NCBI GenBank assembly: GCA_021405315.1
Contig: QWIH01000011.1
Location: forward strand, 1 to 64,000
DNA from: Leptolyngbya sp. PLA1
GTDB taxonomy: Bacteria > Planctomycetota > Phycisphaerae > Phycisphaerales > UBA1924
Reading direction: 5' to 3'
Length of the DNA: 64,000 bases
Below the pieces are notes generated by a model. The model ran no database searches. It was not told the origin of the DNA and saw only the letters and a program-made list of their open reading frames with translations. This document shows positions 1-64,000 of this stretch, piece after piece; position 1 is the first letter of the stretch; every line of letters begins with the position of its first letter. The translations under genes were made by a program, and so were the position numbers.

Positions 1-1950
1 ACGCCGGGCGCGGAACCCGCGACCCGGGCGTCGGATGCGGCGCCCGCCCCCACTCCCCCGGCTGCCACCCCGGCGGCTCCCAGCCCGGCGGCGGAGCCGG
101 CCGTCATCGACGCCACCCCGCTGGTTTTTTCCGCGCAGGCGGGGACGGAGGAGAACCTTCCGGATTTTCTGTGCGAGGCGAAGGAGCACCTCACGAACTC
201 GGAGGAAGCGCTGCTGGCGCTGGACCAGGACCGTGAGAACAAGGAACTGATCAACACGGTCTTCAGGGCGTTTCACACCATCAAGGGCGTGTCGGGGTTC
301 ATGGCGCTCAAGCCCATCGTGGCGCTGGCGCACAGCGCCGAGCAGTTGCTGGACGGCGCCCGTAGCGGCACGGTCTTGCTTCATCGGCCTGAGCTGGATC
401 TGATCCTGGCATCGTGCGACATGATGGCGAGGTTGCTGGGCGTTCTCGAGGGGGCCTCGGGGCCTGCCCGCGGCGACTTCGAGATGCTGGTGCAGCGTCT
501 TGACGCCGCCGCGAGGGGCGCGGCCGGTGCGCCGGAAGCACCGAAGGCGGAGCGAGTCGCACCTGTGGCTGCGGTGCCGGAGGCCGGGGACGCGGGCGTG
601 GGGGCAGGGACGGCACTCGCCAGCACGGCGGCGGCCTCGAGCGGCGCGGCCCCCGAGGCAGAGGCCAGGCCGGCGGGAGAGGCCGAGAGTGCCGGCGCGA
701 CGAAGCTCCGCAAGAGCGACCAGACGGTGAAGGTGAACACGTCCCGGATGGACAGCCTGGTCACCATGGTGGGCGAACTGGTGATCGCGCAGCAGATGGT
801 CGTGCAGGACATGACGAGGCTGATGGGCCCCGGCGGGGGCAACCCGCGCGTGCAGCGCACACTGGGGCACATGAGCAAGATGATCCGGGACCTGCAGGAG
901 GTCTCGATGTCGCTGCGCATGGTGAACCTGAAGAGCACATTCCAGCGGATGACCCGGCTCGTGCGGGACGTGTCGCAGAAAGCCGGGAAGCAGATCGAGG
1001 TGTTTACAGAAGGCGAGGACGTCGAGCTGGATCGCAACGTGGTGGAGGCGATCACGGATCCGCTGGTGCACATGATCCGGAACTCGTGCGACCATGGGGT
1101 GGAGGGTGCCGACGAACGTCGTGCGGCGGGCAAGCCCCCCGTGGGCAGGGTCAGCCTGCGCGCCTATCACGCCGGAGGCTCGATCGTCATCGAGATCGGC
1201 GACGACGGGCGCGGGCTCCGCCGTGAGAAGCTCCTGGCCAAGGCGCGGTCCAAGGGCCTGATCGCGGCGGACGTGAACGACGCGAGCATGCCCGACAGCG
1301 AGGTGTTCTCGCTGATCTTCCTCCCCGGCTTCTCGACGGCGGAGAAGGTGACGGATATCTCCGGGCGGGGCGTCGGCATGGACGTGGTGCGGAGGAACAT
1401 CGAGGCGCTCCGCGGCAAGATCGAGATCCGGTCGACCCCGGGCGAGGGCACGACGTTCCTGCTCCGTCTTCCCCTGACGATGGCCATCATCGACGGGATG
1501 GTCGTGCGTGTGGGCAGCCAGCGCTATGTGCTGCCCACGCTGTCGATCCAGCAGAGCTTCAGGCCCAAGGGCAGCGACCTCAAGACCGCGGTGGGCGTGG
1601 GCGAGATGGTCCGCGTCCGCGGGACCATGCTCCCGATCTACCGCCTCAATCGGGTGCTGGGCCTGGGCGAGGGCAAGGACATCCTGGAGGATGCGTTGCT
1701 GATCGTGATGGAGGCGGACGATCTGCGCTTCTGCCTGATGGTGGACGAGATCCTCGGCCAGCAGCAGGTGGTGATCAAGACGCTCACGCAGACGGGGCAG
1801 CAGTTGCGGGGCGTGTCGGGCGGGGCGATTCTGGGAGACGGGCGGGTCGCCCTGATCCTGGACGTCGCGCAGGTGGCCGGCCTCGCGCGGGAGGGCCCGA
1901 GCGGAGCCGGGGAACCGAGGGAACAGGGAGTGCCGGTCGAGGCAGCATGA
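1..1950 (+). CDS. cheA: Chemotaxis histidine kinase CheA (5' truncated)
   Basis: CheA autophosphorylates on an Hpt histidine and passes phosphate to CheY and CheB at the receptor array. The frame is open from base 1, so the N-terminus lies outside the window. Visible residues 1-40 are a Pro/Ala linker, which implies another domain upstream. An Hpt (P1) domain follows with the H-box AFHTIKG; the phospho-accepting His is codon 274-276. A second Ala-rich linker leads to the P3 dimerisation helices (from about residue 242), a HATPase domain with N-box HMIRNSCDHG and G-box GRGVGMDVV, and a C-terminal CheW-like P5 domain. I see no P2 domain, but the linker region could hide a small one. It is followed after 37 bases by cheW. 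The call is secure; only the N-terminal extent is unknown. Confidence 0.95.
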   Translation, partial: TPGAEPATRASDAAPAPTPPAATPAAPSPAAEPAVIDATPLVFSAQAGTEENLPDFLCEAKEHLTNSEEALLALDQDRENKELINTVFRAFHTIKGVSGFMALKPIVALAHSAEQLLDGARSGTVLLHRPELDLILASCDMMARLLGVLEGASGPARGDFEMLVQRLDAAARGAAGAPEAPKAERVAPVAAVPEAGDAGVGAGTALASTAAASSGAAPEAEARPAGEAESAGATKLRKSDQTVKVNTSRMDSLVTMVGELVIAQQMVVQDMTRLMGPGGGNPRVQRTLGHMSKMIRDLQEVSMSLRMVNLKSTFQRMTRLVRDVSQKAGKQIEVFTEGEDVELDRNVVEAITDPLVHMIRNSCDHGVEGADERRAAGKPPVGRVSLRAYHAGGSIVIEIGDDGRGLRREKLLAKARSKGLIAADVNDASMPDSEVFSLIFLPGFSTAEKVTDISGRGVGMDVVRRNIEALRGKIEIRSTPGEGTTFLLRLPLTMAIIDGMVVRVGSQRYVLPTLSIQQSFRPKGSDLKTAVGVGEMVRVRGTMLPIYRLNRVLGLGEGKDILEDALLIVMEADDLRFCLMVDEILGQQQVVIKTLTQTGQQLRGVSGGAILGDGRVALILDVAQVAGLAREGPSGAGEPREQGVPVEAA

Positions 1951-1987
1951 CAGTCCGGGTCGCAACCACGCATCAAGGAGAACGCAC

Positions 1988-2545
1988 GTGAGCACAATCG
2001 CACAGAGCACGCACGCCAGCAAGAGCAAGGCGGGGGATTCCTCCGGCCCGGCCAAGAAGGTGCTGTCCTTCGGGCTGGGCAACGAGGAGTACGGGCTGGA
2101 CATCCTCGCCGTCCGTGAGATCATCGGGCTGATCGACATCACCCCTCTGCCTCGGACCCCGGCGTATGTGAAGGGTGTCATCAACCTTCGCGGCAAGATC
2201 ATCCCGGTGATCGAGCTGCGCACGAGATTCGGCATGCCGTCGGTGAACTACACGGACGAGACGTGCATCATCGTGGTGGATGTGCCGGCGGAGGGCGACG
2301 CGGACCCCCGGTTGATGGGCGTTGTGGTGGACACCGTGCGCGAGGTGCTGGACATCCCCATTTCCGCGATCGAGCCGTCCCCGGAGTTCGGGTGCAGCAT
2401 CCCGATGGACTACATCACCGGGATCGGCAAGGTGAAGGAGAAGGTCGTGGTGATGCTGGACACGGCGAAGGTGATGAACCCCGCGGAGGCTCGTGCGGGG
2501 CTTCCTGCGGCAGAGGCCGGCGCGTCGCCGGCGCTGGCGGCGTAA
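1988..2545 (+). CDS. cheW: Chemotaxis coupling protein CheW
   Basis: CheW links receptors to CheA in the cytoplasmic array. The 185-residue protein has a roughly 25-residue Ser/Lys-rich lead and a single CheW/SH3-like domain. Typical stretches are LSFGLGNEEYGLDIL, the VKGVINLRGKIIPVIELR core and FG(M/V) followed by a VD(T/S)VREVL strand. The C-terminal 20 residues are Ala-rich and probably disordered. The start is GTG, with AAGGAG 8 bases upstream. It lies directly behind cheA in the same orientation, as expected for a signalling operon. A perfect hairpin about 125 bases downstream could end or attenuate this transcript. Confidence 0.95.
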   Translation: MSTIAQSTHASKSKAGDSSGPAKKVLSFGLGNEEYGLDILAVREIIGLIDITPLPRTPAYVKGVINLRGKIIPVIELRTRFGMPSVNYTDETCIIVVDVPAEGDADPRLMGVVVDTVREVLDIPISAIEPSPEFGCSIPMDYITGIGKVKEKVVVMLDTAKVMNPAEARAGLPAAEAGASPALAA

Positions 2546-2671
2546 ACCCGCGGAGGATCCGGAAGGCGGGCCACTCGGCGGGCGGAATGGCGGACAGCGA
2601 TGTCGGTTGTTTCCAGAAACTCTCGAGTCGCACATCGCCTGTGCCGCGCGTGAGCGGATTGGGTGAATCTA

Positions 2672-2692
2672 CCCATGCGTTTTCCGCATGGG
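2672..2692 (+). terminator. Hairpin downstream of cheW
   Basis: An 8-bp perfect stem, CCCATGCG / CGCATGGG, closes a TTTTC loop. It lies in the roughly 270-base gap between cheW and the PAS kinase. No clear T-run follows (GAATAACC), so it may be a weak or Rho-assisted terminator, or a transcript-stabilising or processing structure, rather than a classical intrinsic terminator. Confidence 0.4.
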
Positions 2693-2816
2693 AATAACCG
2701 AAGGTTGATGATCGCAGCGGCGCGTCTCCGTACACTTCTGCCGCAATGAACGATCTCGTTGTGGTTGGCCGACCCCTGACCACTTCGCGCGAGCGTACCG
2801 GGCGCGGCTTTCCGAA

Positions 2817-5800
2817 TTGAGGCGGCTGATGGCTCACCTGCGAGCGCTGGACGCGCGGAGTGGCGGGGTTCGAGTGGTGCACGCGGAGCCCACGCCCGCC
2901 GAACTCATGGAACTCAAGCGTGATCTGGACGGGCCGAGCGCGGCATTGATCGCGGTCCTTGAAGGGGAGAAGTTCCGTGGATTGGTCCGCGCGACGGACC
3001 TTCACGCGGCCGGGGCGGGGCTGAGCGTTGGTGAGCTGGCACTCAGGTCCTCCTGCATGCGTGTCAAGCCAGACGCGGTTCTTGATGATGTGCGTCGGGA
3101 CATGGAGCGTGAGGCGCAGTCGGCGGCGGCGATCGTCGACGAGGCCGGCACCTACTGGGGGACTGTCACGCGCGAGGACGTCATGGCGGCGCTGGCGGCG
3201 GCCGCGGATCGGGGCGTCGAGCCTTGCGAGAGCGCGGCGCACGCCGGGGGATCGCAACTGCCGGACGAGCGGACGCTGACGGAGCAGGCGCTTTCGCACG
3301 TGGGTGCGGTGCTGGTGGTGCTGGATGAACATGGGAGGATCCGGCGGTTCAGCCGGGAGGCGGAGCGGATCAGCGGGTACCGGTTCGAGGAGGTCGAGGG
3401 TCGCTGCCCGTGGGACCTGATGCTCCCGACGGAGCAATCCGCGATCATCCGGGCGGAGGCCTTCGAGGCGGCGATGCGGGACTCCGACGACCGTACGACG
3501 TGCTACACCAACGAGTGGGTGAGCCGGACGGGCGTGCGGCGGCTGCTCGAATGGAGGAACACCTGTCTTCGAGATGCCGGGGGGCGGGCGACGTTCATGG
3601 TGTCCGTGGGGATCGACGTCACAGAGCGGCGACGGACGGAGCAGAGCCTGGCCGAGATCCGGGAGCGGTACAGGTACGCGCTGGAGGGGACACAGGACGG
3701 GCTGTGGGACTGGAACGTGCAGACCGGGGTGGCGTACCACAGCCCGCGGTGGTGCGAGATCCTGGGTTTTCAGCCCGAGGAGGTACGGCCCAGCGCCGAG
3801 TTCTTCTTCGAACGTCTGCATCCGGATGACCTTGGGTCGCTGCTGGCAGCGACCGAGGAACACCTGGCGGGGAAGAGGCCGTTGATCGCGAGCGACGTGA
3901 GGATTCGTCGCAAGTGCGGGGAGTGGGTGTGGGTGCAATCTCGTGCCCGGATCGCGACCCGGGACGGCGCGGGTCGCCCGGTGCGGCTGGTTGGGGCCAT
4001 CACGGATATCCACGCGCAGAAGCTGGCCGAGCTGGCGCAGCGGGAGGCGGAAGCCCGCTTTCGGCTGATCGCAAACTCGCTGGCGGAAGTCTTCTGGATC
4101 GCGGAGCCGCGGACGGGGCGGCTGCTGTACGTGAGCCCTTCTTATGAGTCGGTGTGGCGGCGTCCGGTGGCGGGCGTGTATGCCGATTGGAAGAGTTCGC
4201 TGGAAGCGGTTCACCCGGAAGACCGAGACCGCGTGCGGTGCGTGCTGCACGCCCGGTCGACGACGCCGCGCTACGAGATGGAGTACCGGCTGGTGTGGCC
4301 CGACGGAACGGTGCGGTGGATCTGGGACCGCGGATACCCCGTCGTGGGCTCGTCGGGGCGGGAAGACCGGTGCGTGGGGATCGCGCTGGACATCACGGAA
4401 CGGAAGCGTGCGGAGGCGGCGCTCGCGCTGAGCGAGTCGCGGCTTCGCGAGGCGCACCAGCTCGCGGGGCTGGGCGCGTGGGAGCTTGACCTCGCCACCC
4501 AGACCCTGTGGTGGTCTCCGGAGCAGTACCGCCTGATCGGGATTCCGGAGGGGACGGCGGTCACACAGTCGCTGTTCCTGAGCCTCATCCATCCTGATAA
4601 TCGGGCGGCGTTTGATGAGCACTTCCGGCGGTTGATGGCCGAGGGCACCGTGGAGTGCACCTACCGCATCAGGCGGCCCGACGGCAGGGTGCGGCACATG
4701 CACGGGGTGGCGTCCGTCGTCCGGGAACCCGCCGGGGAGGCGAGGTGCGTGCGCGGGACCAACCGCGACATTACGGAACAGGTGCTCGCGGACACGGCGC
4801 TCAGGCAGAGCGAGGGGAGGTTCCGCCGGATCTTTGAGTTCTATCCCGAGTGCGTGAAGCTGGTGGATCGGGACTGCCGGCTGCTGGACATGAACCCGGC
4901 GGGCCTCAAGATGATCGAGGCCGGCTCGCTCGAGGAGGTTCGGGGCACGTCGGTGCTGGACCTGATTGCGCCGGAGCATCGCGCCGCGTACGCGACGGAC
5001 GTGGAGCGCATCTTCGGAGGCGGCGGGAGCGGGGTCTCCACGTTCCGGGCGATCGGGCGTCGGGGCGCTTCCCGGTGGATGGAGCAGTATTCGATCGGGC
5101 TGCCGAGCCCTGAAGACCCGGGGCGGGTGCACCGGATGCTGTCGGTAACACGGGACATCACGGATCGGAAGCGGGCCGAGGAAGAGCTGCGGCAGGGAGC
5201 GGCGAGGCTTCTGGAGGCGCAGCGGATCGGTCGCATGGGGAGCTGGGAGCTGAACCTGGGCACGGGCGAGCTGCGCTGGTCGGCAACGATCTTCGAGATC
5301 TTCGAGATCGACAGCACACGGTTCGCGGCGACCTATGAGACGTTCCTCGCGGCGATCCACCCGGACGATCGCGTTCGAGTGGACCTCGCGTACAAGTCAT
5401 CGGTCCGAGACCGGCAACCGTACGAGATCACCCACCGGCTGCTGATGCCGGACGGGCGGGTGAAGCACGTGCGCGAGCGGGGCGAGACGTTCTATGACGA
5501 GGCGGGTGCTCCGCTCCGCTCCATGGGCACTGTGCAGGACATCACTGACCAGACCCAATACGAGGCGAAGCTGGCGGCGGCCGCGCGTCGGGAGATGGTG
5601 GCGACGATCGCGGGCGGCATCGCGCACGAGTTCAACAGCATGCTGCTGGCGGCGGCGCTGCACCTGCACGGGGCGCGCGATGGCGCCGGAGAGCGGGGCA
5701 GCGCGGTCGACAAGGCGGCGTCGCTGATACAACAGGTGCAGTCCCTGTCGGCGTCGCTGCTGGACGTCTTCGCCGGCCCGGACGGCGCCACGGTTGACAC

Positions 5801-6269
5801 GCTTGATCTGCGCCACTGGCTGCCCGAGACGGTCGAGAAGCTCTCGGACCTCATGCTGCCGCGTGCGTCGGTGACGGTGGCACCGGTTGCGGGCCCGGCG
5901 GAGGTGCGTGCGGACGCGCTGGTTCTGGAGCAGGTCCTTCGGATCCTGCTGGGGAACGCATCGGAGGCGATCGGGCCGGGGGGCCGCATCGACGTGGAGG
6001 CGCGGGCGTGGGCGTGCGAGCGGGGCGGGGGACACGGGGTGGAGATTCGGGTGTCGGACGACGGGCCTGGGATCCCGGAGTCCGACCGGGAACGGGTGTT
6101 TGATCCCTTCTTTTCGACCAAGAAGCGGGCGAGGCGGTCGGGGCTCGGGCTGGCGATCGCGTTGCGTCTGGTAGAGCAGTCCGGGGGGCGGCTGTATTTC
6201 GAGCCGAACCACCCTCGGGGCTCTGTGTTTGTGATCCGGCTGAACGCCGTGGAGCATGGTGTGGCATGA
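2817..6269 (+). CDS. CBS and multi-PAS sensor histidine kinase
   Basis: A 1150-residue soluble sensor kinase with no membrane segment. Residues 30-115 resemble a CBS pair. Six PAS/PAC repeats follow (about 158-915), several ending in DITxRKRAE-type PAC motifs. The H-box GGIAHEFN has its His at residue 937. A HATPase domain carries DDGPGIPESDRERVF, FDPFFSTKK and SGLGLAIALRL. It overlaps the next gene, a LuxR-type response regulator, by ATGA, so that regulator is the likely partner. The TTG start is the first possible start in this frame; ATG 2829 is also plausible. Coding character seems to extend upstream of TTG without a start codon, while an ATG at 2746 in another frame reads into it. This suggests a one-base indel near 2772-2777, so the true N-terminus is uncertain. 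Confidence 0.85.
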   Translation: MRRLMAHLRALDARSGGVRVVHAEPTPAELMELKRDLDGPSAALIAVLEGEKFRGLVRATDLHAAGAGLSVGELALRSSCMRVKPDAVLDDVRRDMEREAQSAAAIVDEAGTYWGTVTREDVMAALAAAADRGVEPCESAAHAGGSQLPDERTLTEQALSHVGAVLVVLDEHGRIRRFSREAERISGYRFEEVEGRCPWDLMLPTEQSAIIRAEAFEAAMRDSDDRTTCYTNEWVSRTGVRRLLEWRNTCLRDAGGRATFMVSVGIDVTERRRTEQSLAEIRERYRYALEGTQDGLWDWNVQTGVAYHSPRWCEILGFQPEEVRPSAEFFFERLHPDDLGSLLAATEEHLAGKRPLIASDVRIRRKCGEWVWVQSRARIATRDGAGRPVRLVGAITDIHAQKLAELAQREAEARFRLIANSLAEVFWIAEPRTGRLLYVSPSYESVWRRPVAGVYADWKSSLEAVHPEDRDRVRCVLHARSTTPRYEMEYRLVWPDGTVRWIWDRGYPVVGSSGREDRCVGIALDITERKRAEAALALSESRLREAHQLAGLGAWELDLATQTLWWSPEQYRLIGIPEGTAVTQSLFLSLIHPDNRAAFDEHFRRLMAEGTVECTYRIRRPDGRVRHMHGVASVVREPAGEARCVRGTNRDITEQVLADTALRQSEGRFRRIFEFYPECVKLVDRDCRLLDMNPAGLKMIEAGSLEEVRGTSVLDLIAPEHRAAYATDVERIFGGGGSGVSTFRAIGRRGASRWMEQYSIGLPSPEDPGRVHRMLSVTRDITDRKRAEEELRQGAARLLEAQRIGRMGSWELNLGTGELRWSATIFEIFEIDSTRFAATYETFLAAIHPDDRVRVDLAYKSSVRDRQPYEITHRLLMPDGRVKHVRERGETFYDEAGAPLRSMGTVQDITDQTQYEAKLAAAARREMVATIAGGIAHEFNSMLLAAALHLHGARDGAGERGSAVDKAASLIQQVQSLSASLLDVFAGPDGATVDTLDLRHWLPETVEKLSDLMLPRASVTVAPVAGPAEVRADALVLEQVLRILLGNASEAIGPGGRIDVEARAWACERGGGHGVEIRVSDDGPGIPESDRERVFDPFFSTKKRARRSGLGLAIALRLVEQSGGRLYFEPNHPRGSVFVIRLNAVEHGVA

Positions 6270-6916
6270 AGACGACGCTGGTGATTGCTGACGACCACGA
6301 GATTCTTCGGGATGCGCTGGCCTCCCACGCGGCGAGCCTGGCAGGGTTCGACGTGCTCCAGACGGTGGATGACGCGCAGTCTGCGATCCACGCGTGCCGG
6401 GTCAAGACGCCGGACATGCTGCTGCTGGACATCGAGATGCCCGGGCGGGATGCGCTGGCGTCCATCAAGGACGTCAGGGCGGTCTCCCCACGGACGAAGG
6501 TGGTGATCCTCTCGGCGTACTGCCGGGATGCCTTCATCGACCTGGCGATCACGAACGGGGCCGATGGCTACCTTGTCAAGAGCGACTCGCCGGGGGCGAT
6601 CTTCGAGGCATTGTCGCGGATCGCGGCGGGGACACCCGCGTACTCGAAGTCCGTTCTGGCCCGCCTGCAGCCGACCGAGGGAGGCCGCGGCCGGGAGAAG
6701 GCGAGCGAGGCAACACGGCTGGCGGGGCTGACGCCGCGGGAGATCGAGGTCTTGCGGTACATCGGACGGGGGCTGGACAATCGGCAGATGGCGACGGAGA
6801 TGTGCATCAGCGGGCGGACGGTGGAGCGTCACGTGTCCCGCCTGATGGACGCCGTGGGCATTCGGGACCGCGCGGGGCTGATGAAGTTCGCGTACGAGCA
6901 GGGCCTGGTGGTCTGA
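6266..6916 (+). CDS. LuxR/NarL-family response regulator
   Basis: This 216-residue protein has an N-terminal receiver domain (acidic pair D9/D10, phospho-acceptor D55 in LLLDIEMPG, conserved Lys in GYLVKSD). Its C-terminal HTH has the LuxR signature LTPREIEVLRYIGRGLDNRQMA and the recognition stretch SGRTVERHVSRLMD. Phosphorylation should control DNA binding. Its ATG overlaps the stop of the multi-PAS kinase (ATGA), which makes them a probable two-component pair. No target promoter can be assigned from the window. About 225 bases separate it from the receptor gene, so it may end the first transcription unit of the cluster. Confidence 0.92.
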   Translation: MKTTLVIADDHEILRDALASHAASLAGFDVLQTVDDAQSAIHACRVKTPDMLLLDIEMPGRDALASIKDVRAVSPRTKVVILSAYCRDAFIDLAITNGADGYLVKSDSPGAIFEALSRIAAGTPAYSKSVLARLQPTEGGRGREKASEATRLAGLTPREIEVLRYIGRGLDNRQMATEMCISGRTVERHVSRLMDAVGIRDRAGLMKFAYEQGLVV

Positions 6917-7141
6917 GGTCGCCCCACGACCCGGGGGTGCACGCGGGTTGCGTGACCGCGCGCGGCGTGGCATGCGCCGCCGGGGCGTGAGAGCCTCCCG
7001 AGCAAAGTTGGGTGACGCCACGCAACAAGTCTGATGGAACGCGCACCGATGAGGGTGAGCCGCCATGGGGGCACTCTCGTCGGGTATCTCGGCGCGGCCA
7101 CGGACAGGTGTCTGGGCATCGACTCATCTTGGAGATCAGCC

Positions 7142-9013
7142 ATGTGGAAGAAGATCTGCTCACTGGGGCTTGGGCTCCGCGTTTCCGCGATCTCGCTGTT
7201 CGTGCTGGCCGCGGTGCTTGTGGTGAACAACACCGTGTTTGTGCGCGGCTATGAAGAGAGCGCCCAGGAGGCGATGGTGGAGCGTGCGAAGACGTTCACC
7301 GCGCTGGCGGACGAGACCAAGAACCACGTCGCCAACCTGCACAAGATGGGCACGTTCGACGACGAGGCGCTGCTGGAGGAGCTCAAGCAGGACCTTGCGG
7401 CGGGGCGGAGCTACGCGGACTCGAAGATCTTCAAGACGATTCCGGTGGTGGCGGGCTGGATCGCGGCTGGGGAGGCCGCCAAGCGTGAGGGCATCGAGTT
7501 CCACACGCCGGCGTACGACGCCCGGAACTCGACCAACGAGCCGAAGGCGGGGAGCTTTGAGGACCGTCTGCTGAGAGACCTGATCACGCAGGCGGACAAG
7601 GGCGCGGGCGACGACATGTCGCGCGTGGACTCGGAGACCAACACGCTGCACTACATGCGGGCGATCCGGCTGGATTCGTCGTGCCTGCTGTGCCACGGGG
7701 ACCCCGCGAACAGCCCGACGAAGGACGGGAAGGACATCGTGGGCTTCCCGATGGAGAACTGGAAGGCGGGCCAGGTGCACGGGGCGTTCCACGTCGCGCT
7801 GCCTCTGAAGCCGGTGGACTCGCAGGTCGCGAGCTTCATCAGCGGGAGCCTGCTGTGGACCACGCCGCTGTTTGTGGGATCGGGGCTTCTGATGCTGTGG
7901 CTGATGCGGCGGATGCTGTCGCGGCCGATCGGGCGGATCCTCTCGGCGCTGCAGGCGGTGGCGAACCGCGACCTGACCCGGCCCCCGCTGGACATCCAGG
8001 CGACGGACGAGGTTGGCAGGCTGGCGCAGGCGACGGACGCGATGTCCTCGGCGCTGACGCAGATGGTGATGGAGATCAGCGCGGGCGCGGTGCAGATCGA
8101 CAGCGGCGCGAGCCAGATCGCGTCGGCGAGCCAGTCGATGGCGCAGGGGGCGAGCGAGCAGGCGAGCAGCCTGCAGCAGATCTCGGCGTCGATCGAGCAG
8201 ATGTCCGGGCAGACGCAGCAGAGCGCCGAGAACGCCCGGCAGGCGAACTCGCTGGCCGAGGAGAGCAAGAAGTCCGCGGACCGCGGGCAGCAGGAAATGT
8301 CGCAGATGTCCAAAGCGGTGAACGAGATCAAGCAGAGCAGCAGCGAGATTTCCAAGATCATCAAGGTCATCGACGAGATCGCGTTCCAGACGAACCTGCT
8401 GGCGCTGAACGCGGCGGTCGAGGCGGCGCGAGCGGGAGAGGCGGGCAAGGGCTTCGCGGTGGTGGCGGAGGAGGTGCGCAACCTGGCGCAGCGGTCCGCG
8501 GAGGCGGCGAAGAACACGGCCGCGATGATCGAGGAGTCGGTCAAGCGGTCGGAGAACGGCGTGCAGATCGCCGGGAGGGTCGGGCAGGCCCTGGAGGAGA
8601 TCACCACCGCGACCAACAAGGTGAACACGCTGCTGTCGGAGATCGCGTCTGCCGCGGGCGAGCAGGCGACGGGCATCTCGCAGGTCAACCAGGGCGTGAG
8701 TCAGCTTGACCAGGTGACGCAGCAGAACGCGGGCAACAGCGAGGAGATGGCCTCGTCGGCGGAGGAGCTCTCGTCGCAGGTCGCGGCGCTGAACGAACTG
8801 GTGTCGCAGTTCCGGGTGAACACGGCGGAGCAGAAGGCGCTCGGCAAGCACCAGGCGGCGCACAAGCCGCGGCCCCCGGCGGCCCCGGCGAAGGTCGGCA
8901 CGGGAGCCGGCACCCCGGTCAAGGCGAAGGCCAAGAAGTCGGCCGGGGGCGGCGTGTCGAATGCTGAAAAGATGATTCCGATGGAGACCGACGACGTGCT
9001 CGCGTCCTTCTGA
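7142..9013 (+). CDS. Methyl-accepting chemotaxis protein with haem c-type Tll0287-like sensor domain
   Basis: A 623-residue receptor. TM1 lies near residues 10-30. The periplasmic region matches the Tll0287-like (DUF3365) family and ends in [11 protein letters not shown]181, C184 and H185 form a CxxCH haem attachment site. TM2 is near 240-260, followed by HAMP and a long cytoplasmic coiled coil. The tip carries the CheA/CheW contact motif [20 protein letters not shown] and the adjacent [12 protein letters not shown]. The tail is Ala/Lys/Pro-rich and ends in ETDDVLASF, with no NWETF-type CheR tether. ATG 7142 was chosen over upstream starts because GGAG lies 8 bases before it and the signal anchor begins there. 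With CheR and CheD next door it is probably the dedicated receptor. Known members of this sensor family bind haem, so redox or gas sensing is likely but unproven. Confidence 0.93.
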
Positions 9014-9128
9014 GCCAGCACCACACCAGCGTCCCGGACGAAAGTGCGGGGCGCTGATTGACGGAAGGAAGACCGGAGGATCGCGCAGAGCGGCCCGACA
9101 GGAGTCCGGTCGCCGAAGGGGTGCAGGG

Positions 9129-9950
9129 ATGCCCGCCACCGAGTCGCTGACACAACGCCAGTTCGATCGGATCGCGACGATCGCGAAGCACCGCTGGGGC
9201 CTTGCGCTGACTCCCCAGAAGAGGCAGCTCGTCACCAGCCGCCTGCTGTCATTCATGCGGGGCGCGCCGTTCGAGGACGTGGACGCGTATCTGGCGCACC
9301 TGGAGGCCGGGAAGGACGAGAGGGCGCTCCTGAGCTTCTTTGACACCCTCTCGACGAACGTGACGAGCTTCTTCCGGGATCGGGCGCACTTTGACTACCT
9401 GGAGCGGGAGCTGTTCACGGGGCTGGCCCGGGGCACGCTCTCGCTGCCGGGCCGGCGTCTTCGGATGTGGAGCGCGGGGTGCTCGACGGGCTGTGAGCCT
9501 TACACGATGGCGATGGTGGCGTACGACCGGCTGGAATCTGCCGGGGGCTGGGACGTGCAGATCCTCGCGACGGACCTCTCCAACTACGCGGTGGAAGAGG
9601 CGTCGGCGGGTGCGTACGAGTGGGACTCGGTGAAGGACCTCCCCCGGGAGACGCTGAGGCGGCACTTCGAGGAGCGCGACGGTCGGTGGCGGGTTCGGCC
9701 TCACCTGCGGCAGATGGTCAAGGTGGGACAACTCAACCTGATGGAAGACTGGCCCATGCGCGGGCCGTTCGATGTGATCTTCTGCAGGAACGTCATGATC
9801 TACTTTGACGGGCCTACGCGGGAGCGGCTGGTCCGCCGCTTCCTGGGGCTGCTGAGGCCGGGGGGAGTGTTCGCGGTAGGCAGCGCCGAGACGCTGGCCG
9901 GCATGGATCTTGACGTCAGGTCGGTCATGCCATCCCTGTATGTGAAGTGA
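9129..9950 (+). CDS. cheR: Chemotaxis protein methyltransferase CheR
   Basis: CheR methylates receptor glutamates with S-adenosylmethionine. The 273-residue protein has the N-terminal helical CheR domain and a Rossmann domain with the SAM loop WSAGCSTGCEPYTMAM, the later motif ILATDLSNYAVEEA, and the catalytic/cofactor stretch DVIFCRNVMIYF. No TPR extension is present. The receptor just upstream has no C-terminal pentapeptide, so CheR would have to act without tethering. Only 15 bases separate it from cheD. Confidence 0.96.
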   Translation: MPATESLTQRQFDRIATIAKHRWGLALTPQKRQLVTSRLLSFMRGAPFEDVDAYLAHLEAGKDERALLSFFDTLSTNVTSFFRDRAHFDYLERELFTGLARGTLSLPGRRLRMWSAGCSTGCEPYTMAMVAYDRLESAGGWDVQILATDLSNYAVEEASAGAYEWDSVKDLPRETLRRHFEERDGRWRVRPHLRQMVKVGQLNLMEDWPMRGPFDVIFCRNVMIYFDGPTRERLVRRFLGLLRPGGVFAVGSAETLAGMDLDVRSVMPSLYVK

Positions 9951-9965
9951 GCGGAAGGAGCGTTC

Positions 9966-10493
9966 GTGACATCACTGAGAGCGCAACTCGAGAGGCCGGT
10001 CGGCCCGCCACGGGTGGTGGTGGGCATCGCGGACCTTGGGCTTTCGGCCGATCCGGAGTCGCTGCTGATCACCTACGCGCTTGGATCGTGCATCGGCGTC
10101 ACGATCTATGACCCCGTGGCTCGCGTGGGAGGGATGCTGCACTTCATGCTGCCCCAGTCGTCGCTGAGCCCAGAGCGGGCGAAGTCGGCGCCGCTGATGT
10201 TCGCCGACACGGGGGTGCCGCTGCTTTTCACGCGGGCGTACGAGATGGGTGCTCGGAAGGAGCGGATGCTGGTGTGCGCCGCGGGGGGCGCGGAGATCCT
10301 GGCGGACGAGGGGCATTTCAAGATCGGCAGCCGCAACAGGACCATGCTTCGCAAGCTGTTCTGGAAGAACAACGTGCTGCTGGCGGCGGAGGACACCGGG
10401 GGCTCGCACAGTCGGACGATGGCGCTGAGGCTGTCGGACGGGCTCGTGACGGTGAGGAACAAGAGCGAGGAGCGTGTCCTATGGCCGACGTGA
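9966..10493 (+). CDS. cheD: Chemoreceptor glutamine deamidase CheD
   Basis: CheD deamidates receptor glutamines and in several systems is a partner of the CheC/CheX phosphatases. The 175-residue protein has family-typical YALGSCIGVTIYDP and GGMLHFMLP. T36, C42 and H59 have the same spacing (6 and 17) as the catalytic Thr-Cys-His set of Thermotoga CheD. The start is GTG behind GGAAGGAG. The last 13 bases overlap the start of the HDOD gene in another frame, which supports translational coupling. Confidence 0.95.
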   Translation: MTSLRAQLERPVGPPRVVVGIADLGLSADPESLLITYALGSCIGVTIYDPVARVGGMLHFMLPQSSLSPERAKSAPLMFADTGVPLLFTRAYEMGARKERMLVCAAGGAEILADEGHFKIGSRNRTMLRKLFWKNNVLLAAEDTGGSHSRTMALRLSDGLVTVRNKSEERVLWPT

Positions 10494-11353
10494 GCGAGAT
10501 TCTGTCACTCAAGAAGCTCCCGTCGATGCCGGAGGCGATGGCGCGGGCCGTTCCGTTGCTGCTGGACCCGGACCTCAACTGGCGTTCGCTGGAGGAGGTG
10601 GTGAAACGCGACGAGGCATTGACGACGGCGGTGCTGCGGGTTGCCAACTCGGCGCGGTTCGGGGCTCCGGGAAGACAGTTCGATCTTCGGGCGGCGATGA
10701 CGCGGCTCGGGCGTGACGAGGTACGTCGATGCGTGCTGTCGCAGCAGGTTTCGGGGATCGCGGGGGGCGAGAACGCGGCCTTCGGGCTGCAGCGTGGGGC
10801 GCTGTGGCGGAGCGCTCTGGGCGGGGCGATCGCGGCGGAGCACCTGGCGGGAGTTCACGGCATGCGGGACCGCGCGGGGCTTGCGTTCCTGTGCGGGCTG
10901 CTGCGTGACATCGGCAAGCTGGCCCTGAACGTGCGGTACGGGGACGCGTACCTGTCGGCGGTGGCCGGGCACGCCCGCGACGGGGTGTCGTTCACCGATG
11001 CGGAGAGGTCCGCGCTTGGCTTTGACCATGCGGAGGTCGGCGCGGCCCTGGCGCGCAAGTGGAAGCTGCCGGAGCAGGTCGCGCGAGCGATCGAAGCGCA
11101 CCACGCCCCGCCGCCTCCTGGGCCGGGGCATGACCGGCTGCTGGACGTAGTGCATGCGGCGGACACGGTGTGCCGCTGGGCGGGGCTGGGCGTCGGGGTG
11201 GACGGGATGGAGTATCCGCTGGTTCAGCATGTGCGGGAGTCGCTGGGGCTGGACCGCAGGGCGGCGGAGTCTCAGATCGGGATGGTGTGGGACCGCTTGC
11301 GTGAGATCGAGGACGGGCCTGCACAGGCCGAGACACGAGGAGCCGCGGCATGA
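10481..11353 (+). CDS. HDOD domain protein
   Basis: This 290-residue protein is a single HDOD domain, a metal-dependent-phosphohydrolase-like fold thought to act as a signalling adaptor rather than an enzyme. It begins LKKLPSMPEAMARAVPLL, the usual HDOD opening. It has the NSARFGAPGR and LGRDEVRRCVLSQQ segments and a central GLLRDIGKLAL that keeps the HD-like D, followed by FDHAEVGAALARKWKLPEQVARAIEAHH. The start at ATG 10481 lies inside cheD; the frame is also open upstream, but that part is antisense-like and rejected. Its stop overlaps the cheY start by ATGA. HDOD genes recur in chemotaxis clusters, often linked to adhesion or c-di-GMP output, which fits the HD-GYP protein downstream. Confidence 0.9.
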   Translation: MADVSEILSLKKLPSMPEAMARAVPLLLDPDLNWRSLEEVVKRDEALTTAVLRVANSARFGAPGRQFDLRAAMTRLGRDEVRRCVLSQQVSGIAGGENAAFGLQRGALWRSALGGAIAAEHLAGVHGMRDRAGLAFLCGLLRDIGKLALNVRYGDAYLSAVAGHARDGVSFTDAERSALGFDHAEVGAALARKWKLPEQVARAIEAHHAPPPPGPGHDRLLDVVHAADTVCRWAGLGVGVDGMEYPLVQHVRESLGLDRRAAESQIGMVWDRLREIEDGPAQAETRGAAA

Positions 11354-11733
11354 ACTGCAACGTGCTGATTGTGGACGATTCACCGATTCTGCGGACTGCG
11401 ATCCGCAAGGTCGTGCGTCTTGCGGGGATCGAGGACGACCGCATCCACGAGGCGGGCAACGGGCGCGAGGCGCTCGATGTGCTCGAGACGGTGTGGGTGG
11501 ACCTGGTCTTGCTGGACCTGAACATGCCGGTGATGGACGGAGAGCAGTTCGCGCAGGAGGTTCGGAAGAACGCGGACCTGGCGGACGTGGCGGTGGTGGT
11601 GGTCTCGACGGAGGGGAACCTGAGCCGGCTTCAGCGGATGCGGGACCTGGGCGTGATCGAGACACTGCGGAAGCCCTTCGAGCCGGAGGACCTGCACCGA
11701 CTGATCGGGAAGGTGCTGGGGGTGAAGAAATGA
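11350..11733 (+). CDS. cheY: Single-domain response regulator CheY
   Basis: A 127-residue stand-alone receiver: acidic pair D9/D10, phospho-acceptor D56 in LLDLNMPVMDG, switch Ser in VVVVSTEG and conserved Lys in LRKPFEPEDL. It is the expected CheA output. It sits between the HDOD gene and the CheX-like phosphatase with ATGA overlaps on both sides, so CheY and its likely phosphatase are translationally coupled. No flagellar motor gene occurs in the window, so the target could be a pilus, a diguanylate/phosphodiesterase module or the HDOD protein. Confidence 0.95.
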   Translation: MNCNVLIVDDSPILRTAIRKVVRLAGIEDDRIHEAGNGREALDVLETVWVDLVLLDLNMPVMDGEQFAQEVRKNADLADVAVVVVSTEGNLSRLQRMRDLGVIETLRKPFEPEDLHRLIGKVLGVKK

Positions 11734-12194
11734 CAACGATTACCTCATCAACACTGGCAGCGATGACCATCAGCATGTTGGAGCGGGCGGCGATGGTGCT
11801 CGCGGAGCAGGCGGAGGGCCCCCCACCGCCCCTCGAGGGCTGCCGCTTCGCACGGATCAGCTACCGCGGCCCGTCCGAGGGCCGTCTGGTGCTGGCGGGG
11901 ACGGAGGGCTTCGTGCGCGAGCTGGCCGCGAGCCTGCTGGGCGCGGAGCCTGAGGAGGTGAACGTGGATTCCCAGGGCGGTGATGCCCTGAAGGAGATGG
12001 CGAACATGGTGGGAGGTTCGGTCATCATGGCGCTGTCCGGGGGCGCGTGCGAGTTTTCTCTCGGCCTGCCGGAGCTGGTCGCGGAGGGGGACATCGCGGG
12101 CATTCCCGGCGCGGGGACGGTCGAGTGCGCGGTCTCCACGGAGTTTGGGACGCTGCGCGTGCGCTGGGACGAGGCGCTGGCGAAGGCCGCCTGA
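11730..12194 (+). CDS. cheX: CheX/CheC-type CheY-P phosphatase
   Basis: A 154-residue protein with a single CheX-like domain. It contains D-ALK-E-MA-N (near residue 88) followed 22 positions later by Pro in LGLPEL. This closely matches the CheC/CheX/FliY active-site pattern D/S-x3-E-x2-N-x~22-P, so catalysis is predicted. Only one such motif is present, as in CheX. Its ATG overlaps the cheY stop (ATGA). With no CheZ present, this should terminate the CheY signal. Start at ATG 11730: upstream sequence in the same frame is antisense to cheY-type codon use and is not counted. Confidence 0.85.
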   Translation: MTTITSSTLAAMTISMLERAAMVLAEQAEGPPPPLEGCRFARISYRGPSEGRLVLAGTEGFVRELAASLLGAEPEEVNVDSQGGDALKEMANMVGGSVIMALSGGACEFSLGLPELVAEGDIAGIPGAGTVECAVSTEFGTLRVRWDEALAKAA

Positions 12195-13274
<1,080 letters not shown>

Positions 13275-13281
13275 GCCGGAC

Positions 13282-15618
13282 ATGGAGCACACCACGCGCA
13301 CAGTACCGCTGCCGGTGGAATCTCTGATGATCGTGGTAGGAACCTCGATCGCGGCGGGAGTCCTTCTTGGCTGGGCCTGGACGGAGCACGCGGGAGCGGG
13401 CGTCTGGAGCGCGGTGCTTGCGGCGGTGAGCGTGGCGGGCGCTCTGACATGGAGGCTTCTTGCCCGCTCGGCGCACCTGGCAGGGCAGGCGACGGCGCGC
13501 CTTCGGGAGAGCGAGAGCGAGGCGAGGAAGGCCCGGGCGAGGCTCGAGACGTACCGGGCGGCGCTGGATCGCCACGCGATCGTCGCGATCACGGACCAAT
13601 CCGGCGTGATCACGGAGGTCAACGACAACTTCTGCCGAATCAGCGGGTACGGTCGCGAGGAGCTGATCGGCGCCAAGCACAGCATCGTGAACTCCGGGGA
13701 GCACCCGAAGTCGTTCTGGGCGGACATGTGGCGGAGCATCTGCAGCAACAGCGACTACATCTGGCGGGCGGAGGTCTGCAACCGTGCCAAGGACGGGTCG
13801 CTGTACTGGGTGGACACGACCATCGGGCCGCTGCGGGGCGAGGACGGGAAGGTCGTCGGGTTCATCTCGATCCGCTTCGACATCACCGACAGGAAGCAGG
13901 CCGAGGCGCTGCTGCAGTACTCGCACGACAATCTGGAGCGGCACGTGGCGGAGCGCACGTCGCTCCTGGCGGAGGCGGTGGAGGCCGCGGAATCCGCGAG
14001 CAATGCCAAGAGCGAGTTCCTGGCGCACATGAGCCATGAGATCCGGACCCCGATCAACGGCGTCGCGGGGATGCTCGACCTTCTCTCCGGCACGCGGTTG
14101 GATGATCAGCAGCGGCGTTACGTGGAGCTCGGCACGACCTCGGTGAACAACCTCACGTCGATCATCAACGATGTTCTGGACTTCTCGAAGATCGAGGCCG
14201 GCAAGCTCGACATCGTGGAGGAGGATTTCGATCTCCTGACGCTGATCGAGGACGTGGTGCAGATGCTGGCGTGCAGGGCCCAGCAGAAGGGCCTGGACCT
14301 CTCGTCGGCGGTTGAGCCTCTCGTGCCACGGAGGGTGCACGGGGATCCGGCCCGTGTCAGGCAGATTCTCATCAATCTCGCCGGGAACGCGATCAAGTTC
14401 ACGCAGAAGGGCCGGGTTGCGTTGCGCGTGGTGCTGGAGGACGCGGCCGGCCCGGGCGGCGGCACTCTCGTGAGGTTCACGGTGAGCGATACCGGCATCG
14501 GCATCCCCGCGGAGAGCATGCCGCGCCTGTTCAAGGCGTTCTCGCAGGCGGACTCCTCAACGACGAGGGATTACGGGGGGACCGGGCTGGGGCTGGTCAT
14601 CTCCAAGAAGCTGGCGACGCTGATGGGGGGGCGCATCGGGGCGGAGAGCGAGCCCGGGCGCGGGTCGACCTTTTGGTTCACCATCGCCTTCGGAGTCGCG
14701 ACCACGCCCCCGGAGGAGCGGTCGCACGAAGCTGCCGGGCTGAGCCTGGCGGGCAGGCGCGTGCTGCTGGCGGTCGCGGACGACTCCCCGGGCGACCAAC
14801 TGAGGGAGCAACTCTGCGCGTGGGGCATGCTGGTCGAGACGACGGATGCGAGCCCAGAGTCTCTGGGGCGGCTCTCCGAGCCGGCGTGCACGGTGGGCGG
14901 GTTCGATATCGCACTGCTGGACAGCCGCCTCACGGACGGTGGGTCCGCCGCTGCGGAGCGGGTCCGGAGCTCACTCGGAAAAGCATGCCCCCCACTTCTG
15001 CTTATGCACCCGCTTGCAACTCCCCTGGACCCGCGTCGCCTACGAGAGGAGGGCTATGCGGGCTCGGTGGCCACGCCGCCCCGGCAATCTGATCTCCTCG
15101 ACACGCTGGTCAGCGTGCTTGCCCCGGGGGCGGCGGAAGTTGCGGTCGACCCGGTCGCGGCGCGTCCCTCGCCACCGCCGGGCGGGCGCAGGGCCGCGGT
15201 GCTGGTCGCCGAAGACAACGAGATCAACCAGATCGTGGCACGGGAGATCCTGATGAGGGCCGGCTTCGACTGCGATGTGGTGGGGAATGGGCGGCTGGCG
15301 GTCGATGCGATCATGAACGGCCGGAGCGACAACGTTCCGTATGACCTTGTCCTCATGGACTGCCAGATGCCTGTGATGGACGGCTTCGAGGCCACCCGGG
15401 AGATTCGGAGGCTGGAGCGCAGTTGCCGGCTGACCGCGCCGGGCCGGAGGCGGCTCCCCGTGATCGCGCTGACGGCGAACACGATGCAAGGAGACCGCGA
15501 CCGCTGTATCGACGCGGGGATGGACGCCCACGCCAGCAAACCGATCCACCGCAAGAGCCTTCTCGAGACGATCGAACGCGTGCTGCACGAGGCCCAGGAG
15601 GGTGCCCGGGCGGCGTAG
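13282..15618 (+). CDS. Membrane-bound PAS hybrid histidine kinase
   Basis: This 778-residue protein starts with two closely spaced membrane helices (about residues 14-55) with almost no periplasmic loop. A PAS domain follows (DRHAIVAITDQSGVITEVND) ending in a PAC motif, then HisKA with LAHMSHEIRTPING (phospho-His 252) and HATPase with GNAIKFT, DTGIGIP and GGTGLGLVISKKL. Two receiver domains follow. The first (about 490-610) is degenerate: it keeps D in IALLDSRL but lacks the conserved Lys. The second is intact (D693 in LVLMDCQMPVMDG, Lys in ASKPIHR). There is no Hpt domain; a separate Hpt protein is encoded immediately downstream. This arrangement predicts a His-Asp-His-Asp relay toward the REC-HD-GYP protein. 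Confidence 0.93.
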   Translation: MEHTTRTVPLPVESLMIVVGTSIAAGVLLGWAWTEHAGAGVWSAVLAAVSVAGALTWRLLARSAHLAGQATARLRESESEARKARARLETYRAALDRHAIVAITDQSGVITEVNDNFCRISGYGREELIGAKHSIVNSGEHPKSFWADMWRSICSNSDYIWRAEVCNRAKDGSLYWVDTTIGPLRGEDGKVVGFISIRFDITDRKQAEALLQYSHDNLERHVAERTSLLAEAVEAAESASNAKSEFLAHMSHEIRTPINGVAGMLDLLSGTRLDDQQRRYVELGTTSVNNLTSIINDVLDFSKIEAGKLDIVEEDFDLLTLIEDVVQMLACRAQQKGLDLSSAVEPLVPRRVHGDPARVRQILINLAGNAIKFTQKGRVALRVVLEDAAGPGGGTLVRFTVSDTGIGIPAESMPRLFKAFSQADSSTTRDYGGTGLGLVISKKLATLMGGRIGAESEPGRGSTFWFTIAFGVATTPPEERSHEAAGLSLAGRRVLLAVADDSPGDQLREQLCAWGMLVETTDASPESLGRLSEPACTVGGFDIALLDSRLTDGGSAAAERVRSSLGKACPPLLLMHPLATPLDPRRLREEGYAGSVATPPRQSDLLDTLVSVLAPGAAEVAVDPVAARPSPPPGGRRAAVLVAEDNEINQIVAREILMRAGFDCDVVGNGRLAVDAIMNGRSDNVPYDLVLMDCQMPVMDGFEATREIRRLERSCRLTAPGRRRLPVIALTANTMQGDRDRCIDAGMDAHASKPIHRKSLLETIERVLHEAQEGARAA

Positions 15619-15694
15619 AAGCCATCGAAGGGGTGGGTTTCCTCTTCCCCAAGTTGGGTGGGATCGCTCAACGAGGGGCCGGAAGAACAGACCG

Positions 15695-16240
15695 ATGAAA
15701 GGGCGAGACGAGCGCGGGTCCGCGTTGAGGCCAGCGAGGAAGGACGTCGAGATGGGCACCGGGGGACGCGAGAAAACCGAATCTGGCGGCTGCGTGGGTG
15801 GAGCACGTGCGGGCGGCCCGTGCCACGGATCGGGTGAGCCTGCTTCGGGGATGGATGAGGCGATCGACACGCGGGGGTTGCTGGATCGCTGCATGGGCGA
15901 CGTCGGCCTTGCGAACCTGGTTCTGAGCAAGCTGCGTGAGCAGCTCGCGCGTGACGAGGCGGAACTGGAGCGGCTGGTCGGCGCGTGCGACCTCGCGGGA
16001 CTGGGCCGCGTGCTCCACGGCCTGAAGGGTGCGGCCGCCTCTGCATCTGCGGGCCCGCTTCGGGAGGTCGCGGCGAGCATGGAGCGGATCGTTCAAGGTG
16101 GCGACATGCACTCGGCGCGCACGTTGCTCGCACACCTTCACGACGAAGCGGAGCGTCTGAGGCGTTGCCCGGCGCTCGGGGAGCACGACCACGGGCATGG
16201 GCCGATTCCCGGGGCGGACGAGTCGGAGCGCCGCCCATGA
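15695..16240 (+). CDS. Stand-alone Hpt phosphotransfer protein
   Basis: A 181-residue protein. The first 55 residues are Gly/Arg-rich and low in structure. The rest is a helical Hpt domain with the H-box VLHGLKGAAASASAGPL; the phosphorylatable His is residue 108. Hpt proteins shuttle phosphate between receiver domains. It lies between a hybrid kinase lacking its own Hpt and a REC-HD-GYP regulator whose start overlaps its stop (ATGA), so it is the obvious bridge. ATG 15695 is preceded by GGAAG. ATG 15752 is a shorter alternative that keeps the whole Hpt domain. Confidence 0.85.
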   Translation: MKGRDERGSALRPARKDVEMGTGGREKTESGGCVGGARAGGPCHGSGEPASGMDEAIDTRGLLDRCMGDVGLANLVLSKLREQLARDEAELERLVGACDLAGLGRVLHGLKGAAASASAGPLREVAASMERIVQGGDMHSARTLLAHLHDEAERLRRCPALGEHDHGHGPIPGADESERRP

Positions 16241-17250
16241 AGCTTCTGATTGCAGACGACAACGAGGTCTCGCTGACCCTGCTCCACGCGACGCTGTCCA
16301 GAGCGGGCTACGACGTGGAGGTCGCCCGCGACGGCGAGGAAGCGCTCACGAGGCTGCGGAGCGGGAAGATCAGGCTTGTGGTCTCGGACTGGGAGATGCC
16401 GAAGCTGAGCGGGGTCGAGTTGTGTCGCGCCCTGCGAGGGCTCGACGCGCCCGGGTATGTGTACGTGATCCTGGTCACGGGGCGAGACTCGTCGGCGGCT
16501 ACGGTGGAGGGGTTCGCCGCCGGGGCGGACGACTTCATTCGCAAGCCGTTCGAGGCGACGGAGCTGATCGCCCGGGTCCGTGCGGGGGAGCGCATCCTGT
16601 CGCTGGAAACGCGCGACGTAGCGATCTTCGCGATGGCGAAGCTGGCGGAGTCTCGCGACCCGGAAACGGGCGCTCACCTCGAGCGTGTACGGAGCTACTG
16701 CCGCGTTCTGGCGCGCGACCTGTCGCAGCAGCCCCGATTCGCGGGGCGCGTGGACGGTGAGTTCGTACGGCTGATCTACCTGACAAGCCCGCTGCATGAC
16801 ATCGGCAAGGTCGGGATCCCGGACGGCGTGCTGCTCAAGCCGGGGAGACTGAGCGATCGCGAGTTTGAGATCATGAAGATGCATGCGCGAATGGGTGCGG
16901 ACACCCTTGAGGCCGCGGCGCGGGCCTTTCCGGGCGTGCCGTTCCTCGAGATGGCCCGCGAGATCGCGGCGACGCACCACGAGCGCTGGGACGGGACGGG
17001 ATATCCGTCCGGGCTTTCGGGAGAGTCGATCCCCCTGAGCGGGCGGATCATGGCGGTAGCGGACGTGTACGACGCCCTGACCTCCGCGCGGGTGTACAAG
17101 GCGGCCATGACGCATGAAGTCGCGAGGTCGCTCATCGTCGACGGCTCCGGCACGCACTTTGATCCTGACCTCGTCGAAGCGTTCCTCAGGCAGGAGGAGC
17201 ATTTTCTGGAGATCAGCCGTGCGTTCGGCGAGGGGCGCGCGGCGGCGTAG
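16237..17250 (+). CDS. REC-HD-GYP response regulator (c-di-GMP phosphodiesterase)
   Basis: The 337-residue protein has an N-terminal receiver (D7/D8, phospho-acceptor D51 in VSDWEMP, Lys in RKPFEATE). Its C-terminal HD-GYP domain retains GAHLERV, the metal-binding SPLHDIGKVGIPD, the THHERWDGTGYP signature and the later DVYDALTS. These are the residues expected of an active c-di-GMP hydrolase. The likely role is turning phosphorelay input into lowered c-di-GMP. It is coupled by ATGA overlap to the Hpt gene and closes the signalling cluster. The next gene is an unrelated outer-membrane protein. Confidence 0.95.
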   Translation: MKLLIADDNEVSLTLLHATLSRAGYDVEVARDGEEALTRLRSGKIRLVVSDWEMPKLSGVELCRALRGLDAPGYVYVILVTGRDSSAATVEGFAAGADDFIRKPFEATELIARVRAGERILSLETRDVAIFAMAKLAESRDPETGAHLERVRSYCRVLARDLSQQPRFAGRVDGEFVRLIYLTSPLHDIGKVGIPDGVLLKPGRLSDREFEIMKMHARMGADTLEAAARAFPGVPFLEMAREIAATHHERWDGTGYPSGLSGESIPLSGRIMAVADVYDALTSARVYKAAMTHEVARSLIVDGSGTHFDPDLVEAFLRQEEHFLEISRAFGEGRAAA

Positions 17251-17409
17251 TTCTCCAGCGCGTGACGCCAGCGACGGCGCACCCATCCGGGGGATGCCCG
17301 GGGGCGCGGTCAGACCGACCGGCTCATGCCTTCCTGATCACGGGTCGATATCAGGCACGGGACCGAGTGCCGGGTTTGGCCCAAGGGACCGTGGAAGGAC
17401 CGGAGCGTC

Positions 17410-18321
17410 ATGCCGAGGATGCCTCGACTCAACCAGGTGGGACCGACATTGACCGATCCGCGTCGGGGGCGCTGGCTGGCGGCTGTCGTGCTTCTCCGGT
17501 CCGCGATTGCCTTCGCGCAGCCCGCAGAAGGCGGGGCGGTGCCCGAGGACGAACCGGGGGAGGCCGCGGCGCCGGTCTCGCTCGAACTGGGTCTGGACGT
17601 CACGACGGCGTACTTCTACCACGGGTTCAACCAGGAGGACTGCGGGTTCATCGTGCAGCCTTCCGCCTCGCTGACCTTCAGGCTCTTTGAGAGCGAGGAT
17701 GTGCTCATCGAGGGTACGGTTGGCACCTGGAGCAGCCTGCACTCTCAGAAGACCGGGGCCGCGTCGCGCAGCGACCTGGGCGAGTGGTGGTACGAGGCGG
17801 ATGTGAGCGGCGGGCTTTCGCTCTCGGCCGGCCCGTTCTGCCTTTCGGCGACGTACTGCGTCTTCGCCAGCCCGAGCGACGCCTTCGCCACGCTCCAGGA
17901 GCTTGACCTGTCACTGGCATTGGATGACAGCGAGTTGCTGGGTGAGTGGGCGTTTCAGCCATTCGTGCTGATCGGCATCGAGACCGACGGGCAGGCGGCG
18001 GACGGCGACGAACTCGGCGTGTACGGCGAGATGGGTGTCGCACCCGGGCTGACGTTCGAGGTCGCGGGCACCGAGATGGAGGTGGCGTTCCCGCTGACCG
18101 TCGGCGTGAGCCTGCGCAAGTATTACCAGGATGACGGCGGCGAGGACCAGTTCTTCGGCCATGCCAGCGCGGGTGCCACGGCTTCGGTGCCGCTGGGCGA
18201 CTCCGGCTGCGTCGCGACCGCCGGAATCAGCGTGCTGCTCCTTGGCGATCACGCGGCGGCGGCGAACGACGGTGACGACGCGCAGGTCGTGGGCACCCTC
18301 GGGTTGCGATGGACGTTCTGA
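17410..18321 (+). CDS. Putative outer-membrane beta-barrel protein
   Basis: This 303-residue protein has an N-terminal signal region (hydrophobic RWLAAVVLLRSAIAFAQ, cleavage after AFA). The rest is made of alternating strands such as SLELGLDVTTAYFYHGF, LIEGTVGTWSSLH and ALDDSELLGEWAFQPF. It ends in GLRWTF; a C-terminal aromatic is the usual BAM recognition signal. It resembles the planctomycete proteins annotated as TorF-like or 'hypothetical' barrels. Substrate is unknown. GGAG precedes the ATG. It stands alone between the signalling cluster and a convergent gene 6 bases away. Confidence 0.7.
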   Translation: MPRMPRLNQVGPTLTDPRRGRWLAAVVLLRSAIAFAQPAEGGAVPEDEPGEAAAPVSLELGLDVTTAYFYHGFNQEDCGFIVQPSASLTFRLFESEDVLIEGTVGTWSSLHSQKTGAASRSDLGEWWYEADVSGGLSLSAGPFCLSATYCVFASPSDAFATLQELDLSLALDDSELLGEWAFQPFVLIGIETDGQAADGDELGVYGEMGVAPGLTFEVAGTEMEVAFPLTVGVSLRKYYQDDGGEDQFFGHASAGATASVPLGDSGCVATAGISVLLLGDHAAAANDGDDAQVVGTLGLRWTF

Positions 18322-18327
18322 GGACGT

Positions 18328-19161
18328 CTAGGCGAACAGGCCCGCGGCCACGGGAGGCCGGCGAGCAACAACCGGGGCGGGCAGGGTGAGATCGAGCCAG
18401 GGCGTGGGCTCGTCGGGTCGTGCGATCGTGAGGGGCACGCCGTGGTCCTGGTGCGCGGTCGCGGCGATCTCGGGGGAGTTGCACTGGCGCGAGAGGTGGA
18501 GCAGGATGGCGCGCTCACGGACTCCGATGCGAGACACCGCGTCGGCGGACTGCTGGTTGCTGAGGTGACCGCTGCCCCCCATGATGCGCTGCTGAAGGAA
18601 CGCCGGGCGGCCCGAGGCGACCTGGAGCCTCGGGCAGTAGTTGGACTCGATGGCGAGCACGTCGACATCTGCGAGGTGGGAGAAGAGCGCGGAGGTGGGC
18701 CTGCCGACGTCGGTGGCGTAGCCGAGGGAGCGGTTGGAACCCGGGAGCGTGACGCGAAAGACGGCGACGCCCAGGTCATCGTGGGAGAGGACGGCGGCGG
18801 AGAACTTGAGGCCGGGGACGGGCTCGAAAGCGTCCTCGAACAGCTCGGACTTGCGGTAGAGGATGCCGTCTCGCGTGGCTCGGCCCGCGTGGGAGCGGTG
18901 GAGCCAGATAGGGACGCCCCGGCGGAGGTAGCGGAGCCAGCCGGCGTTGAAGTGGTCGCGATCGAGGTGTGTGAGGACGACCGCGGCGAGATCGCGGTCG
19001 GAGGCACCGAGCGAGGCGAGGTGGGTGCGCGTGGCGCGTGGGCTGAGCCCGGCGTCGATCAGGACCAGCCCGGGGCGGGACGAGCCTGAGACTTCGAGCA
19101 CGGTGGAGTTGCCGGCGGAACTGCTGGAGAGAACGCTGAGACGGACGCGTGGCGGGTTCAC
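18328..19161 (-). CDS. MBL-fold metallo-hydrolase (YycJ/WalJ-like)
   Basis: A 277-residue metallo-beta-lactamase fold protein. It opens with the SVLSSSSAGNSTVLEV strand typical of the YycJ/WalJ group and has the metal motif LTHLDRDHF (HxDxDH). Further ligands are in LSHDD, a Y-A-T-D-V-G strand and GGSGHLSNQ. Family members are predicted nucleases or phosphodiesterases; the substrate cannot be told here. Its start overlaps the lpxA stop by four bases (ATGA), so the two are co-translated. No signal peptide, so cytoplasmic. Confidence 0.85.
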   Translation of the reverse strand: MNPPRVRLSVLSSSSAGNSTVLEVSGSSRPGLVLIDAGLSPRATRTHLASLGASDRDLAAVVLTHLDRDHFNAGWLRYLRRGVPIWLHRSHAGRATRDGILYRKSELFEDAFEPVPGLKFSAAVLSHDDLGVAVFRVTLPGSNRSLGYATDVGRPTSALFSHLADVDVLAIESNYCPRLQVASGRPAFLQQRIMGGSGHLSNQQSADAVSRIGVRERAILLHLSRQCNSPEIAATAHQDHGVPLTIARPDEPTPWLDLTLPAPVVARRPPVAAGLFA

Positions 19162-19988
19162 GCGTCGACTTCCTCCAGGGCGGCGCGGTCGAGACCGCGC
19201 GCGATGGGGCGCTTGGCCTCTGCTACGAAGCGGGCCATCTCGAGGACGGGGGGGCAGTCTCGCCCGCGCTCTTCGAGGAGCGCCACCATCTCCTTGCGCG
19301 GAAGGCGCTGGCGGAGGACATGCCAGAAGGCGTCGCGGACGGCGGTCACGTGCTCCCGGGGCATGCCGCTGCGGCGCATGCCGACGAGGTTCACGGTGTG
19401 GATGGTGTTTCGGCTGCCCAGGGTGCAGAATGGGGGCACGTCCATGGAGGAGCCCTCATTCCCCGTGATGAACGCGAGGCGTCCGACGCGGGTGAACTGG
19501 TGGATGGCGGCGTTGCCGCTGAACATGACGTTGTCGCCCACCTGCCCGTGGCCGGCGATAAGGGCGGAGTTGGCGAGGATGACGTTGTTGCCGACCTGCC
19601 CGTCGTGGCCCACGTGGGAGCAGGCCATCATGAAGACACGGGTGCCGAGCGACGTGGGAACGTCCGTGCGGGTCGCGGCGTGCACGGTGACAGACTCGCG
19701 GATGATGCAGTCCGGGCCGATGCGCACACCGGCGGTCGGGTCGCCGGGCTTGAACTTGAAGTCCTGAGGAGGGAAGCCGATGCACGCGAAGGGGTAGAGG
19801 AGCGTGTTATCGCCGATGGTGACCGGCCCGTGGATGTGCACGTTGGCGAGCAGGCGAACGCCCTTGCCGAGCTTGACCTGGCCGGTGAGGACACACCATG
19901 GGCCGATCTGGACGCCGGGGGCCAGTTCGCACAGGGGGTCGATGATGGCGGTGGGATGGATGGAGGTCTGCGGGGGTGCTTCGGTCAT
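19158..19988 (-). CDS. lpxA: Acyl-ACP--UDP-N-acetylglucosamine O-acyltransferase LpxA
   Basis: First step of lipid A synthesis: 3-O-acylation of UDP-GlcNAc. The 276 residues form a left-handed beta-helix of hexapeptide repeats (IHPTAIIDP, ELAPGVQIGPWCVL, VHIHGPVTIGDNTLL). The conserved active-site His-containing stretch MACSHVGHDGQVGNNVILAN is present, as is SGNAAIHQFTRVGRLAFI. The C-terminal helical tail (REHVTAVRDAFWHVLR) is family-typical. It supports an LPS-type outer membrane. Its ATG lies only 8-53 bases from the possible divergent lipB starts, so the promoter must be tiny, shared or leaderless. Confidence 0.95.
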   Translation of the reverse strand: MTEAPPQTSIHPTAIIDPLCELAPGVQIGPWCVLTGQVKLGKGVRLLANVHIHGPVTIGDNTLLYPFACIGFPPQDFKFKPGDPTAGVRIGPDCIIRESVTVHAATRTDVPTSLGTRVFMMACSHVGHDGQVGNNVILANSALIAGHGQVGDNVMFSGNAAIHQFTRVGRLAFITGNEGSSMDVPPFCTLGSRNTIHTVNLVGMRRSGMPREHVTAVRDAFWHVLRQRLPRKEMVALLEERGRDCPPVLEMARFVAEAKRPIARGLDRAALEEVDA

Positions 19989-20005
19989 GCTATGAAATGG
20001 TAGGG

Positions 20006-20782
20006 ATGGGGGGCGGCTTCCGGGTCAGCGTACGATTCCCGGTGAGCGGCGTCCCCGACCTGACATCCATCGACCTCGGCCGTCTTGGGTACGAGGCGGC
20101 GTACGCGGAACAGTGCCGACGCGTGGCCGAGGTAGAGGCCGGGCGTGCATCCGGAGGGCTTGCCCGGGGCGGCTTTCTGCTGACGGTCGAGCACGACCCG
20201 GTGATCACGGTGTCCCGCAGGGCGGGGGCCGCCACTCACCTGCTTGCCACGCCCGCACAGCTCGAGGCGGCGGGTGTGAAGGTGGCGGAGACGGACCGAG
20301 GGGGCGACATCACCTACCACGGGCCGGGGCAACTGGTGATGTACCCGATCCTGGACATCAACCTGTACAACCTGGGCGTGCACGACTACATGAGGCTGCT
20401 GGAGGACGCGGTGATCGACACGTGCGGGACCTTCGGCCTCGCCGTCGGGCGTGAGCAGGGCGCGACGGGCGTGTGGACGGCGCGGGAACCCCGGGCGAAG
20501 GTGTGCGCGATGGGGGTGCGGTTCCGGCGATGGGTATCGATGCACGGGCTGGCGATCAACGTGCGGACGAACCTCTCTCACTTTGGCCTGATCGTCCCCT
20601 GTGGCCTGGTGGGTCGGGGCGTGACCAGCCTGGAGCGAGAGCTTGGCGAGTCCTGTCCGAGCATGGATCGCGTCCGCGAGGTGCTGGACGGTGCGTTGCG
20701 GGCCAGGCTGAGCGAGGCCTGGCGTGTGGCAAGGGAAAAGCGGGCGAACGCCTCGGCTACTTCGGAGCCGCGGGGTCGGTGA
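20006..20782 (+). CDS. lipB: Octanoyl-ACP:protein N-octanoyltransferase LipB
   Basis: LipB transfers octanoate from ACP to lipoyl domains. The protein has the family motifs TDRGGDITYHGPGQLVMYPI, the catalytic Lys in RAKVCAMGVRFRRWVSMHG and the catalytic Cys in VPCGLVGRGVTSLE. Three in-frame starts are possible: ATG 19997, ATG 20006 and GTG 20042. The last would begin MSGVPDLTSIDLGRLGY, closest to the usual length, while 20006 is the conservative choice. It is divergent from lpxA with almost no spacer. The last 26 bases overlap the 3' end of the convergent ompH-like gene. Confidence 0.93.
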   Translation: MGGGFRVSVRFPVSGVPDLTSIDLGRLGYEAAYAEQCRRVAEVEAGRASGGLARGGFLLTVEHDPVITVSRRAGAATHLLATPAQLEAAGVKVAETDRGGDITYHGPGQLVMYPILDINLYNLGVHDYMRLLEDAVIDTCGTFGLAVGREQGATGVWTAREPRAKVCAMGVRFRRWVSMHGLAINVRTNLSHFGLIVPCGLVGRGVTSLERELGESCPSMDRVREVLDGALRARLSEAWRVAREKRANASATSEPRGR

Positions 20783-21434
20783 GGGGCACCGCCTTCACGG
20801 GCTCGGGGAGGAGGCCAAGCTTGGCGGCGACCCGCTCGGTGAGGTCGTCGGCTGCGGGAGCGCGGAGCACCGGCCTGGCGAGCATTTCCTGCACCGCACC
20901 GGGGACGTTGTCCGACCGGACATCAGGGACGCCGGCGCGACTTGCGAGGACAAGCGTGTACCCGAGTTCCTGCCCGATCTGGTCCGCGGCGGTCACAACG
21001 AGGCGATAGGCCTCCCCCACCTGCGTCGCCTTGAAGCGTTCGTCGTTCACCTGGGCTTCCTGCTGGGACTTCTGGAAGGCCTGTGACTTTTGCTGGTAGG
21101 CCTCCTGGATGGCGGCCCGCTCCGGGCTGTCCGCGGCGAGACTGGAGTACCGCGCCTCGAGTGCCTTGAGTTCATCGAGCATGGCCTGCAGGGGCTTTGA
21201 GAGGCTGGCGGCGTTGGTCTCGCGGCCCGAGCGGTAGCGGTCGCTGGCGACGAGTCGCTCGGCCAGCAGGAGCACGTCCACCGTTGCGATGCGCATCTCG
21301 CCGGCCTGCGGGGCCGACGCGTTCTGGGCCACAGCGGGCGACGAGTCTCGGAGGCCGAGAGCGAGGGCAACGGCGAGCACCGCGCCGGACACGGCGATGA
21401 GGCGATCGGACTTGAATGCCGCGGGGAAGGGCAT
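20757..21434 (-). CDS. OmpH/Skp-like periplasmic chaperone
   Basis: A 225-residue exported protein with signal peptide LIAVSGAVLAVALALGLRD and cleavage near AVAQ. Then come the OmpH opening MRIATVDVLLLAERLV and a long charged coiled coil (about residues 75-140) rich in Glu/Gln/Ala, followed by the closing beta-strand segment YTLVLASRAG. Skp-type proteins hold unfolded outer-membrane proteins in the periplasm. The C-terminal 40 residues are longer than in Skp and Pro/Ala-rich. RBS: GGAG before ATG. Convergent overlap with lipB. Confidence 0.8.
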   Translation of the reverse strand: MPFPAAFKSDRLIAVSGAVLAVALALGLRDSSPAVAQNASAPQAGEMRIATVDVLLLAERLVASDRYRSGRETNAASLSKPLQAMLDELKALEARYSSLAADSPERAAIQEAYQQKSQAFQKSQQEAQVNDERFKATQVGEAYRLVVTAADQIGQELGYTLVLASRAGVPDVRSDNVPGAVQEMLARPVLRAPAADDLTERVAAKLGLLPEPVKAVPLTDPAAPK

Positions 21435-21464
21435 GGGAGACTCCTTGGTGACGGCGGGAGGGTA

Positions 21465-22634
21465 TCAGCGGGATGGGCCGGCCGCGAGCGGGCCCGGGCG
21501 GGGCAGCGGCGACAGGGCCTGCGGGCGGGCGGCACGCGCCCGCGTCAGGTATGCCTCGAGCCAGCCCCGGGCTTGATCGGGATGGTTGTGGGAGAACAGG
21601 ACGGCTTCGTGGTCCAGGCCCTCGACACGGTCGATGGCGGCTCGGATCGCGTCGAACGAGTTGCGGAGGGCGACATCGACCGGCATGCGTTCGGGATTGA
21701 CGTCGATGCCGAAGTAGCCCCGGTACTCGTACATCTTGAGGGTATAGACGAGCGCCTCGAGCTGCTCCGGTGAGACGACCCCGACGCTAAGGTCCTGGTC
21801 GTAGTTGCCCAAGGGCTGGCTGTTCCAATGGCTGTGGGCGAGGCGAGCCTCCTGCAGGGGCCAACTGAACGCGCAGGCGAGATCCTCGAAGCCCATGAGG
21901 ACGTGCCCCACCTCCGGGTTCATGCAGCAGAGCGCATGGCCCTGGGCGAGGAGAGCCTTGTTCGCGGGGGAGACGAGCCGTCGCTCGACATCGTGCCCGA
22001 GCAGCACGCCCTCGGGGGTGGTGCCGTAGAGGATGCGGCCCCTGGGCTCGTAGGGCTTGGGTTCGAAGGCGATGCGGACGCCGGGGACGGCGTCCATGGC
22101 CTGGGCGAGGCCGGAGGCGAAACGGTCCCGCGCGGCGACGAAATCCAGGCCAAAGCCGTTCTCGTAGCCGTCGATCCCGGGCCAGACGACGGCGAAGTCG
22201 GTGTCGAGCTGCCTGTTGAGACGGAGGGCTGCGGTGGTCCGCTCGATGGCGGCGGCCCGCGGACCGGGGAGGGGGCTGGAGAGCGATCCGAACTCGAACA
22301 GTTCATCCCAGAATAGGAGGGGAATGACAGTCAGGATCCGGATGCCGGTCTGGGCGGCGAAGGCTCGCCACATGGACAGGTTGCCCTCGTTGATCTCGTT
22401 GGGGTAGTGCGCTTCGAGCGCGGCGAGGCCCGTGGGCGCGAGGGAGGCAGCGATCTCGAGCCGTTCCTCGATGGAGAGGTCGCGGGAGTACTTCGCGTGG
22501 AACCGTGAGGACGCGGGCGAGAAGAACCAGATGCCCGCGGAGAAGCGGGGCGTCAGCATGAAAGAGCGGAGGTGCTCGAGCATCTGCGCTGGGGTTCGAC
22601 GCTGGGCCTGGGCGCGGAGGTCTTGGAGTGGCAT
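21465..22634 (-). CDS. xylA: Xylose isomerase-like TIM-barrel sugar isomerase
   Basis: This 389-residue TIM barrel has the length of actinobacterial xylose isomerase. The metal-site segments match that family: FEPKPYEPRG (Glu and Lys), CMNPEVGHVLMG (Glu and His) and YDQDLSVG (Asp pair). The N-terminal half is more divergent (FMLTPRFSAGIWFFSP) than in typical XylA, so another aldose such as rhamnose or lyxose cannot be excluded. A xylulokinase gene follows 1.5 kb away on the same strand, which supports xylose to xylulose to xylulose 5-phosphate. The pair is interrupted by nnrS on the opposite strand. Confidence 0.75.
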   Translation of the reverse strand: MPLQDLRAQAQRRTPAQMLEHLRSFMLTPRFSAGIWFFSPASSRFHAKYSRDLSIEERLEIAASLAPTGLAALEAHYPNEINEGNLSMWRAFAAQTGIRILTVIPLLFWDELFEFGSLSSPLPGPRAAAIERTTAALRLNRQLDTDFAVVWPGIDGYENGFGLDFVAARDRFASGLAQAMDAVPGVRIAFEPKPYEPRGRILYGTTPEGVLLGHDVERRLVSPANKALLAQGHALCCMNPEVGHVLMGFEDLACAFSWPLQEARLAHSHWNSQPLGNYDQDLSVGVVSPEQLEALVYTLKMYEYRGYFGIDVNPERMPVDVALRNSFDAIRAAIDRVEGLDHEAVLFSHNHPDQARGWLEAYLTRARAARPQALSPLPRPGPLAAGPSR

Positions 22635-22747
22635 GGGCGCGGATCATACCGCAGCGCCCCGGGTGTGCCAGCACATCGGGCCGGGCCCCCACGCCGGGCA
22701 CCGTCCACTTCGGGTGGAGGCGTCGGGTTGGACGAGATCGCAAATGC

Positions 22748-22763
22748 TGGATATTGTTATCCA
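22748..22763. promoter_or_regulatory. Perfect palindrome upstream of nnrS
   Basis: TGGATA-TTGT-TATCCA is a perfect 6-N4-6 inverted repeat in a short AT-rich island, ending 30 bases before the nnrS GTG. Its position suggests an operator or activator site. It is not a canonical FNR/DNR box (TTGAT-N4-ATCAA). The two Rrf2 regulators at 27700-28631 are candidate binders, but that is inference. Confidence 0.5.
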
Positions 22764-22793
22764 TATTTATGGCGGGCCTGAGTTGTCGCGAGC

Positions 22794-24128
22794 GTGAGCG
22801 ACTCTTGGGACCCCGGGCCAGAACGGAAGCCATCGATGCAAGCTCCGGCCAGCGCAGGATCGGGTGCCACCTCGGCCGGGCGGCGAGACGACCAGCCAAG
22901 GCCCATGGGCCACGTGTTCGTGGGGAGCCCAACGCTCTCGGCGCAGCGTGGACCAGTTCGGCAGGCGAAGCCGTTCGACGACGGGTTCCGGCCTTTCTAC
23001 CTGGGAGGGACGGTCTTCGGCGCGGTCGCGGTGATCTTGTGGCTGGGGGCGTGGTATCACGGGTACATGCCACCCTCGCTGGCGGCTCTTCTCTGGCATG
23101 TTCACGAGATGGTGTTCGGGTTCGCCGTTGCGATCATCGTGGGCTTTCTGTTCACAGCGGCACGGAACTGGACGGGGCTGCCCCTCCCGAGCGGGGTGTC
23201 GTTGGCGGTGGTCTTCGGGCTGTGGGTAGCGGCTCGGTTCGGGATGTACTTTGCGTACTCACCGGCGAGCGCGGCGGTGGATGTGTTGGTGCTGCTGATA
23301 CTGGCCGGCGTCCTGGGGGTGCGGTTCGTTCGAGCACGCCGTTGGGGCACCATGCCGCTGGTGGCGGTGCTGCTGGCGCTGGGGCTCACGAACGGCATGT
23401 TTCACGCGGCGGCGCTCGGGTGGATTGAGGCATCACCCCTGGCGATGGGCGAAGTGGGCCTGCTTCTGGTGGTGCTGATTCAGATGATCGTGGGAGGGCG
23501 CGTGGTGCCCGGGTTTACGGCCAGCGCGATCCCCGGGGTTCGGCAGGTGAGGCCGCGGTCGCTGCATGTGGGTTGCTTTGTCCTAACGGCGCTCGCGCTG
23601 GTGTCGGACGCGGCGCGGCTGGGGCCGGTGTGGACCGGGATGCTCGCGTGCGCCGCGGGACTGGCAGTCACGGCGCAGGCCGCGGGCTGGAACCCGATCG
23701 CGGCCCTCGGGCGTCCGATGGTCCTGGTGCTTCACGTGTCGTACGCGTGGATCCCGGTGGGGCTGGTGCTTCTGGGGCTGAGCGCATTGGGCGAGGTGCC
23801 CAGGTCCGCGGCGATGCACGCGCTGGCGGTGGGGTCCATGGGTGGGCTGATCATCTCGATGGTCACGCGAACAGCGTTGGGGCATTCGGGAAGGCCGGTC
23901 CGGGCGGGTAGGGTGGAGGTGGTGATGTTCGCGCTGGTGCACATCGCGGCGGGAGCTCGGGTAGCCGCGGCACTGGTGCCGGCTGTGTACATGTGGGGGC
24001 TCGCGTCGGCGGGTGTGGCGTGGGCGGCTGCGTTCCTGCTGTACGCGATCTCGTACGCGCCGATGTTGCTGGGAGCTCGCAGCAGGGCGCCGGCCCAGAG
24101 GGCGAAGGCCGCGACGGGCGCGCCTTGA
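22794..24128 (+). CDS. nnrS: NnrS family haem-copper membrane protein
   Basis: NnrS proteins are polytopic haem- and copper-containing membrane proteins linked to protection from nitric oxide stress. The 444-residue protein has a hydrophilic N-terminal 60 residues, then DGFRPFYLGGTVFGAVAVIL and about twelve helices. Conserved His occur in WHVHEMVFGF, GMFHAAALG and MTRTALGHSGR. The GTG start is poor in RBS; ATG 22836 would shorten only the disordered lead. The palindrome just upstream and the nos operon 3.5 kb away suggest a shared nitrogen-oxide regulon. Confidence 0.9.
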   Translation: MSDSWDPGPERKPSMQAPASAGSGATSAGRRDDQPRPMGHVFVGSPTLSAQRGPVRQAKPFDDGFRPFYLGGTVFGAVAVILWLGAWYHGYMPPSLAALLWHVHEMVFGFAVAIIVGFLFTAARNWTGLPLPSGVSLAVVFGLWVAARFGMYFAYSPASAAVDVLVLLILAGVLGVRFVRARRWGTMPLVAVLLALGLTNGMFHAAALGWIEASPLAMGEVGLLLVVLIQMIVGGRVVPGFTASAIPGVRQVRPRSLHVGCFVLTALALVSDAARLGPVWTGMLACAAGLAVTAQAAGWNPIAALGRPMVLVLHVSYAWIPVGLVLLGLSALGEVPRSAAMHALAVGSMGGLIISMVTRTALGHSGRPVRAGRVEVVMFALVHIAAGARVAAALVPAVYMWGLASAGVAWAAAFLLYAISYAPMLLGARSRAPAQRAKAATGAP

Positions 24129-24167
24129 GACGGGTCTGAAAGGGCGAAGACGACGGCGCGGGCCGGT

Positions 24168-25712
24168 TCAGAGCTGTGACAGTTCCGCGAAGGCCGGGCG
24201 CAGATCGTGGTAGAGGCGGTCGAAGACCGCTCGCGCGGGGGCGTATCGCTCGGGACGCTCGGGCGTGATCCTTGCGGTCTCACGGACGACGGCACGGCAG
24301 GCGTCGGGCACGGAGGTCCATGCCCCGAGCGCGACGCCCGCGAGGATCGCCGCGCCCAGCGCCGGGCCGTCCTCGGTGTTGGTGAGGGCCACGGGGGTGT
24401 TGTACACGTCGGCCTGCATCTGCCGCCAGAGCTGGGCCCTGGCGCCGCCGCCGCCTAGACGGATGACGGGGGGGGGGTTGAGGCCCAGCGACCGCTGGAT
24501 GTCGAGGATCTGGGCCATGGTGAAGGTCACGCCTTCGAGCACAGCCCGGACGAGGTGCCCGCGCCGGTGTCTGAGGGAGAGGCCGACAAAGGCGCCGCGG
24601 GCGTGAGGGTCGGGGTGCGGGGCCCGCTCCCCTGTGAGGTGGGGCAGGAAGAAGAGGCCTTCTGCACCGGGGGCCACGGCTGCGGCATCCGCGAGCAACT
24701 GGTCGTAGGACACCTCGGGGAAGAGGGAGTCGTGCAGCCATTGGAGCGACCCGCCCGCGGAGAGCGTGCATCCGGTGACGGAGTATCCGCCGGGACGCGT
24801 CCTGTCGCCGTCGCCGGCGAGGAACAGATGGGTGCGCCCGCTGGGGGCCGCGCCGGATTGTCCGAGGTCGGCGAGCGGTGTCGGTGAGTGGGTGTAGATC
24901 ACGCCGCTGGTGCCGATGGTGGCGAGGCACTGGCCCGGCTCCACGACGCCCGCGCCGATCGCGCCGGCCATGTTGTCGCCTGCGCCCGCGGCGACGACGA
25001 TGCCCGGCGGGAGCCCCAACTCCGCCGCGGCTTCGCCACAGAGGGATCCGGCGGGAGAGGCCGACTCGAGCACGGGCGGAAAGAGCCCGGGGTCGAGCCC
25101 GAGCAGCGAGAGCAGGGTGTGGTTCCACCGCCGCGTGGATGCATCCAGGAGCATGGTTCCGGAGGCGTCGGAGACATCCTGGGTAGCCTGGCCCGTAAGG
25201 CAGAACCGCACGTAGTCCTTCGGGAGGAGGATGAGAGAGGATTGGCGGAAGGCATCCGGCTCGTGCTCGCGCACCCAGAGGATCTTGGGGGCGGTGAAGC
25301 CGGGAAGGGCCGCGTTGCCGCACGCGCGGACGAGCGCGGCCCGTCCGCCCGCGAGATTCTCGATGTGCGTGCACTGGGGCGCGGATCTCTGATCGTTCCA
25401 GAGGATCGCGGGCCGGAGGGCCTGGGGGCATGGGGGCCTTGCCGCGGGACCGAGAAGAACCAGGCCGTGCATCTGGCCCGAGAGGCCGATGGCGCCGATC
25501 TCCGCCGGACGAACGTCGGGATCTGCGACCAGCGCGCGAACTGCGGCGACGGTGGCCTCCCACCACTGACCGGGATCCTGCTCGGACCAACCTGCGCGGG
25601 GCGTGCTCAGATCCAGCGGCGCGGAGGCCGTGCGGATGATGTTCCCGCGTTCATCGGAGACAAGGGCTTTGACGGCGGAGGTTCCGACATCGATGCCGAG
25701 GAGCAGGGTCAT
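24168..25712 (-). CDS. xylB: Xylulokinase XylB
   Basis: A FGGY-family sugar kinase of 514 residues that phosphorylates xylulose. It has the N-terminal phosphate motif LLGIDVGTSAVKALV, the substrate motif IGLSGQMHGLVLL characteristic of xylulokinase, the hinge AGAGDNMAGAIGAGV and the C-terminal VIRLGGGGARAQLWRQMQAD. It probably uses the product of the xylose isomerase-like enzyme. No sugar transporter or XylR-type regulator lies nearby. A terminator hairpin of the upstream secreted-protein gene lies 28 bases before its start, so it is a separate unit. Confidence 0.93.
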   Translation of the reverse strand: MTLLLGIDVGTSAVKALVSDERGNIIRTASAPLDLSTPRAGWSEQDPGQWWEATVAAVRALVADPDVRPAEIGAIGLSGQMHGLVLLGPAARPPCPQALRPAILWNDQRSAPQCTHIENLAGGRAALVRACGNAALPGFTAPKILWVREHEPDAFRQSSLILLPKDYVRFCLTGQATQDVSDASGTMLLDASTRRWNHTLLSLLGLDPGLFPPVLESASPAGSLCGEAAAELGLPPGIVVAAGAGDNMAGAIGAGVVEPGQCLATIGTSGVIYTHSPTPLADLGQSGAAPSGRTHLFLAGDGDRTRPGGYSVTGCTLSAGGSLQWLHDSLFPEVSYDQLLADAAAVAPGAEGLFFLPHLTGERAPHPDPHARGAFVGLSLRHRRGHLVRAVLEGVTFTMAQILDIQRSLGLNPPPVIRLGGGGARAQLWRQMQADVYNTPVALTNTEDGPALGAAILAGVALGAWTSVPDACRAVVRETARITPERPERYAPARAVFDRLYHDLRPAFAELSQL

Positions 25713-25740
25713 GCCGGAGCGTACGGGGCGGCAATGAAAA

Positions 25741-25760
25741 GAGCCCCGGGATCGGGGCTC
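25741..25760 (-). terminator. Rho-independent terminator of the dockerin-protein gene
   Basis: An 8-bp perfect GC stem, GAGCCCCG / CGGGGCTC, with a 4-base loop. On the minus strand it is followed by TTTTCATT. It lies 31 bases past the stop of the secreted EF-hand protein and just before the xylulokinase start. Confidence 0.8.
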
Positions 25761-25790
25761 CTGTCGAGTCTCGAAAAGAGGGCGGATCGC

Positions 25791-27563
25791 TCAGGGGCAG
25801 CCGCCGCCACCGACGGTATCGATGAGGGCGGCGATGTCGTCCTGGTCGGCGTTGCCGTCGCGGTTGAAGTCCGGGTCGATGCCGGTGGGGTTCGCCCCGC
25901 CTCCGATGACGTTGGTGAGGTAGGCCACGTCGTCCTGGTCGACGTTGCCGTCCTGGTTCACGTCCGGATCGCAGCCGGGCAGGGGGATGTCGACGGAAGC
26001 CGTGACGGCGGCGGGCGTGCCGGGGCGGAAGAGGCCGATGGAAACGTCGCCCTGCTGAGGCGCGGCGTTCACGGTGAAGCGGAAGTTGTAGAGCGTGCTC
26101 CAGCGGAGCGCGTTCGAGTTCGGGTTCTGAGCATGGGTCTGGGGGCTGCTCCACAGCAGGGCGTCGGCGGTGCGGACAACGGTCCAGTCGGTGTTGTCGT
26201 AGGGTTCGCCGGAGTGATAGTCGACATCATGGAAGCCGATGTTGGTCACGTTGAGCCCGGGGGCAACGGGAACAGAGAAAGAACCGCCTGAGCGGTGGGA
26301 GTTGATGTTGTGGACGGCGTATTCATAGGTGTAGGTGCCATCCTGGTTTGAGGTGACCTTGGAGCCCACGATGAAGCGGCAGGTGATGTCGCGAGGCTGG
26401 GAGTTGATCGTGTAGGACTCGATGTAGTCGGCGTTGGCGAGCGTGACGGAGGAATCTGTGTCGCGCCAGGCGTGGATGCCTGGGAGGAACCGCTGCGTCG
26501 AGCCGGCAAAGTTGGGGACGCCCGTCGCGGGCGGGGTCGCCAGGCGCCGGTAGGAGAGGTTGTTCAGGCCGTTGTTCCACTGCGCGTCGTCCTGCGTGAC
26601 GTAGTGAGTATCGACGAAGTAGACGGCGCCCGCGTTGTTCGCGGGGTTGACGTCGGTCTGGCGGACCTGTAGGCGGCGGGCGATATCGCCGCTGTACGAC
26701 GGGCTGGTGAAGGGCCAGGGGAAGACGCCGGTCGCGGCGTTGACATCAGACCGCGGCCCGAGGAGCCCCTGGGAGCCGTTGAGTCCCGCGCCGTAGGCGT
26801 CCGTGCAGGCGATGCCGAGCTGGGCGCCGCCGTCCGGGGGTTGCACGCAGGTGCCGCAGCCCGGCGAGTTGGTGGAAGCAAAGCCATGCTTGAGCCAGGA
26901 CATTCCGATCTGCTCGAAGCGGCCAGCCTTGAGGCGGAACATGTTCTGGGCGATGACGGGGTGGAAGGGCGTTCCCGAGTACCAGGAGACGGGCGCATCG
27001 CCGACGTTGCAGGAGTCTGTGCCGACGGCGTACGCGTTGATGCCATTGACGGTGGCGTAGTAGTCGATGTCGAGAACCTGGAACACGGAGACGTCGGGGC
27101 CGTTGGTCGGGGGCGGGGGCGGATCCTGGAAGGCGACGCTCATGGTGTAGGTGCCAACGCCGCCGGCGAAGCCGGAGACTCGGATGTAGATGGTCTCACC
27201 CGCGGCGGCGGAATACTCCACCCGGCTCTGCAGGCCGCAACTGTCGTCGTTGCAGGCCCGGACGACGCCGCCGGCACACCCGCTGTGCAGCGCGAGGACG
27301 GAGTCATAGTTGGCGGCGGTGCAGGTATCAACGACCAGCAGCCGAGCGGAGGGGGCGACGATCTTGTACCACACGTCCGGCGCCCCGTCGGCAGCACCGC
27401 AGCCTGAGTTCCCGTCGGGTGTGGAGCCGACCGTGGTTCCGGAGTACAGCCCCGGCGTGATGAGCGGTGCGTTGGCGCAGATGTCTGCACCGGGCTGGGC
27501 AAGGGCGAGGGGAGCAAGCGTGGCGGCGGCCAGAAGGCCGACGAGCGGGCGGATCGGGTGCAT
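25791..27563 (-). CDS. Secreted protein with PPC-like domain and C-terminal dockerin-type EF-hands
   Basis: A 590-residue exported protein. The signal peptide is LVGLLAAATLAPLALAQ. Residues 20-135 resemble a pre-peptidase C-terminal-like beta domain (DVWYKIVAPSARLLVVDTC, SRVEYSAAAGETIYIRVSG). A large Asn/Ser/Thr/Tyr-rich central region of unknown fold follows. The tail holds two calcium-binding repeats, DVNQDGNVDQDDVAYL and DFNRDGNADQDDIAAL, as in type I dockerins. Such tails are common on Phycisphaerae extracellular proteins. ATG 27563 was chosen over an open frame extending upstream because AGGAGG lies 6 bases before it. It stands behind the nos/Rrf2 operon on the same strand but is probably separately expressed. 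Confidence 0.8.
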   Translation of the reverse strand: MHPIRPLVGLLAAATLAPLALAQPGADICANAPLITPGLYSGTTVGSTPDGNSGCGAADGAPDVWYKIVAPSARLLVVDTCTAANYDSVLALHSGCAGGVVRACNDDSCGLQSRVEYSAAAGETIYIRVSGFAGGVGTYTMSVAFQDPPPPPTNGPDVSVFQVLDIDYYATVNGINAYAVGTDSCNVGDAPVSWYSGTPFHPVIAQNMFRLKAGRFEQIGMSWLKHGFASTNSPGCGTCVQPPDGGAQLGIACTDAYGAGLNGSQGLLGPRSDVNAATGVFPWPFTSPSYSGDIARRLQVRQTDVNPANNAGAVYFVDTHYVTQDDAQWNNGLNNLSYRRLATPPATGVPNFAGSTQRFLPGIHAWRDTDSSVTLANADYIESYTINSQPRDITCRFIVGSKVTSNQDGTYTYEYAVHNINSHRSGGSFSVPVAPGLNVTNIGFHDVDYHSGEPYDNTDWTVVRTADALLWSSPQTHAQNPNSNALRWSTLYNFRFTVNAAPQQGDVSIGLFRPGTPAAVTASVDIPLPGCDPDVNQDGNVDQDDVAYLTNVIGGGANPTGIDPDFNRDGNADQDDIAALIDTVGGGGCP

Positions 27564-27699
27564 GGGAGCCTCCTGGGTGCGGCGACAGAATAGCGAACAA
27601 CCCCCGGCTTGGGAAGGGCATGACGGGCGATCGGGCCGGGCGCGAGTCCCCGGAGGTGGAGACCGGAAGACGCAAGGGCCTCCGGGACTTAGGGGGCTG

Positions 27700-28164
27700 T
27701 CAGGGGCGCTTGAGGCGGCGGCCCTTGGCGGTCGGGGCAACAAGCGAACGGCACTGGACGCCCGATTTCGCATTGGATTCGAGCACTTCCGTCAGCGCCG
27801 TCCGCGAAAACTCCGACTCGATGAGGGCCACGGCTTCGTCGATGCGGCGGTGCAAAGGGCAGAGCTGCACATGAGCGGGGTTCCCCAGCGGGCACTCACG
27901 GATGCGGTCGAAGGGATCTACGGCGTTGACAACGTCGAGGATGGAAATGTCCTTGGGAGACCTGGCAAGGGTAAAGCCGCCGTTGGGTCCGCGTCGGGAA
28001 CGGATGAGTCGGGCCATCACCAGGTCTCTGAGGATCTTCGAGAGGTATCCCTTGGGGACGCTGGTGCGCTGGGCGATGGCTTCGCTGCTGTGGGCGATCT
28101 CAGGCGGGAGCGAGGCGAGGTGCACCATGGCGCGCAGGGCGTATTCGACTGTTTGCGAGAGCAT
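27700..28164 (-). CDS. Rrf2-family regulator with partial Fe-S ligand set
   Basis: A 154-residue winged-helix regulator that opens MLSQTVEYALRAMVHLASLP and has the Rrf2 recognition region KGYLSKILRDLVMARLI and wing GPNGGFTLAR. Cys at 91 and 102 occupy the places of two of the three NsrR cluster ligands; a His at 105 mirrors the IscR His ligand, and the middle Cys is absent. A [2Fe-2S] or NO-sensitive cluster is therefore possible but with altered coordination. It is the last gene of the nos string, 77 bases after a second Rrf2 gene. The start follows the conserved N-terminus; the open frame further upstream is unsupported. Confidence 0.88.
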   Translation of the reverse strand: MLSQTVEYALRAMVHLASLPPEIAHSSEAIAQRTSVPKGYLSKILRDLVMARLIRSRRGPNGGFTLARSPKDISILDVVNAVDPFDRIRECPLGNPAHVQLCPLHRRIDEAVALIESEFSRTALTEVLESNAKSGVQCRSLVAPTAKGRRLKRP

Positions 28165-28241
28165 GGGATGGATGTCCGGGACCGGGGGGCGGGGCGATCG
28201 ACGGGCGAGTGTACCCGGCGCGGAGGCAGCCTGGGCGCGTG

Positions 28242-28631
28242 TCAGGCCGTGCGTCGCGGGTCGACCGGCGTGGCGGAGGCGCCCGCCGCGGTCGCCAGCG
28301 AAAAGTGCCGGAGGGCTTGCTCTACCTGCTGGAGCGCTTCGTCGAGGCACCGATGGAAGCGCGCATGGGTCACCCGGCGGATGGGGTCGATGGCGTTGGC
28401 GATGTCGAGCACGGAGATGACGGACGAGTCACGCGCGAGCACGAACCCGCCGTGCTTTCCACGCGCGGAGCGGACGAGCCCAGCCCGAACGAGGCTGCGC
28501 ATGATCTTGGAGAGATAGCTGCGGGGCACCCCTGTGGCGACGGCGATTTCGCGGCTGGTGCGAGGACCGTCCGCGTCTGCCGCGAGGTACATCATGGCTC
28601 GGAGGGCGTACTCGGTCGTCTGTGAGACCAT
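28242..28631 (-). CDS. Rrf2-family regulator lacking Fe-S cysteines
   Basis: A 129-residue Rrf2 protein (MVSQTTEYALRAMMYLAADA, RSYLSKIMRSLVRAGLV, GKHGGFVLAR). Compared with the neighbouring paralogue, the cluster-binding loop is shortened by about 11 residues and holds no Cys pair; the only Cys (95) lies in the dimerisation helix. It should not bind a canonical [2Fe-2S] cluster, so it would sense another signal or act as a partner of its paralogue. It follows nosL by 38 bases on the same strand, which implies co-transcription with the nos genes. The start at ATG 28631 matches the conserved N-terminus. Confidence 0.88.
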   Translation of the reverse strand: MVSQTTEYALRAMMYLAADADGPRTSREIAVATGVPRSYLSKIMRSLVRAGLVRSARGKHGGFVLARDSSVISVLDIANAIDPIRRVTHARFHRCLDEALQQVEQALRHFSLATAAGASATPVDPRRTA

Positions 28632-28669
28632 GAGGATGCTCCGCCGGCGCAGTCGGAAGCCGGCTGTGT

Positions 28670-29179
28670 CTACTCGCCACCGCCGGGCTTGCCGAACCGC
28701 TCCTCCATCCACGTCTTTCTGAACGCGGCCAAGGATGTGTAGTCAAGCACCCTGCCCCGGTGCGCCTTGGCTGCCCCCGCGGCGGCATCCGCGGTCCCGA
28801 ACGCCACGAGCCCAGAACCCATGGGGGTCTGGAGCGAGTCCCGATCGCCGGCAACGAAATGGGCGGCGCCTGCTTCCAGCCAGGCCCGGGTGTCGTAGTC
28901 GTGCACGTAGCGCTCGGCCACGACGGCACCGTCAAGGCCCCGGCGCTCCGCATCGAGCATGCACCCGATGTCGTCGTAGAGCACGTGTTCGCGATGGCCC
29001 TGGGCGTCGATCAGCAGGGCGCTGGAGCAGCGGTCCTCGCTGATGAGCATGCCGCACTCACCGCACTCGCTGCGCCCGAGGCGCAACTCGGGCGGCCCGG
29101 TGAGTATGGAACGCTCGCACGCGGAGAAGAGGGAGAGCGCGGCGAGGGCCACGCAGGCGGAAAGGCGGGAAGCGTTCAT
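28670..29179 (-). CDS. nosL: NosL copper chaperone lipoprotein
   Basis: NosL delivers Cu(I) to apo-NosZ in the periplasm. The 169-residue protein has a lipoprotein signal ending in LFSAC (lipid-bearing C21) and the copper motif ECGMLIS (C42, M44) after a second C39. The NosL-type beta fold follows (HVLYDDIGCMLDAE, RVLDYTSLAAF). A conserved VAFGT strand is also present. Its ATG overlaps the nosY stop by four bases. It is the last canonical nos gene before the two Rrf2 regulators. Confidence 0.93.
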   Translation of the reverse strand: MNASRLSACVALAALSLFSACERSILTGPPELRLGRSECGECGMLISEDRCSSALLIDAQGHREHVLYDDIGCMLDAERRGLDGAVVAERYVHDYDTRAWLEAGAAHFVAGDRDSLQTPMGSGLVAFGTADAAAGAAKAHRGRVLDYTSLAAFRKTWMEERFGKPGGGE

Positions 29180-30054
29180 AGCGGTGACCTCCGTGAGAGA
29201 ACGACCGACGCGAGCGTCAGCGGGACGAGCACCCAGACGACCATGCAGCCTGCGAAGATCGCGTGGAGGAGCGAGCCGTACTCCTCCACGGCGTAGAGGC
29301 CCGCGGGGCCCAGGACGTCGAGATTCGCGTCCACGGCGTGGAGAGACCACATCTTGAAGACCTGGAGAGGGTTGACAAGCGAGACGGCGAAGAGTGTCTC
29401 GATCCGCAGCCGCAGCGCCACCGCACCGGCCATCAACGCGAGATCGGACACGAACACGAGCATGAGCCAGACGAAGATGGCGGTTCCAACGGCGACGGAG
29501 GCCCGGCGGGCCAGGGTGGAGATGAGCATGCCCACGCTGAGCATTCCCAGCGCGAGGAGGAATGCCAGGCCGCACAGCCAGAACATGCTCTGCGGGTTGG
29601 TGCGGAGGCCCTTCCATGCGAGGATGAGCGCGCAGGCGCCGAGCCCGAGCGAGATGGAGGCGAGGAGCGCCGCCGCGAGGCCCAGGAACTTCCCGAGCAG
29701 GAGCTCGCTGCGGTTGATCGGCTGGGCGAAGAGGTAGGAGAGCATGCCCCGCTCTCGATCGGACGCGATGGACGCGGCCCCGGCGGAGAGCGCCATGAGC
29801 GGCACGACCAGCAGCACGAGGTTCACGAGGCCCGCGGTGGTTCGCCCGAAGCCGGAGAGGCCCGAGCCGCCGGTTCCTGCGGCTGAGACGAAGGAGACAG
29901 CCAGGCCCAGCACCGTGAAGGCAAGGGTGTAGAGGAAGAACCAGCGGCTGCGGACCGCGTCGCGGAGCTCGCGACGCGCGAGGGTCATGGTGTTCCGGAG
30001 CGCCGAGGGCGGACCCGGAAGCACGAGGTTGGGAGAAGCGGCGAGGGTTGTCAT
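29176..30054 (-). CDS. nosY: NosY ABC transporter permease
   Basis: A 292-residue inner-membrane protein with about six helices (RWFFLYTLAFTVLGLAVSF, LVLLVVPLMALSAGAASIA and others). The cytoplasmic loop DRERGMLSYLFAQPINRSEL is typical of NosY and related export permeases. With NosF and NosD it forms the system that supports CuZ maturation of NosZ. Four-base overlaps with nosF (upstream) and nosL (downstream) indicate tight coupling. Confidence 0.93.
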   Translation of the reverse strand: MTTLAASPNLVLPGPPSALRNTMTLARRELRDAVRSRWFFLYTLAFTVLGLAVSFVSAAGTGGSGLSGFGRTTAGLVNLVLLVVPLMALSAGAASIASDRERGMLSYLFAQPINRSELLLGKFLGLAAALLASISLGLGACALILAWKGLRTNPQSMFWLCGLAFLLALGMLSVGMLISTLARRASVAVGTAIFVWLMLVFVSDLALMAGAVALRLRIETLFAVSLVNPLQVFKMWSLHAVDANLDVLGPAGLYAVEEYGSLLHAIFAGCMVVWVLVPLTLASVVLSRRSPL

Positions 30055-30962
30055 GGCGTGGTCTCCCGGCGGGCGTGGGCCCGGGCAGCAAGGTCCGCGG
30101 CGTGGTTCGCCGTGACCACTTCGAAGTCGTCGATCGCGATGCGTGCCTCGGCCAGCACTCTGAAGGGCGCGGCCTTTTGCGAGGGTGAGACGGGAACCAG
30201 AAGACCAACGCCGTTGAGGCTCGGCGCGAAGCCTCCCTCGGCCAGCGACCGCATCGCCGCCTGGCGCGCCGGGGCGGCGATGTGGAGGTGCAGCACCGCG
30301 CCGTGCTCGGTCCGCGCGACGAACTCCGCGGCGGATGTGGTTCTTCGGACTCGGCCGCGGTCGATCTCCACGACCCTGCGCGCGAGCGTCGCGACCTCGT
30401 CGAGGCGGTGTGACGCGAAGAGCATCGTGCGGCCGGCGCCGGAAAGCCGCTCGAGCAGCGCGACAAACTCCCCGCGGCCGACGGCATCGAGGCTCGCGGT
30501 AACTTCATCGAGCACAAGCACGGGCGGATCGCCGAGCAGGGCGATGGCGAGGGCCAGCCTCTGTTTCATGCCGCCGGAGAGCTCGCGGACCCGCTTGCCG
30601 CCGTGGCCGGCCAGACCGACATGATCGAGGGTGGTATGCGGGTCAACACGGTCCAGACCCTTGAGCCGGGCGAAGAACCCGATCGCCTCGTTCACTCCGA
30701 GCTCATCGTGGAAGCCCAGCTCCTGCGGGACGTACCCGACGAGCAGCCGGGCGTGCTTGCCCTGACGACGCACGTCGTGGCCGGCGAGCGTGATGGAGCC
30801 ACGGAATCTGAGGAGGCCGAGTACGCAGCGAATGAGCGTGGTCTTTCCCGCGCCGTTCGGACCCCACAGCGCGACGCTGTCGCCCGCCTGGATGTCGAGG
30901 GAGACATCGTCGACAGCAACGGAGCGGCCAAACTTCATGGACACGTGGTCGATGGTGATCAC
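30051..30962 (-). CDS. nosF: NosF ABC transporter ATPase
   Basis: A 303-residue ATPase with Walker A GPNGAGKTTLI, Q-loop YVPQELGFHDELG, signature LSGGMKQRLALAIA, Walker B VLVLDEVTASLD and switch His in ASHR. The last 80 residues form an extra C-terminal domain. It powers the NosFY(D) complex needed for copper-sulfide centre assembly in N2O reductase. It overlaps both nosD and nosY by four bases. Confidence 0.94.
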   Translation of the reverse strand: MITIDHVSMKFGRSVAVDDVSLDIQAGDSVALWGPNGAGKTTLIRCVLGLLRFRGSITLAGHDVRRQGKHARLLVGYVPQELGFHDELGVNEAIGFFARLKGLDRVDPHTTLDHVGLAGHGGKRVRELSGGMKQRLALAIALLGDPPVLVLDEVTASLDAVGRGEFVALLERLSGAGRTMLFASHRLDEVATLARRVVEIDRGRVRRTTSAAEFVARTEHGAVLHLHIAAPARQAAMRSLAEGGFAPSLNGVGLLVPVSPSQKAAPFRVLAEARIAIDDFEVVTANHAADLAARAHARRETTP

Positions 30963-32392
30963 CTGACACCTCCGTGGGCGGGTCGGACGGCGGGGTCGCG
31001 GGCAAGCCCCAACAGGCTCCCACCCAGCGTGACGAGCAATGCCCCGCCGGCGGCGAGCGGGATGCGGGCGGGGGAGCCCCCGGTCGGGAGCGCCGCGACG
31101 GGGACGGGCCTCATCAGCGGGACTTCGTCGGTGAACTTGGGCTCGGGACGGACGGCGGGGACGGCCCGCCCCACGAACTCCACCGCCTGCTGAGCCGGGC
31201 TGAAGAGGAAGAGCCGGAGCGAGGGCTCGCGGTCCATGAGGTCCTCGAAAAGGGTGGCGGACTCGTGGACGAAGTCCCCCACGCCGTCACGGTTCTGGTC
31301 GTAGCCGGTGTAGTCGGACCAGAAGTTGCCGGAGTCCCCCTTCCAGAACTGGTTGGCGTCGAGGTTTCCCCGGCCCGCGACCGCGACCTGGTTGAAGTTG
31401 TCGATGAAGTTGTTGGCGTGGAGCAGATTGCCGCGGGCGGAGGGGAGGAAGGTGACGCCGATGTCGTTTCCGGCGATGGTGTTGGCGGTGAACTCTCCGG
31501 GCACATCCGGCGAGAACGGCGAGCCGTCGATGTAGATACCGGAGCGGTTGCCGACCATGAGGTTCCCTCGCACCACGAATCGGTCGGTCTCCTTCAGTCC
31601 GAGCCCGTAGCCGCTGGGCCCGCGGTTCTGAATGAGCCGATTGCCGTTGATCTCCACACCGGTGCTGTACATGAGGTAGATGCCGACGGAGTTTCGCGTG
31701 AACTCGTTGTCGGAGATGGTCACGTCGTCGCTGAACATGAGGTGCAGGCCGTAGCGGCAGTCATGCCCGGTGTTGCGTCTGACGATCACGCCCTTGGAGT
31801 ACCAGAGGATGGCATCTCGGCCATCGTGGATCACGTTGTCTTCGACGGTGGTCCGGTCGGAGCGCCAGAGTCTGAGGCCGTCTCCGCGTCGAGCGATGTC
31901 GAGGTCCTTGCCACCGATGCGGTTGTTGGCGACCAGGCTGTCGGGGGCCTCGCGGAGGTCGATGCCGAAGAGCACATCGTCGACGATATTGTCCCGGATG
32001 ACGGCGCGGGGCGCGAGCACGCGAATCGCCGCGTTCTCCTTGTCGAGGTCGATGCCGGTGTTGCGGATTGTGAATCCGCGCAGGGTCACGCCCGGGGCCG
32101 CGATTTCGATGATGTCGCCAGAGCCGCCACCGTCGATGACGACCGCGCCGTTGGCGACGAGCGTGACCGGCCTTGTGATGCGGAGGTGCTCGCGGTAGAC
32201 GCCGGGTTGGACGAGGACCGTGGCGCCCGGCGGAGCCGCCTCCAGAAGCCTGCCGATCTCGCCGAGTTGCCGGGGGACGTCCTCCGCCGCGCGGGGGCCG
32301 GGGGCGGGGGCCTCGTGGTCGGGCTGGAGAGCGGGTGCGGCCGAGCAGGCAAGCAGCACGGTGAGAGGGAGTACGGGGGAGGAAGTGTTCAC
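30959..32392 (-). CDS. nosD: NosD periplasmic copper-processing beta-helix protein
   Basis: A 477-residue exported protein. A short signal (LPLTVLLACSAAPAL) precedes a right-handed parallel beta-helix built of CASH-type repeats (IRNTGIDLDKENAAIRVLAP, SDDVTISDNEFTRNSVGIYL, VGNRSGIYIDGSPF). The C-terminal segment includes the NosD-typical NFWSDYTGYDQNRDGVGD and a membrane helix near residues 440-465 (RIPLAAGGALLVTLGGSLL). NosD works with NosFY in CuZ maturation. The C-terminal anchor is notable, since many NosD proteins are soluble. Confidence 0.93.
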   Translation of the reverse strand: MNTSSPVLPLTVLLACSAAPALQPDHEAPAPGPRAAEDVPRQLGEIGRLLEAAPPGATVLVQPGVYREHLRITRPVTLVANGAVVIDGGGSGDIIEIAAPGVTLRGFTIRNTGIDLDKENAAIRVLAPRAVIRDNIVDDVLFGIDLREAPDSLVANNRIGGKDLDIARRGDGLRLWRSDRTTVEDNVIHDGRDAILWYSKGVIVRRNTGHDCRYGLHLMFSDDVTISDNEFTRNSVGIYLMYSTGVEINGNRLIQNRGPSGYGLGLKETDRFVVRGNLMVGNRSGIYIDGSPFSPDVPGEFTANTIAGNDIGVTFLPSARGNLLHANNFIDNFNQVAVAGRGNLDANQFWKGDSGNFWSDYTGYDQNRDGVGDFVHESATLFEDLMDREPSLRLFLFSPAQQAVEFVGRAVPAVRPEPKFTDEVPLMRPVPVAALPTGGSPARIPLAAGGALLVTLGGSLLGLARDPAVRPAHGGVR

Positions 32393-33063
32393 GACGCACC
32401 GCCCGCCGCGGCTCGGCGCATCTGGAGGAAGAGCGGGCGATAGGCCCGGCGGTGGAAGTAGAACCCGACGATGGTGAGCCCGGCGCAGGCGACCGCGAGC
32501 CAGAATCCGGTGCCGAGGTCCGCGTAGGTCTTGAACTGTCCGATGCCGCCCTCCCCCACCACCGTGGGGACGAAGGGCTTGACGGATGCGGACAGCGGTG
32601 CTTCCGGGTTGAGGTTGAGCCCGAAGGACCGCATCCAGATGTATAGGTCAAGCAGGAATCCGCCGGGGAATGTGATCACAGGAACGGCGAGGAGGAGTGC
32701 CCACTTGCTGTGAACGAACGCGGCCCCCTCGACGAGAAGGAACATCGCGATGATGAGCCAGACCGAGGCCGCTCGCTCGAAGGCCGCGGCTTCGCCCAGG
32801 GGCCTCATGCCGATGTAGTGGTTGAGCCCGTCGATCTCGCGGACGTCGCCGGAGAGGTGGTTCACGTGGGCGGTAAGGAAGAGGCCGTTGGGGTACTGCG
32901 GGGCCTCAAGCTCCATGTGCCAATAGGGGAAAAAGATCGAAACAAGCAGCAGCACTCGGGCGAGCATGAAGATGAGCGTGGGGGTGAGATAGCGGGCACG
33001 GTGCTCGCGGAGTTCCTGCTCCGGAACGCGAGGGCCGATCAGTGTGCTCATGAATCCGCTCAT
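32389..33063 (-). CDS. nosB: NosB-like integral membrane protein of the nos operon
   Basis: A 224-residue membrane protein with about four helices (LIFMLARVLLLVSIFFPYWH, SVWLIIAMFLLVEGAAFVH, LLAVPVITFPGGFLLDLYI, FWLAVACAGLTIVGFYFHRR). Between helices one and two is a conserved-looking stretch, APQYPNGLFLTAHVNHL then EIDGLNHYIGM. Its position directly after nosZ and before nosD is that of NosB, a marker of clade II (atypical) nos operons. Function is unproven. The name rests on synteny and motif memory, not a search. Confidence 0.7.
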   Translation of the reverse strand: MSGFMSTLIGPRVPEQELREHRARYLTPTLIFMLARVLLLVSIFFPYWHMELEAPQYPNGLFLTAHVNHLSGDVREIDGLNHYIGMRPLGEAAAFERAASVWLIIAMFLLVEGAAFVHSKWALLLAVPVITFPGGFLLDLYIWMRSFGLNLNPEAPLSASVKPFVPTVVGEGGIGQFKTYADLGTGFWLAVACAGLTIVGFYFHRRAYRPLFLQMRRAAAGGAS

Positions 33064-33104
33064 GTGGTGCTCCTGCGCGGTCGCGCGGCTGGAGGGAAGA
33101 AAGG

Positions 33105-33132
33105 CCCGCCCGGGGCTCTCGCCCGGGGCGGG
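33105..33132 (-). promoter_or_regulatory. GC hairpin between nosZ and nosB
   Basis: Stem CCCGCCC / GGGCGGG, one G-G mismatch, then GGG/CCC around a six-base loop. It starts 10 bases after the nosZ stop and is followed on the minus strand by CCTTTCTT. It could be a leaky terminator or 3'-protecting structure that keeps nosZ mRNA in excess over the accessory genes. Confidence 0.45.
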
Positions 33133-33141
33133 GCGGGAGCG

Positions 33142-35208
33142 TTACTTGGTGCCCTTGGGCTTGATGTGGAGATAGCCCATCATCTCCAGGTGGAGGGCCG
33201 AGCAGAACTCGGTGCAGTAGAAGGGGTAGGTGCCGGGCTTGTCGGCGGTGAAGGTGAACTCGGTGTACTCGCCGGGCTCGAGGGAGAGGTTGATGTTGTA
33301 CCCGCCGATGCAGAAGCCGTGCGTGGCGTCCTGCGCGGTCTCGGCGGCGACGATGCGCCACGTCACGTGGTCACCCTCGTTGACCTCGACGTGCTCGGGC
33401 GAGAAGTGGCTGCGGATGGCGGTCATGTTGATGATCACGTTGGACCCGTCACGCACGACACCCTCCTGGCCCTTCTTGGGCGCGTTGGGGTCGAGCGACT
33501 GCGTGTGGGGGTTCCAGCCGACCTCGGGGTAGACCTTCCACGACTGGAGCTTGTCCGCCTTGATCATCTGGCAGTAGTGCGGCTCGCCCACGCCGATGGG
33601 CATGTCGTAGATCACAGGCATGGTGGTGCCGGTGCTTCCGATGTCCAGCAACTGGAAGTTCTGGGGGAGCAGCGGGCCGGTCGTCAGGAAGCGGTCCACG
33701 GACCACTTGGACATGGAGATCAGGTACTTCCCGTCCGGCGACGCGCTGTCGCCCTCCGCGGCGCACAGGTGCCCGATGTTGTACTGGACGGGGGTCTTGT
33801 GCACGAGCTTCCACGCCGGCTCGGGGTTGAGGGAGTCGTACTCGCCGCCCAGGGTCCAGCGGGCGACGGCGGAGTCCAGGAACAGCGAGGTGTACGCGTA
33901 GCCCTTGTCGTCGAACTGCGTGTGCAGGGGCCCGAGGCCCAGCTCAACCTGCGCCTCCTTGACGGCGTCGAAGTCCAGGATGGGCAGCCCGTAGTCGTCC
34001 GTGCCGCTGTACTTCTTGGAAGCGATGGCGGCCTTGATGCGGTCGATGGAGTAGACGGTGACGTGCGGATCGAGCTTGCCCGCCACGACCATGAACTGGC
34101 CGTTGGGGGTCACGTCCACACCGTGCGGGCTCTTGGGCTCCGGCGCCAGGTGCAGGATGCCCTCGGCGGCGGTGGTCTCCATGGAGAGCACGGCGAACCC
34201 GTTGATCATCTTGGCCTTGCCGGCCTTGAAGGCGGCTTCGGCCTTGCGCCAGTCGACGATGTGCAGGTAGTCCATGTCGCGCTTGCTGGCGCCAGCCTCG
34301 AAGGGAGGGTTGCCCTTCTCGATGCCGCCGGTGGCCATCTCGGCGTTGAAGGAGTTGAGGAAGAAGAAGCCGTCGCTGGCGTTCTTGCCGGCGTCGGCGA
34401 GATCCTGCCAGTAGGGCGGGAGTTCGAGCGCGAAGGAGTTCGCGACGTCGATGCGGCCCTTGGCGCGGTCGAACTTCCAGAGCGTGACCATGCCCCGGTA
34501 TGACTTCTTGTACTCCTCGATGGGGGCGTAGCCGTAGCCCAGGACGGTGGCGTACTGGCCGCCCTCGATGACATACTCGGTGTTGGGAGTGACGAACGCC
34601 CCGCCGTGGTCGCTGACGGTCAGCGGGTTCTTGACGACCTGCTTGGTCTCCCAGTCCCGCAGATCGATGACGCCGATCCGGGAGTTGGCCTTGTCGCCGA
34701 TGAAGAGGAACTGCCCGTCGTAGTCGCCCTTGGTCTCGGAGAGGGCGGGGTGATGGGTGTCACCCCAGGCGACGACCTTGCCGTTGATCTTGAGGGAGTC
34801 GATGACTCGGTCGGCTTCACCCGCGAAGCCGTAGCCCTGCCAGGACTCGGGCGTGAAGACGGAGATCGAGCGGAGCAGCCGCATGCTGGGGACGCCGATC
34901 GCGAACACCTGCCCGCTCTGCCCTCCGGAGGAGAAGAGGACGTAGTCATCGTGCCGTCCGCTGGGCATGTAGGTCTTGGCGGCGGAGAGCAGATCGTCCA
35001 CATTGAGCTTGCGGTCGGTGGCGATCTTGGTGAGTTGGTCCGTCTGCTCTGGCGAGAGCTGGACGGGCTTGGCCTCCTGATCTCCGCCGCGTCGGCGGCG
35101 GCCCTCCTGGGCCAGCGCGTCTGGGGTGATGCAGGCCAACACAGAGCCGGCGGCGATCATCAGGGCGAGCACGTGTCGGGAACGCGATGCGAGAGTTGAG
35201 GCAGTCAT
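33142..35208 (-). CDS. nosZ: Nitrous oxide reductase NosZ, clade II type
   Basis: Catalyses N2O to N2 in the periplasm. The 688-residue protein has an N-terminal seven-bladed propeller with CuZ-site segments (DTHHPALSE, SDHGGAF, SPHGVDVTPNG, GPLHTQF, GHLCAAEGD, GEPHYCQ). Its C-terminal cupredoxin has the CuA site: C665, C669, H673 and M676 in CTEFCSALHLEM. The signal peptide (HVLALMIAAGSVLA) lacks a twin-arginine motif, so export is by Sec, a hallmark of clade II. ATG 35208 has GGAGG upstream. The frame is open further 5', but that part is antisense to the cytochrome gene. It lies behind a diheme cytochrome c gene and is the core of the operon. Confidence 0.97.
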   Translation of the reverse strand: MTASTLASRSRHVLALMIAAGSVLACITPDALAQEGRRRRGGDQEAKPVQLSPEQTDQLTKIATDRKLNVDDLLSAAKTYMPSGRHDDYVLFSSGGQSGQVFAIGVPSMRLLRSISVFTPESWQGYGFAGEADRVIDSLKINGKVVAWGDTHHPALSETKGDYDGQFLFIGDKANSRIGVIDLRDWETKQVVKNPLTVSDHGGAFVTPNTEYVIEGGQYATVLGYGYAPIEEYKKSYRGMVTLWKFDRAKGRIDVANSFALELPPYWQDLADAGKNASDGFFFLNSFNAEMATGGIEKGNPPFEAGASKRDMDYLHIVDWRKAEAAFKAGKAKMINGFAVLSMETTAAEGILHLAPEPKSPHGVDVTPNGQFMVVAGKLDPHVTVYSIDRIKAAIASKKYSGTDDYGLPILDFDAVKEAQVELGLGPLHTQFDDKGYAYTSLFLDSAVARWTLGGEYDSLNPEPAWKLVHKTPVQYNIGHLCAAEGDSASPDGKYLISMSKWSVDRFLTTGPLLPQNFQLLDIGSTGTTMPVIYDMPIGVGEPHYCQMIKADKLQSWKVYPEVGWNPHTQSLDPNAPKKGQEGVVRDGSNVIINMTAIRSHFSPEHVEVNEGDHVTWRIVAAETAQDATHGFCIGGYNINLSLEPGEYTEFTFTADKPGTYPFYCTEFCSALHLEMMGYLHIKPKGTK

Positions 35209-35273
35209 GACGAACCTCCGAACGATGCACCGGGGTGATCCCGTACGTGGAAGCCCCGGGGCAGTGATGAGCA

Positions 35274-36212
35274 TTACTGGGACTTGGTGGCCGTCGAGGC
35301 ATTTCCCTGCAGCGAACGCAGGTAAGAGATGACGTCGAGAATGTCGTCGTCGGACATGGCGGGGTTGCCGCCCTTGGGGGGCATCTGGATTCCGGTGGTG
35401 TTCTTGGGGTCTGAGGGCGCGCGTCCCTGCTTGATGAAGGCGAGGAGGGCGTCGTCGTCCAGAGAGCGGATGAACTCGTTGCGCACCAGCGCCTTGCCGT
35501 TGCCCTGCATCCCCACGCCACCCTTTCCGTGGCAGGCAACGCACAGCGTGTGGAAGATCTTGTCGCCACTGGCGATCCAACCGGCGAGTTCGGCGTCCCC
35601 GCCCGCCGCCGCGAGCGCCGCGGCCTTCTGAGCCTCGGTCGGGGCGGCGGCCACCACCGCGGGCAGCTCGGGCAGCCGCCGCGGATCCTGCAGCCCGCGC
35701 AACCACACCACCACGTGGCGGAGATCATCGTCGGTGAGGTCGTCGCGGCCGGCCCGGGGGGGCATGGGCATCGGCTGTGCGGTGGGTCTCCCGATGGACA
35801 CGAACTGCGCCAGCGCGCCGTCAGACTGCCCCGCCACGAAGTCGCTCTCGACCAGGTTCATTCCCAGCCCGGCGATCCCCTTGCCATCCGGGCCGTGGCA
35901 CGCGACGCAGGCGCCCGAGAAGACCTCGCGACCGCGGACGGCCTCATCGACCGTGAGCATCGGCCCCGCCGGGGCGGCGAGGAGTCGTTCGTGCGCCCGC
36001 GTCGATTCCTCCGCCGCGCGCCTCTGGTCCACAACCCCACGCCAGCCCGAGTAGATTCCCCACCCCCCCAGTCCAAGGAGAGAGAGGGAGATGAAGCCCG
36101 CGACCGCGAAGGAGGCAGCGAACTCGCGAGCGCGGCTGACGGATGGCGAGGCCTGCCCCGTGCGGATGACGGGGTTGCTGGCCGAGTGATGGTGGAGCTT
36201 GATGGCAGACAT
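35274..36212 (-). CDS. Membrane-anchored diheme cytochrome c (NosC-like)
   Basis: A 312-residue protein with an N-terminal membrane anchor (about residues 33-54) and two class I cytochrome c domains. The haem sites are C102-V-A-C105-H106 and C224-V-A-C227-H228. Likely axial Met ligands lie in PMPMPP and IQMPPKGG. It is the first gene of the nos operon, 65 bases before nosZ, so it is a good candidate to carry electrons from the quinol or cytochrome pool to the CuA site. AGGAG precedes ATG. The nested inverted repeats about 48 bases upstream suggest regulation of the whole string here. Confidence 0.92.
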   Translation of the reverse strand: MSAIKLHHHSASNPVIRTGQASPSVSRAREFAASFAVAGFISLSLLGLGGWGIYSGWRGVVDQRRAAEESTRAHERLLAAPAGPMLTVDEAVRGREVFSGACVACHGPDGKGIAGLGMNLVESDFVAGQSDGALAQFVSIGRPTAQPMPMPPRAGRDDLTDDDLRHVVVWLRGLQDPRRLPELPAVVAAAPTEAQKAAALAAAGGDAELAGWIASGDKIFHTLCVACHGKGGVGMQGNGKALVRNEFIRSLDDDALLAFIKQGRAPSDPKNTTGIQMPPKGGNPAMSDDDILDVISYLRSLQGNASTATKSQ

Positions 36213-36259
36213 GGCGGTACTCCTGACGTGCGATCGGACCGGTGAGCCTCGATCACTTG

Positions 36260-36283
36260 ATATCTAGAGTTAGATGTAGATAT
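36260..36283. promoter_or_regulatory. Nested palindromic operator of the nos operon
   Basis: An AT-rich island holds a perfect inverted repeat, ATATCTA-N10-TAGATAT. A second perfect repeat, ATCTA-GAGT-TAGAT (36262-36275), shares its left arm. It ends 48 bases before the cytochrome c ATG. The 305-base gap (36213-36517) between this operon and the divergent cupin gene otherwise holds only a GCCCCG/CGGGGC hairpin near 36345. The Rrf2 proteins encoded at the operon end are candidate binders. Confidence 0.5.
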
Positions 36284-36517
36284 ATCGCTCATTCACGGGA
36301 GAATCAACTCGGGAGTTCATGTTTTTTGGTCCCGGGTTTAGTTCGGCCCCGCCCCGGTCGGGGCAGCGGTGCCCACTAATGGCTTTCAGCTAGACACTTA
36401 TGGGTCCTGACGGCACGGGGACGGTGCTTGGGGGCCTGTCGCTACCTCGCAAGATTCCTCGCGCCTCAGGGCGACCGCGCCGCCCGAACGCTCTCTAGAC
36501 TCGCTTTGGAGGTTCAC

Positions 36518-36856
36518 ATGGCGACCCCGATGTGCGATGCGAGCGAGGCTCGGTTTGTGGGCCTGCGAAACGCCTGCCCGATCGTCCCAGGCTCCAATGT
36601 CAGCACGCCGCTGCTCAACCTGCCTCAGGGCAAGGTCGTTCTGTTTGCGATGGACGCTGGCCAGGAGATGAGCGAGCACCGGGCGCCGTTCGTCGCCACG
36701 GTGCACGTTCTGGAGGGGAGGCTTCGCTTCGGGGTGGCGGGCGTGGAGCGCGTGATGGGACCGGACGACTGGCTCGTGATGCCTGCGAACGCCCCGCACC
36801 GCCTGACCGCGGAGGAGCCGACACGGTTTCTGCTCACCCTTTTCAAGGCGGGGTAG
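36518..36856 (+). CDS. Small cupin-domain protein
   Basis: A 112-residue single cupin barrel: LPQGKVVLFAMDAGQEMSEH, FVATVHVLEGRLRFGV and WLVMPANAPHRLTAEE. His in SEH and in APH could bind a metal, but the usual HxH-E pattern is incomplete. ATG 36518 follows TTGGAGG. It is divergent from the nos operon and shares its upstream region, so co-regulation with nitrogen-oxide genes is possible. Its 3' end overlaps the convergent TPR gene by 14 bases. Function unknown. Confidence 0.75.
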   Translation: MATPMCDASEARFVGLRNACPIVPGSNVSTPLLNLPQGKVVLFAMDAGQEMSEHRAPFVATVHVLEGRLRFGVAGVERVMGPDDWLVMPANAPHRLTAEEPTRFLLTLFKAG

Positions 36857-37628
36857 CCGCCGGTTCTCCCGCGTCGTTCTGGCGGAGCTTTCGACTCAAC
36901 TCCGTTGCCTGGTTGTTTTCACCCAGTGTGCGGAAGATTTCCATGGCCTCGCGCCAACACTCCGCGGCCCTTGCGAACTCGCCCCGACCGTGGGCGACGT
37001 CCCCGAGATTGGCGAGCTGCCCCGCCGCGACCTTCCGCAGCCCGTGAGCCCTCGCGAGCGAGAGTGCTCGGAGATACAGCGGCTCCGCCTCGTCGGGTCG
37101 GCCCGTCTCCTCGTAGAAGTTACCGAGGTTGCCGATGTCGCGAGCCAACCCTGGCTGGTGCCCGATTGCGGCATCGCACTCGATCGCCCTCAGGTAATGC
37201 CGCTCGGCCTCGGCATGGTGATCCGGCCCCTGGTAGTGCCGCACGAGCGCGAGGTTCGTGTGCGCGCGCCCCAGATCGCGCGACCCGACGGCGCGTTCCG
37301 CGAGCATGATCCGCCGTGTCGCTACCCGCCCCGCGACTCTCAGGCGCTCCGCACGTTCTGTGGCCAGCGTGCCCGGCGCCACCGCGGTGCGGAACCACAG
37401 TTGAAAGCACAGGAACAGCACCGCCGACGTGGCTGACCCTTCGCACACCGGCTCGAGCATGCGCCTCGCCTCGTCGGGTTGGCCGGAGTTAGCGACCTCC
37501 GCGGCGCGGATCGCAAGGGCGAGAAGGGCACGCTCCGCCTCCGCATGGACGACGGGCGCGAGCGCAAGCTGCTCCGCCACCGAGTCGATGGCTTCTGCAT
37601 CAATCCACGGGTGCGTGTCGGTCGGCAT
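36843..37628 (-). CDS. TPR-repeat protein
   Basis: A 261-residue cytoplasmic protein without a signal peptide. It is built of helical repeats; at least three tetratricopeptide units are visible (LARDIGNLGNFYEETGRPDE, VAAGQLANLGDVAHGRGEFA and the preceding AHTNLALVRHYQGPDHHAEA). The N-terminal third is helical but not clearly TPR. Such proteins are scaffolds; no partner is evident from the neighbours. It overlaps the cupin gene 3' end and is separated from the sialidase-like gene by a 222-base divergent gap. Confidence 0.75.
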   Translation of the reverse strand: MPTDTHPWIDAEAIDSVAEQLALAPVVHAEAERALLALAIRAAEVANSGQPDEARRMLEPVCEGSATSAVLFLCFQLWFRTAVAPGTLATERAERLRVAGRVATRRIMLAERAVGSRDLGRAHTNLALVRHYQGPDHHAEAERHYLRAIECDAAIGHQPGLARDIGNLGNFYEETGRPDEAEPLYLRALSLARAHGLRKVAAGQLANLGDVAHGRGEFARAAECWREAMEIFRTLGENNQATELSRKLRQNDAGEPAATPP

Positions 37629-37850
37629 GGCGATCGCTGGTCGCGGGCGGTACTCGGGCGGGCGGCGCGGCGGACTCCGGGTGCCTCACCATTCTACAAG
37701 GCCTCGGACGGACCGGAAATGCACCTGTTCGGCTGGAAACTGCCGCGACAGATCGCCCCGCGTTGACCGCGCCGCACGCGTACCGACGCCCGGGTGTGCC
37801 GCAGCCACTCCGGTGGATCAAGACGGTCCGGCCTCCGTGTAGAATCGCCG

Positions 37851-38996
37851 ATGCTGATCGCACTTGTCGGAGTCGTCACGCTCGCGGCTGGTGAGCCCGT
37901 TCGCCTGGATCTGTCAGCGGAGACAAGCCGCTTCACCATCGTCGACCGCGAGCCGGGCGTCTACCTTGGTCACGTCTCGACGACCACGCTCGACGACGGC
38001 ACCACCGTGCTGGCCACGTATCCGAAGGGCCACGGCCGTGGACCCATCATCATGAAGCGCAGCACCGACGGCGGCCTCACGTGGTCTGAGCGCCTGCCCG
38101 TCCCGGAGTCCTGGGCCACGAGCCTTGAGACACCAACCGTCTTCAACCTCGGCAAGGGGTCCCTCATCCTCTTCTCTGGCTTGCACCCGATTCGGGCGGC
38201 GCGCTCTTCGGATCATGGCGGCACCTGGAGCGAACTTCAGCCGATCGGCGCCTTTGGAGGCATCGTCGCGATGGGAGGGCTCGCCGATCTTGGCGAGGGA
38301 CGGCTGGCGGCGTTCTTCCACGATGACGGCCGGTTCATCGCGCCCGAGGGCAAGGCCACCGGGACCTTCACCGTCTATCAGACCGAATCCCGCGACAAGG
38401 GAGGCACCTGGTCCCCGCCCGTTCCCATCTGGAGCGGCTCGGACATCCACCTGTGCGAGCCGGGAGTGGTCCGCTCGCCCGACGGGAGGACGTTGGGTCT
38501 GCTCCTGCGTGAGAATCGGCGCTTGAGGCGGTCGCACATCATGCTCTCCACGGACAAGGCCGTGACGTGGACGGCCCCGCGCGAACTCCCCCAAGAACTC
38601 ACCGGCGATCGGCACATCGCCTCCTATTCGCTCGACGGCAGGCTGGTCGTTACCTTCCGGTGCATGGCGACGGGCGACCCGTGGGCGGGGGACTGGGTGG
38701 CTTGGGTCGGCTCGTGGGAAGAACTCGAGCGTGCGGCGCGCGGCGACGAGTCACCTCAGCCGGCGGGAGCGCACGAGCCGAAGCGCCCCACCATGCTCGT
38801 TCGCCTCAAGGACAACCTCACGGCATGGGACGCGGCGTACCCCGGCCTGGAGCGGATGCCGGACGGCACCTTCGTCGCGACAACCTACGGCACGTGGACG
38901 CGGGGCGAGCAGCCGTACATCCTGTGCGCGCGGTTCACACTCGGGGAGTTGGATGCGCTCGCTACTTCGCGCGAAACTCCGCGCGATCCGCGCTGA
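37851..38996 (+). CDS. Sialidase/BNR-repeat exported protein
   Basis: A 381-residue protein with a short hydrophobic leader (MLIALVGVVTLAAG) lacking basic residues, so export is likely but not certain. The rest is a six-bladed propeller with Asp-box repeats STDGGLTW, SDHGGTWSE, SRDKGGTWSP and STDKAVTWT. Sialidases and related exo-glycosidases share this fold; the Arg triad cannot be assigned with confidence, so the substrate is open. The start at ATG 37851 gives a leader, unlike the upstream alternatives. The 3' end overlaps the convergent hydrolase by 35 bases. Confidence 0.78.
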   Translation: MLIALVGVVTLAAGEPVRLDLSAETSRFTIVDREPGVYLGHVSTTTLDDGTTVLATYPKGHGRGPIIMKRSTDGGLTWSERLPVPESWATSLETPTVFNLGKGSLILFSGLHPIRAARSSDHGGTWSELQPIGAFGGIVAMGGLADLGEGRLAAFFHDDGRFIAPEGKATGTFTVYQTESRDKGGTWSPPVPIWSGSDIHLCEPGVVRSPDGRTLGLLLRENRRLRRSHIMLSTDKAVTWTAPRELPQELTGDRHIASYSLDGRLVVTFRCMATGDPWAGDWVAWVGSWEELERAARGDESPQPAGAHEPKRPTMLVRLKDNLTAWDAAYPGLERMPDGTFVATTYGTWTRGEQPYILCARFTLGELDALATSRETPRDPR

Positions 38997-40062
38997 GTCG
39001 GAGCAGGCCCGCGTCGCTCTTCAGGAACTCCCGAGCGGCGGGTTCCTCCTTCAGGTACGCGTCGAAGAGCGCAAGCGTCGCAGCGTGCGTGCACTCGACG
39101 ATCATGCGTCCGTCTTCGGGCGAGTCCGCTTGACCGCCGCCGTAGGAGGAGTGGTACGCGCCCCGGATGTAGAGGAGGTAGGCGGGTGGTCCGCCCGCTT
39201 CGGTCCCGCGCGAGTATTCGAAGGGATGGCGGCGGCTTTCGGGGGTCTCGGGGGACGCCGGCGTCGTGTCATTCGAGCCGGCGATGACAAGCATCGGAAC
39301 CTTGATGCCTTCCCAGGAATCGCGGGTGAACATGCGCGAGGTTGTGCCCTGCCCGCTGATGACGACTCCGGCGTCCACACGATCATCCCCGATGCCGTGG
39401 AGTTCAAGCGCTCGCCCGCCGCCGAGCCTCACCCCCCTCGCACGCGTCCCGATCATGAGCTGGGTGGTCATGGCGCCGGCGGAGTGGCCCGCCACGCCGA
39501 TCCGCTCGGCGTCGATGCGCCCGCGCATGCCGGACTCGCGTTCGATCGCCCCGATCTGATCGATCAGGAACTTCAGGTCGTCCACGCGGCCGACAGGATC
39601 CACGCGGCTTCGGTACGCCTTGGGATCGCGCAGGATTCCCCGGACAGCCTCCCCGCGGTTTCGCTGCAGCGAGATGGAGTCGTCATGCGTCGGGTGAACC
39701 ACGACGTAGCCATGGCTCGCCAGATGCTCCGAGAGTGACGGGAAGGCCTCGCCGGACCCACCCATCCCGTGCGAGAAGAGCACCAGCGGGAACTTCGGCG
39801 CCCCGTGCTTCGGCGCGTCTCCGGCCTGCTCCGCCGCCGGTACTTCCGGGAACCTCACCACCACGCGCAGGTCCTTTTCGCGGCTTTCATCGCGGAGTGT
39901 GAAGGACCTCCTCTCGACCCTCCACGGCCCGGGCTGGAGCCGGTATCCCTCGGGCTTGGGCTCCACCGAGGGCGGGGCGACAGCGGGCTGCGCGCACGCG
40001 GCGACTGCCCCCGCCGACAGCACGACGGCCCCGAACACGATGAGCGAGATTCGAGTGCGCAT
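38962..40062 (-). CDS. Alpha/beta-hydrolase lipoprotein
   Basis: A 366-residue enzyme with a lipoprotein signal ending AVAACAQ. The hydrolase fold follows: FPLVLFSHGMGGSGEAF (oxyanion region), nucleophile in GVAGHSAGAMTTQ, a probable acid in VIAGSNDTTP and a His in IRGAYHSSYGG. It resembles dienelactone/PAF-acetylhydrolase-type planctomycete lipases; substrate unknown. ATG 40062 has GAGGAGG upstream. The preceding open frame lacks an RBS. It is a single gene downstream of katG, with a 144-base gap. Confidence 0.82.
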   Translation of the reverse strand: MRTRISLIVFGAVVLSAGAVAACAQPAVAPPSVEPKPEGYRLQPGPWRVERRSFTLRDESREKDLRVVVRFPEVPAAEQAGDAPKHGAPKFPLVLFSHGMGGSGEAFPSLSEHLASHGYVVVHPTHDDSISLQRNRGEAVRGILRDPKAYRSRVDPVGRVDDLKFLIDQIGAIERESGMRGRIDAERIGVAGHSAGAMTTQLMIGTRARGVRLGGGRALELHGIGDDRVDAGVVISGQGTTSRMFTRDSWEGIKVPMLVIAGSNDTTPASPETPESRRHPFEYSRGTEAGGPPAYLLYIRGAYHSSYGGGQADSPEDGRMIVECTHAATLALFDAYLKEEPAAREFLKSDAGLLRLSADRAEFRAK

Positions 40063-40206
40063 GCAGACCTCCTCGGACCAGCCCGAGCCCAACGGCTCGT
40101 CAGGCTCCGTATTTCGAGCGGGCCGCAACTTCGGGCAGGCCCCGGCGCGTGCGGGCAGATCGCGATGAACACGCGGGGAGGTGAAGCACCCGCGCCTCCG
40201 GGAGGG

Positions 40207-42718
<2,512 letters not shown>

Positions 42719-43735
42719 TCAGGCGTGCAGCCGCATCGTTACGCGGTTAGCCTCGGGCACTCCGGCGAGGCCCGCCCGCTCGAAGCCCGACACGTTCTGG
42801 ATGGTCGTCCGGGCGATGCCCTCGCACGCCTCCCGGGTGAAGAAGCCCTGGTGGGCCGTGATGAGGACGTTGGGGAAGGTGAGCAGCCTCACGAAGACGT
42901 CGTCCTGGATCACCTCCGCGGAGAGGTCCTTGAAGAAGAGGTCACCTTCCTCCTCATAGACATCCAGCCCGACCGAGCCGACATGACCTCGCTTGAGGGA
43001 ACTGATCAGCGCGCGGGTGTCGACGACCGCTCCGCGGCTGGTGTTGATCAGCATGACCCCGGGCTTCATCGCCGCCAACGCCGCGGCGCCGATCAGGTGG
43101 CGTGTCTCGGGCGTGAGAGGGCAGTGGAGCGTGATGATGTCCGACGCTGCGTAGAGCTCGGCCAGCGAGACATAGCGGGCACCGAGGGCCTCGACCGCCG
43201 GCTTCTTCACGACGTCTGAAGCCAGCACGCGGCAGCCGAACCCCCGCAGGATCCTGCAGACCACCTCGCCGATGGTCCCCGTGCCGATCACGCCGACGGT
43301 CTTGCCGTGCATGTCAAAGCCCATGAGGCCGCCGAGCGCGAAGTTCTGCTCCCGAACGCGGGCATAGGCGCGATGGAACTTGCGGTTGAGGGTGAGCATG
43401 AGCCCCACGGCGTGCTCGGCCACGGAGTACGGGGAATACGCCGGGACGCGCGCGACCGTGATCCCCAGACGCTCGGCCTCGGCAAGGTCCACGTGGTTGA
43501 ACCCCGCCGACCGGAGGGCGAGCATTCGCGTGCCCCCGGCGTGGAGCGTGCGCAGCACCGCACCTGACGCATCGTCTCCAACGAAGATTGAGACCGCGGG
43601 CGAACCCGCGGCCAGGCTCGCCGTCGCCGCGGACAGCCGGGCATCCAGGTGCACGAGCTCGTGCCCTGCGGCGGCGTTCACGGCTTCGAGAAAGGGCTTC
43701 TCGTAGGGCTTGCTTGAATAGAGCGAAATCCGCAT
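42719..43735 (-). CDS. ldhA: D-2-hydroxyacid dehydrogenase, LdhA type
   Basis: A 338-residue NAD-dependent dehydrogenase close in pattern to fermentative D-lactate dehydrogenase. It has ISLYSSKPYEKPFL at the N-terminus, RSAGFNHVDL, VAEHAVGLMLTLNRK, the Rossmann motif VIGTGTIGEVV, HCPLTPETRHLI, the NTSRGAVVDT Arg, a Glu in LDVYEEEGDLFF and catalytic His in ITAHQGFFT. It reduces pyruvate or another 2-oxoacid. ATG 43735 matches the family start. It lies 35 bases after an HglS-type gene on the same strand, so the two may share a transcript and a 2-hydroxyacid theme. Confidence 0.9.
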   Translation of the reverse strand: MRISLYSSKPYEKPFLEAVNAAAGHELVHLDARLSAATASLAAGSPAVSIFVGDDASGAVLRTLHAGGTRMLALRSAGFNHVDLAEAERLGITVARVPAYSPYSVAEHAVGLMLTLNRKFHRAYARVREQNFALGGLMGFDMHGKTVGVIGTGTIGEVVCRILRGFGCRVLASDVVKKPAVEALGARYVSLAELYAASDIITLHCPLTPETRHLIGAAALAAMKPGVMLINTSRGAVVDTRALISSLKRGHVGSVGLDVYEEEGDLFFKDLSAEVIQDDVFVRLLTFPNVLITAHQGFFTREACEGIARTTIQNVSGFERAGLAGVPEANRVTMRLHA

Positions 43736-43770
43736 GGCAGGTCCCCTCACCGTTGCGAGCCCCGTCGCGG

Positions 43771-45468
43771 TCACCGGCTGACGGCAACCGCGACACCGAG
43801 TGCCGCAGAGACCCGCTCGATCGACTCACGCTCGCGTCTGGCGTATTCCTCGTCGGCCTCGATGATGGGCCGCCCGATGATCGCCTCCAGCCGCTGCCTG
43901 GTGAAGACCGGCGGATTCGGCGCGGTCGCCCTGGTGCCGTACTGATCAAGGTTTGACGCGAAGATGCCGGCGGCGCTCACGGGCAGAAAGTCCTCGTAGC
44001 GGATGCCCTCGACCGCCACAAACCCGAGCCTCACGAGTTCGAGAAGATCACGGGTCGGGAGCGCGCCCCGGGCCGCGATCCCCGCGGGCGTTGCTTCGTA
44101 CTCGCCGTACGCCAGCCCGGCACGCAGCAGACCGTGCAGATTCTTGGGGAACGGGTCGAAGAACTTCGCGTACGCGGAGAGAGCCCCCGCGTGGTCCTTC
44201 GCCGGGTCGGGGATCGACACGCCCCGCGCCGCCTCCGCTGCGTCGGCGCACCGGTTGTAGAGGGCACGCCCGGTGGGCGTGGCGGCGAAGAATCGCTGCT
44301 CGATCTCGCCGAACCTCGCCGTGTGCGTCATATCGACCACGGATCCGTCGGGATTCACCACCCGCACCGGCTCCGAGAGCGCCTTGTAGGCATCCTGGCG
44401 GAGGAACACGGGGGTCCCGGCGTCCGGGCCCTCGGTGTAGTCTTTGAAACCGGCGTGATCCAGCTCGTGCAGGTCGAACTCTGGTGCCCGAAGCGTCTGC
44501 ACAAGGCGCTCGATCTCCGCGTCGAGCTCTCGCTCGCTCGGCGTGCGCCGAGCGAAGGCGGCCACCGCGTCGGCGCTGAGGTGCTTGAAGTGGAGACGCA
44601 TGTAGTCGCGGTCCGCCATGTCCAGAAGCTGCCGCATCGCCCGTGTCGCCCGCTCGCGGAACGCCGGCTCGTTGATCTCGCTGAGGCAGAGCTCCATCGC
44701 CGCCGTGTACAGGTCCATGCAGAAGGTGTTCGGGGTGAGATGGTTGAGGTGGTGTGCCTCGAAGCAGGCGATGTCTGCGGCGATCTTGAACCCCGCATCG
44801 CACAGGTGCGTGTACAGCCCGAAGTCCCGCGCCGTTCCGGTCCACCTGAAGATGCGCTCCACCCCTTCGGTGATGAGCGCCTCGGCGTCATCCCACGAGA
44901 GCCCGCCCTGACGCTCCCCCTTCTCGATCAGCATTCTGGCCCGATCGGTGAAGACACGCCGCTGAGACAGCAGCGACTCGATGCGGGCCCGGGTCTGGTC
45001 GTCGAAGTACTCCGTGAGCAGCAGCGAGCAGAACACGCGGTGCTCCGGGCGGTGCTTCGAGCGATACGCCGTCGCCACGACGGGCTGGCTCTTCGCGCCA
45101 ACGCGCGACATGTCGTAGAAGTTGTGCGGCTCCATCCCGAACGCGGCAAACCAGCGCGCGACCCACGCGTACTCCTCGGGCGTGCCGATGCGGATCGCAC
45201 CGTGCCTCTCTCCGCTCGTGCGCTCGATGTCCGCCTCTGTCATCGAGAACCCCTCGTACGCCCTGGAGAGCAGGTCGCACGCCGCGACGTTGCAGACGAG
45301 ATTCACCCGGAGCGACCCGCCGTAGAGGGGCACTTCCTTCGCAAACGCCTCCGAGAGCGCGGCGAACAGCCGGTCCTGCATAGAGCGCGGGTCGGCGAAG
45401 GCCGAAACGTGCGGAGGAAGGCCGGCGGGATGGGGCGACGCGATGGTGTTCGTCGGGTTCATGGGCAC
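43771..45468 (-). CDS. hglS: 2-oxoadipate dioxygenase/decarboxylase (HglS/YdcJ, DUF1338) with insertion
   Basis: HglS converts 2-oxoadipate to D-2-hydroxyglutarate in lysine catabolism. Family motifs are clear: ERHGAIRIGTPEE (His 89), FEAHHLNHLTPN (239-247), VFLRQDAYKAL (354-364), HTARFGEIEQR (382-392) and TPTGRALYNR. The His and Glu in these are the expected Fe ligands. At 565 residues it is about 100 longer than the Pseudomonas enzyme. The extra, mostly helical, sequence lies between HLNHLTP and FLRQ (about residues 255-345). This may mark a different substrate. The next gene is an LdhA-like dehydrogenase. It is divergent from the copper operon. Confidence 0.82.
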   Translation of the reverse strand: MPMNPTNTIASPHPAGLPPHVSAFADPRSMQDRLFAALSEAFAKEVPLYGGSLRVNLVCNVAACDLLSRAYEGFSMTEADIERTSGERHGAIRIGTPEEYAWVARWFAAFGMEPHNFYDMSRVGAKSQPVVATAYRSKHRPEHRVFCSLLLTEYFDDQTRARIESLLSQRRVFTDRARMLIEKGERQGGLSWDDAEALITEGVERIFRWTGTARDFGLYTHLCDAGFKIAADIACFEAHHLNHLTPNTFCMDLYTAAMELCLSEINEPAFRERATRAMRQLLDMADRDYMRLHFKHLSADAVAAFARRTPSERELDAEIERLVQTLRAPEFDLHELDHAGFKDYTEGPDAGTPVFLRQDAYKALSEPVRVVNPDGSVVDMTHTARFGEIEQRFFAATPTGRALYNRCADAAEAARGVSIPDPAKDHAGALSAYAKFFDPFPKNLHGLLRAGLAYGEYEATPAGIAARGALPTRDLLELVRLGFVAVEGIRYEDFLPVSAAGIFASNLDQYGTRATAPNPPVFTRQRLEAIIGRPIIEADEEYARRERESIERVSAALGVAVAVSR

Positions 45469-45591
45469 GTCATTGTTGGCTCGCCCGGCCTCGCGGCGCG
45501 CCCCTGGACATCACCTCCAACCCCGGCACCCCGTGCCGAGCGGCCCGCGCGGGTGATTCCCGAGCACTGTGACCGATTGCGCCTTGACCTA

Positions 45592-45610
45592 TATACTGGG
45601 GGGGGGTATA
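45592..45610. promoter_or_regulatory. CsoR-type copper operator
   Basis: TATAC, then TGGGGGGGG, then GTATA: a G-tract (nine G in all) flanked by an inverted TATAC/GTATA pair. This is the form of CsoR operators upstream of copper operons. The first ATG of the operon follows 22 bases later, so binding would block the promoter. The downstream csoR gene has the full Cu(I) ligand set. Confidence 0.75.
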
Positions 45611-45632
45611 CTCCGCTGAAAGGACTGTGAGC

Positions 45633-45884
45633 ATGAACCCCCCGCCACCCCCGGATCCTGTGCCCCACGCCACCGAAGGCGTGACCTGCCGTCGGTGGGT
45701 GCGGACAGTGCCGAGCAGGGCGGGCGGAGTGGGTGGCGTCTCGGGAGGGTCCGTCCGGGTGGGCGTCCCCCGGCCCACCGCTCCCAGTGCCCCGACCGTG
45801 GCCTGGGCCGACGGCACGCTCGTCGATGCCTTGGTCGGCGCATTGTCCCCCGCGGTGGGCGCGGGCGGGGCCGAGAGATCGTGA
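45633..45884 (+). CDS. Small ORF heading the copper operon (unrecognised)
   Basis: An 83-residue frame beginning MNPPPPPDPVPHATEGV. AAAGGA lies 9 bases before the ATG and it starts just after the CsoR-type operator, so it would be the first translated frame of the transcript. It is Pro/Gly/Ala/Val-rich, has one Cys and no membrane helix. It resembles nothing I know, and codon evidence is weak. It could be a leader or an unused frame. GTG 45627 is an alternative start. Confidence 0.3.
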   Translation: MNPPPPPDPVPHATEGVTCRRWVRTVPSRAGGVGGVSGGSVRVGVPRPTAPSAPTVAWADGTLVDALVGALSPAVGAGGAERS

Positions 45885-45894
45885 GGTTGCAAGT

Positions 45895-46359
45895 ATGAAG
45901 AACTCCCGCAGAGCCAGGAACGGAAACTCGGACACCCCGAGCAAGGTCGCCGGGGAGCCGGCTCGCAATCGAGGTGGCAGTCGTCAGTCAGCGGCTGGCA
46001 CGATGGCCCCCGCGTGCGGGGCGTGCTGCGCGGCAGAACCCCAGGCCGCACGAGGAGGCGTTGGCCACGGCGCCCACGCCGCGGGCGTTGACCCGGACTT
46101 GAAGACGGCGAACCTGAAGCACCTGAGGCGGATCGAAGGACAGGTGCGCGGCATCGCCGCGATGATCGAAGAGGACCGCTACTGCGCCGACATCATCCAG
46201 CAGTGCGCCGCGGTGCAGGAATCCCTGCGGTCGGTCGCCCGGAACCTGTACAAGAACCACCTGACCCACTGCGCCGTGCGGGGGATGCAAGGGGAGGGGG
46301 AGGGGCGTCGTCAGATGATCGACGAGCTCGTTGAACTGGTAGGCAAGATCGCGCGTTGA
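45895..46359 (+). CDS. csoR: CsoR-type Cu(I)-sensing repressor with Cys-rich N-terminal extension
   Basis: The 154-residue protein has a C-terminal CsoR/DUF156 four-helix domain: HLRRIEGQVRGIAAMIEEDR, then C97, H122 and C126. The spacing of 25 and 4 equals the C36-H61-C65 copper site of mycobacterial CsoR. The N-terminal about 70 residues are extra and contain CGACC and GHGAH, which might bind metal or be disordered. Copper binding should release the operator 285 bases upstream. It precedes the HMA lipoprotein, barrel and CopA genes. Confidence 0.92.
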   Translation: MKNSRRARNGNSDTPSKVAGEPARNRGGSRQSAAGTMAPACGACCAAEPQAARGGVGHGAHAAGVDPDLKTANLKHLRRIEGQVRGIAAMIEEDRYCADIIQQCAAVQESLRSVARNLYKNHLTHCAVRGMQGEGEGRRQMIDELVELVGKIAR

Positions 46360-46416
46360 GGAGAAGCTCTCGCGGATCATGCATCGCACGACCTGAAGCC
46401 GAAAGGAGCATCGGAC

Positions 46417-46767
46417 ATGACGAACTCACGAGCATTGATCGGAATTGGACTTGGCATGGCGGCCCTGGCACTCGCGGGCTGCGCGGGAGGACGAGCCACC
46501 GGCAGTCAGAGCGGGGGCTTGGAGCTCGCGGAGGTGTTGAACAGCCCCACCGCGACCCTGGTGGTGCACGGCATGAGCTGCCCGTTGTGCGCGAACAACG
46601 TCGACAAGCAGTTGCTCGACGTCCCCGGTGTCTCGGACGTGAGCGTGGACATGGGCACGGGCGAGGCGAAGGTCTGGTTCAAGCCGGGCGCGAGGGTGAC
46701 CAGACAGCGGTTGGCCGACGCCGTGGACAAGAGCGGCTTCACGCTCGCGGAGGTGCGGGTTCCATGA
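46417..46767 (+). CDS. HMA-domain lipoprotein (MerP/CopZ-like)
   Basis: A 116-residue lipoprotein: leader RALIGIGLGMAALALAGC with lipid-bearing C22, then a ferredoxin-like heavy-metal-associated domain with HGMSCPLCANNV (C55, C58). It should bind Cu(I) on the outer face of the inner membrane or in the periplasm. CopZ-type chaperones are usually cytoplasmic, so the location is unusual. Its stop overlaps the start of the barrel gene by ATGA, which suggests a functional pair in copper handling or export. Confidence 0.88.
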   Translation: MTNSRALIGIGLGMAALALAGCAGGRATGSQSGGLELAEVLNSPTATLVVHGMSCPLCANNVDKQLLDVPGVSDVSVDMGTGEAKVWFKPGARVTRQRLADAVDKSGFTLAEVRVP

Positions 46768-47642
46768 GCCCCGTGAGCCCCCCCTTCTCTCGTCGGCGGC
46801 CGCCCGCGCGCATCACCCTCCCGGCGGCGTACATCGCGCTGCTAGCCCCCGCCGGCATTGCCTTCGGGCAGGAGGCCACCAGCACCCCCGCCGCGACCCA
46901 GCCGGGCGTGGGGAAGTGGTACCTGCGCGAGCGCGTGCAGTACATCAAGCTGGGTGACGATCCCTCTCCCGAAGATCGGGAGATGGACAAGGTGGTTGCC
47001 ACAACCGCGCTGACGTGCGGTATCACCCGCGAACTCTCCGCGACCCTAACGCTGCCGATGGCGCTGAGCATCGAGGACCTGGCCGGCTCATCGGGGAGTG
47101 ACGAGACGTTTGGAGCTGGGGATACCTCGCTGTCGCTCAAGTGGCGGCCCCTGCAGTGGGATCTCAATCCGGTCGATTCCGTCCGCGTGGCGGTCTTCGG
47201 GGGCGTCGAGGCACCGACCGGGACGGGCGACCTGGGAAGCCACTCGTGGGATCCCTTTGCCGGCGTCATCTTCACCTCGATCTTGGGACGGCACGGGTTC
47301 AATCAGGCCGTGTCGTACAAGTTCAACTCGGGGGGAGACGCGTTCGGCGCCGTCGCGGGCGACGGCCCCGATGATGCGCTCCGCTACGACAGTTCCTACC
47401 TGTTTCGTCTCGACCCCGCCGTGTATTCGGCGCAGACCACGGCCGCCACGTACCTCACGTTCGAACTCAACGGCCTCTACGAGACCAACGGCGATAACGA
47501 GATCCTCTTCGGACCGGGCATCTTGTACGAAGCCCGCACCTTTGCGGTCGAGGCGACGGTGGGTCTTCCGATCGTCCGGGACGTCGATCAACGTCCCGAG
47601 ACTGACCTGGTGATCACCCTCGGGTTCAGAGTGTTGTTCTAA
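46764..47642 (+). CDS. Outer-membrane beta-barrel of the copper operon
   Basis: A 292-residue exported protein: signal ITLPAAYIALLAPAGIAFGQ, then strands typical of the phenol-degradation/MetA-like 'transporter' barrels (ATLTLPMALSIEDL, AGDTSLSLKWRPLQWD, SVRVAVFGGVEAPTGTGDLG). It ends VITLGFRVLF with a terminal Phe. ATGA overlap with the HMA lipoprotein gene places it in the copper operon, so it may be an outer-membrane exit or sensor for copper. Substrate inferred only from context. Confidence 0.75.
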   Translation: MSPVSPPFSRRRPPARITLPAAYIALLAPAGIAFGQEATSTPAATQPGVGKWYLRERVQYIKLGDDPSPEDREMDKVVATTALTCGITRELSATLTLPMALSIEDLAGSSGSDETFGAGDTSLSLKWRPLQWDLNPVDSVRVAVFGGVEAPTGTGDLGSHSWDPFAGVIFTSILGRHGFNQAVSYKFNSGGDAFGAVAGDGPDDALRYDSSYLFRLDPAVYSAQTTAATYLTFELNGLYETNGDNEILFGPGILYEARTFAVEATVGLPIVRDVDQRPETDLVITLGFRVLF

Positions 47643-47769
47643 GGCGACCTCGCAGGGAGCCCGGGCCATGGCCCGCAACGTCGGATGCCCCCACGTGACG
47701 CCCGCGGCGACCGTTGGAGGGGCTCCCGCACCACGGACCCTCTGACGGGCGGCGGGAAGGAAGACGCAC

Positions 47770-50250
47770 ATGACGGCGCACGATCACAAGGACACCGCTG
47801 CGGGCTCGCTCGGCACGCACGCAGCGAGAAGTGGCACGACCAGCACCAGGCGTGTCGACCTTCCGATCGAGGGAATGTCGTGCGCCTCCTGCGGAAGCCG
47901 GATCCAGAAGCACCTGAGCAGGCAGCCCGGCGTCGAGTCCGCGGGCGTGAACTTCGCCACGAAGGTGGCGACGGTGAGGTACAACCCGGCGGCGACCCAC
48001 CCCGAGAAGCTTGCCGAGGCCGTGAGCGACCTCGGGTACAGGGCGATTCTGCCACCTCACGCAGAGGAGCCCCGCCAGCCTCCGTCGGGCCTCCCGCCCG
48101 GGGAGGCCGGGGGCAGCCGCGGGGCGATGCACGTAGCGCAGGGGTACGTGAGCCGGTCGGGTGCGGCCGCCGGGCATGCAAACCCAGCGTCCGTCGGTGG
48201 CGCCGATCACGCCTCCCACATGAGCGTGGGGGAAGCTGACGAGAAGCGGCTGCTGGTCAAGATCGTCGCGGGCGCGGCTCTCTCGCTCCCGGTGCTGGTC
48301 ATCGCGATGTCACACGGGCAGGTTAGAGCATTCAACGTGCACTGGATCAACTGGCTCCAGCTTGCGCTGACAACGCCGGTTGTGCTCTGGTGCGGTTGGC
48401 CGTTCTTCCGCTCTGCCTGGAAGGGTCTGCGGCACCTGAGCGCGAACATGGACACGCTTGTGGCGATGGGCACGGGCTCGGCGTACCTCTACTCGCTCGC
48501 CGCAACGGCATGGCCGAGGTTCTTCGAAGCCGCGACGGGGGGCGGCTCGCACACGGCGGAGCCCATGCGCGGGGCGTCAACGGTGCCCGTGTACTTCGAG
48601 GCTGCCGCCGTCATCATCGTGCTTATTCTGCTCGGGAAGTACCTCGAAGCCCGGGCCACCGGCAGAACCACCGCGGCGATCCGGCGGCTGATCGGGCTCC
48701 AGGCCAGGACCGCCCGGGTTGTCCGCGAGGGCGCGGAGCACGACATCCCCATCGAGCTCGTGGTCGCCGGCGACCGGGTGCTCGTCCGCCCCGGCGAGAA
48801 AATCCCCGTGGATGGCATCGTCGAGAGCGGGCAGTCGGCGGTGGATGAGTCGATGCTCACGGGCGAGAGCGTGCCCGTTGAAAAGTACCCCGGCGCCCGC
48901 GCCTACGGGGCCACCATGAACACCACGGGAGCCCTCCGGCTGGTGACGACGCGGACGGGGGCGGACTCCGCCCTGCAGCAGATCGTTCGGCTGGTGCAGG
49001 AGGCCCAAGGGAGCAAGGCACCGATCGCGCGATTGGCCGACAGGATCAGCGGCGTGTTCGTCCCCGTGGTCATCGCGGTGGCCGCCGCGACCTTTGTCTT
49101 CTGGTGGTTCCTGGCGCCCGCGGACTCACGCCTGAGCATGGCCCTGGTCACGTCGGTCTCGGTGCTCATCATCGCGTGCCCGTGCGCCCTCGGATTGGCG
49201 ACCCCAACGGCGATCATGGTCGGGACCGGGCGCGGCGCCGAGAAGGGCATCCTCATCAGGGGCGGCGAGGCGCTCGAGACCGCGCACAAGCTCACCACCA
49301 TCGTGCTCGACAAGACCGGCACCATCACGCACGGCAAGCCCGCGGTGACGGACATTGTGACGAAGGCGGGGAGTCCGACCGAAGCGCATGAACTGCTGAG
49401 ACTCGCCGCGTCCGCGGAGCAGCACAGCGAACACCCGCTCGCCGCCGCGATCGTCCGCGAGGCCCTCGCCCGGAACATGAAGTTGGCAGTGCCCTCGGCA
49501 TTCCGGGCGCTGGTGGGTCTTGGCGTCGAAGCCACCGTGGATGGATCGCAGGTCCTCATCGGCACACCGTCGCTCCTCGGAGAACGCGGGGTCGTTATGG
49601 CGCTCGGGGGCAGGGCGGCCGAACTGGCGGCGCTGGGCCGCACCCCGATCTTCGTCGCGATCGATGGACGTGAGGCGGGCATCGTGGCGGTCGCGGACAC
49701 TGTGCGGGAGGAATCCGGGAGCGCCATCGCGACGATGCGCCGGCTAGGGCTGCGCGTGGTGATGCTGACCGGCGACAACCGCCGCACCGCGGAGGCGGTG
49801 GCGTCCCAGGTCGGTGTCGATGAGGTCTTCGCAGAGGTGCTCCCCCGGGACAAGGCCGAGAGGGTGAAGTCGCTCCGGTCCGAGGGGCACATCGTCGGCA
49901 TGGTCGGAGACGGCATCAACGATGCGCCCGCGCTCGCGCAGGCGGATGTCGGGCTGGCGGTGGGCTCGGGCACGGACGTGGCCATCGAGTCCGCGGACAT
50001 CACGCTCATGCGCAGTGACCTCCGCGCCGTCCCGCAGGCGATTGCACTCTCGCGGGCGACCATGCGGACGATCCGCCAGAATCTCTTCTGGGCCTTCATC
50101 TACAACGTGGTGGGAATACCGGTTGCGGCAGGCGTCCTCTTCCCGTTCACGGGCTGGTTGCTGTCGCCGATCATCGCGAGTGCCGCGATGGCGTTCAGCA
50201 GTGTGAGCGTGGTGCTCAACAGCCTGCGGCTGCGGGGGCTCAGGCTCTAG
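47770..50250 (+). CDS. copA: Copper-exporting P1B-type ATPase CopA
   Basis: An 826-residue Cu(I) ATPase. It has one N-terminal HMA domain with GMSCASCGS (C38, C41), a His/Gly-rich linker, eight predicted helices and the transport motif C470-P471-C472. The phosphorylation site is D514 in [11 protein letters not shown], and the nucleotide domain includes the HP motif SEHPLAAAI and [12 protein letters not shown]. The P1B-1 helices end with [14 protein letters not shown] and [16 protein letters not shown], diagnostic for Cu(I). GGAAGGAAG precedes the ATG. It closes the CsoR-controlled operon and pumps Cu(I) from the cytoplasm. Confidence 0.96.
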
Positions 50251-50307
50251 GCCGGCGGCGCACCACCCCCCGCGCGAGGACCGCTCGACACGTCGCACTG
50301 TGACAGA

Positions 50308-50583
50308 GTGGGCCGTTCGTGCGTGCGCATTCAGATCACGGAGGGACGCCCGAAGCGCGCTCCCGAGGGCGTCCTCGAACGCCCCAGGCTCGAACCCGGC
50401 CGCACCTATGGCCTCTCGGCCGACGAAACACGGCTGCCGGCCGACGAGATCGCCGCGGAATCGATCGGCGACGAGGTTCGGATCGTTTCCACAATCTTCG
50501 ATCGTCTCCGCAAGGTCCCAGGCTCCGAAGCCGCGAGCAATCCGGGCTTAGAGCCGCGGCACACGACACTCACGCCCGGCTGA
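50308..50583 (+). CDS. Small hypothetical protein (weak)
   Basis: A 91-residue frame starting GTG, with strong G/C third-position bias and a mixed charged sequence (TYGLSADETRLPADEIAAES, VRIVSTIFDRLRKVPG). No signal, no helix, no recognised domain. It follows copA by 57 bases. It may be a real small protein or a remnant; no convincing RBS. Confidence 0.3.
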   Translation: MGRSCVRIQITEGRPKRAPEGVLERPRLEPGRTYGLSADETRLPADEIAAESIGDEVRIVSTIFDRLRKVPGSEAASNPGLEPRHTTLTPG

Positions 50584-50927
50584 TCGTCGGCGGTCCGGGA
50601 GCGGTGATCGCCTGCCCGCACAGACGCACCTCGGGCACTGTCGCGGAGTCCAGGCCGGGTCGAGCGACGGGCCGAACCCGGCGCCAAGTCACACTCGTCA
50701 GAGCGTGGAACGGCGCGACAGCGCCGCCAAGGCCGTTCAGCGGCGCTCTCTGAAGGCCAGCGAGGGGGTGCCTCCACACACAGCCCGGGAAGAGGGGGAG
50801 GGGGCGCCATCTGACGAAGATGGCTTGAGACACCCGGAGACTCGGTGCCGAAGCGCGGTCCGACCGCAATCGCATGCGGATCCTCGGTTGGCGGGGAGGG
50901 TCGAGCGACACTGCGGGGTTCATCGCG
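50584..50927. other. Intergenic region between the copper and kdp operons
   Basis: 344 bases between rightward and leftward transcription units. Apart from one strong hairpin (50721-50748) I see no gene, RNA or mobile element. Confidence 0.6.
50721..50748. terminator. Possible bidirectional terminator hairpin
   Basis: An 8-bp perfect stem, AGCGCCGC / GCGGCGCT, with a 12-base loop between convergent units (copper operon and kdpE). No T-tract on either side, so Rho-dependent or structural at best. Confidence 0.35.
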
Positions 50928-51740
50928 TCACGAGCGACCCTCTGCAAGGCGGTAGCCGACACCCGGCTCGGTGATGATGAACCGCGGCTGGGCCGGATCG
51001 ACCTCCAGCTTCTTCCGTAGTTCGCCCGCGTACACGCGGAGGTATTGCACATCGCTGACGTGCTGCGGGCCCCAGACCTCTCTCAGGATCATCTGGTGTG
51101 TCAGCACCTTGCCCGCGTGCTTGACCAGGAACGCCAGGAGTTTGAACTCCATGGGCGTCAGGCGGACCTCGCGACGTCCGGTGCCATCGGAGCCGATAGC
51201 CTGGTCGGTCACAGAAACCAGTCGGGCGGCAAGGTCCACTCGCAGCGTGCGGCCGTCGGCGGTGCATTCATACGGCACCACCTCTGGGCTCCCGCCTGGC
51301 CCCCGACCCATGTCCGAGTTCACATGGCGCAAGGCAACCCGCAGGCGGGCGAGCAATTCGCCGACGCCGAAGGGCTTGGTGAGATAGTCGTCGGCTCCCG
51401 CGTCGAGGGCGGCCACCTTGTCGCTCTCCTGCCCGCGCGCGGAGAGGACGACAATCGGTGTGCGAGACTCTTTGCGGATTGCGCGGGTGACGTTCAGGCC
51501 GTCGCCGTCGGGAAGGCCAAGGTCCAGCAGAATGACATCCGGATAGGTGGTCATCGCCAGCAGCGTCCCTTCGCGGGCGGTGCCAGCCTCCTTGACGCGG
51601 TAGTGGTTGGCTTCGAGCGTGGCGCGGAGGAAGCGGCGGATCGGTTCCTCGTCCTCGATGATGAGCACGAGCGGCATGTGCGCTGGCGGCGTGGCCTGGA
51701 GGGACTGCGCGCGTGTGGGACTTGGAGTAGAGTCGCTCAT
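50928..51740 (-). CDS. kdpE: KdpE response regulator
   Basis: An OmpR/PhoB-family activator of the kdp operon, 270 residues. The receiver has DE at the acidic pocket (LIIEDEEPI), phospho-Asp in VILLDLGLPDGDG and Lys in LTKPFGVGEL. The C-terminal winged helix has VRLTPMEFKLLAFLVKHAGK, a recognition helix near VSDVQYLRVYAGELRKKLE and the wing FIITEPGVGYRLAEG. An extra loop of about 35 residues (145-180) lies between the domains. Its start overlaps kdpD by ATGA. It is the last gene of the operon. Confidence 0.94.
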   Translation of the reverse strand: MSDSTPSPTRAQSLQATPPAHMPLVLIIEDEEPIRRFLRATLEANHYRVKEAGTAREGTLLAMTTYPDVILLDLGLPDGDGLNVTRAIRKESRTPIVVLSARGQESDKVAALDAGADDYLTKPFGVGELLARLRVALRHVNSDMGRGPGGSPEVVPYECTADGRTLRVDLAARLVSVTDQAIGSDGTGRREVRLTPMEFKLLAFLVKHAGKVLTHQMILREVWGPQHVSDVQYLRVYAGELRKKLEVDPAQPRFIITEPGVGYRLAEGRS

Positions 51741-54700
51741 GACGCACTCCTACCGGTCTGTCCACCGTCGATCGGGGCCGGCAGGGTGGTCACACCCCGA
51801 TTCTCTGCCGCGTCCTCCTCGGCGGGAAGCGCGGGCTGCGGATGCTCGACCGGAAGCGAGAAGAGGAACGCGACACCCCTCGGGGTGTTGGGCTCCGCCC
51901 AGATGCGACCGCCGTGCACGCGAACTATCCCCTCGCAGATCGTCAGACCCAAGCCCATTCCCGTCGATGTCGTCGCGTGAGAGTGCGAGCCCGCGGTCTG
52001 GCTGGCGCGGCCTCGATAGAAGCGCTCGAACACCTTCGATGACTCATCATCGGCCAGTCCGGCACCCTCGTCCCAGACCTTGATGACGACATTCGTCTCG
52101 CTGGTCCACGCTGATATCCCGAGTGGCGTACCGGGCTCTGTGTAGCGGAGCGCGTTCTCTACGAGATTGTGGACGACCTGCGGGAGCATGGCGTTGTCCA
52201 CGCGGATCATGGGCAGGTCGTTGGGCATTTGGACGCGGAAGGGCCGCGTGGCGAGAGCACCACGGTGGCGTGAGAGCCCGGCCCCCACGATCTCCTCAAC
52301 CGTCGTCCACTCTCGTCGTAGGTCAACGGACCCGGACTCCAACCGAGTGGCGAAGACGAGGTTGGCGATGATGTCATTGAGGCGGGACGACTCGTCAACG
52401 ATCGTTCGGAGGAGAGCTGCTCGCGTCGGCTCGTCGATGCCACCCCCTACGCCCTCGGCTCCTTCCGACTTCTGGGAGGCATCCGCCTGCTGGAGCGTGC
52501 TTGCGGCACCGGTAATGCTTGCGAGTGGGGTGCGGAGGTCGTGGGACACGGAACTCAGCAGCGCGCTGCGGAGCCGCTCACGCTCGGCGTTGATGCGGGC
52601 CGCCTGCTCCGACTCGGCGAGCGTGACGCGCTCCAACGCCGAAGCGGCTTGCGACGCGATCGACTCAAGCGTGGCGAGCTGGGTCGCGTCGAAGGCTTCG
52701 ACGCCGTTGTTCACCTGGGCCCGCACACCGAGCACTCCAACCCGGCCTCGGCTCCCAACCAGGGGCTGGTAACGGCCCTGGGCCGAGGGGAGCGTTGAGG
52801 TGCCGCGCCCAGCGGGGTTCCCGTGGTCGAAGGCCCACTGAGCCACCCCGCGCTCGCGCGCCGGCTCCTCACCTTCGCCGGAGTACCAGTCCGGACCGCC
52901 TAGACCCGCGGCGGCGGCAACATCAAGGCCCATCGGCCGAGATGAGGCACCGACTCCCGCTCCCGGCGTGGGAGTACACACGACTGCATCGGCCTGGAGC
53001 AGGTCGTGCGTATGCCGTGCAACGATCGCGGCCACGCCGCGGGCGTCGCGTGCAACGGCGAGCTCGCGCGAGAGTGCGTGCTGGGCGGCCGTCGCCCGCT
53101 CGCGGGACCAGGCGCGGAGCCGCTGCTCTCGGGCACGGGCCGCAAGCGTTCCGACGACGACACCCACGGCGAGCATGACGCAGAACGTGACGAGATAGCC
53201 GGTGTCGTTGATGTTGAGCGTGAAGCGCGGCTCGGTGAAGAAGTAGTTGAAGGCCAGCACCGCCAGGATGCTGGCGAAGATTGCAGCCACACGGCCGAAC
53301 CACAGTGCGCTCACAACCACACCCGCGAGGAGGATCAGAGACTCCTCGGAGAGATCCGGGGGCCGAAAGAACGCAAGTCCGACGAGAGCGCACGCCGCGA
53401 CCACGCCCGCTGACGCCGCGAGTTCGCCGACAACGCGGGCGGGCGGCTTGCGGGTGCGAGCGTCGTTCTCGCCTGCGCGCCGTGCCGGGTGAGTCACGCC
53501 AGAAACTGACTCATCGCCGCGCACCACGTAGATGTCGATGTCGCCGCTCTCGCGGATGAGGTTGTCGATGAACGAACCGAAGAGGACCTCCCTCCACCGT
53601 GGCCGCTCAGTTTTACCGACGACGATCCTGCCGACGTTGCGTGATCGGGCGAAGGCGATGAGTTCGCGCGCTGCGTTCTCGCCCGCCACGGTGTGCGTTG
53701 TTCCCCCAAGCGACTCGGCCAGGCGCAGGTTCGCGTCCAGTCGCTCGCGGTTCGCCGCCGACAGGTTCGCCGTGCGAGGCGTCTCGACGTACACCGCGAT
53801 GAGATCGGCGTGCAGCCCCGCCGCCATGCGCTTGGCGGCACGTACCAACTTGCCCGACATCGGGCTCGGGCTCACCGCAACCACGATCCGCTCGCCCGCG
53901 GGCCAGACCGCGCGGATGCCCCGGTCCTGCTTGTAGCGGCGCATGTCCGAATCGACCCATGCCGCCGTGCGTCGCAGTGCAAGCTCTCGCAATGCAAGCA
54001 AGTTGCCCTTTCGGAAGAACCCGTCGCTGGGGTCGACCGCGCGGGCCGCGTTGTCGCCCATGTAGACCTTGCCCGCCTTCAGCCGCTCGTGCAGCGCATC
54101 GGGCGGCAGGTCCACCAGTTCGATCTCGTCGGCCTCATCGAAGACGCGGTCGGGCACGGTCTCGCTGACCTTCACGCCTGTGATATGCGCGACGACATCG
54201 TTGATCGATTCCAGGTGCTGCACGTTGAGCGTGGTGTAGACGTTGACACCCGCCGCGAGGCAGGCCTCGACATCCTGCCAGCGCTTGGCACTTCCGGAGG
54301 GCGAGCCCGGCGCGTTGCTGTGGGCCAGTTCATCGACGAGCAGGATGTCGGGCCGCCGGCGGATCGCGGCGTCCACATCGAACTCGTGCAGCGTGGTGGT
54401 AGTCCCCGCGCCGCTTGCGCCCCCGTACTCGATCCTTACCCGCGGGATGATGTCCAGCCCCAGCAGCATCTGCTCGGTCTCGGCCCGCCCGTGCGTCTCG
54501 ACCACACCGACGGCGACATCCACGCCCTGCGCCGCCATCCGCTGCGCCGCCGCGAGCATGGCGTAGGTCTTGCCGACGCCCGGCGCCATGCCGAAGAAGA
54601 TCTTCAACTGGCCTCGTGGCGGCGCGGCGCCCGCCACCCACGCTGCCTCGGTGATGGCCCGCTGGTCACGCTTGAACCGATCCAAGACTTCATCGGTCGA

Positions 54701-54745
54701 CTGCGGCATCGGATTGGGCGCCATGGGTGGCATGGGGAAGTCCAT
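51737..54745 (-). CDS. kdpD: KdpD osmosensitive K+ sensor kinase
   Basis: The 1002-residue sensor has an N-terminal KdpD domain with Walker A FFGMAPGVGKT (K59) and VDELAHSNAPG. A Usp-like domain follows (VVAVSPSPMSGKLVRAAKRM, GRIVVGKTERPRWRE), then four close membrane helices (about 445-545) and a GAF-like region. HisKA has SSVSHDLRTPLASI and HATPase has DEGAGL and GMGLGLTICEGIV. It senses K+ limitation or turgor and controls KdpE. It overlaps kdpE by four bases and follows kdpC by 21 bases. Length slightly exceeds the 894 of E. coli, through linkers. Confidence 0.96.
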   Translation of the reverse strand: MDFPMPPMAPNPMPQSTDEVLDRFKRDQRAITEAAWVAGAAPPRGQLKIFFGMAPGVGKTYAMLAAAQRMAAQGVDVAVGVVETHGRAETEQMLLGLDIIPRVRIEYGGASGAGTTTTLHEFDVDAAIRRRPDILLVDELAHSNAPGSPSGSAKRWQDVEACLAAGVNVYTTLNVQHLESINDVVAHITGVKVSETVPDRVFDEADEIELVDLPPDALHERLKAGKVYMGDNAARAVDPSDGFFRKGNLLALRELALRRTAAWVDSDMRRYKQDRGIRAVWPAGERIVVAVSPSPMSGKLVRAAKRMAAGLHADLIAVYVETPRTANLSAANRERLDANLRLAESLGGTTHTVAGENAARELIAFARSRNVGRIVVGKTERPRWREVLFGSFIDNLIRESGDIDIYVVRGDESVSGVTHPARRAGENDARTRKPPARVVGELAASAGVVAACALVGLAFFRPPDLSEESLILLAGVVVSALWFGRVAAIFASILAVLAFNYFFTEPRFTLNINDTGYLVTFCVMLAVGVVVGTLAARAREQRLRAWSRERATAAQHALSRELAVARDARGVAAIVARHTHDLLQADAVVCTPTPGAGVGASSRPMGLDVAAAAGLGGPDWYSGEGEEPARERGVAQWAFDHGNPAGRGTSTLPSAQGRYQPLVGSRGRVGVLGVRAQVNNGVEAFDATQLATLESIASQAASALERVTLAESEQAARINAERERLRSALLSSVSHDLRTPLASITGAASTLQQADASQKSEGAEGVGGGIDEPTRAALLRTIVDESSRLNDIIANLVFATRLESGSVDLRREWTTVEEIVGAGLSRHRGALATRPFRVQMPNDLPMIRVDNAMLPQVVHNLVENALRYTEPGTPLGISAWTSETNVVIKVWDEGAGLADDESSKVFERFYRGRASQTAGSHSHATTSTGMGLGLTICEGIVRVHGGRIWAEPNTPRGVAFLFSLPVEHPQPALPAEEDAAENRGVTTLPAPIDGGQTGRSAS

Positions 54746-54766
54746 CGTACTGAGCCGCTACCGCCA

Positions 54767-55447
54767 TCAGCGGGGGACGTTACAGAGAGCCTGATTCAGG
54801 CGCAGCACACTTACCACGGGCTCACCGAGCACGCCGAGAGCGCGGCCTTGGGTGTGCTGGTGGACGAGGTCGCGGACTGAGGCTTCTGACAAGCCGCGGG
54901 CCTTGGCGATGCGGGACACCTGGTACTCCGCCGCGGCGGGGGAGATGTGCGGGTCCAGGCCGCTCGCGGAAGAGGTCACGAGTTCGATGGGAACTGGGGT
55001 GCTGCGTGACGTTGAACCGGGGGCGACGCGCACGATGCCGACGCTCGCGTCCGCCGCATCAAGGGCGGCGAGACGGGCCTTGATGTTGTCGAGCAGAGCA
55101 GGGTTGGTCGGGGCGAGGTTGCTGCCGCTGGAGCCGGTGCCTTTGTCGAGGTTCAGGGCTGTGTAGGGCACGGGGCCGGTGGCGCTGGGGCGGCCCCAGA
55201 ACCACTTAGCGAGCGCGGGTGCGGCGGTCGCATCGGATGTGCCGAACTCCTGCCCGATGAGCGACGAGCCGACGGGCTTGCCGTCCCGCTCACCAGCGGC
55301 GTCGGTGATGATCGAGCCGTTGGCCTTGTCGGCGAAGGCGACCTGCGCGATGACGGTGATGACCAGCGGGTAGACCACGCCGGTGATGATCGACAGGAGC
55401 ACGAAGAGCGCGAGCGCGGGGCGGAGGATCGTGGGGCGGGTGAGCAT
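54767..55447 (-). CDS. kdpC: KdpC, K+-transporting ATPase subunit C
   Basis: A 226-residue single-span periplasmic subunit that stabilises the KdpFABC complex. The N-terminal helix is [20 protein letters not shown]. Conserved segments include [18 protein letters not shown] and [10 protein letters not shown], and the C-terminal region has [20 protein letters not shown] and [17 protein letters not shown]. It starts three bases after the kdpB stop. Family length is 190-200, so a slightly long linker is present. Confidence 0.96.
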
Positions 55448-55450
55448 GGT

Positions 55451-57613
55451 TCAGCTCCAGAACGGAAGCAGGTTCACGAGCACGTCGATGAGCTTGATCC
55501 CGACGAACGGCACAAGGAGGCCGCCAAGGCCGTAGACGAGCAGGTTGTGCCCGAGGAGGCGGCTGGCCTCGACGGGGCGGTACTTCACGCCGCGGAGGGC
55601 CAGGGGGATGAGCACGACGATGATGAGGGCGTTGAAGATGACGGATGAGAGGATCGCGGTCGCGGGGTTGAGCCGCATGATGTTGAGCGCGCCGAGCGAG
55701 GGGTAGGTGCTCATGAACGCCGCGGGGATGATGGCGAAGTACTTGGCGACGTCGTTGGCGATGCTGAAGGTGGTGAGCGAGCCGCGAGTCATGAGCAGTT
55801 GCTTGCCGATGCGGACGATCTCGATGAGCTTGGTGGGGTTGGAATCCAGGTCCACCATGTTCCCCGCTTCCTTGGCGGCCTGCGTGCCGCTGTTCATGGC
55901 GACCGCGACATCGGCCTGTGCGAGCGCGGGGGCGTCGTTGGTGCCGTCGCCGGTCATGGCGACGAGCCGCCCGCCCTGCTGATACTCGCGGATGAGCTTC
56001 AGTTTGGCCTCGGGCGTGGCCTGGGCGAGGAAGTCATCAACGCCCGCCTCGGCGGCGATCGCGGCGGCAGTCACGGGGTTGTCGCCGGTGATCATCACCG
56101 TCTTGATGCCCATGCGGCGGAGTTCCGCGAAGCGCTCGGCGATGCCGCCCTTGACGATGTCCTTGAGTTCGATCACGCCGAGCGTCTTCCCCTTGCCGTC
56201 GGCGACGACCAGCGCCGTGCTGCCGCGTTTGGAGACTTCGTTCACGATCTCGCGGGCCTGCACGCTCGGCGTGCCGCCCATGCGAGAGACGTACGCATCG
56301 ATCGCGTCGGCGGACCCCTTGCGGATCTGTCGACCCAGCGGGTACTGCGCCGAGACGGGCAGGTCAACGCCGCTCATGCGCGTGTTCGCGGTGAAGGGCA
56401 CGAACGACGCGGGCGTTCCATCGAATCCGAGCGCGTGCATGTCGCGCTCGCGGATGTTGTACTTCTGCTTGGCGAGGACGACGATGGAGCGCCCCTCGGG
56501 CGTTTCGTCGGCGAGCGATGACAACTGCGCCGCGTCGGCGAGCTGCTCGGCGGTTGTGCCATGTACCGGGTAGAACGCCGACGCCATGCGGTTGCCGAAG
56601 GTGATCGTGCCGGTCTTGTCCAGCAGCAGGACATCCACATCCCCCGCCGCTTCGACCGCCCGGCCGCTGGTTGCAATCACATTGGCCTGCACCAGGCGGT
56701 CCATGCCTGCGATGCGGATCGCCGCCAGCAGCCCGCCGATGGTCGTCGGGATGAGGCACACCAGCAGCGCGACGAGAACCGTCACCGTGATGGGTGTTGC
56801 CTCGGAGGCCGCCTCTGCCGCCTTGGACTGCATCACCGCTGAGATCGAGTACGGCAGGAGCGTGGCGCACGCGAGCAGGAAGGTGATGGTGAGAGCGGCG
56901 AGCAGAATGTCGAGCGCGATCTCGTTGGGCGTCTTCTGCCGCTTGGCCCCCTCGACCATCGCGATCATCCGGTCGAGGAACGACGAGCCGGGGTCCGCCG
57001 CGATCCGCACGATGAGCCAGTCGCTGAGCACCAGCGTGCCCCCAACGACGCTGGAACGGTCGCCGCCCGCTTCGCGGATGACGGGCGCTGATTCGCCGGT
57101 GACGGCGGACTCGTTCACGCTCGCCACGCCCTCGATCACCTCGCCGTCGCCCGGAACCGTGTCACCGGCCTGCACGAGCACGATGTCACCCTTGCGGAGC
57201 GTGGCGCCCGACACCAGTGCGGTCCTGCACCCGCCGGGGCCGCGGCCTTCGACTCGCGGTCCTTCAACCTTCTTTGCCTGAACATCCCTCTTGCTCTTCC
57301 GCAGGCTCGCGGCCTGGGCCTTACCCCTCCCCTCGGCCATCGCCTCGGCGAAGTTCGCAAACAGCACCGTGAACCACAGCCACAGCGCGATCACGAGTAC
57401 GAGGGCCGGCGAGTAGCCGCCTGCTTCACCCATGCCGGCGAACCCCGCGACCGCCAGCAGTGTCGTCAGCACGCTTACGACCCACACCACGAACATGACG
57501 GGGTTGCGCAGTTGCACCCGCGGGTCGAGCTTGGCCAGCGCCGAGCCGATGGCGGGACGAACAGTAGCGGGGCTGAAGATCGATGAGGTGGCGTGAGCGG
57601 GCGAACTAGGCAT
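55451..57613 (-). CDS. kdpB: KdpB, catalytic P-type ATPase subunit
   Basis: The ATP-hydrolysing subunit of the high-affinity K+ pump. The 720 residues carry [14 protein letters not shown] (actuator), the phosphorylation site D332 in [63 protein letters not shown] and the characteristic Kdp helix [20 protein letters not shown] 57613 was preferred over a TTG four codons upstream. 24 bases separate it from kdpA and 3 from kdpC. Confidence 0.97.
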
Positions 57614-57637
57614 GGCTGGTTCCAATGAACAACGGGC

Positions 57638-59515
57638 TTACTTGCCGACAAGCTGGAGGTGCTCAACCACTGGTCCCAGGGCGAGCGCGGGCACGAAGGT
57701 GAGTGCGCCGACGATGACGACCACCGCGACAAGCATGAGCACAAAGACCGGGGTGTGCGTGGGCAGCGTGCCGCTGGTTGTCGCACTGACACGCTTGGCT
57801 GCGAGCGATCCGGCGACGGCGAGCACGGGCACGATGATCCAGAACCGGCTGAACCACATCGCCAGCCCCAGCGCGATGTTGTAGAAGGGCGTGTTGGCCG
57901 TCAGCCCGGCGAAAGCCGACCCGTTGTTGTTCCCCGCGCTGCTGAAGGCGTACAGGATCTGGCTGAATCCGTGGGGGCCCGGGTTGCTCGTCGTGTACGC
58001 GTCGGGCGTGAGGACCGCGACGGCGGTGCCGACGAGCACCAAGGCGCACGGCACAAGCACGCAGACCATCGCCATCTTCATCTCGAACGGCTCGATCTTC
58101 TTGCCCAAGTACTCCGGCGCGCGGCCGACCATCAGCCCCGCGACGAAGACCGCGACGATGACGAACATGAGCATGCCGTAGAGGCCTGAGCCCACGCCGC
58201 CAAAGACCACCTCGCCGAGCTGCATCAGCCACATCGGGATGAGCCCGCCCAGCGGCGTGAACGAATCGTGCATTGCGTTGACGCTGCCGTTGCTCGCGGC
58301 GGTGGTGGCGGTCGCCCAGAGCGCGGCGTTGGCGACGCCGAGGCGGGCCTCCTTGCCCTCCATGTTGCCCCCGAGCTCGCCGAGGTTCGCCGTGGTGTCT
58401 ACGCCGAGTGCCGCGACGGTCGGGTTTCCCCGCGCCTCGAGGGCGTACGTGGCTGCGAGAAGCGGCACGAAGATCACCAGCATCGCTGCGAGCACGGCCC
58501 AGCCCTGCCGCCGGTCGCAGACCATCTCGCCAAATGTCCAGCAGAGCGCGGCGGGGATCAGCAGAATGGCCAGCACCTGCAGGAAGTTTGAAAGCGCCGT
58601 CGGGTTCTCCAGGGGGTGGGCGGAGTTGACATTGAAGAACCCACCACCATTGGTGCCCAGTTGCTTGATGGCGATCTGAGACGCGGCCGGGCCGAGGGGG
58701 ATGGACTGTTCCGTCACCTCGACCGTCCTGATCTGGTCGCTGCCGTCGGCGTTCTTGATCACCTCCCCCGCATCGTTCTTGACCGGCTCGCTGTACGACA
58801 GCGGCACGATCAGCGCGACCCTCGCTGGACCGCGGAACGTCTGCACCACGCCCTGGCTCACCAGCGCCACCGCGAGGATGACCGACAACGGCACCAGGAT
58901 GTACAGCGTGCTGCGCGTGAGGTCGGCCCAGCAGTTGCCGATCGTGCCCGCACTCTTGCGTGACAGCCCGCGAATCAGGGCCGCCAGCACGGCGATGCCG
59001 GTCGCGGCGCTCAGAAAGTTCTGCACACCCAGCCCGAGCATCTGCGTCAAGTACGACATGGTCGTCTCGCCGCCGTAGCCCTGCCAGTTGGTGTTGGTGG
59101 CGAAGGAGATCGCGGTGTTGAACGCGGACTTGGCCTCGACCGGCCCCAGCCCCGCCGGGTTCGCGGGCAGAACGCTCTGCAACCGCTGCAGTCCATACAC
59201 GGCGATGAAGCCGAGGGCGTTGAAGACGAGAATCCCCGCCGCATAGGGCTTCCAGCCTGTCTCGACGGGCCGCTTCTCGGCGTCGGCTTGCACGCCGCCG
59301 AGGGAATAGATGCCGCGCTCCAACCAGCCCAGCGCTCGACCAAGCCCAAGCGGCGCTTCGCCCGGATTCCCTTCGAGCACGCGAGCCATGTACCAGCCCA
59401 GCGGCTTGACGAAAGCTAGCAGCACCGCAAGGTAGATCACCAGTTGCAGCACACCCGGGCCGGTGATCGCTGCGAGCGTTGCTGCAGGAACCAGAGCAGT
59501 CGCGGGGTCACTCAT
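57638..59515 (-). CDS. kdpA: KdpA, K+-channel-like subunit
   Basis: Superfamily-of-K+-transporter subunit with about ten helices and four selectivity-loop segments (e.g. ISFATNTNWQGYGGE, KQLGTNGGGFFNVNSAHPLE, NAMHDSFTPLGGL, SAGNNNGSAFAGL). At 625 residues it is longer than the 557 of E. coli, with extra sequence in the 260-320 loop and after helix one. ATG 59515 overlaps the kdpF stop (ATGA) and has GGAG upstream. The open frame further 5' is not used. Confidence 0.96.
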   Translation of the reverse strand: MSDPATALVPAATLAAITGPGVLQLVIYLAVLLAFVKPLGWYMARVLEGNPGEAPLGLGRALGWLERGIYSLGGVQADAEKRPVETGWKPYAAGILVFNALGFIAVYGLQRLQSVLPANPAGLGPVEAKSAFNTAISFATNTNWQGYGGETTMSYLTQMLGLGVQNFLSAATGIAVLAALIRGLSRKSAGTIGNCWADLTRSTLYILVPLSVILAVALVSQGVVQTFRGPARVALIVPLSYSEPVKNDAGEVIKNADGSDQIRTVEVTEQSIPLGPAASQIAIKQLGTNGGGFFNVNSAHPLENPTALSNFLQVLAILLIPAALCWTFGEMVCDRRQGWAVLAAMLVIFVPLLAATYALEARGNPTVAALGVDTTANLGELGGNMEGKEARLGVANAALWATATTAASNGSVNAMHDSFTPLGGLIPMWLMQLGEVVFGGVGSGLYGMLMFVIVAVFVAGLMVGRAPEYLGKKIEPFEMKMAMVCVLVPCALVLVGTAVAVLTPDAYTTSNPGPHGFSQILYAFSSAGNNNGSAFAGLTANTPFYNIALGLAMWFSRFWIIVPVLAVAGSLAAKRVSATTSGTLPTHTPVFVLMLVAVVVIVGALTFVPALALGPVVEHLQLVGK

Positions 59516-59613
59516 TGGAACCACTCCGGTTTGAGCAGGGCGACCAACAGATAGACGAGCAGTGCGGCACCGACGATCGCCGCAAGCGTGTAGATCACGG
59601 TCTGTGGTGTCAT
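59512..59613 (-). CDS. kdpF: KdpF small membrane subunit
   Basis: A 33-residue single-helix peptide: MTPQTVIYTLAAIVGAALL is followed by VYLLVALLKPEWFQ. The pattern (short polar lead, one helix, then L-x-x-E-x-F near the end) is that of KdpF, which stabilises the Kdp complex. ATGA overlap with kdpA downstream and with a 53-residue frame upstream. I read it directly from the reverse strand. Confidence 0.9.
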   Translation of the reverse strand: MTPQTVIYTLAAIVGAALLVYLLVALLKPEWFQ

Positions 59614-59771
59614 CGGCTGTTCTCCCTGCGCTGAGCAACCACGTCGCGAGAGCCAGGTTGTTCCGGTCGGTGCGAGAGGTCAGGCGGCCGCAGCCACTCG
59701 CACACGCGCACCAAGCCGAACGTGGCGAGCAGGCAGCCGACAAAGAACGCGATGGGTATGAGGTCGTTCAT
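59610..59771 (-). CDS. Tiny membrane protein at the head of the kdp operon
   Basis: A 53-residue frame: MNDLIPIAFFVGCLLATFGL, then VRVCEWLRP and a polar, Arg-rich tail. One membrane helix, then a C-E-W-L motif at its cytoplasmic end. Its stop overlaps the kdpF start (ATGA), so translation is coupled. Small frames with a similar 'helix + (V/R)xCE/D-L' pattern occur before kdpF in some other bacteria, by my recollection; function unknown. It is the first gene of the operon, 110 bases from the phased repeats. Confidence 0.7.
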   Translation of the reverse strand: MNDLIPIAFFVGCLLATFGLVRVCEWLRPPDLSHRPEQPGSRDVVAQRRENSR

Positions 59772-59881
59772 GGAGTGGGCCCCGGACGGGAGACGGACCG
59801 GCGATGCGCTGCGATCATGGCATGAGCATCGCCATGCAGCGGCCCGTTGTCGCTCAGGCGGGCATAAGCGCGGCGCTCATT

Positions 59882-59903
59882 CGCATAAAGACCGCATAAA
59901 GAC
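59882..59903. promoter_or_regulatory. Tandem 11-bp direct repeat upstream of kdp (candidate KdpE site)
   Basis: CGCATAAAGAC occurs twice with no gap; on the minus strand this reads GTCTTTATGCG twice. OmpR/PhoB-family regulators such as KdpE bind tandem direct repeats with 11-bp phasing, so this is a strong candidate. It lies 111 bases upstream of the first kdp gene. Confidence 0.5.
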
Positions 59904-59942
59904 GACCGGCGTTACGCGACTGGGGTTTCGATGCGCCGCCGT

Positions 59943-59983
59943 GCGTTGATGCAGCGTTGATACGGCAAGACCTTGCGTTGATG
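59943..59983. promoter_or_regulatory. Phased GCGTTGAT direct repeats upstream of kdp
   Basis: GCGTTGAT starts at 59943, 59954 and 59975, that is with 11- and 21-base spacing (one and two helical turns). It could be a second, distal regulator site for kdp, or the 5' region of the small rightward frame at 60092. The 320 bases between the first kdp gene and 60092 hold no other gene. Confidence 0.4.
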
Positions 59984-60091
59984 CCGTCTTGAGCGACATC
60001 GCCGCGGAGCCCTCCACACTCACCTCGCCATGCCTGGACGCGGGTGCTCATCGCAGCGTCGACCCACGGCAGGCGGCTTGGAGATCACGTC

Positions 60092-60289
60092 ATGAGCGAT
60101 TCAGCGGGCTGGTGCGTGGCGGCGCTTCTGGTGTGTGCGGGCCTGGCCGCCGATGGCTGCCTCGCATGGACGTTCATCCGCGATTGGGCGCGGTGCGGAT
60201 TCAGAGGTCGCCGCGGAGGGGCCGAGGGACTCACGCCAGTGGACTGTCGAACAGGCTCGGCAGACCGTCGACAACCCCCGGGCTTGTAA
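60092..60289 (+). CDS. Small putative membrane protein (weak)
   Basis: A 65-residue frame starting MSDSAGWCVAALLVCAGLAA, with one hydrophobic segment then a Trp/Arg/Gly-rich tail. GGAG lies 10 bases before the ATG. It ends inside the CCCCCGGG hairpin repeat, which weakens the call. No family recognised. Confidence 0.3.
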   Translation: MSDSAGWCVAALLVCAGLAADGCLAWTFIRDWARCGFRGRRGGAEGLTPVDCRTGSADRRQPPGL

Positions 60290-60297
60290 CCCGGGGG
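60275..60297. repeat. REP-like hairpin, copy 1
   Basis: CCCCCGGG - CTTGTAA - CCCGGGGG is a perfect 8-bp stem, flanked by CAA and TCATGCAA. A related element with the same flanks occurs at 62388-62415, so this looks like an extragenic palindromic repeat family. It might also serve as a terminator; no T-tract. Confidence 0.5.
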
Positions 60298-60776
60298 TCA
60301 TGCAAGTTGCGGATGGGGGATGGTGTGACGACATGCTCGCCAGAGCCCCAGAGACCCAACACCCCGACGCCATCTGCCGGCAAGTTCCTCCGATCTGCTG
60401 TGGATTGCCAGCACGGTGATGTCGTGCGAGGGGCCTGTGGACCCGTACCCGCGGGATCTGTCGGGGTGCTGTTCAGGGACGTTGCGGCCAACGTACTTCG
60501 ATGGACGATCGACGCGAGGCCCGCCACGGATTTGGGCACCAGGAGGCCGAGATGTTTGGCCGCGACTTGTCCCCGGCGCTGAGCGACAGACACGACCGTT
60601 TGATTCCGGCGCCGACGACAGCGGGCGACGGGCGGATTCTCGGACGACTCCACCCGCAAAACATTCGGTGGAACGCGCCCAAGGCAGGCCAACTCGGAGG
60701 ATCTTCGGATAGAGTATCCGAGTCGCGTTCGTGAGTTCGAGAGCAAAGACCCTCGCTTCGCCGGAGAGAGACAATC
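60298..60776. other. Intergenic region before the exported choice-of-anchor-type protein
   Basis: About 480 bases with no gene I can support; frames on either strand lack coding character or starts. Its right end holds a palindrome that may control the next gene. Confidence 0.55.
60705..60721. promoter_or_regulatory. Palindrome TCGGATA-GAG-TATCCGA
   Basis: A perfect 7-N3-7 inverted repeat, 55 bases before the ATG of the exported protein. It shares GGATA/TATCC arms with the palindrome ahead of nnrS (there with N4). Candidate operator. Confidence 0.4.
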
Positions 60777-61478
60777 ATGAATCGTCGCACTGTTGTTTGG
60801 CTCACCGTCGCACTGGCTGTGCAGACGTGGGGAGGGGCTGCGTCCGCCGAGGTTTTCACTCAGACACAGACCGTGTCCAACATGGAGCTGAGCCCGTGGA
60901 TCACGGCTTCTGATGGGGGGCAGCACACCTTTGCGCAGTGGAACCCAACGGTCGACTTCGCACGGTTTGACACGTCGCTGGGCTCGCTGACGGGGGTGAC
61001 GATCACCGTGCAGACCGGCATGGGAAACCTTCTGCAGCTCATCGGCGAGAATCCACAGCACAATCCCACGGCGTTCGGTTACTGCGCCTACTCGCTGGAA
61101 TGGTCGGCGTCGATCACGCCGCCCGGTACGACGGTGGTCGCCACCGACCACCGCTTGGCAGATGAGACTTTCGGCGCGACGTTGGTTCGTCACGGGACGT
61201 CGGTCTTCTCTCGCCCGCCTTCGGGCCCCTCGGGCCTGTCGACGTACAACGTCGACCCCGTCGATTTCTCGCTCTACTCCGGACCCGGGGCAGCCTCATT
61301 TGCGCTCTCGTTCGATGCAGATTTCAACTGCACGGAACTCTTCAACTGCAGCGCGGCGGTCCGCTTGACATCACGAGCGACCCTCACCGTGGACTACGAG
61401 TTCACCCCCGTTCCCGCGCCGGGACCGGTCGCGGCACTTGTCATCGGTGGCCTGCTTTCTGCGCGTCGTCGGCGCTGA
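60777..61478 (+). CDS. Exported choice-of-anchor E-type protein with PEP-CTERM-like tail
   Basis: A 233-residue secreted protein: signal VVWLTVALAVQTWGGAASA, then a beta-rich domain (FTQTQTVSNMELSPW, FDTSLGSLTGVTITVQTG, CAYSLEWSASITPPGTT) that resembles the choice-of-anchor E domain. It ends PVPAPGPVAALVIGGLL then SARRRR: a Pro-rich motif, one helix and an Arg cluster, i.e. a PEP-CTERM-like exosortase-sorted tail typical of Phycisphaerae. Two Cys pairs may form disulfides. GGAGAG precedes the ATG. No exosortase gene is in the window. Confidence 0.82.
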   Translation: MNRRTVVWLTVALAVQTWGGAASAEVFTQTQTVSNMELSPWITASDGGQHTFAQWNPTVDFARFDTSLGSLTGVTITVQTGMGNLLQLIGENPQHNPTAFGYCAYSLEWSASITPPGTTVVATDHRLADETFGATLVRHGTSVFSRPPSGPSGLSTYNVDPVDFSLYSGPGAASFALSFDADFNCTELFNCSAAVRLTSRATLTVDYEFTPVPAPGPVAALVIGGLLSARRRR

Positions 61479-61950
61479 CATCGCGCCGCGGATCATCGAA
61501 GTTCTACTCCTGCGCTCTCGCCCACACGCGACCGCTTCTTGTTTCTCAAGCGACCCGCCCGACACGCCGTGGACCGGTTCGGATCGACGGCGGGTGATCT
61601 CGCGCACAATCGCCCCGCGTCTGCGGCGGCCGACGTAGTGCTGTGCGTGGGTGGTCGATCCACGCTTGATCAGGGTGGCCAGTTGCTCACCTGGGCCGGG
61701 AAGCCCCGGAGGAGTCGAGTCCCGAGCGGCGGTGCTCCGAGGTAGCGTTGGCCTTGACCACCAACGCAAAGGGGCCTCGCGGTTCACGCAAGACCCTTTG
61801 GCTTCGACAGTTGAGGGCGTTGGGCAATCTCACGAACCCGATTCCAGAGCCGCAGAGACACGGCGAGCGGATGAACCACTCCGGCGGGTGCAATGTCGAA
61901 CTGGGTGGTTCCGAGCAAGAGCCGGATACGCTCCCGTGGGAGCGTTCCTG
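61479..61950. other. Structured intergenic region with three hairpins
   Basis: 472 bases without a gene. Hairpins: GCGTGG/CCACGC (61645-61665), GCGTTGG/CCAACGC (61745-61767) and CAAAGGG/CCCTTTG (61767-61800, 20-base loop). The last two share one base and could be a tandem terminator or part of a small RNA. A fourth hairpin overlaps the RBS of the next gene. Confidence 0.5.
61928..61945 (+). promoter_or_regulatory. Hairpin covering the RBS of the next gene
   Basis: ACGCTCCC-GT-GGGAGCGT is a perfect 8-bp palindrome whose right arm contains GGGAG, the only Shine-Dalgarno-like sequence before ATG 61951. It could hide the RBS or be a repressor site. Confidence 0.45.
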
Positions 61951-62322
61951 ATGCGCGCAATGATCTACCTCTCGCTGACTCTCAACCTCGTGGTTCTCAT
62001 CCCGGTCTGCGGCGGGCTGCTTGTGAATGCCGCGTGGACCGACGGCGCGTACGGAGGACCATCAGCAGCAAGGCAGATCCTTCTGTCTGTCTACCTCTCG
62101 ATCGGGCTGCTGTCGGTGCTGCTGCTGATCCGGCCGGATCCTCGAATGGTTGCCACCCTGCTGCTGCTGCAGGTGGTTTACAAGATGGCGACACCGTTGT
62201 TGGTCGGCACTTGGCAGAACCCGGTCGTTCTGAGCAACATCGGCATCAGCGTGGTGCACGCGGTGACTCTCGCCCTCATCTGGCGAGCGACCAACTCGGC
62301 GTCCATCCAGCCGGGCGGTTAG
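61951..62322 (+). CDS. Small four-helix membrane protein
   Basis: A 123-residue integral membrane protein with about four helices (IYLSLTLNLVVLIPVCGGLL, ILLSVYLSIGLLSVLLLI, MVATLLLLQVVYKMATPLLV, ISVVHAVTLALIWRATN). No charged catalytic motif and no family I recognise. The upstream extension of the frame lacks coding character, so ATG 61951 is taken. An inverted repeat hides its RBS. Neighbours give no clue; it is followed by repeats. Confidence 0.7.
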   Translation: MRAMIYLSLTLNLVVLIPVCGGLLVNAAWTDGAYGGPSAARQILLSVYLSIGLLSVLLLIRPDPRMVATLLLLQVVYKMATPLLVGTWQNPVVLSNIGISVVHAVTLALIWRATNSASIQPGG

Positions 62323-62387
62323 GCGGCTCGACCCTTGTTTCTCGGCTGACCCCGGACAGATCCTCGAAGGCGGCCCACAAAAGCAAC

Positions 62388-62415
62388 AACCCCCGAGTCT
62401 TGCGACCCGGGGGTT
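62388..62415. repeat. REP-like hairpin, copy 2
   Basis: AACCCCCG-A-GTC, loop TTGC, GAC-C-CGGGGGTT: eight plus three paired bases with one mismatch. The flanks (CAACCCCCG, CGGGGGTTATGCGA) match copy 1 at 60275. It lies 65 bases after a stop codon and 8 bases before the duplicated block. It could also act as a terminator. Confidence 0.55.
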
Positions 62416-62423
62416 ATGCGAAT

Positions 62424-62662
62424 AGTGGGCGCGTAGCGGTAACCCGACGCGATAGAGATACCAACATAGACATAGCGGCGGCGCGACACATCGTGGGGGT
62501 TCGATCCATCGGATGACCGGCGGTCGGGAGGCCGCCGAGACCGGCTTTAGGCGTTCCAGGGGGGGTCTCGGGCCGGGATGCCCCGTCGAACGATTATGGA
62601 GCGCGTAACCGGGAGGTCGCGACACGAACCGATGCACAACACCGCTCCGCCGCGTCGCGTTT
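62424..62662. repeat. Direct repeat, copy 1 (about 240 bp)
   Basis: It begins AGTGGGCGCGTAGCGG and ends near the CGCGTT at 62662. The first 118 bases differ from copy 2 at only four positions. The middle has diverged, and the GGAGCGCGTAACCGGGAGGT part is again identical. No protein-coding frame stands out. Part of the 1148-base gene-poor stretch 62323-63470. Confidence 0.75.
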
Positions 62663-62820
62663 CCGCCCGGGCCATGATGAGCGCCGACGGTCATGCTGCC
62701 TGTTTTCCAGACGAGAGCGCGCACAGCCCGTCCGGCGATTGCATAGAGAGGATGAAGAGACCCGCGACTTTCCACCCGACCAGATACCTGCGGTCAGGGT
62801 GATGAGGCTGTTTCGCGCCA

Positions 62821-63069
62821 AGTGGGCGCGTAGCGGTAACCCGACGCGATAGAGAGACCAACATAGACATAGCGGTGGCGCGACACATCGTGGGGGTTCG
62901 ATCCATCGGATGAGCAGCGGTCGGGAGGCCGCCGAGACCCGCCGAGACCGCTTGTGAGCGCCCCAGAGGGGGCATCGGGCGGGGATGCCCACTCTGGCGA
63001 TTATGGAGCGCGTAACCGGGAGGTCGCGCTCCGAACCGTTGCACAAGACCATTCCGTCGCGCCGCGTTG
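62821..63069. repeat. Direct repeat, copy 2 (about 250 bp)
   Basis: Same orientation as copy 1, about 397 bases further on. It is 10 bases longer because of a small insertion (GACCCGCCGAGACCGC). The duplicated block contains a GGGGGTTCGATCC stretch that imitates a tRNA T-arm, but no cloverleaf can be drawn. The 158 bases between copies are unique. Confidence 0.75.
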
Positions 63070-63093
63070 CTCCCCGGTTATGGCCGGACCGCT

Positions 63094-63348
63094 CGTGATT
63101 CGCAGAATGGCCCCCATCACACCCGCCGGGGAGAGGGTGCCTGTGTCCAGAACCAGCTCGTGGGGTCGGGCGTCGCGCACCGACGCGTGATTTATCCGCA
63201 TCGAAATGCCGATGTCCCGAGATGCACCTTCTTCAAGGTTGGACACTCTCTCGCGCAGAGCGTCTTCGGCGGCGTGCAGGACGATCAGGCACACACGCTT
63301 GCTCGGACATTGGGCACGGACTTCGGTCAAAACCCCGTGGATTTGTCG
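63094..63348 (-). pseudogene. Kinase-like fragment (possible decayed gene)
   Basis: Part of a frame open from 63564 to 63001. Residues 73-157 read like the C-terminal half of a P-loop small-molecule kinase: RVCLIVLHAAEDALRERVSN, then ARPHELVLDTGTLSPAGVM and GAILRIT. This resembles the lid and closing strand of cytidylate- or chloramphenicol-kinase-type proteins. No Walker A lies upstream, and the frame runs into the ATPase gene, so it looks like a truncated remnant. The resemblance is from memory of family patterns and is weak. Confidence 0.3.
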
Positions 63349-63470
63349 CCGCTGAAGGGGTCGACCAGGATTACGGGAGCAGATCCGGAGCGAAGAAAGC
63401 CGGTGGGGAGCTGAGAGGGAATGCGTGAGTAGTTTCCGGTGCTCCGCCTGGTTGGTCCAGTCCACCGAGA

Positions 63471-64000
63471 TCACCGTCTGGCGAAGCGTGTCACACGAAG
63501 GGTCCTCAAGCCGTTCCCCACCACAAGCAGACTCGCCCCGACATCGGCGACCACTGCCATCCACATCGTGGCCACCCCTCCCACCGCCAGGCCGAAGAAG
63601 ATCACCTTGATGCCGAGGGCCAGCGCGATGTTCTGGGTCAGGATCGCCCCGGTGCGGCGAGACAGCAGCACGAACTCCGGCAGACCGCGCAGGTCGTCCT
63701 GCATCAGGGCAACGTCAGCGGTTTCAAGGGCCGTGTCGGTGCCCGCCGCGCCCATCGCAAAGCCGATGGTGCTCCTGGCGAGGGCCGGGGCGTCGTTGAC
63801 GCCGTCGCCGACCATGCCGACGGTGTCCCCGTGCCCCTTGAGTAAGCGTTCGATCTCGGCGAGTTTGTCCTCGGGGAGCATGCCGCCGCGGGCTTCGTCG
63901 ATGCCGACCGCTTTGGCGATGGCTGCGGCGGTCGTCTGGTTGTCGCCCGAGAGCATAAGCGTCTTGATGCCCAGATTGTGCAGTAACCTGATTGCAGCAA
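63471..64000 (-). CDS. Zn/Cd-type P1B ATPase, C-terminal part (cut by window end)
   Basis: Frame open to the window edge, so the N-terminus lies beyond. The visible 175 residues hold KTLMLSGDNQTTAAAIAKAVGIDE, LPEDKLAEIERLL, the hinge GMVGDGVNDAPALA and two terminal helices with ALALGIKVIFFGLAVGG, MWMAVVADVGASLLVVGNGL and RTLR. The closing helix with Lys in the penultimate helix and AD-G-ASLLVV is typical of P1B-2 (Zn2+/Cd2+/Pb2+) ATPases such as ZntA/CadA, unlike the CopA in this window. The regulator is not seen. Confidence 0.88.
   Translation of the reverse strand, partial: AAIRLLHNLGIKTLMLSGDNQTTAAAIAKAVGIDEARGGMLPEDKLAEIERLLKGHGDTVGMVGDGVNDAPALARSTIGFAMGAAGTDTALETADVALMQDDLRGLPEFVLLSRRTGAILTQNIALALGIKVIFFGLAVGGVATMWMAVVADVGASLLVVGNGLRTLRVTRFARR

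Follow-up and report, generated by a model that had tools for sequence, protein, structure and literature searches.

Divergently oriented predicted KdpE operators between the kdp operon and a neighboring gene in Phycisphaerales

The kdp operon and the repeats in its upstream region

The window, which is the whole stretch of 64,000 nucleotides analyzed here, carries a kdp operon on the minus strand extending from 59771 to 50928 with the gene order ORF1, kdpF, kdpA, kdpB, kdpC, kdpD, and kdpE. Among 80 named loci, the closest relatives of its KdpA belong to Phycisphaerales metagenome assemblies. The genes were assigned as follows:

59610..59771, minus strand: ORF1, gene of a 53-aa membrane peptide ahead of kdpF
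59512..59613, minus strand: kdpF (PF09604, E = 6.6e-8)
57638..59515, minus strand: kdpA (PF03814, E = 1.8e-233)
55451..57610, minus strand: kdpB, between kdpA and kdpC (PF00122 and PF00702; start codon uncertain, the ORF list has TTG at 57625)
54767..55447, minus strand: kdpC (PF02669, E = 2.8e-64)
51737..54745, minus strand: kdpD, sensor kinase (PF02702, E = 7.8e-86; HisKA, HATPase_c, Usp)
50928..51740, minus strand: kdpE, response regulator and presumed ligand of both operator arms described below (E. coli KdpE 4kny, E = 2.3e-70)

ORF1 gave no match in Pfam and NCBIfam. A short ORF resembling it was picked by script in 20 further loci of the window's order, the pick in genome G146 resembling kdpF instead, and none was found in G084. 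Located between the operator and kdpF, ORF1 could encode an undescribed small Kdp subunit or a regulator. A search of positions 54000-64000 against Rfam at gathering score yielded 0 matches and hence no sign of a c-di-AMP or other riboswitch or known RNA upstream of kdp.

Additional features were observed in the window. Two P-type ATPase genes, of heavy-metal type by eye, flank the kdp cluster (47770-50250, plus strand; 63471-64000, minus strand). A 233-aa protein encoded at 60777-61478 on the plus strand has a PGPVAALVIGGLLSARRRR tail at its C-terminus, which we take to resemble a sorting signal, as well as an apparent signal peptide. At 62420-63030 on the plus strand, two similar stretches (gggcgcgtagcggtaacccgacgcgatagaga...) appear by eye to be directly repeated at a distance of about 400 bp.

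The original prediction had placed an exact 11-bp tandem pair and a three-copy set with 11/21 spacing upstream of kdp, and this was found exactly as described. CGCATAAAGAC occupies 59882-59892 and is repeated at 59893-59903; it is the sole exact adjacent 11-mer duplication within the 64-kb window. GCGTTGAT starts at 59943, 59954, and 59975 on the plus strand with spacings of 11 and 21; the whole window contains five copies on the plus strand and two on the minus strand. The range given for the repeats, 59882-59983, was incomplete, as further boxes lie at 59863-59868, 59852-59857, and 59989-59994. With these boxes included, the two sets read as follows:

59852..59900, minus strand: predicted KdpE-type operator arm facing kdp, with boxes TTTATG (59900-59895), TTTATG (59889-59884), CTTATG (59868-59863), and CTGAGC (59857-59852) at start-to-start distances of 11/21/11; matrix rank 1, genome-wide pattern match
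59946..59994, plus strand: predicted second arm in inverted orientation, directed toward the divergent gene, with boxes TTGATG (59946-59951), TTGATA (59957-59962), TTGATG (59978-59983), and TTGAGC (59989-59994) at distances of 11/21/11; matrix rank 2, genome-wide pattern match with 0 mismatches

Written out, the first set is TTTATG-N5-TTTATG-N15-CTTATG-N5-CTGAGC on the minus strand and the second TTGATG-N5-TTGATA-N15-TTGATG-N5-TTGAGC on the plus strand. Both share the 11/21/11 spacing and consist of like boxes, and they are located on opposite strands, directed away from one another. Each arm begins with two 6-bp direct repeats with TT first and 5 bp between them, the arrangement described for KdpE sites in the available text of PMC3264566, and box 3 (CTTATG or TTGATG) follows at the expected 21-bp step after box 2. 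In the window's order, box 4 (CTGAGC or TTGAGC) matches only 3-4 of the 6 half-site positions and overlaps with the -35 region; the second dimer per arm is therefore less certain than the first. The composite operator can be written as TTKAYR-N5-TTKAYR-N15-TTKAYR, followed 11 bp on by a degenerate fourth box. Judged by letters and spacing, the two repeat sets are one predicted composite operator in opposite orientations, and not two different sets.

The predicted operator lies upstream of kdp in a genome which also encodes the cognate KdpE. Helically phased repeats of the OmpR/PhoB type had been proposed to fit KdpE, and this part of the proposal is supported: the half-sites match those published for KdpE in E. 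coli and in M. smegmatis, and the KdpE of the window keeps three residues important for DNA binding in E. coli, namely R193, R200, and T215 (PMC3264566, as far as its text was available). They are identical in an alignment with 4kny, for which we mapped the E. coli numbering as chain position minus 2.

Distribution of the motif in kdp promoters and genomes

Loci containing kdpA were collected from the genomes of relatives and from the 80 named loci. Removal of near-duplicates reduced 154 loci to 131, with 128 being of adequate length. A comparison with relatives had been suggested as a check, and both the letters and the 11/21/32-bp spacing were found to recur. Within 700 bp ahead of kdpA, sense-strand pairs of TTKAYR showed frequency peaks at distances of 11, 21, and 32 bp. 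They occurred in 39, 25, and 28 of 68 Phycisphaerae loci, respectively (reversed control 0, 0, and 0), and in 33, 15, and 25 of the 80 named loci (reversed control 0, 2, and 1); these two sets share genomes, and duplicates were kept.

A four-box consensus score of ≥22/24 was obtained for 40 of the 128 non-redundant loci (reversed control 0) and of ≥20/24 for 73 (reversed control 4), leaving many kdp loci with no good four-box match. Among 78 named loci with ≥300 bp, 41 scored ≥20, 21 scored ≥22, and four scored 24, as compared to 3, 0, and 0 in the reversed control. The full score of 24/24 was found in two loci with Methylococcales-type names (L105, L108), one of Nitrospirae (L159), and one of Pirellula (L165); the Rokubacteria loci L111, L116, L127, and L148 reached 22. 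As a general by-product, four boxes would appear to be a common layout of kdp promoters, E. coli included.

For a matrix, 55 kdp promoters outside the window's order were then selected, whose sense operators had a consensus score of ≥20/24. The training loci were kept outside the order via kinship for some genomes and via name or duplication for the named ones; L135, L149, and L151 are named just as Planctomycetota, with the order unspecified. When all positions of both window strands were ranked, the minus arm scored 20.0, the plus arm 11.3, and the third position -6.4. At threshold 0, reversed controls passed in 36/128 (sense) and 9/128 (antisense) loci, mostly of lower GC, and in 0/22 loci of the order. 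Since the reversed controls also pass, sense counts at this threshold prove little outside the order, and matrix counts from AT-richer loci were not taken as proof.

Pattern searches were also carried out. The four-box pattern with ≤3 mismatches, its last box (TTGAKC) having been written after inspection of the window's order, detected only the two arms in the 3.4-Mb genome (92% complete), with 0 matches in the backward control. The three-box pattern with ≤2 mismatches detected both arms and one further site in this genome (control 1). With ≤1 mismatch, 20 matches were obtained in 61 relatives versus 26 in the backward control. Apparently, single three-box matches occur at chance level; hence the position of the matches, which in this genome lie back to back at kdp, is telling and not their number. 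A wide KdpE regulon did not emerge from the three- and four-box searches of the window's own genome, which gave one extra site, a three-box match with 2 mismatches.

The divergent gene and its promoter-like elements

Three further features belong to the region behind the arms:

60092..60289, plus strand: remnant of the divergent gene, comprising the N-terminal membrane leader (65 aa, then stop), barrel part missing
59825..59853, minus strand: candidate ORF1-kdp promoter with -35-like GCGACA (59853-59848), spacer of 17, and -10-like GATGCT (59830-59825)
59993..60020, plus strand: candidate divergent promoter with -35-like GCGACA (59993-59998) and -10-like CACACT (60015-60020)

Positions 60044-60199 matched positions 3-54 of 403 in profile A1 (E = 8.7e-13). 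The divergent gene is longer in relatives, where it starts behind the inverted arm and encodes, as a rule, a membrane leader (AELNLLRxFIxDWRE-like), a second hydrophobic stretch, and then a β-barrel. At least three kinds of barrel were found: one PF13557-like (G056, E = 7.2e-19), one with a weak PF09694 match (G083, E = 0.018), and a third recognized by eye in G063. From the Pfam match of one kind and the appearance of the others, these barrels look like outer-membrane proteins.

The presence of the divergent gene was scored by hand from translations. After duplicate removal, 18 of the 22 loci of the order contained a divergent leader/barrel gene; these include two cut by contig ends (G037, G526), the remnant of the window, and two with no clear leader (G447, G006). 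An inverted arm with a matrix score ≥0 was present in 17 of these 18 loci versus 0 of the four loci lacking the gene (G062, G084, G146, and G478); this association within one clade gave a Fisher value of 7e-4, uncorrected for kinship. The exception is G006, which has a divergent barrel and an inverted arm with TTGCGC boxes that scores -8.4. The sense arm scored ≥0 in 21/22 loci, G063 reaching -0.4 (reversed control 0/22).

In the window, the plus arm is still a perfect three-box match, which points to a recent loss of the barrel or to a remaining role; with the barrel part lost, the arm may be unused or a relic. An intact barrel gene encoding 303 aa with no leader was observed at 17410-18321 on the plus strand. 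It is related to the kdp-linked barrels (E = 1e-87), and its upstream region contains no KdpE operator at the matrix threshold.

Promoter-like elements were derived from conservation; a scan of 59600-60400 for sigma-70 consensus promoters and terminators gave 0 sites. Behind box 4 of the sense arms, G and A were found at offsets 0 and 1 in all 22 loci of the order and C at offset 2 in 21, furthermore A at offset 22 in all 22 and T at offset 26 in 21. A..[CG]T at offset 22 occurred in 21/22 sense tails, the pattern being nnGACn-N17-GANNCT, and TAnnnT was absent from offsets 0-59 of the 22 sense tails. The antisense tails (n = 17) had GAC at offset 0 in 11 cases and A..[CG]T at offset 21 or 22 in 16. 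Among 67 operators scoring ≥15 outside the order, TAnnnT started at a distance of 10 nt from box 4 in 37 cases and of 11 nt in another 10, compared with a mean background of 0.5 at offsets 14-39. These offsets suggest that in the window's order the distance from the operator to the -10 element is longer by about one helical turn and that a -35-like element was gained.

Outside the order, inverted arms were less frequent. An antisense score ≥0 was obtained for 29/128 loci, comprising 17/22 within the order and 12/106 outside (G320, L105, L106, L108, L123, L127, L128, L148, L150, L153, L154, and L163). Clear of their controls were the Rokubacteria loci L127 (14.2), L128 (38.3), and L148 (30.7), which are also part of the matrix training set via their sense operators. 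The divergent neighbor is kdpD in L127 (by eye) and a small ORF followed by a kdpE-like ORF in L128; the ORFs listed for L148 include one for a CBS-domain-like protein. L163 scored 14.0 with a control of -8.2. The other eight loci scored 0.7 to 11.2, and the reversed control was close or higher for several of them. L111 and L116 have a divergent kdpD (by eye) with no inverted arm at ≥18/24.

Barrel genes away from kdp served as a control. The 40 upstream stretches, a subset of the profile matches, were reduced by L212, which was too short (242 bp), and extended by the window paralogue and L198, giving 41; two of these reached matrix score 0 (2.8 and 1.3). The higher score belongs to an unlinked barrel gene in G062 (L203 from base 839, contig C36), where the boxes are rightly oriented and GACA is present, with TATCAT 20 nt after box 4. 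With these elements, the gene may be a moved KdpE target; the kdp operon of G062 has no divergent barrel. L205 (1.3) looks like chance. In G480 and G017, two genomes with a barrel in which KdpE was not matched at E ≤ 1e-30, no operator was detected at the barrel at the threshold. A separate observation was made in G468 (82% complete): its barrel gene (L199, contig C110) has two opposed arms scoring 25.0 and -0.4, no KdpA match was found, and a KdpE 91% identical to that of the window is encoded on another contig.

Motif, spacing, orientation, genome-wide uniqueness, conservation, the link to the divergent gene, and the promoter-like elements are the observations on hand. We consider it very probable that the region contains two divergent promoters which would be activated by KdpE from two back-to-back copies of one operator. 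The two sets are thus better read as two putative divergent operators, one per neighboring gene, and the earlier suggestion of two regulators or a high/low affinity array was not supported, as one matrix and one 11/21/11 spacing describe both sets on opposite strands.

The alternatives differ in how far they account for these data. According to the first, a single bipartite operator serves kdp alone; the inverted arm would act from upstream in activation or looping, and the divergent gene would be incidental. The intact plus arm of the window, where the divergent barrel is missing, would agree with this, as would the short distance of ≤60 nt between the arms in 15 of the 17 loci of the order having both. 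However, the two 55-nt models are separated by anything from 6 to 149 nt, which is easier to reconcile with two modules than with a fixed palindrome; moreover, the arm tracks the divergent gene within the order and is followed by its own -35/-10-like elements toward that gene. We regard this explanation as improbable. Even less credit is given to two regulators, i.e. KdpE acting at the CGCATAAAGAC set and a different regulator of the OmpR/PhoB type at the GCGTTGAT set. The half-sites do differ by one base (TTTATG versus TTGATG), but in relatives both boxes occur together in one sense operator (e.g. G062, G037, G086, and G447), the KdpE site of M. smegmatis is itself made of a TTG and a TTT box, and one matrix found both arms. 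Equally remote is a high/low affinity array of one regulator dedicated to kdp only: the plus arm indeed scores lower than the minus arm, yet the arms lie on opposite strands, each with three boxes, a degenerate fourth, and promoter-like elements of its own. Finally, chance or simple-sequence repeats with no function can practically be dismissed, because, short as the boxes are and frequent as single three-box matches with 1 mismatch are in the control, the four-box pattern is unique to these two places in the genome, the arms rank 1 and 2 by a matrix trained outside the order, and the spacing is conserved in kdp promoters.

Proposed regulation and comparison with known systems

Based on two divergent KdpE-activated promoters as the preferred reading, the following mechanism is proposed. 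Each operator copy would provide two tandem KdpE dimer sites: two 6-bp half-sites at a distance of 11 bp form the distal pair, and 21 bp on comes a proximal pair, whose degenerate last box abuts the -35-like element. Under K+ limitation, KdpD would phosphorylate KdpE; KdpE~P would then occupy the distal pair and also the proximal pair, of which the last box is weaker, and RNA polymerase would be recruited in each direction. Binding to the minus-strand arm should switch on ORF1-kdpFABC-kdpDE and binding to the inverted arm the divergent gene. In relatives, the leader-plus-β-barrel protein may help K+ or other solutes to cross the outer membrane, while in this genome the plus arm would drive only a short remnant or be a recent relic. 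KdpE occupancy, activation in both directions, and a role of the barrel in K+ supply are predicted from sequence.

Potassium starvation could therefore turn on both the pump and the adjacent gene, and a leader-plus-barrel gene beside kdp is predicted as a KdpE target in a little-studied bacterial order. The wider reading is that Phycisphaerales possess a two-membrane program for K+ starvation, in which one regulator turns on the pump of the inner membrane together with a barrel in the outer membrane, using back-to-back copies of an old KdpE operator with four half-sites; its proximal site would also exist in E. coli outside the published footprint, and the promoter of the order would have slid by one helical turn and gained a -35 element. 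To this reading as a whole we assign about even chances. The operator itself is ordinary in kind, being a predicted KdpE operator; what appears new within the literature searched is the divergent pair with a barrel-gene partner. Among the matches listed, covering titles and the beginnings of abstracts and leaving subscription papers mostly outside, there was no inverted KdpE operator, kdp-linked outer-membrane barrel, or four-box layout.

The arms resemble the pho box of PhoB, which consists of 11-bp direct repeats and whose proximal pair ends 10-11 bp before a TAnnnT, although its half-site letters differ from the KdpE-type boxes. Similarly, kdp operators outside the window's order mostly end 10-11 bp before TAnnnT. 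In the window's order, by contrast, about 21 bp separate box 4 from the -10-like element, and a -35-like GAC lies within this interval.

The kdpFABC promoter of E. coli is alike in having 6-bp direct repeats with TT first and 5 bp between them upstream of kdpF; its KdpE half-sites are TTTATA and TTTACA with an invariant TT, and the published footprint covers -72 to -50 (PMC3264566, in the text available). The K-12 locus (L171, 727000-732500) reached a four-box score of 22/24 with TTTATA-TTTACA-TTTGCG-TTTGCA, in which TTTGCG-N5-TTTGCA follows the known pair at a 21-bp step and is itself followed by TACCCT after 10 bp. By our count, the footprint corresponds approximately to the length of boxes 1-2, and boxes 3-4 lie outside it. 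Two KdpE dimer sites are predicted for the common kdp promoter; the proximal site would lie about 10 bp from the -10 element, in a position where an activator would contact RNA polymerase. E. coli differs in having a single arm only. Its best antisense four-box score was 17/24 versus 22 for the sense operator, and the divergent ybfA was rejected as a KdpE target on these grounds; the available part of PMC10003395 names ybfA solely in a citation on BasS/BasR. For E. coli, kdpFABC is on record as the sole KdpE target, to which one genome-wide study added three genes as direct targets, reporting 31 binding peaks (PMC7657598, in the text available).

In M. smegmatis, the minimal KdpE-binding site is the 22-bp sequence 5'-CCGTAAAGAAACCATCAAGGCC-3', and an 18-bp probe lacking most of the TTTACG box was not bound; in the text available, the authors describe the site as A-rich and lacking noticeable similarity to other known KdpE sites, and a single pair of boxes is reported, different from the window arms (PMC5401905). 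Its reverse complement reads, in our interpretation, GGCC-TTGATG-GTTTC-TTTACG-G. Hence a KdpE site defined by experiment combines both kinds of box, TTG and TTT, in the form TTGATG-N5-TTTACG. Once read on the other strand, the site reported as unlike others fits the same motif as the arms of the window.
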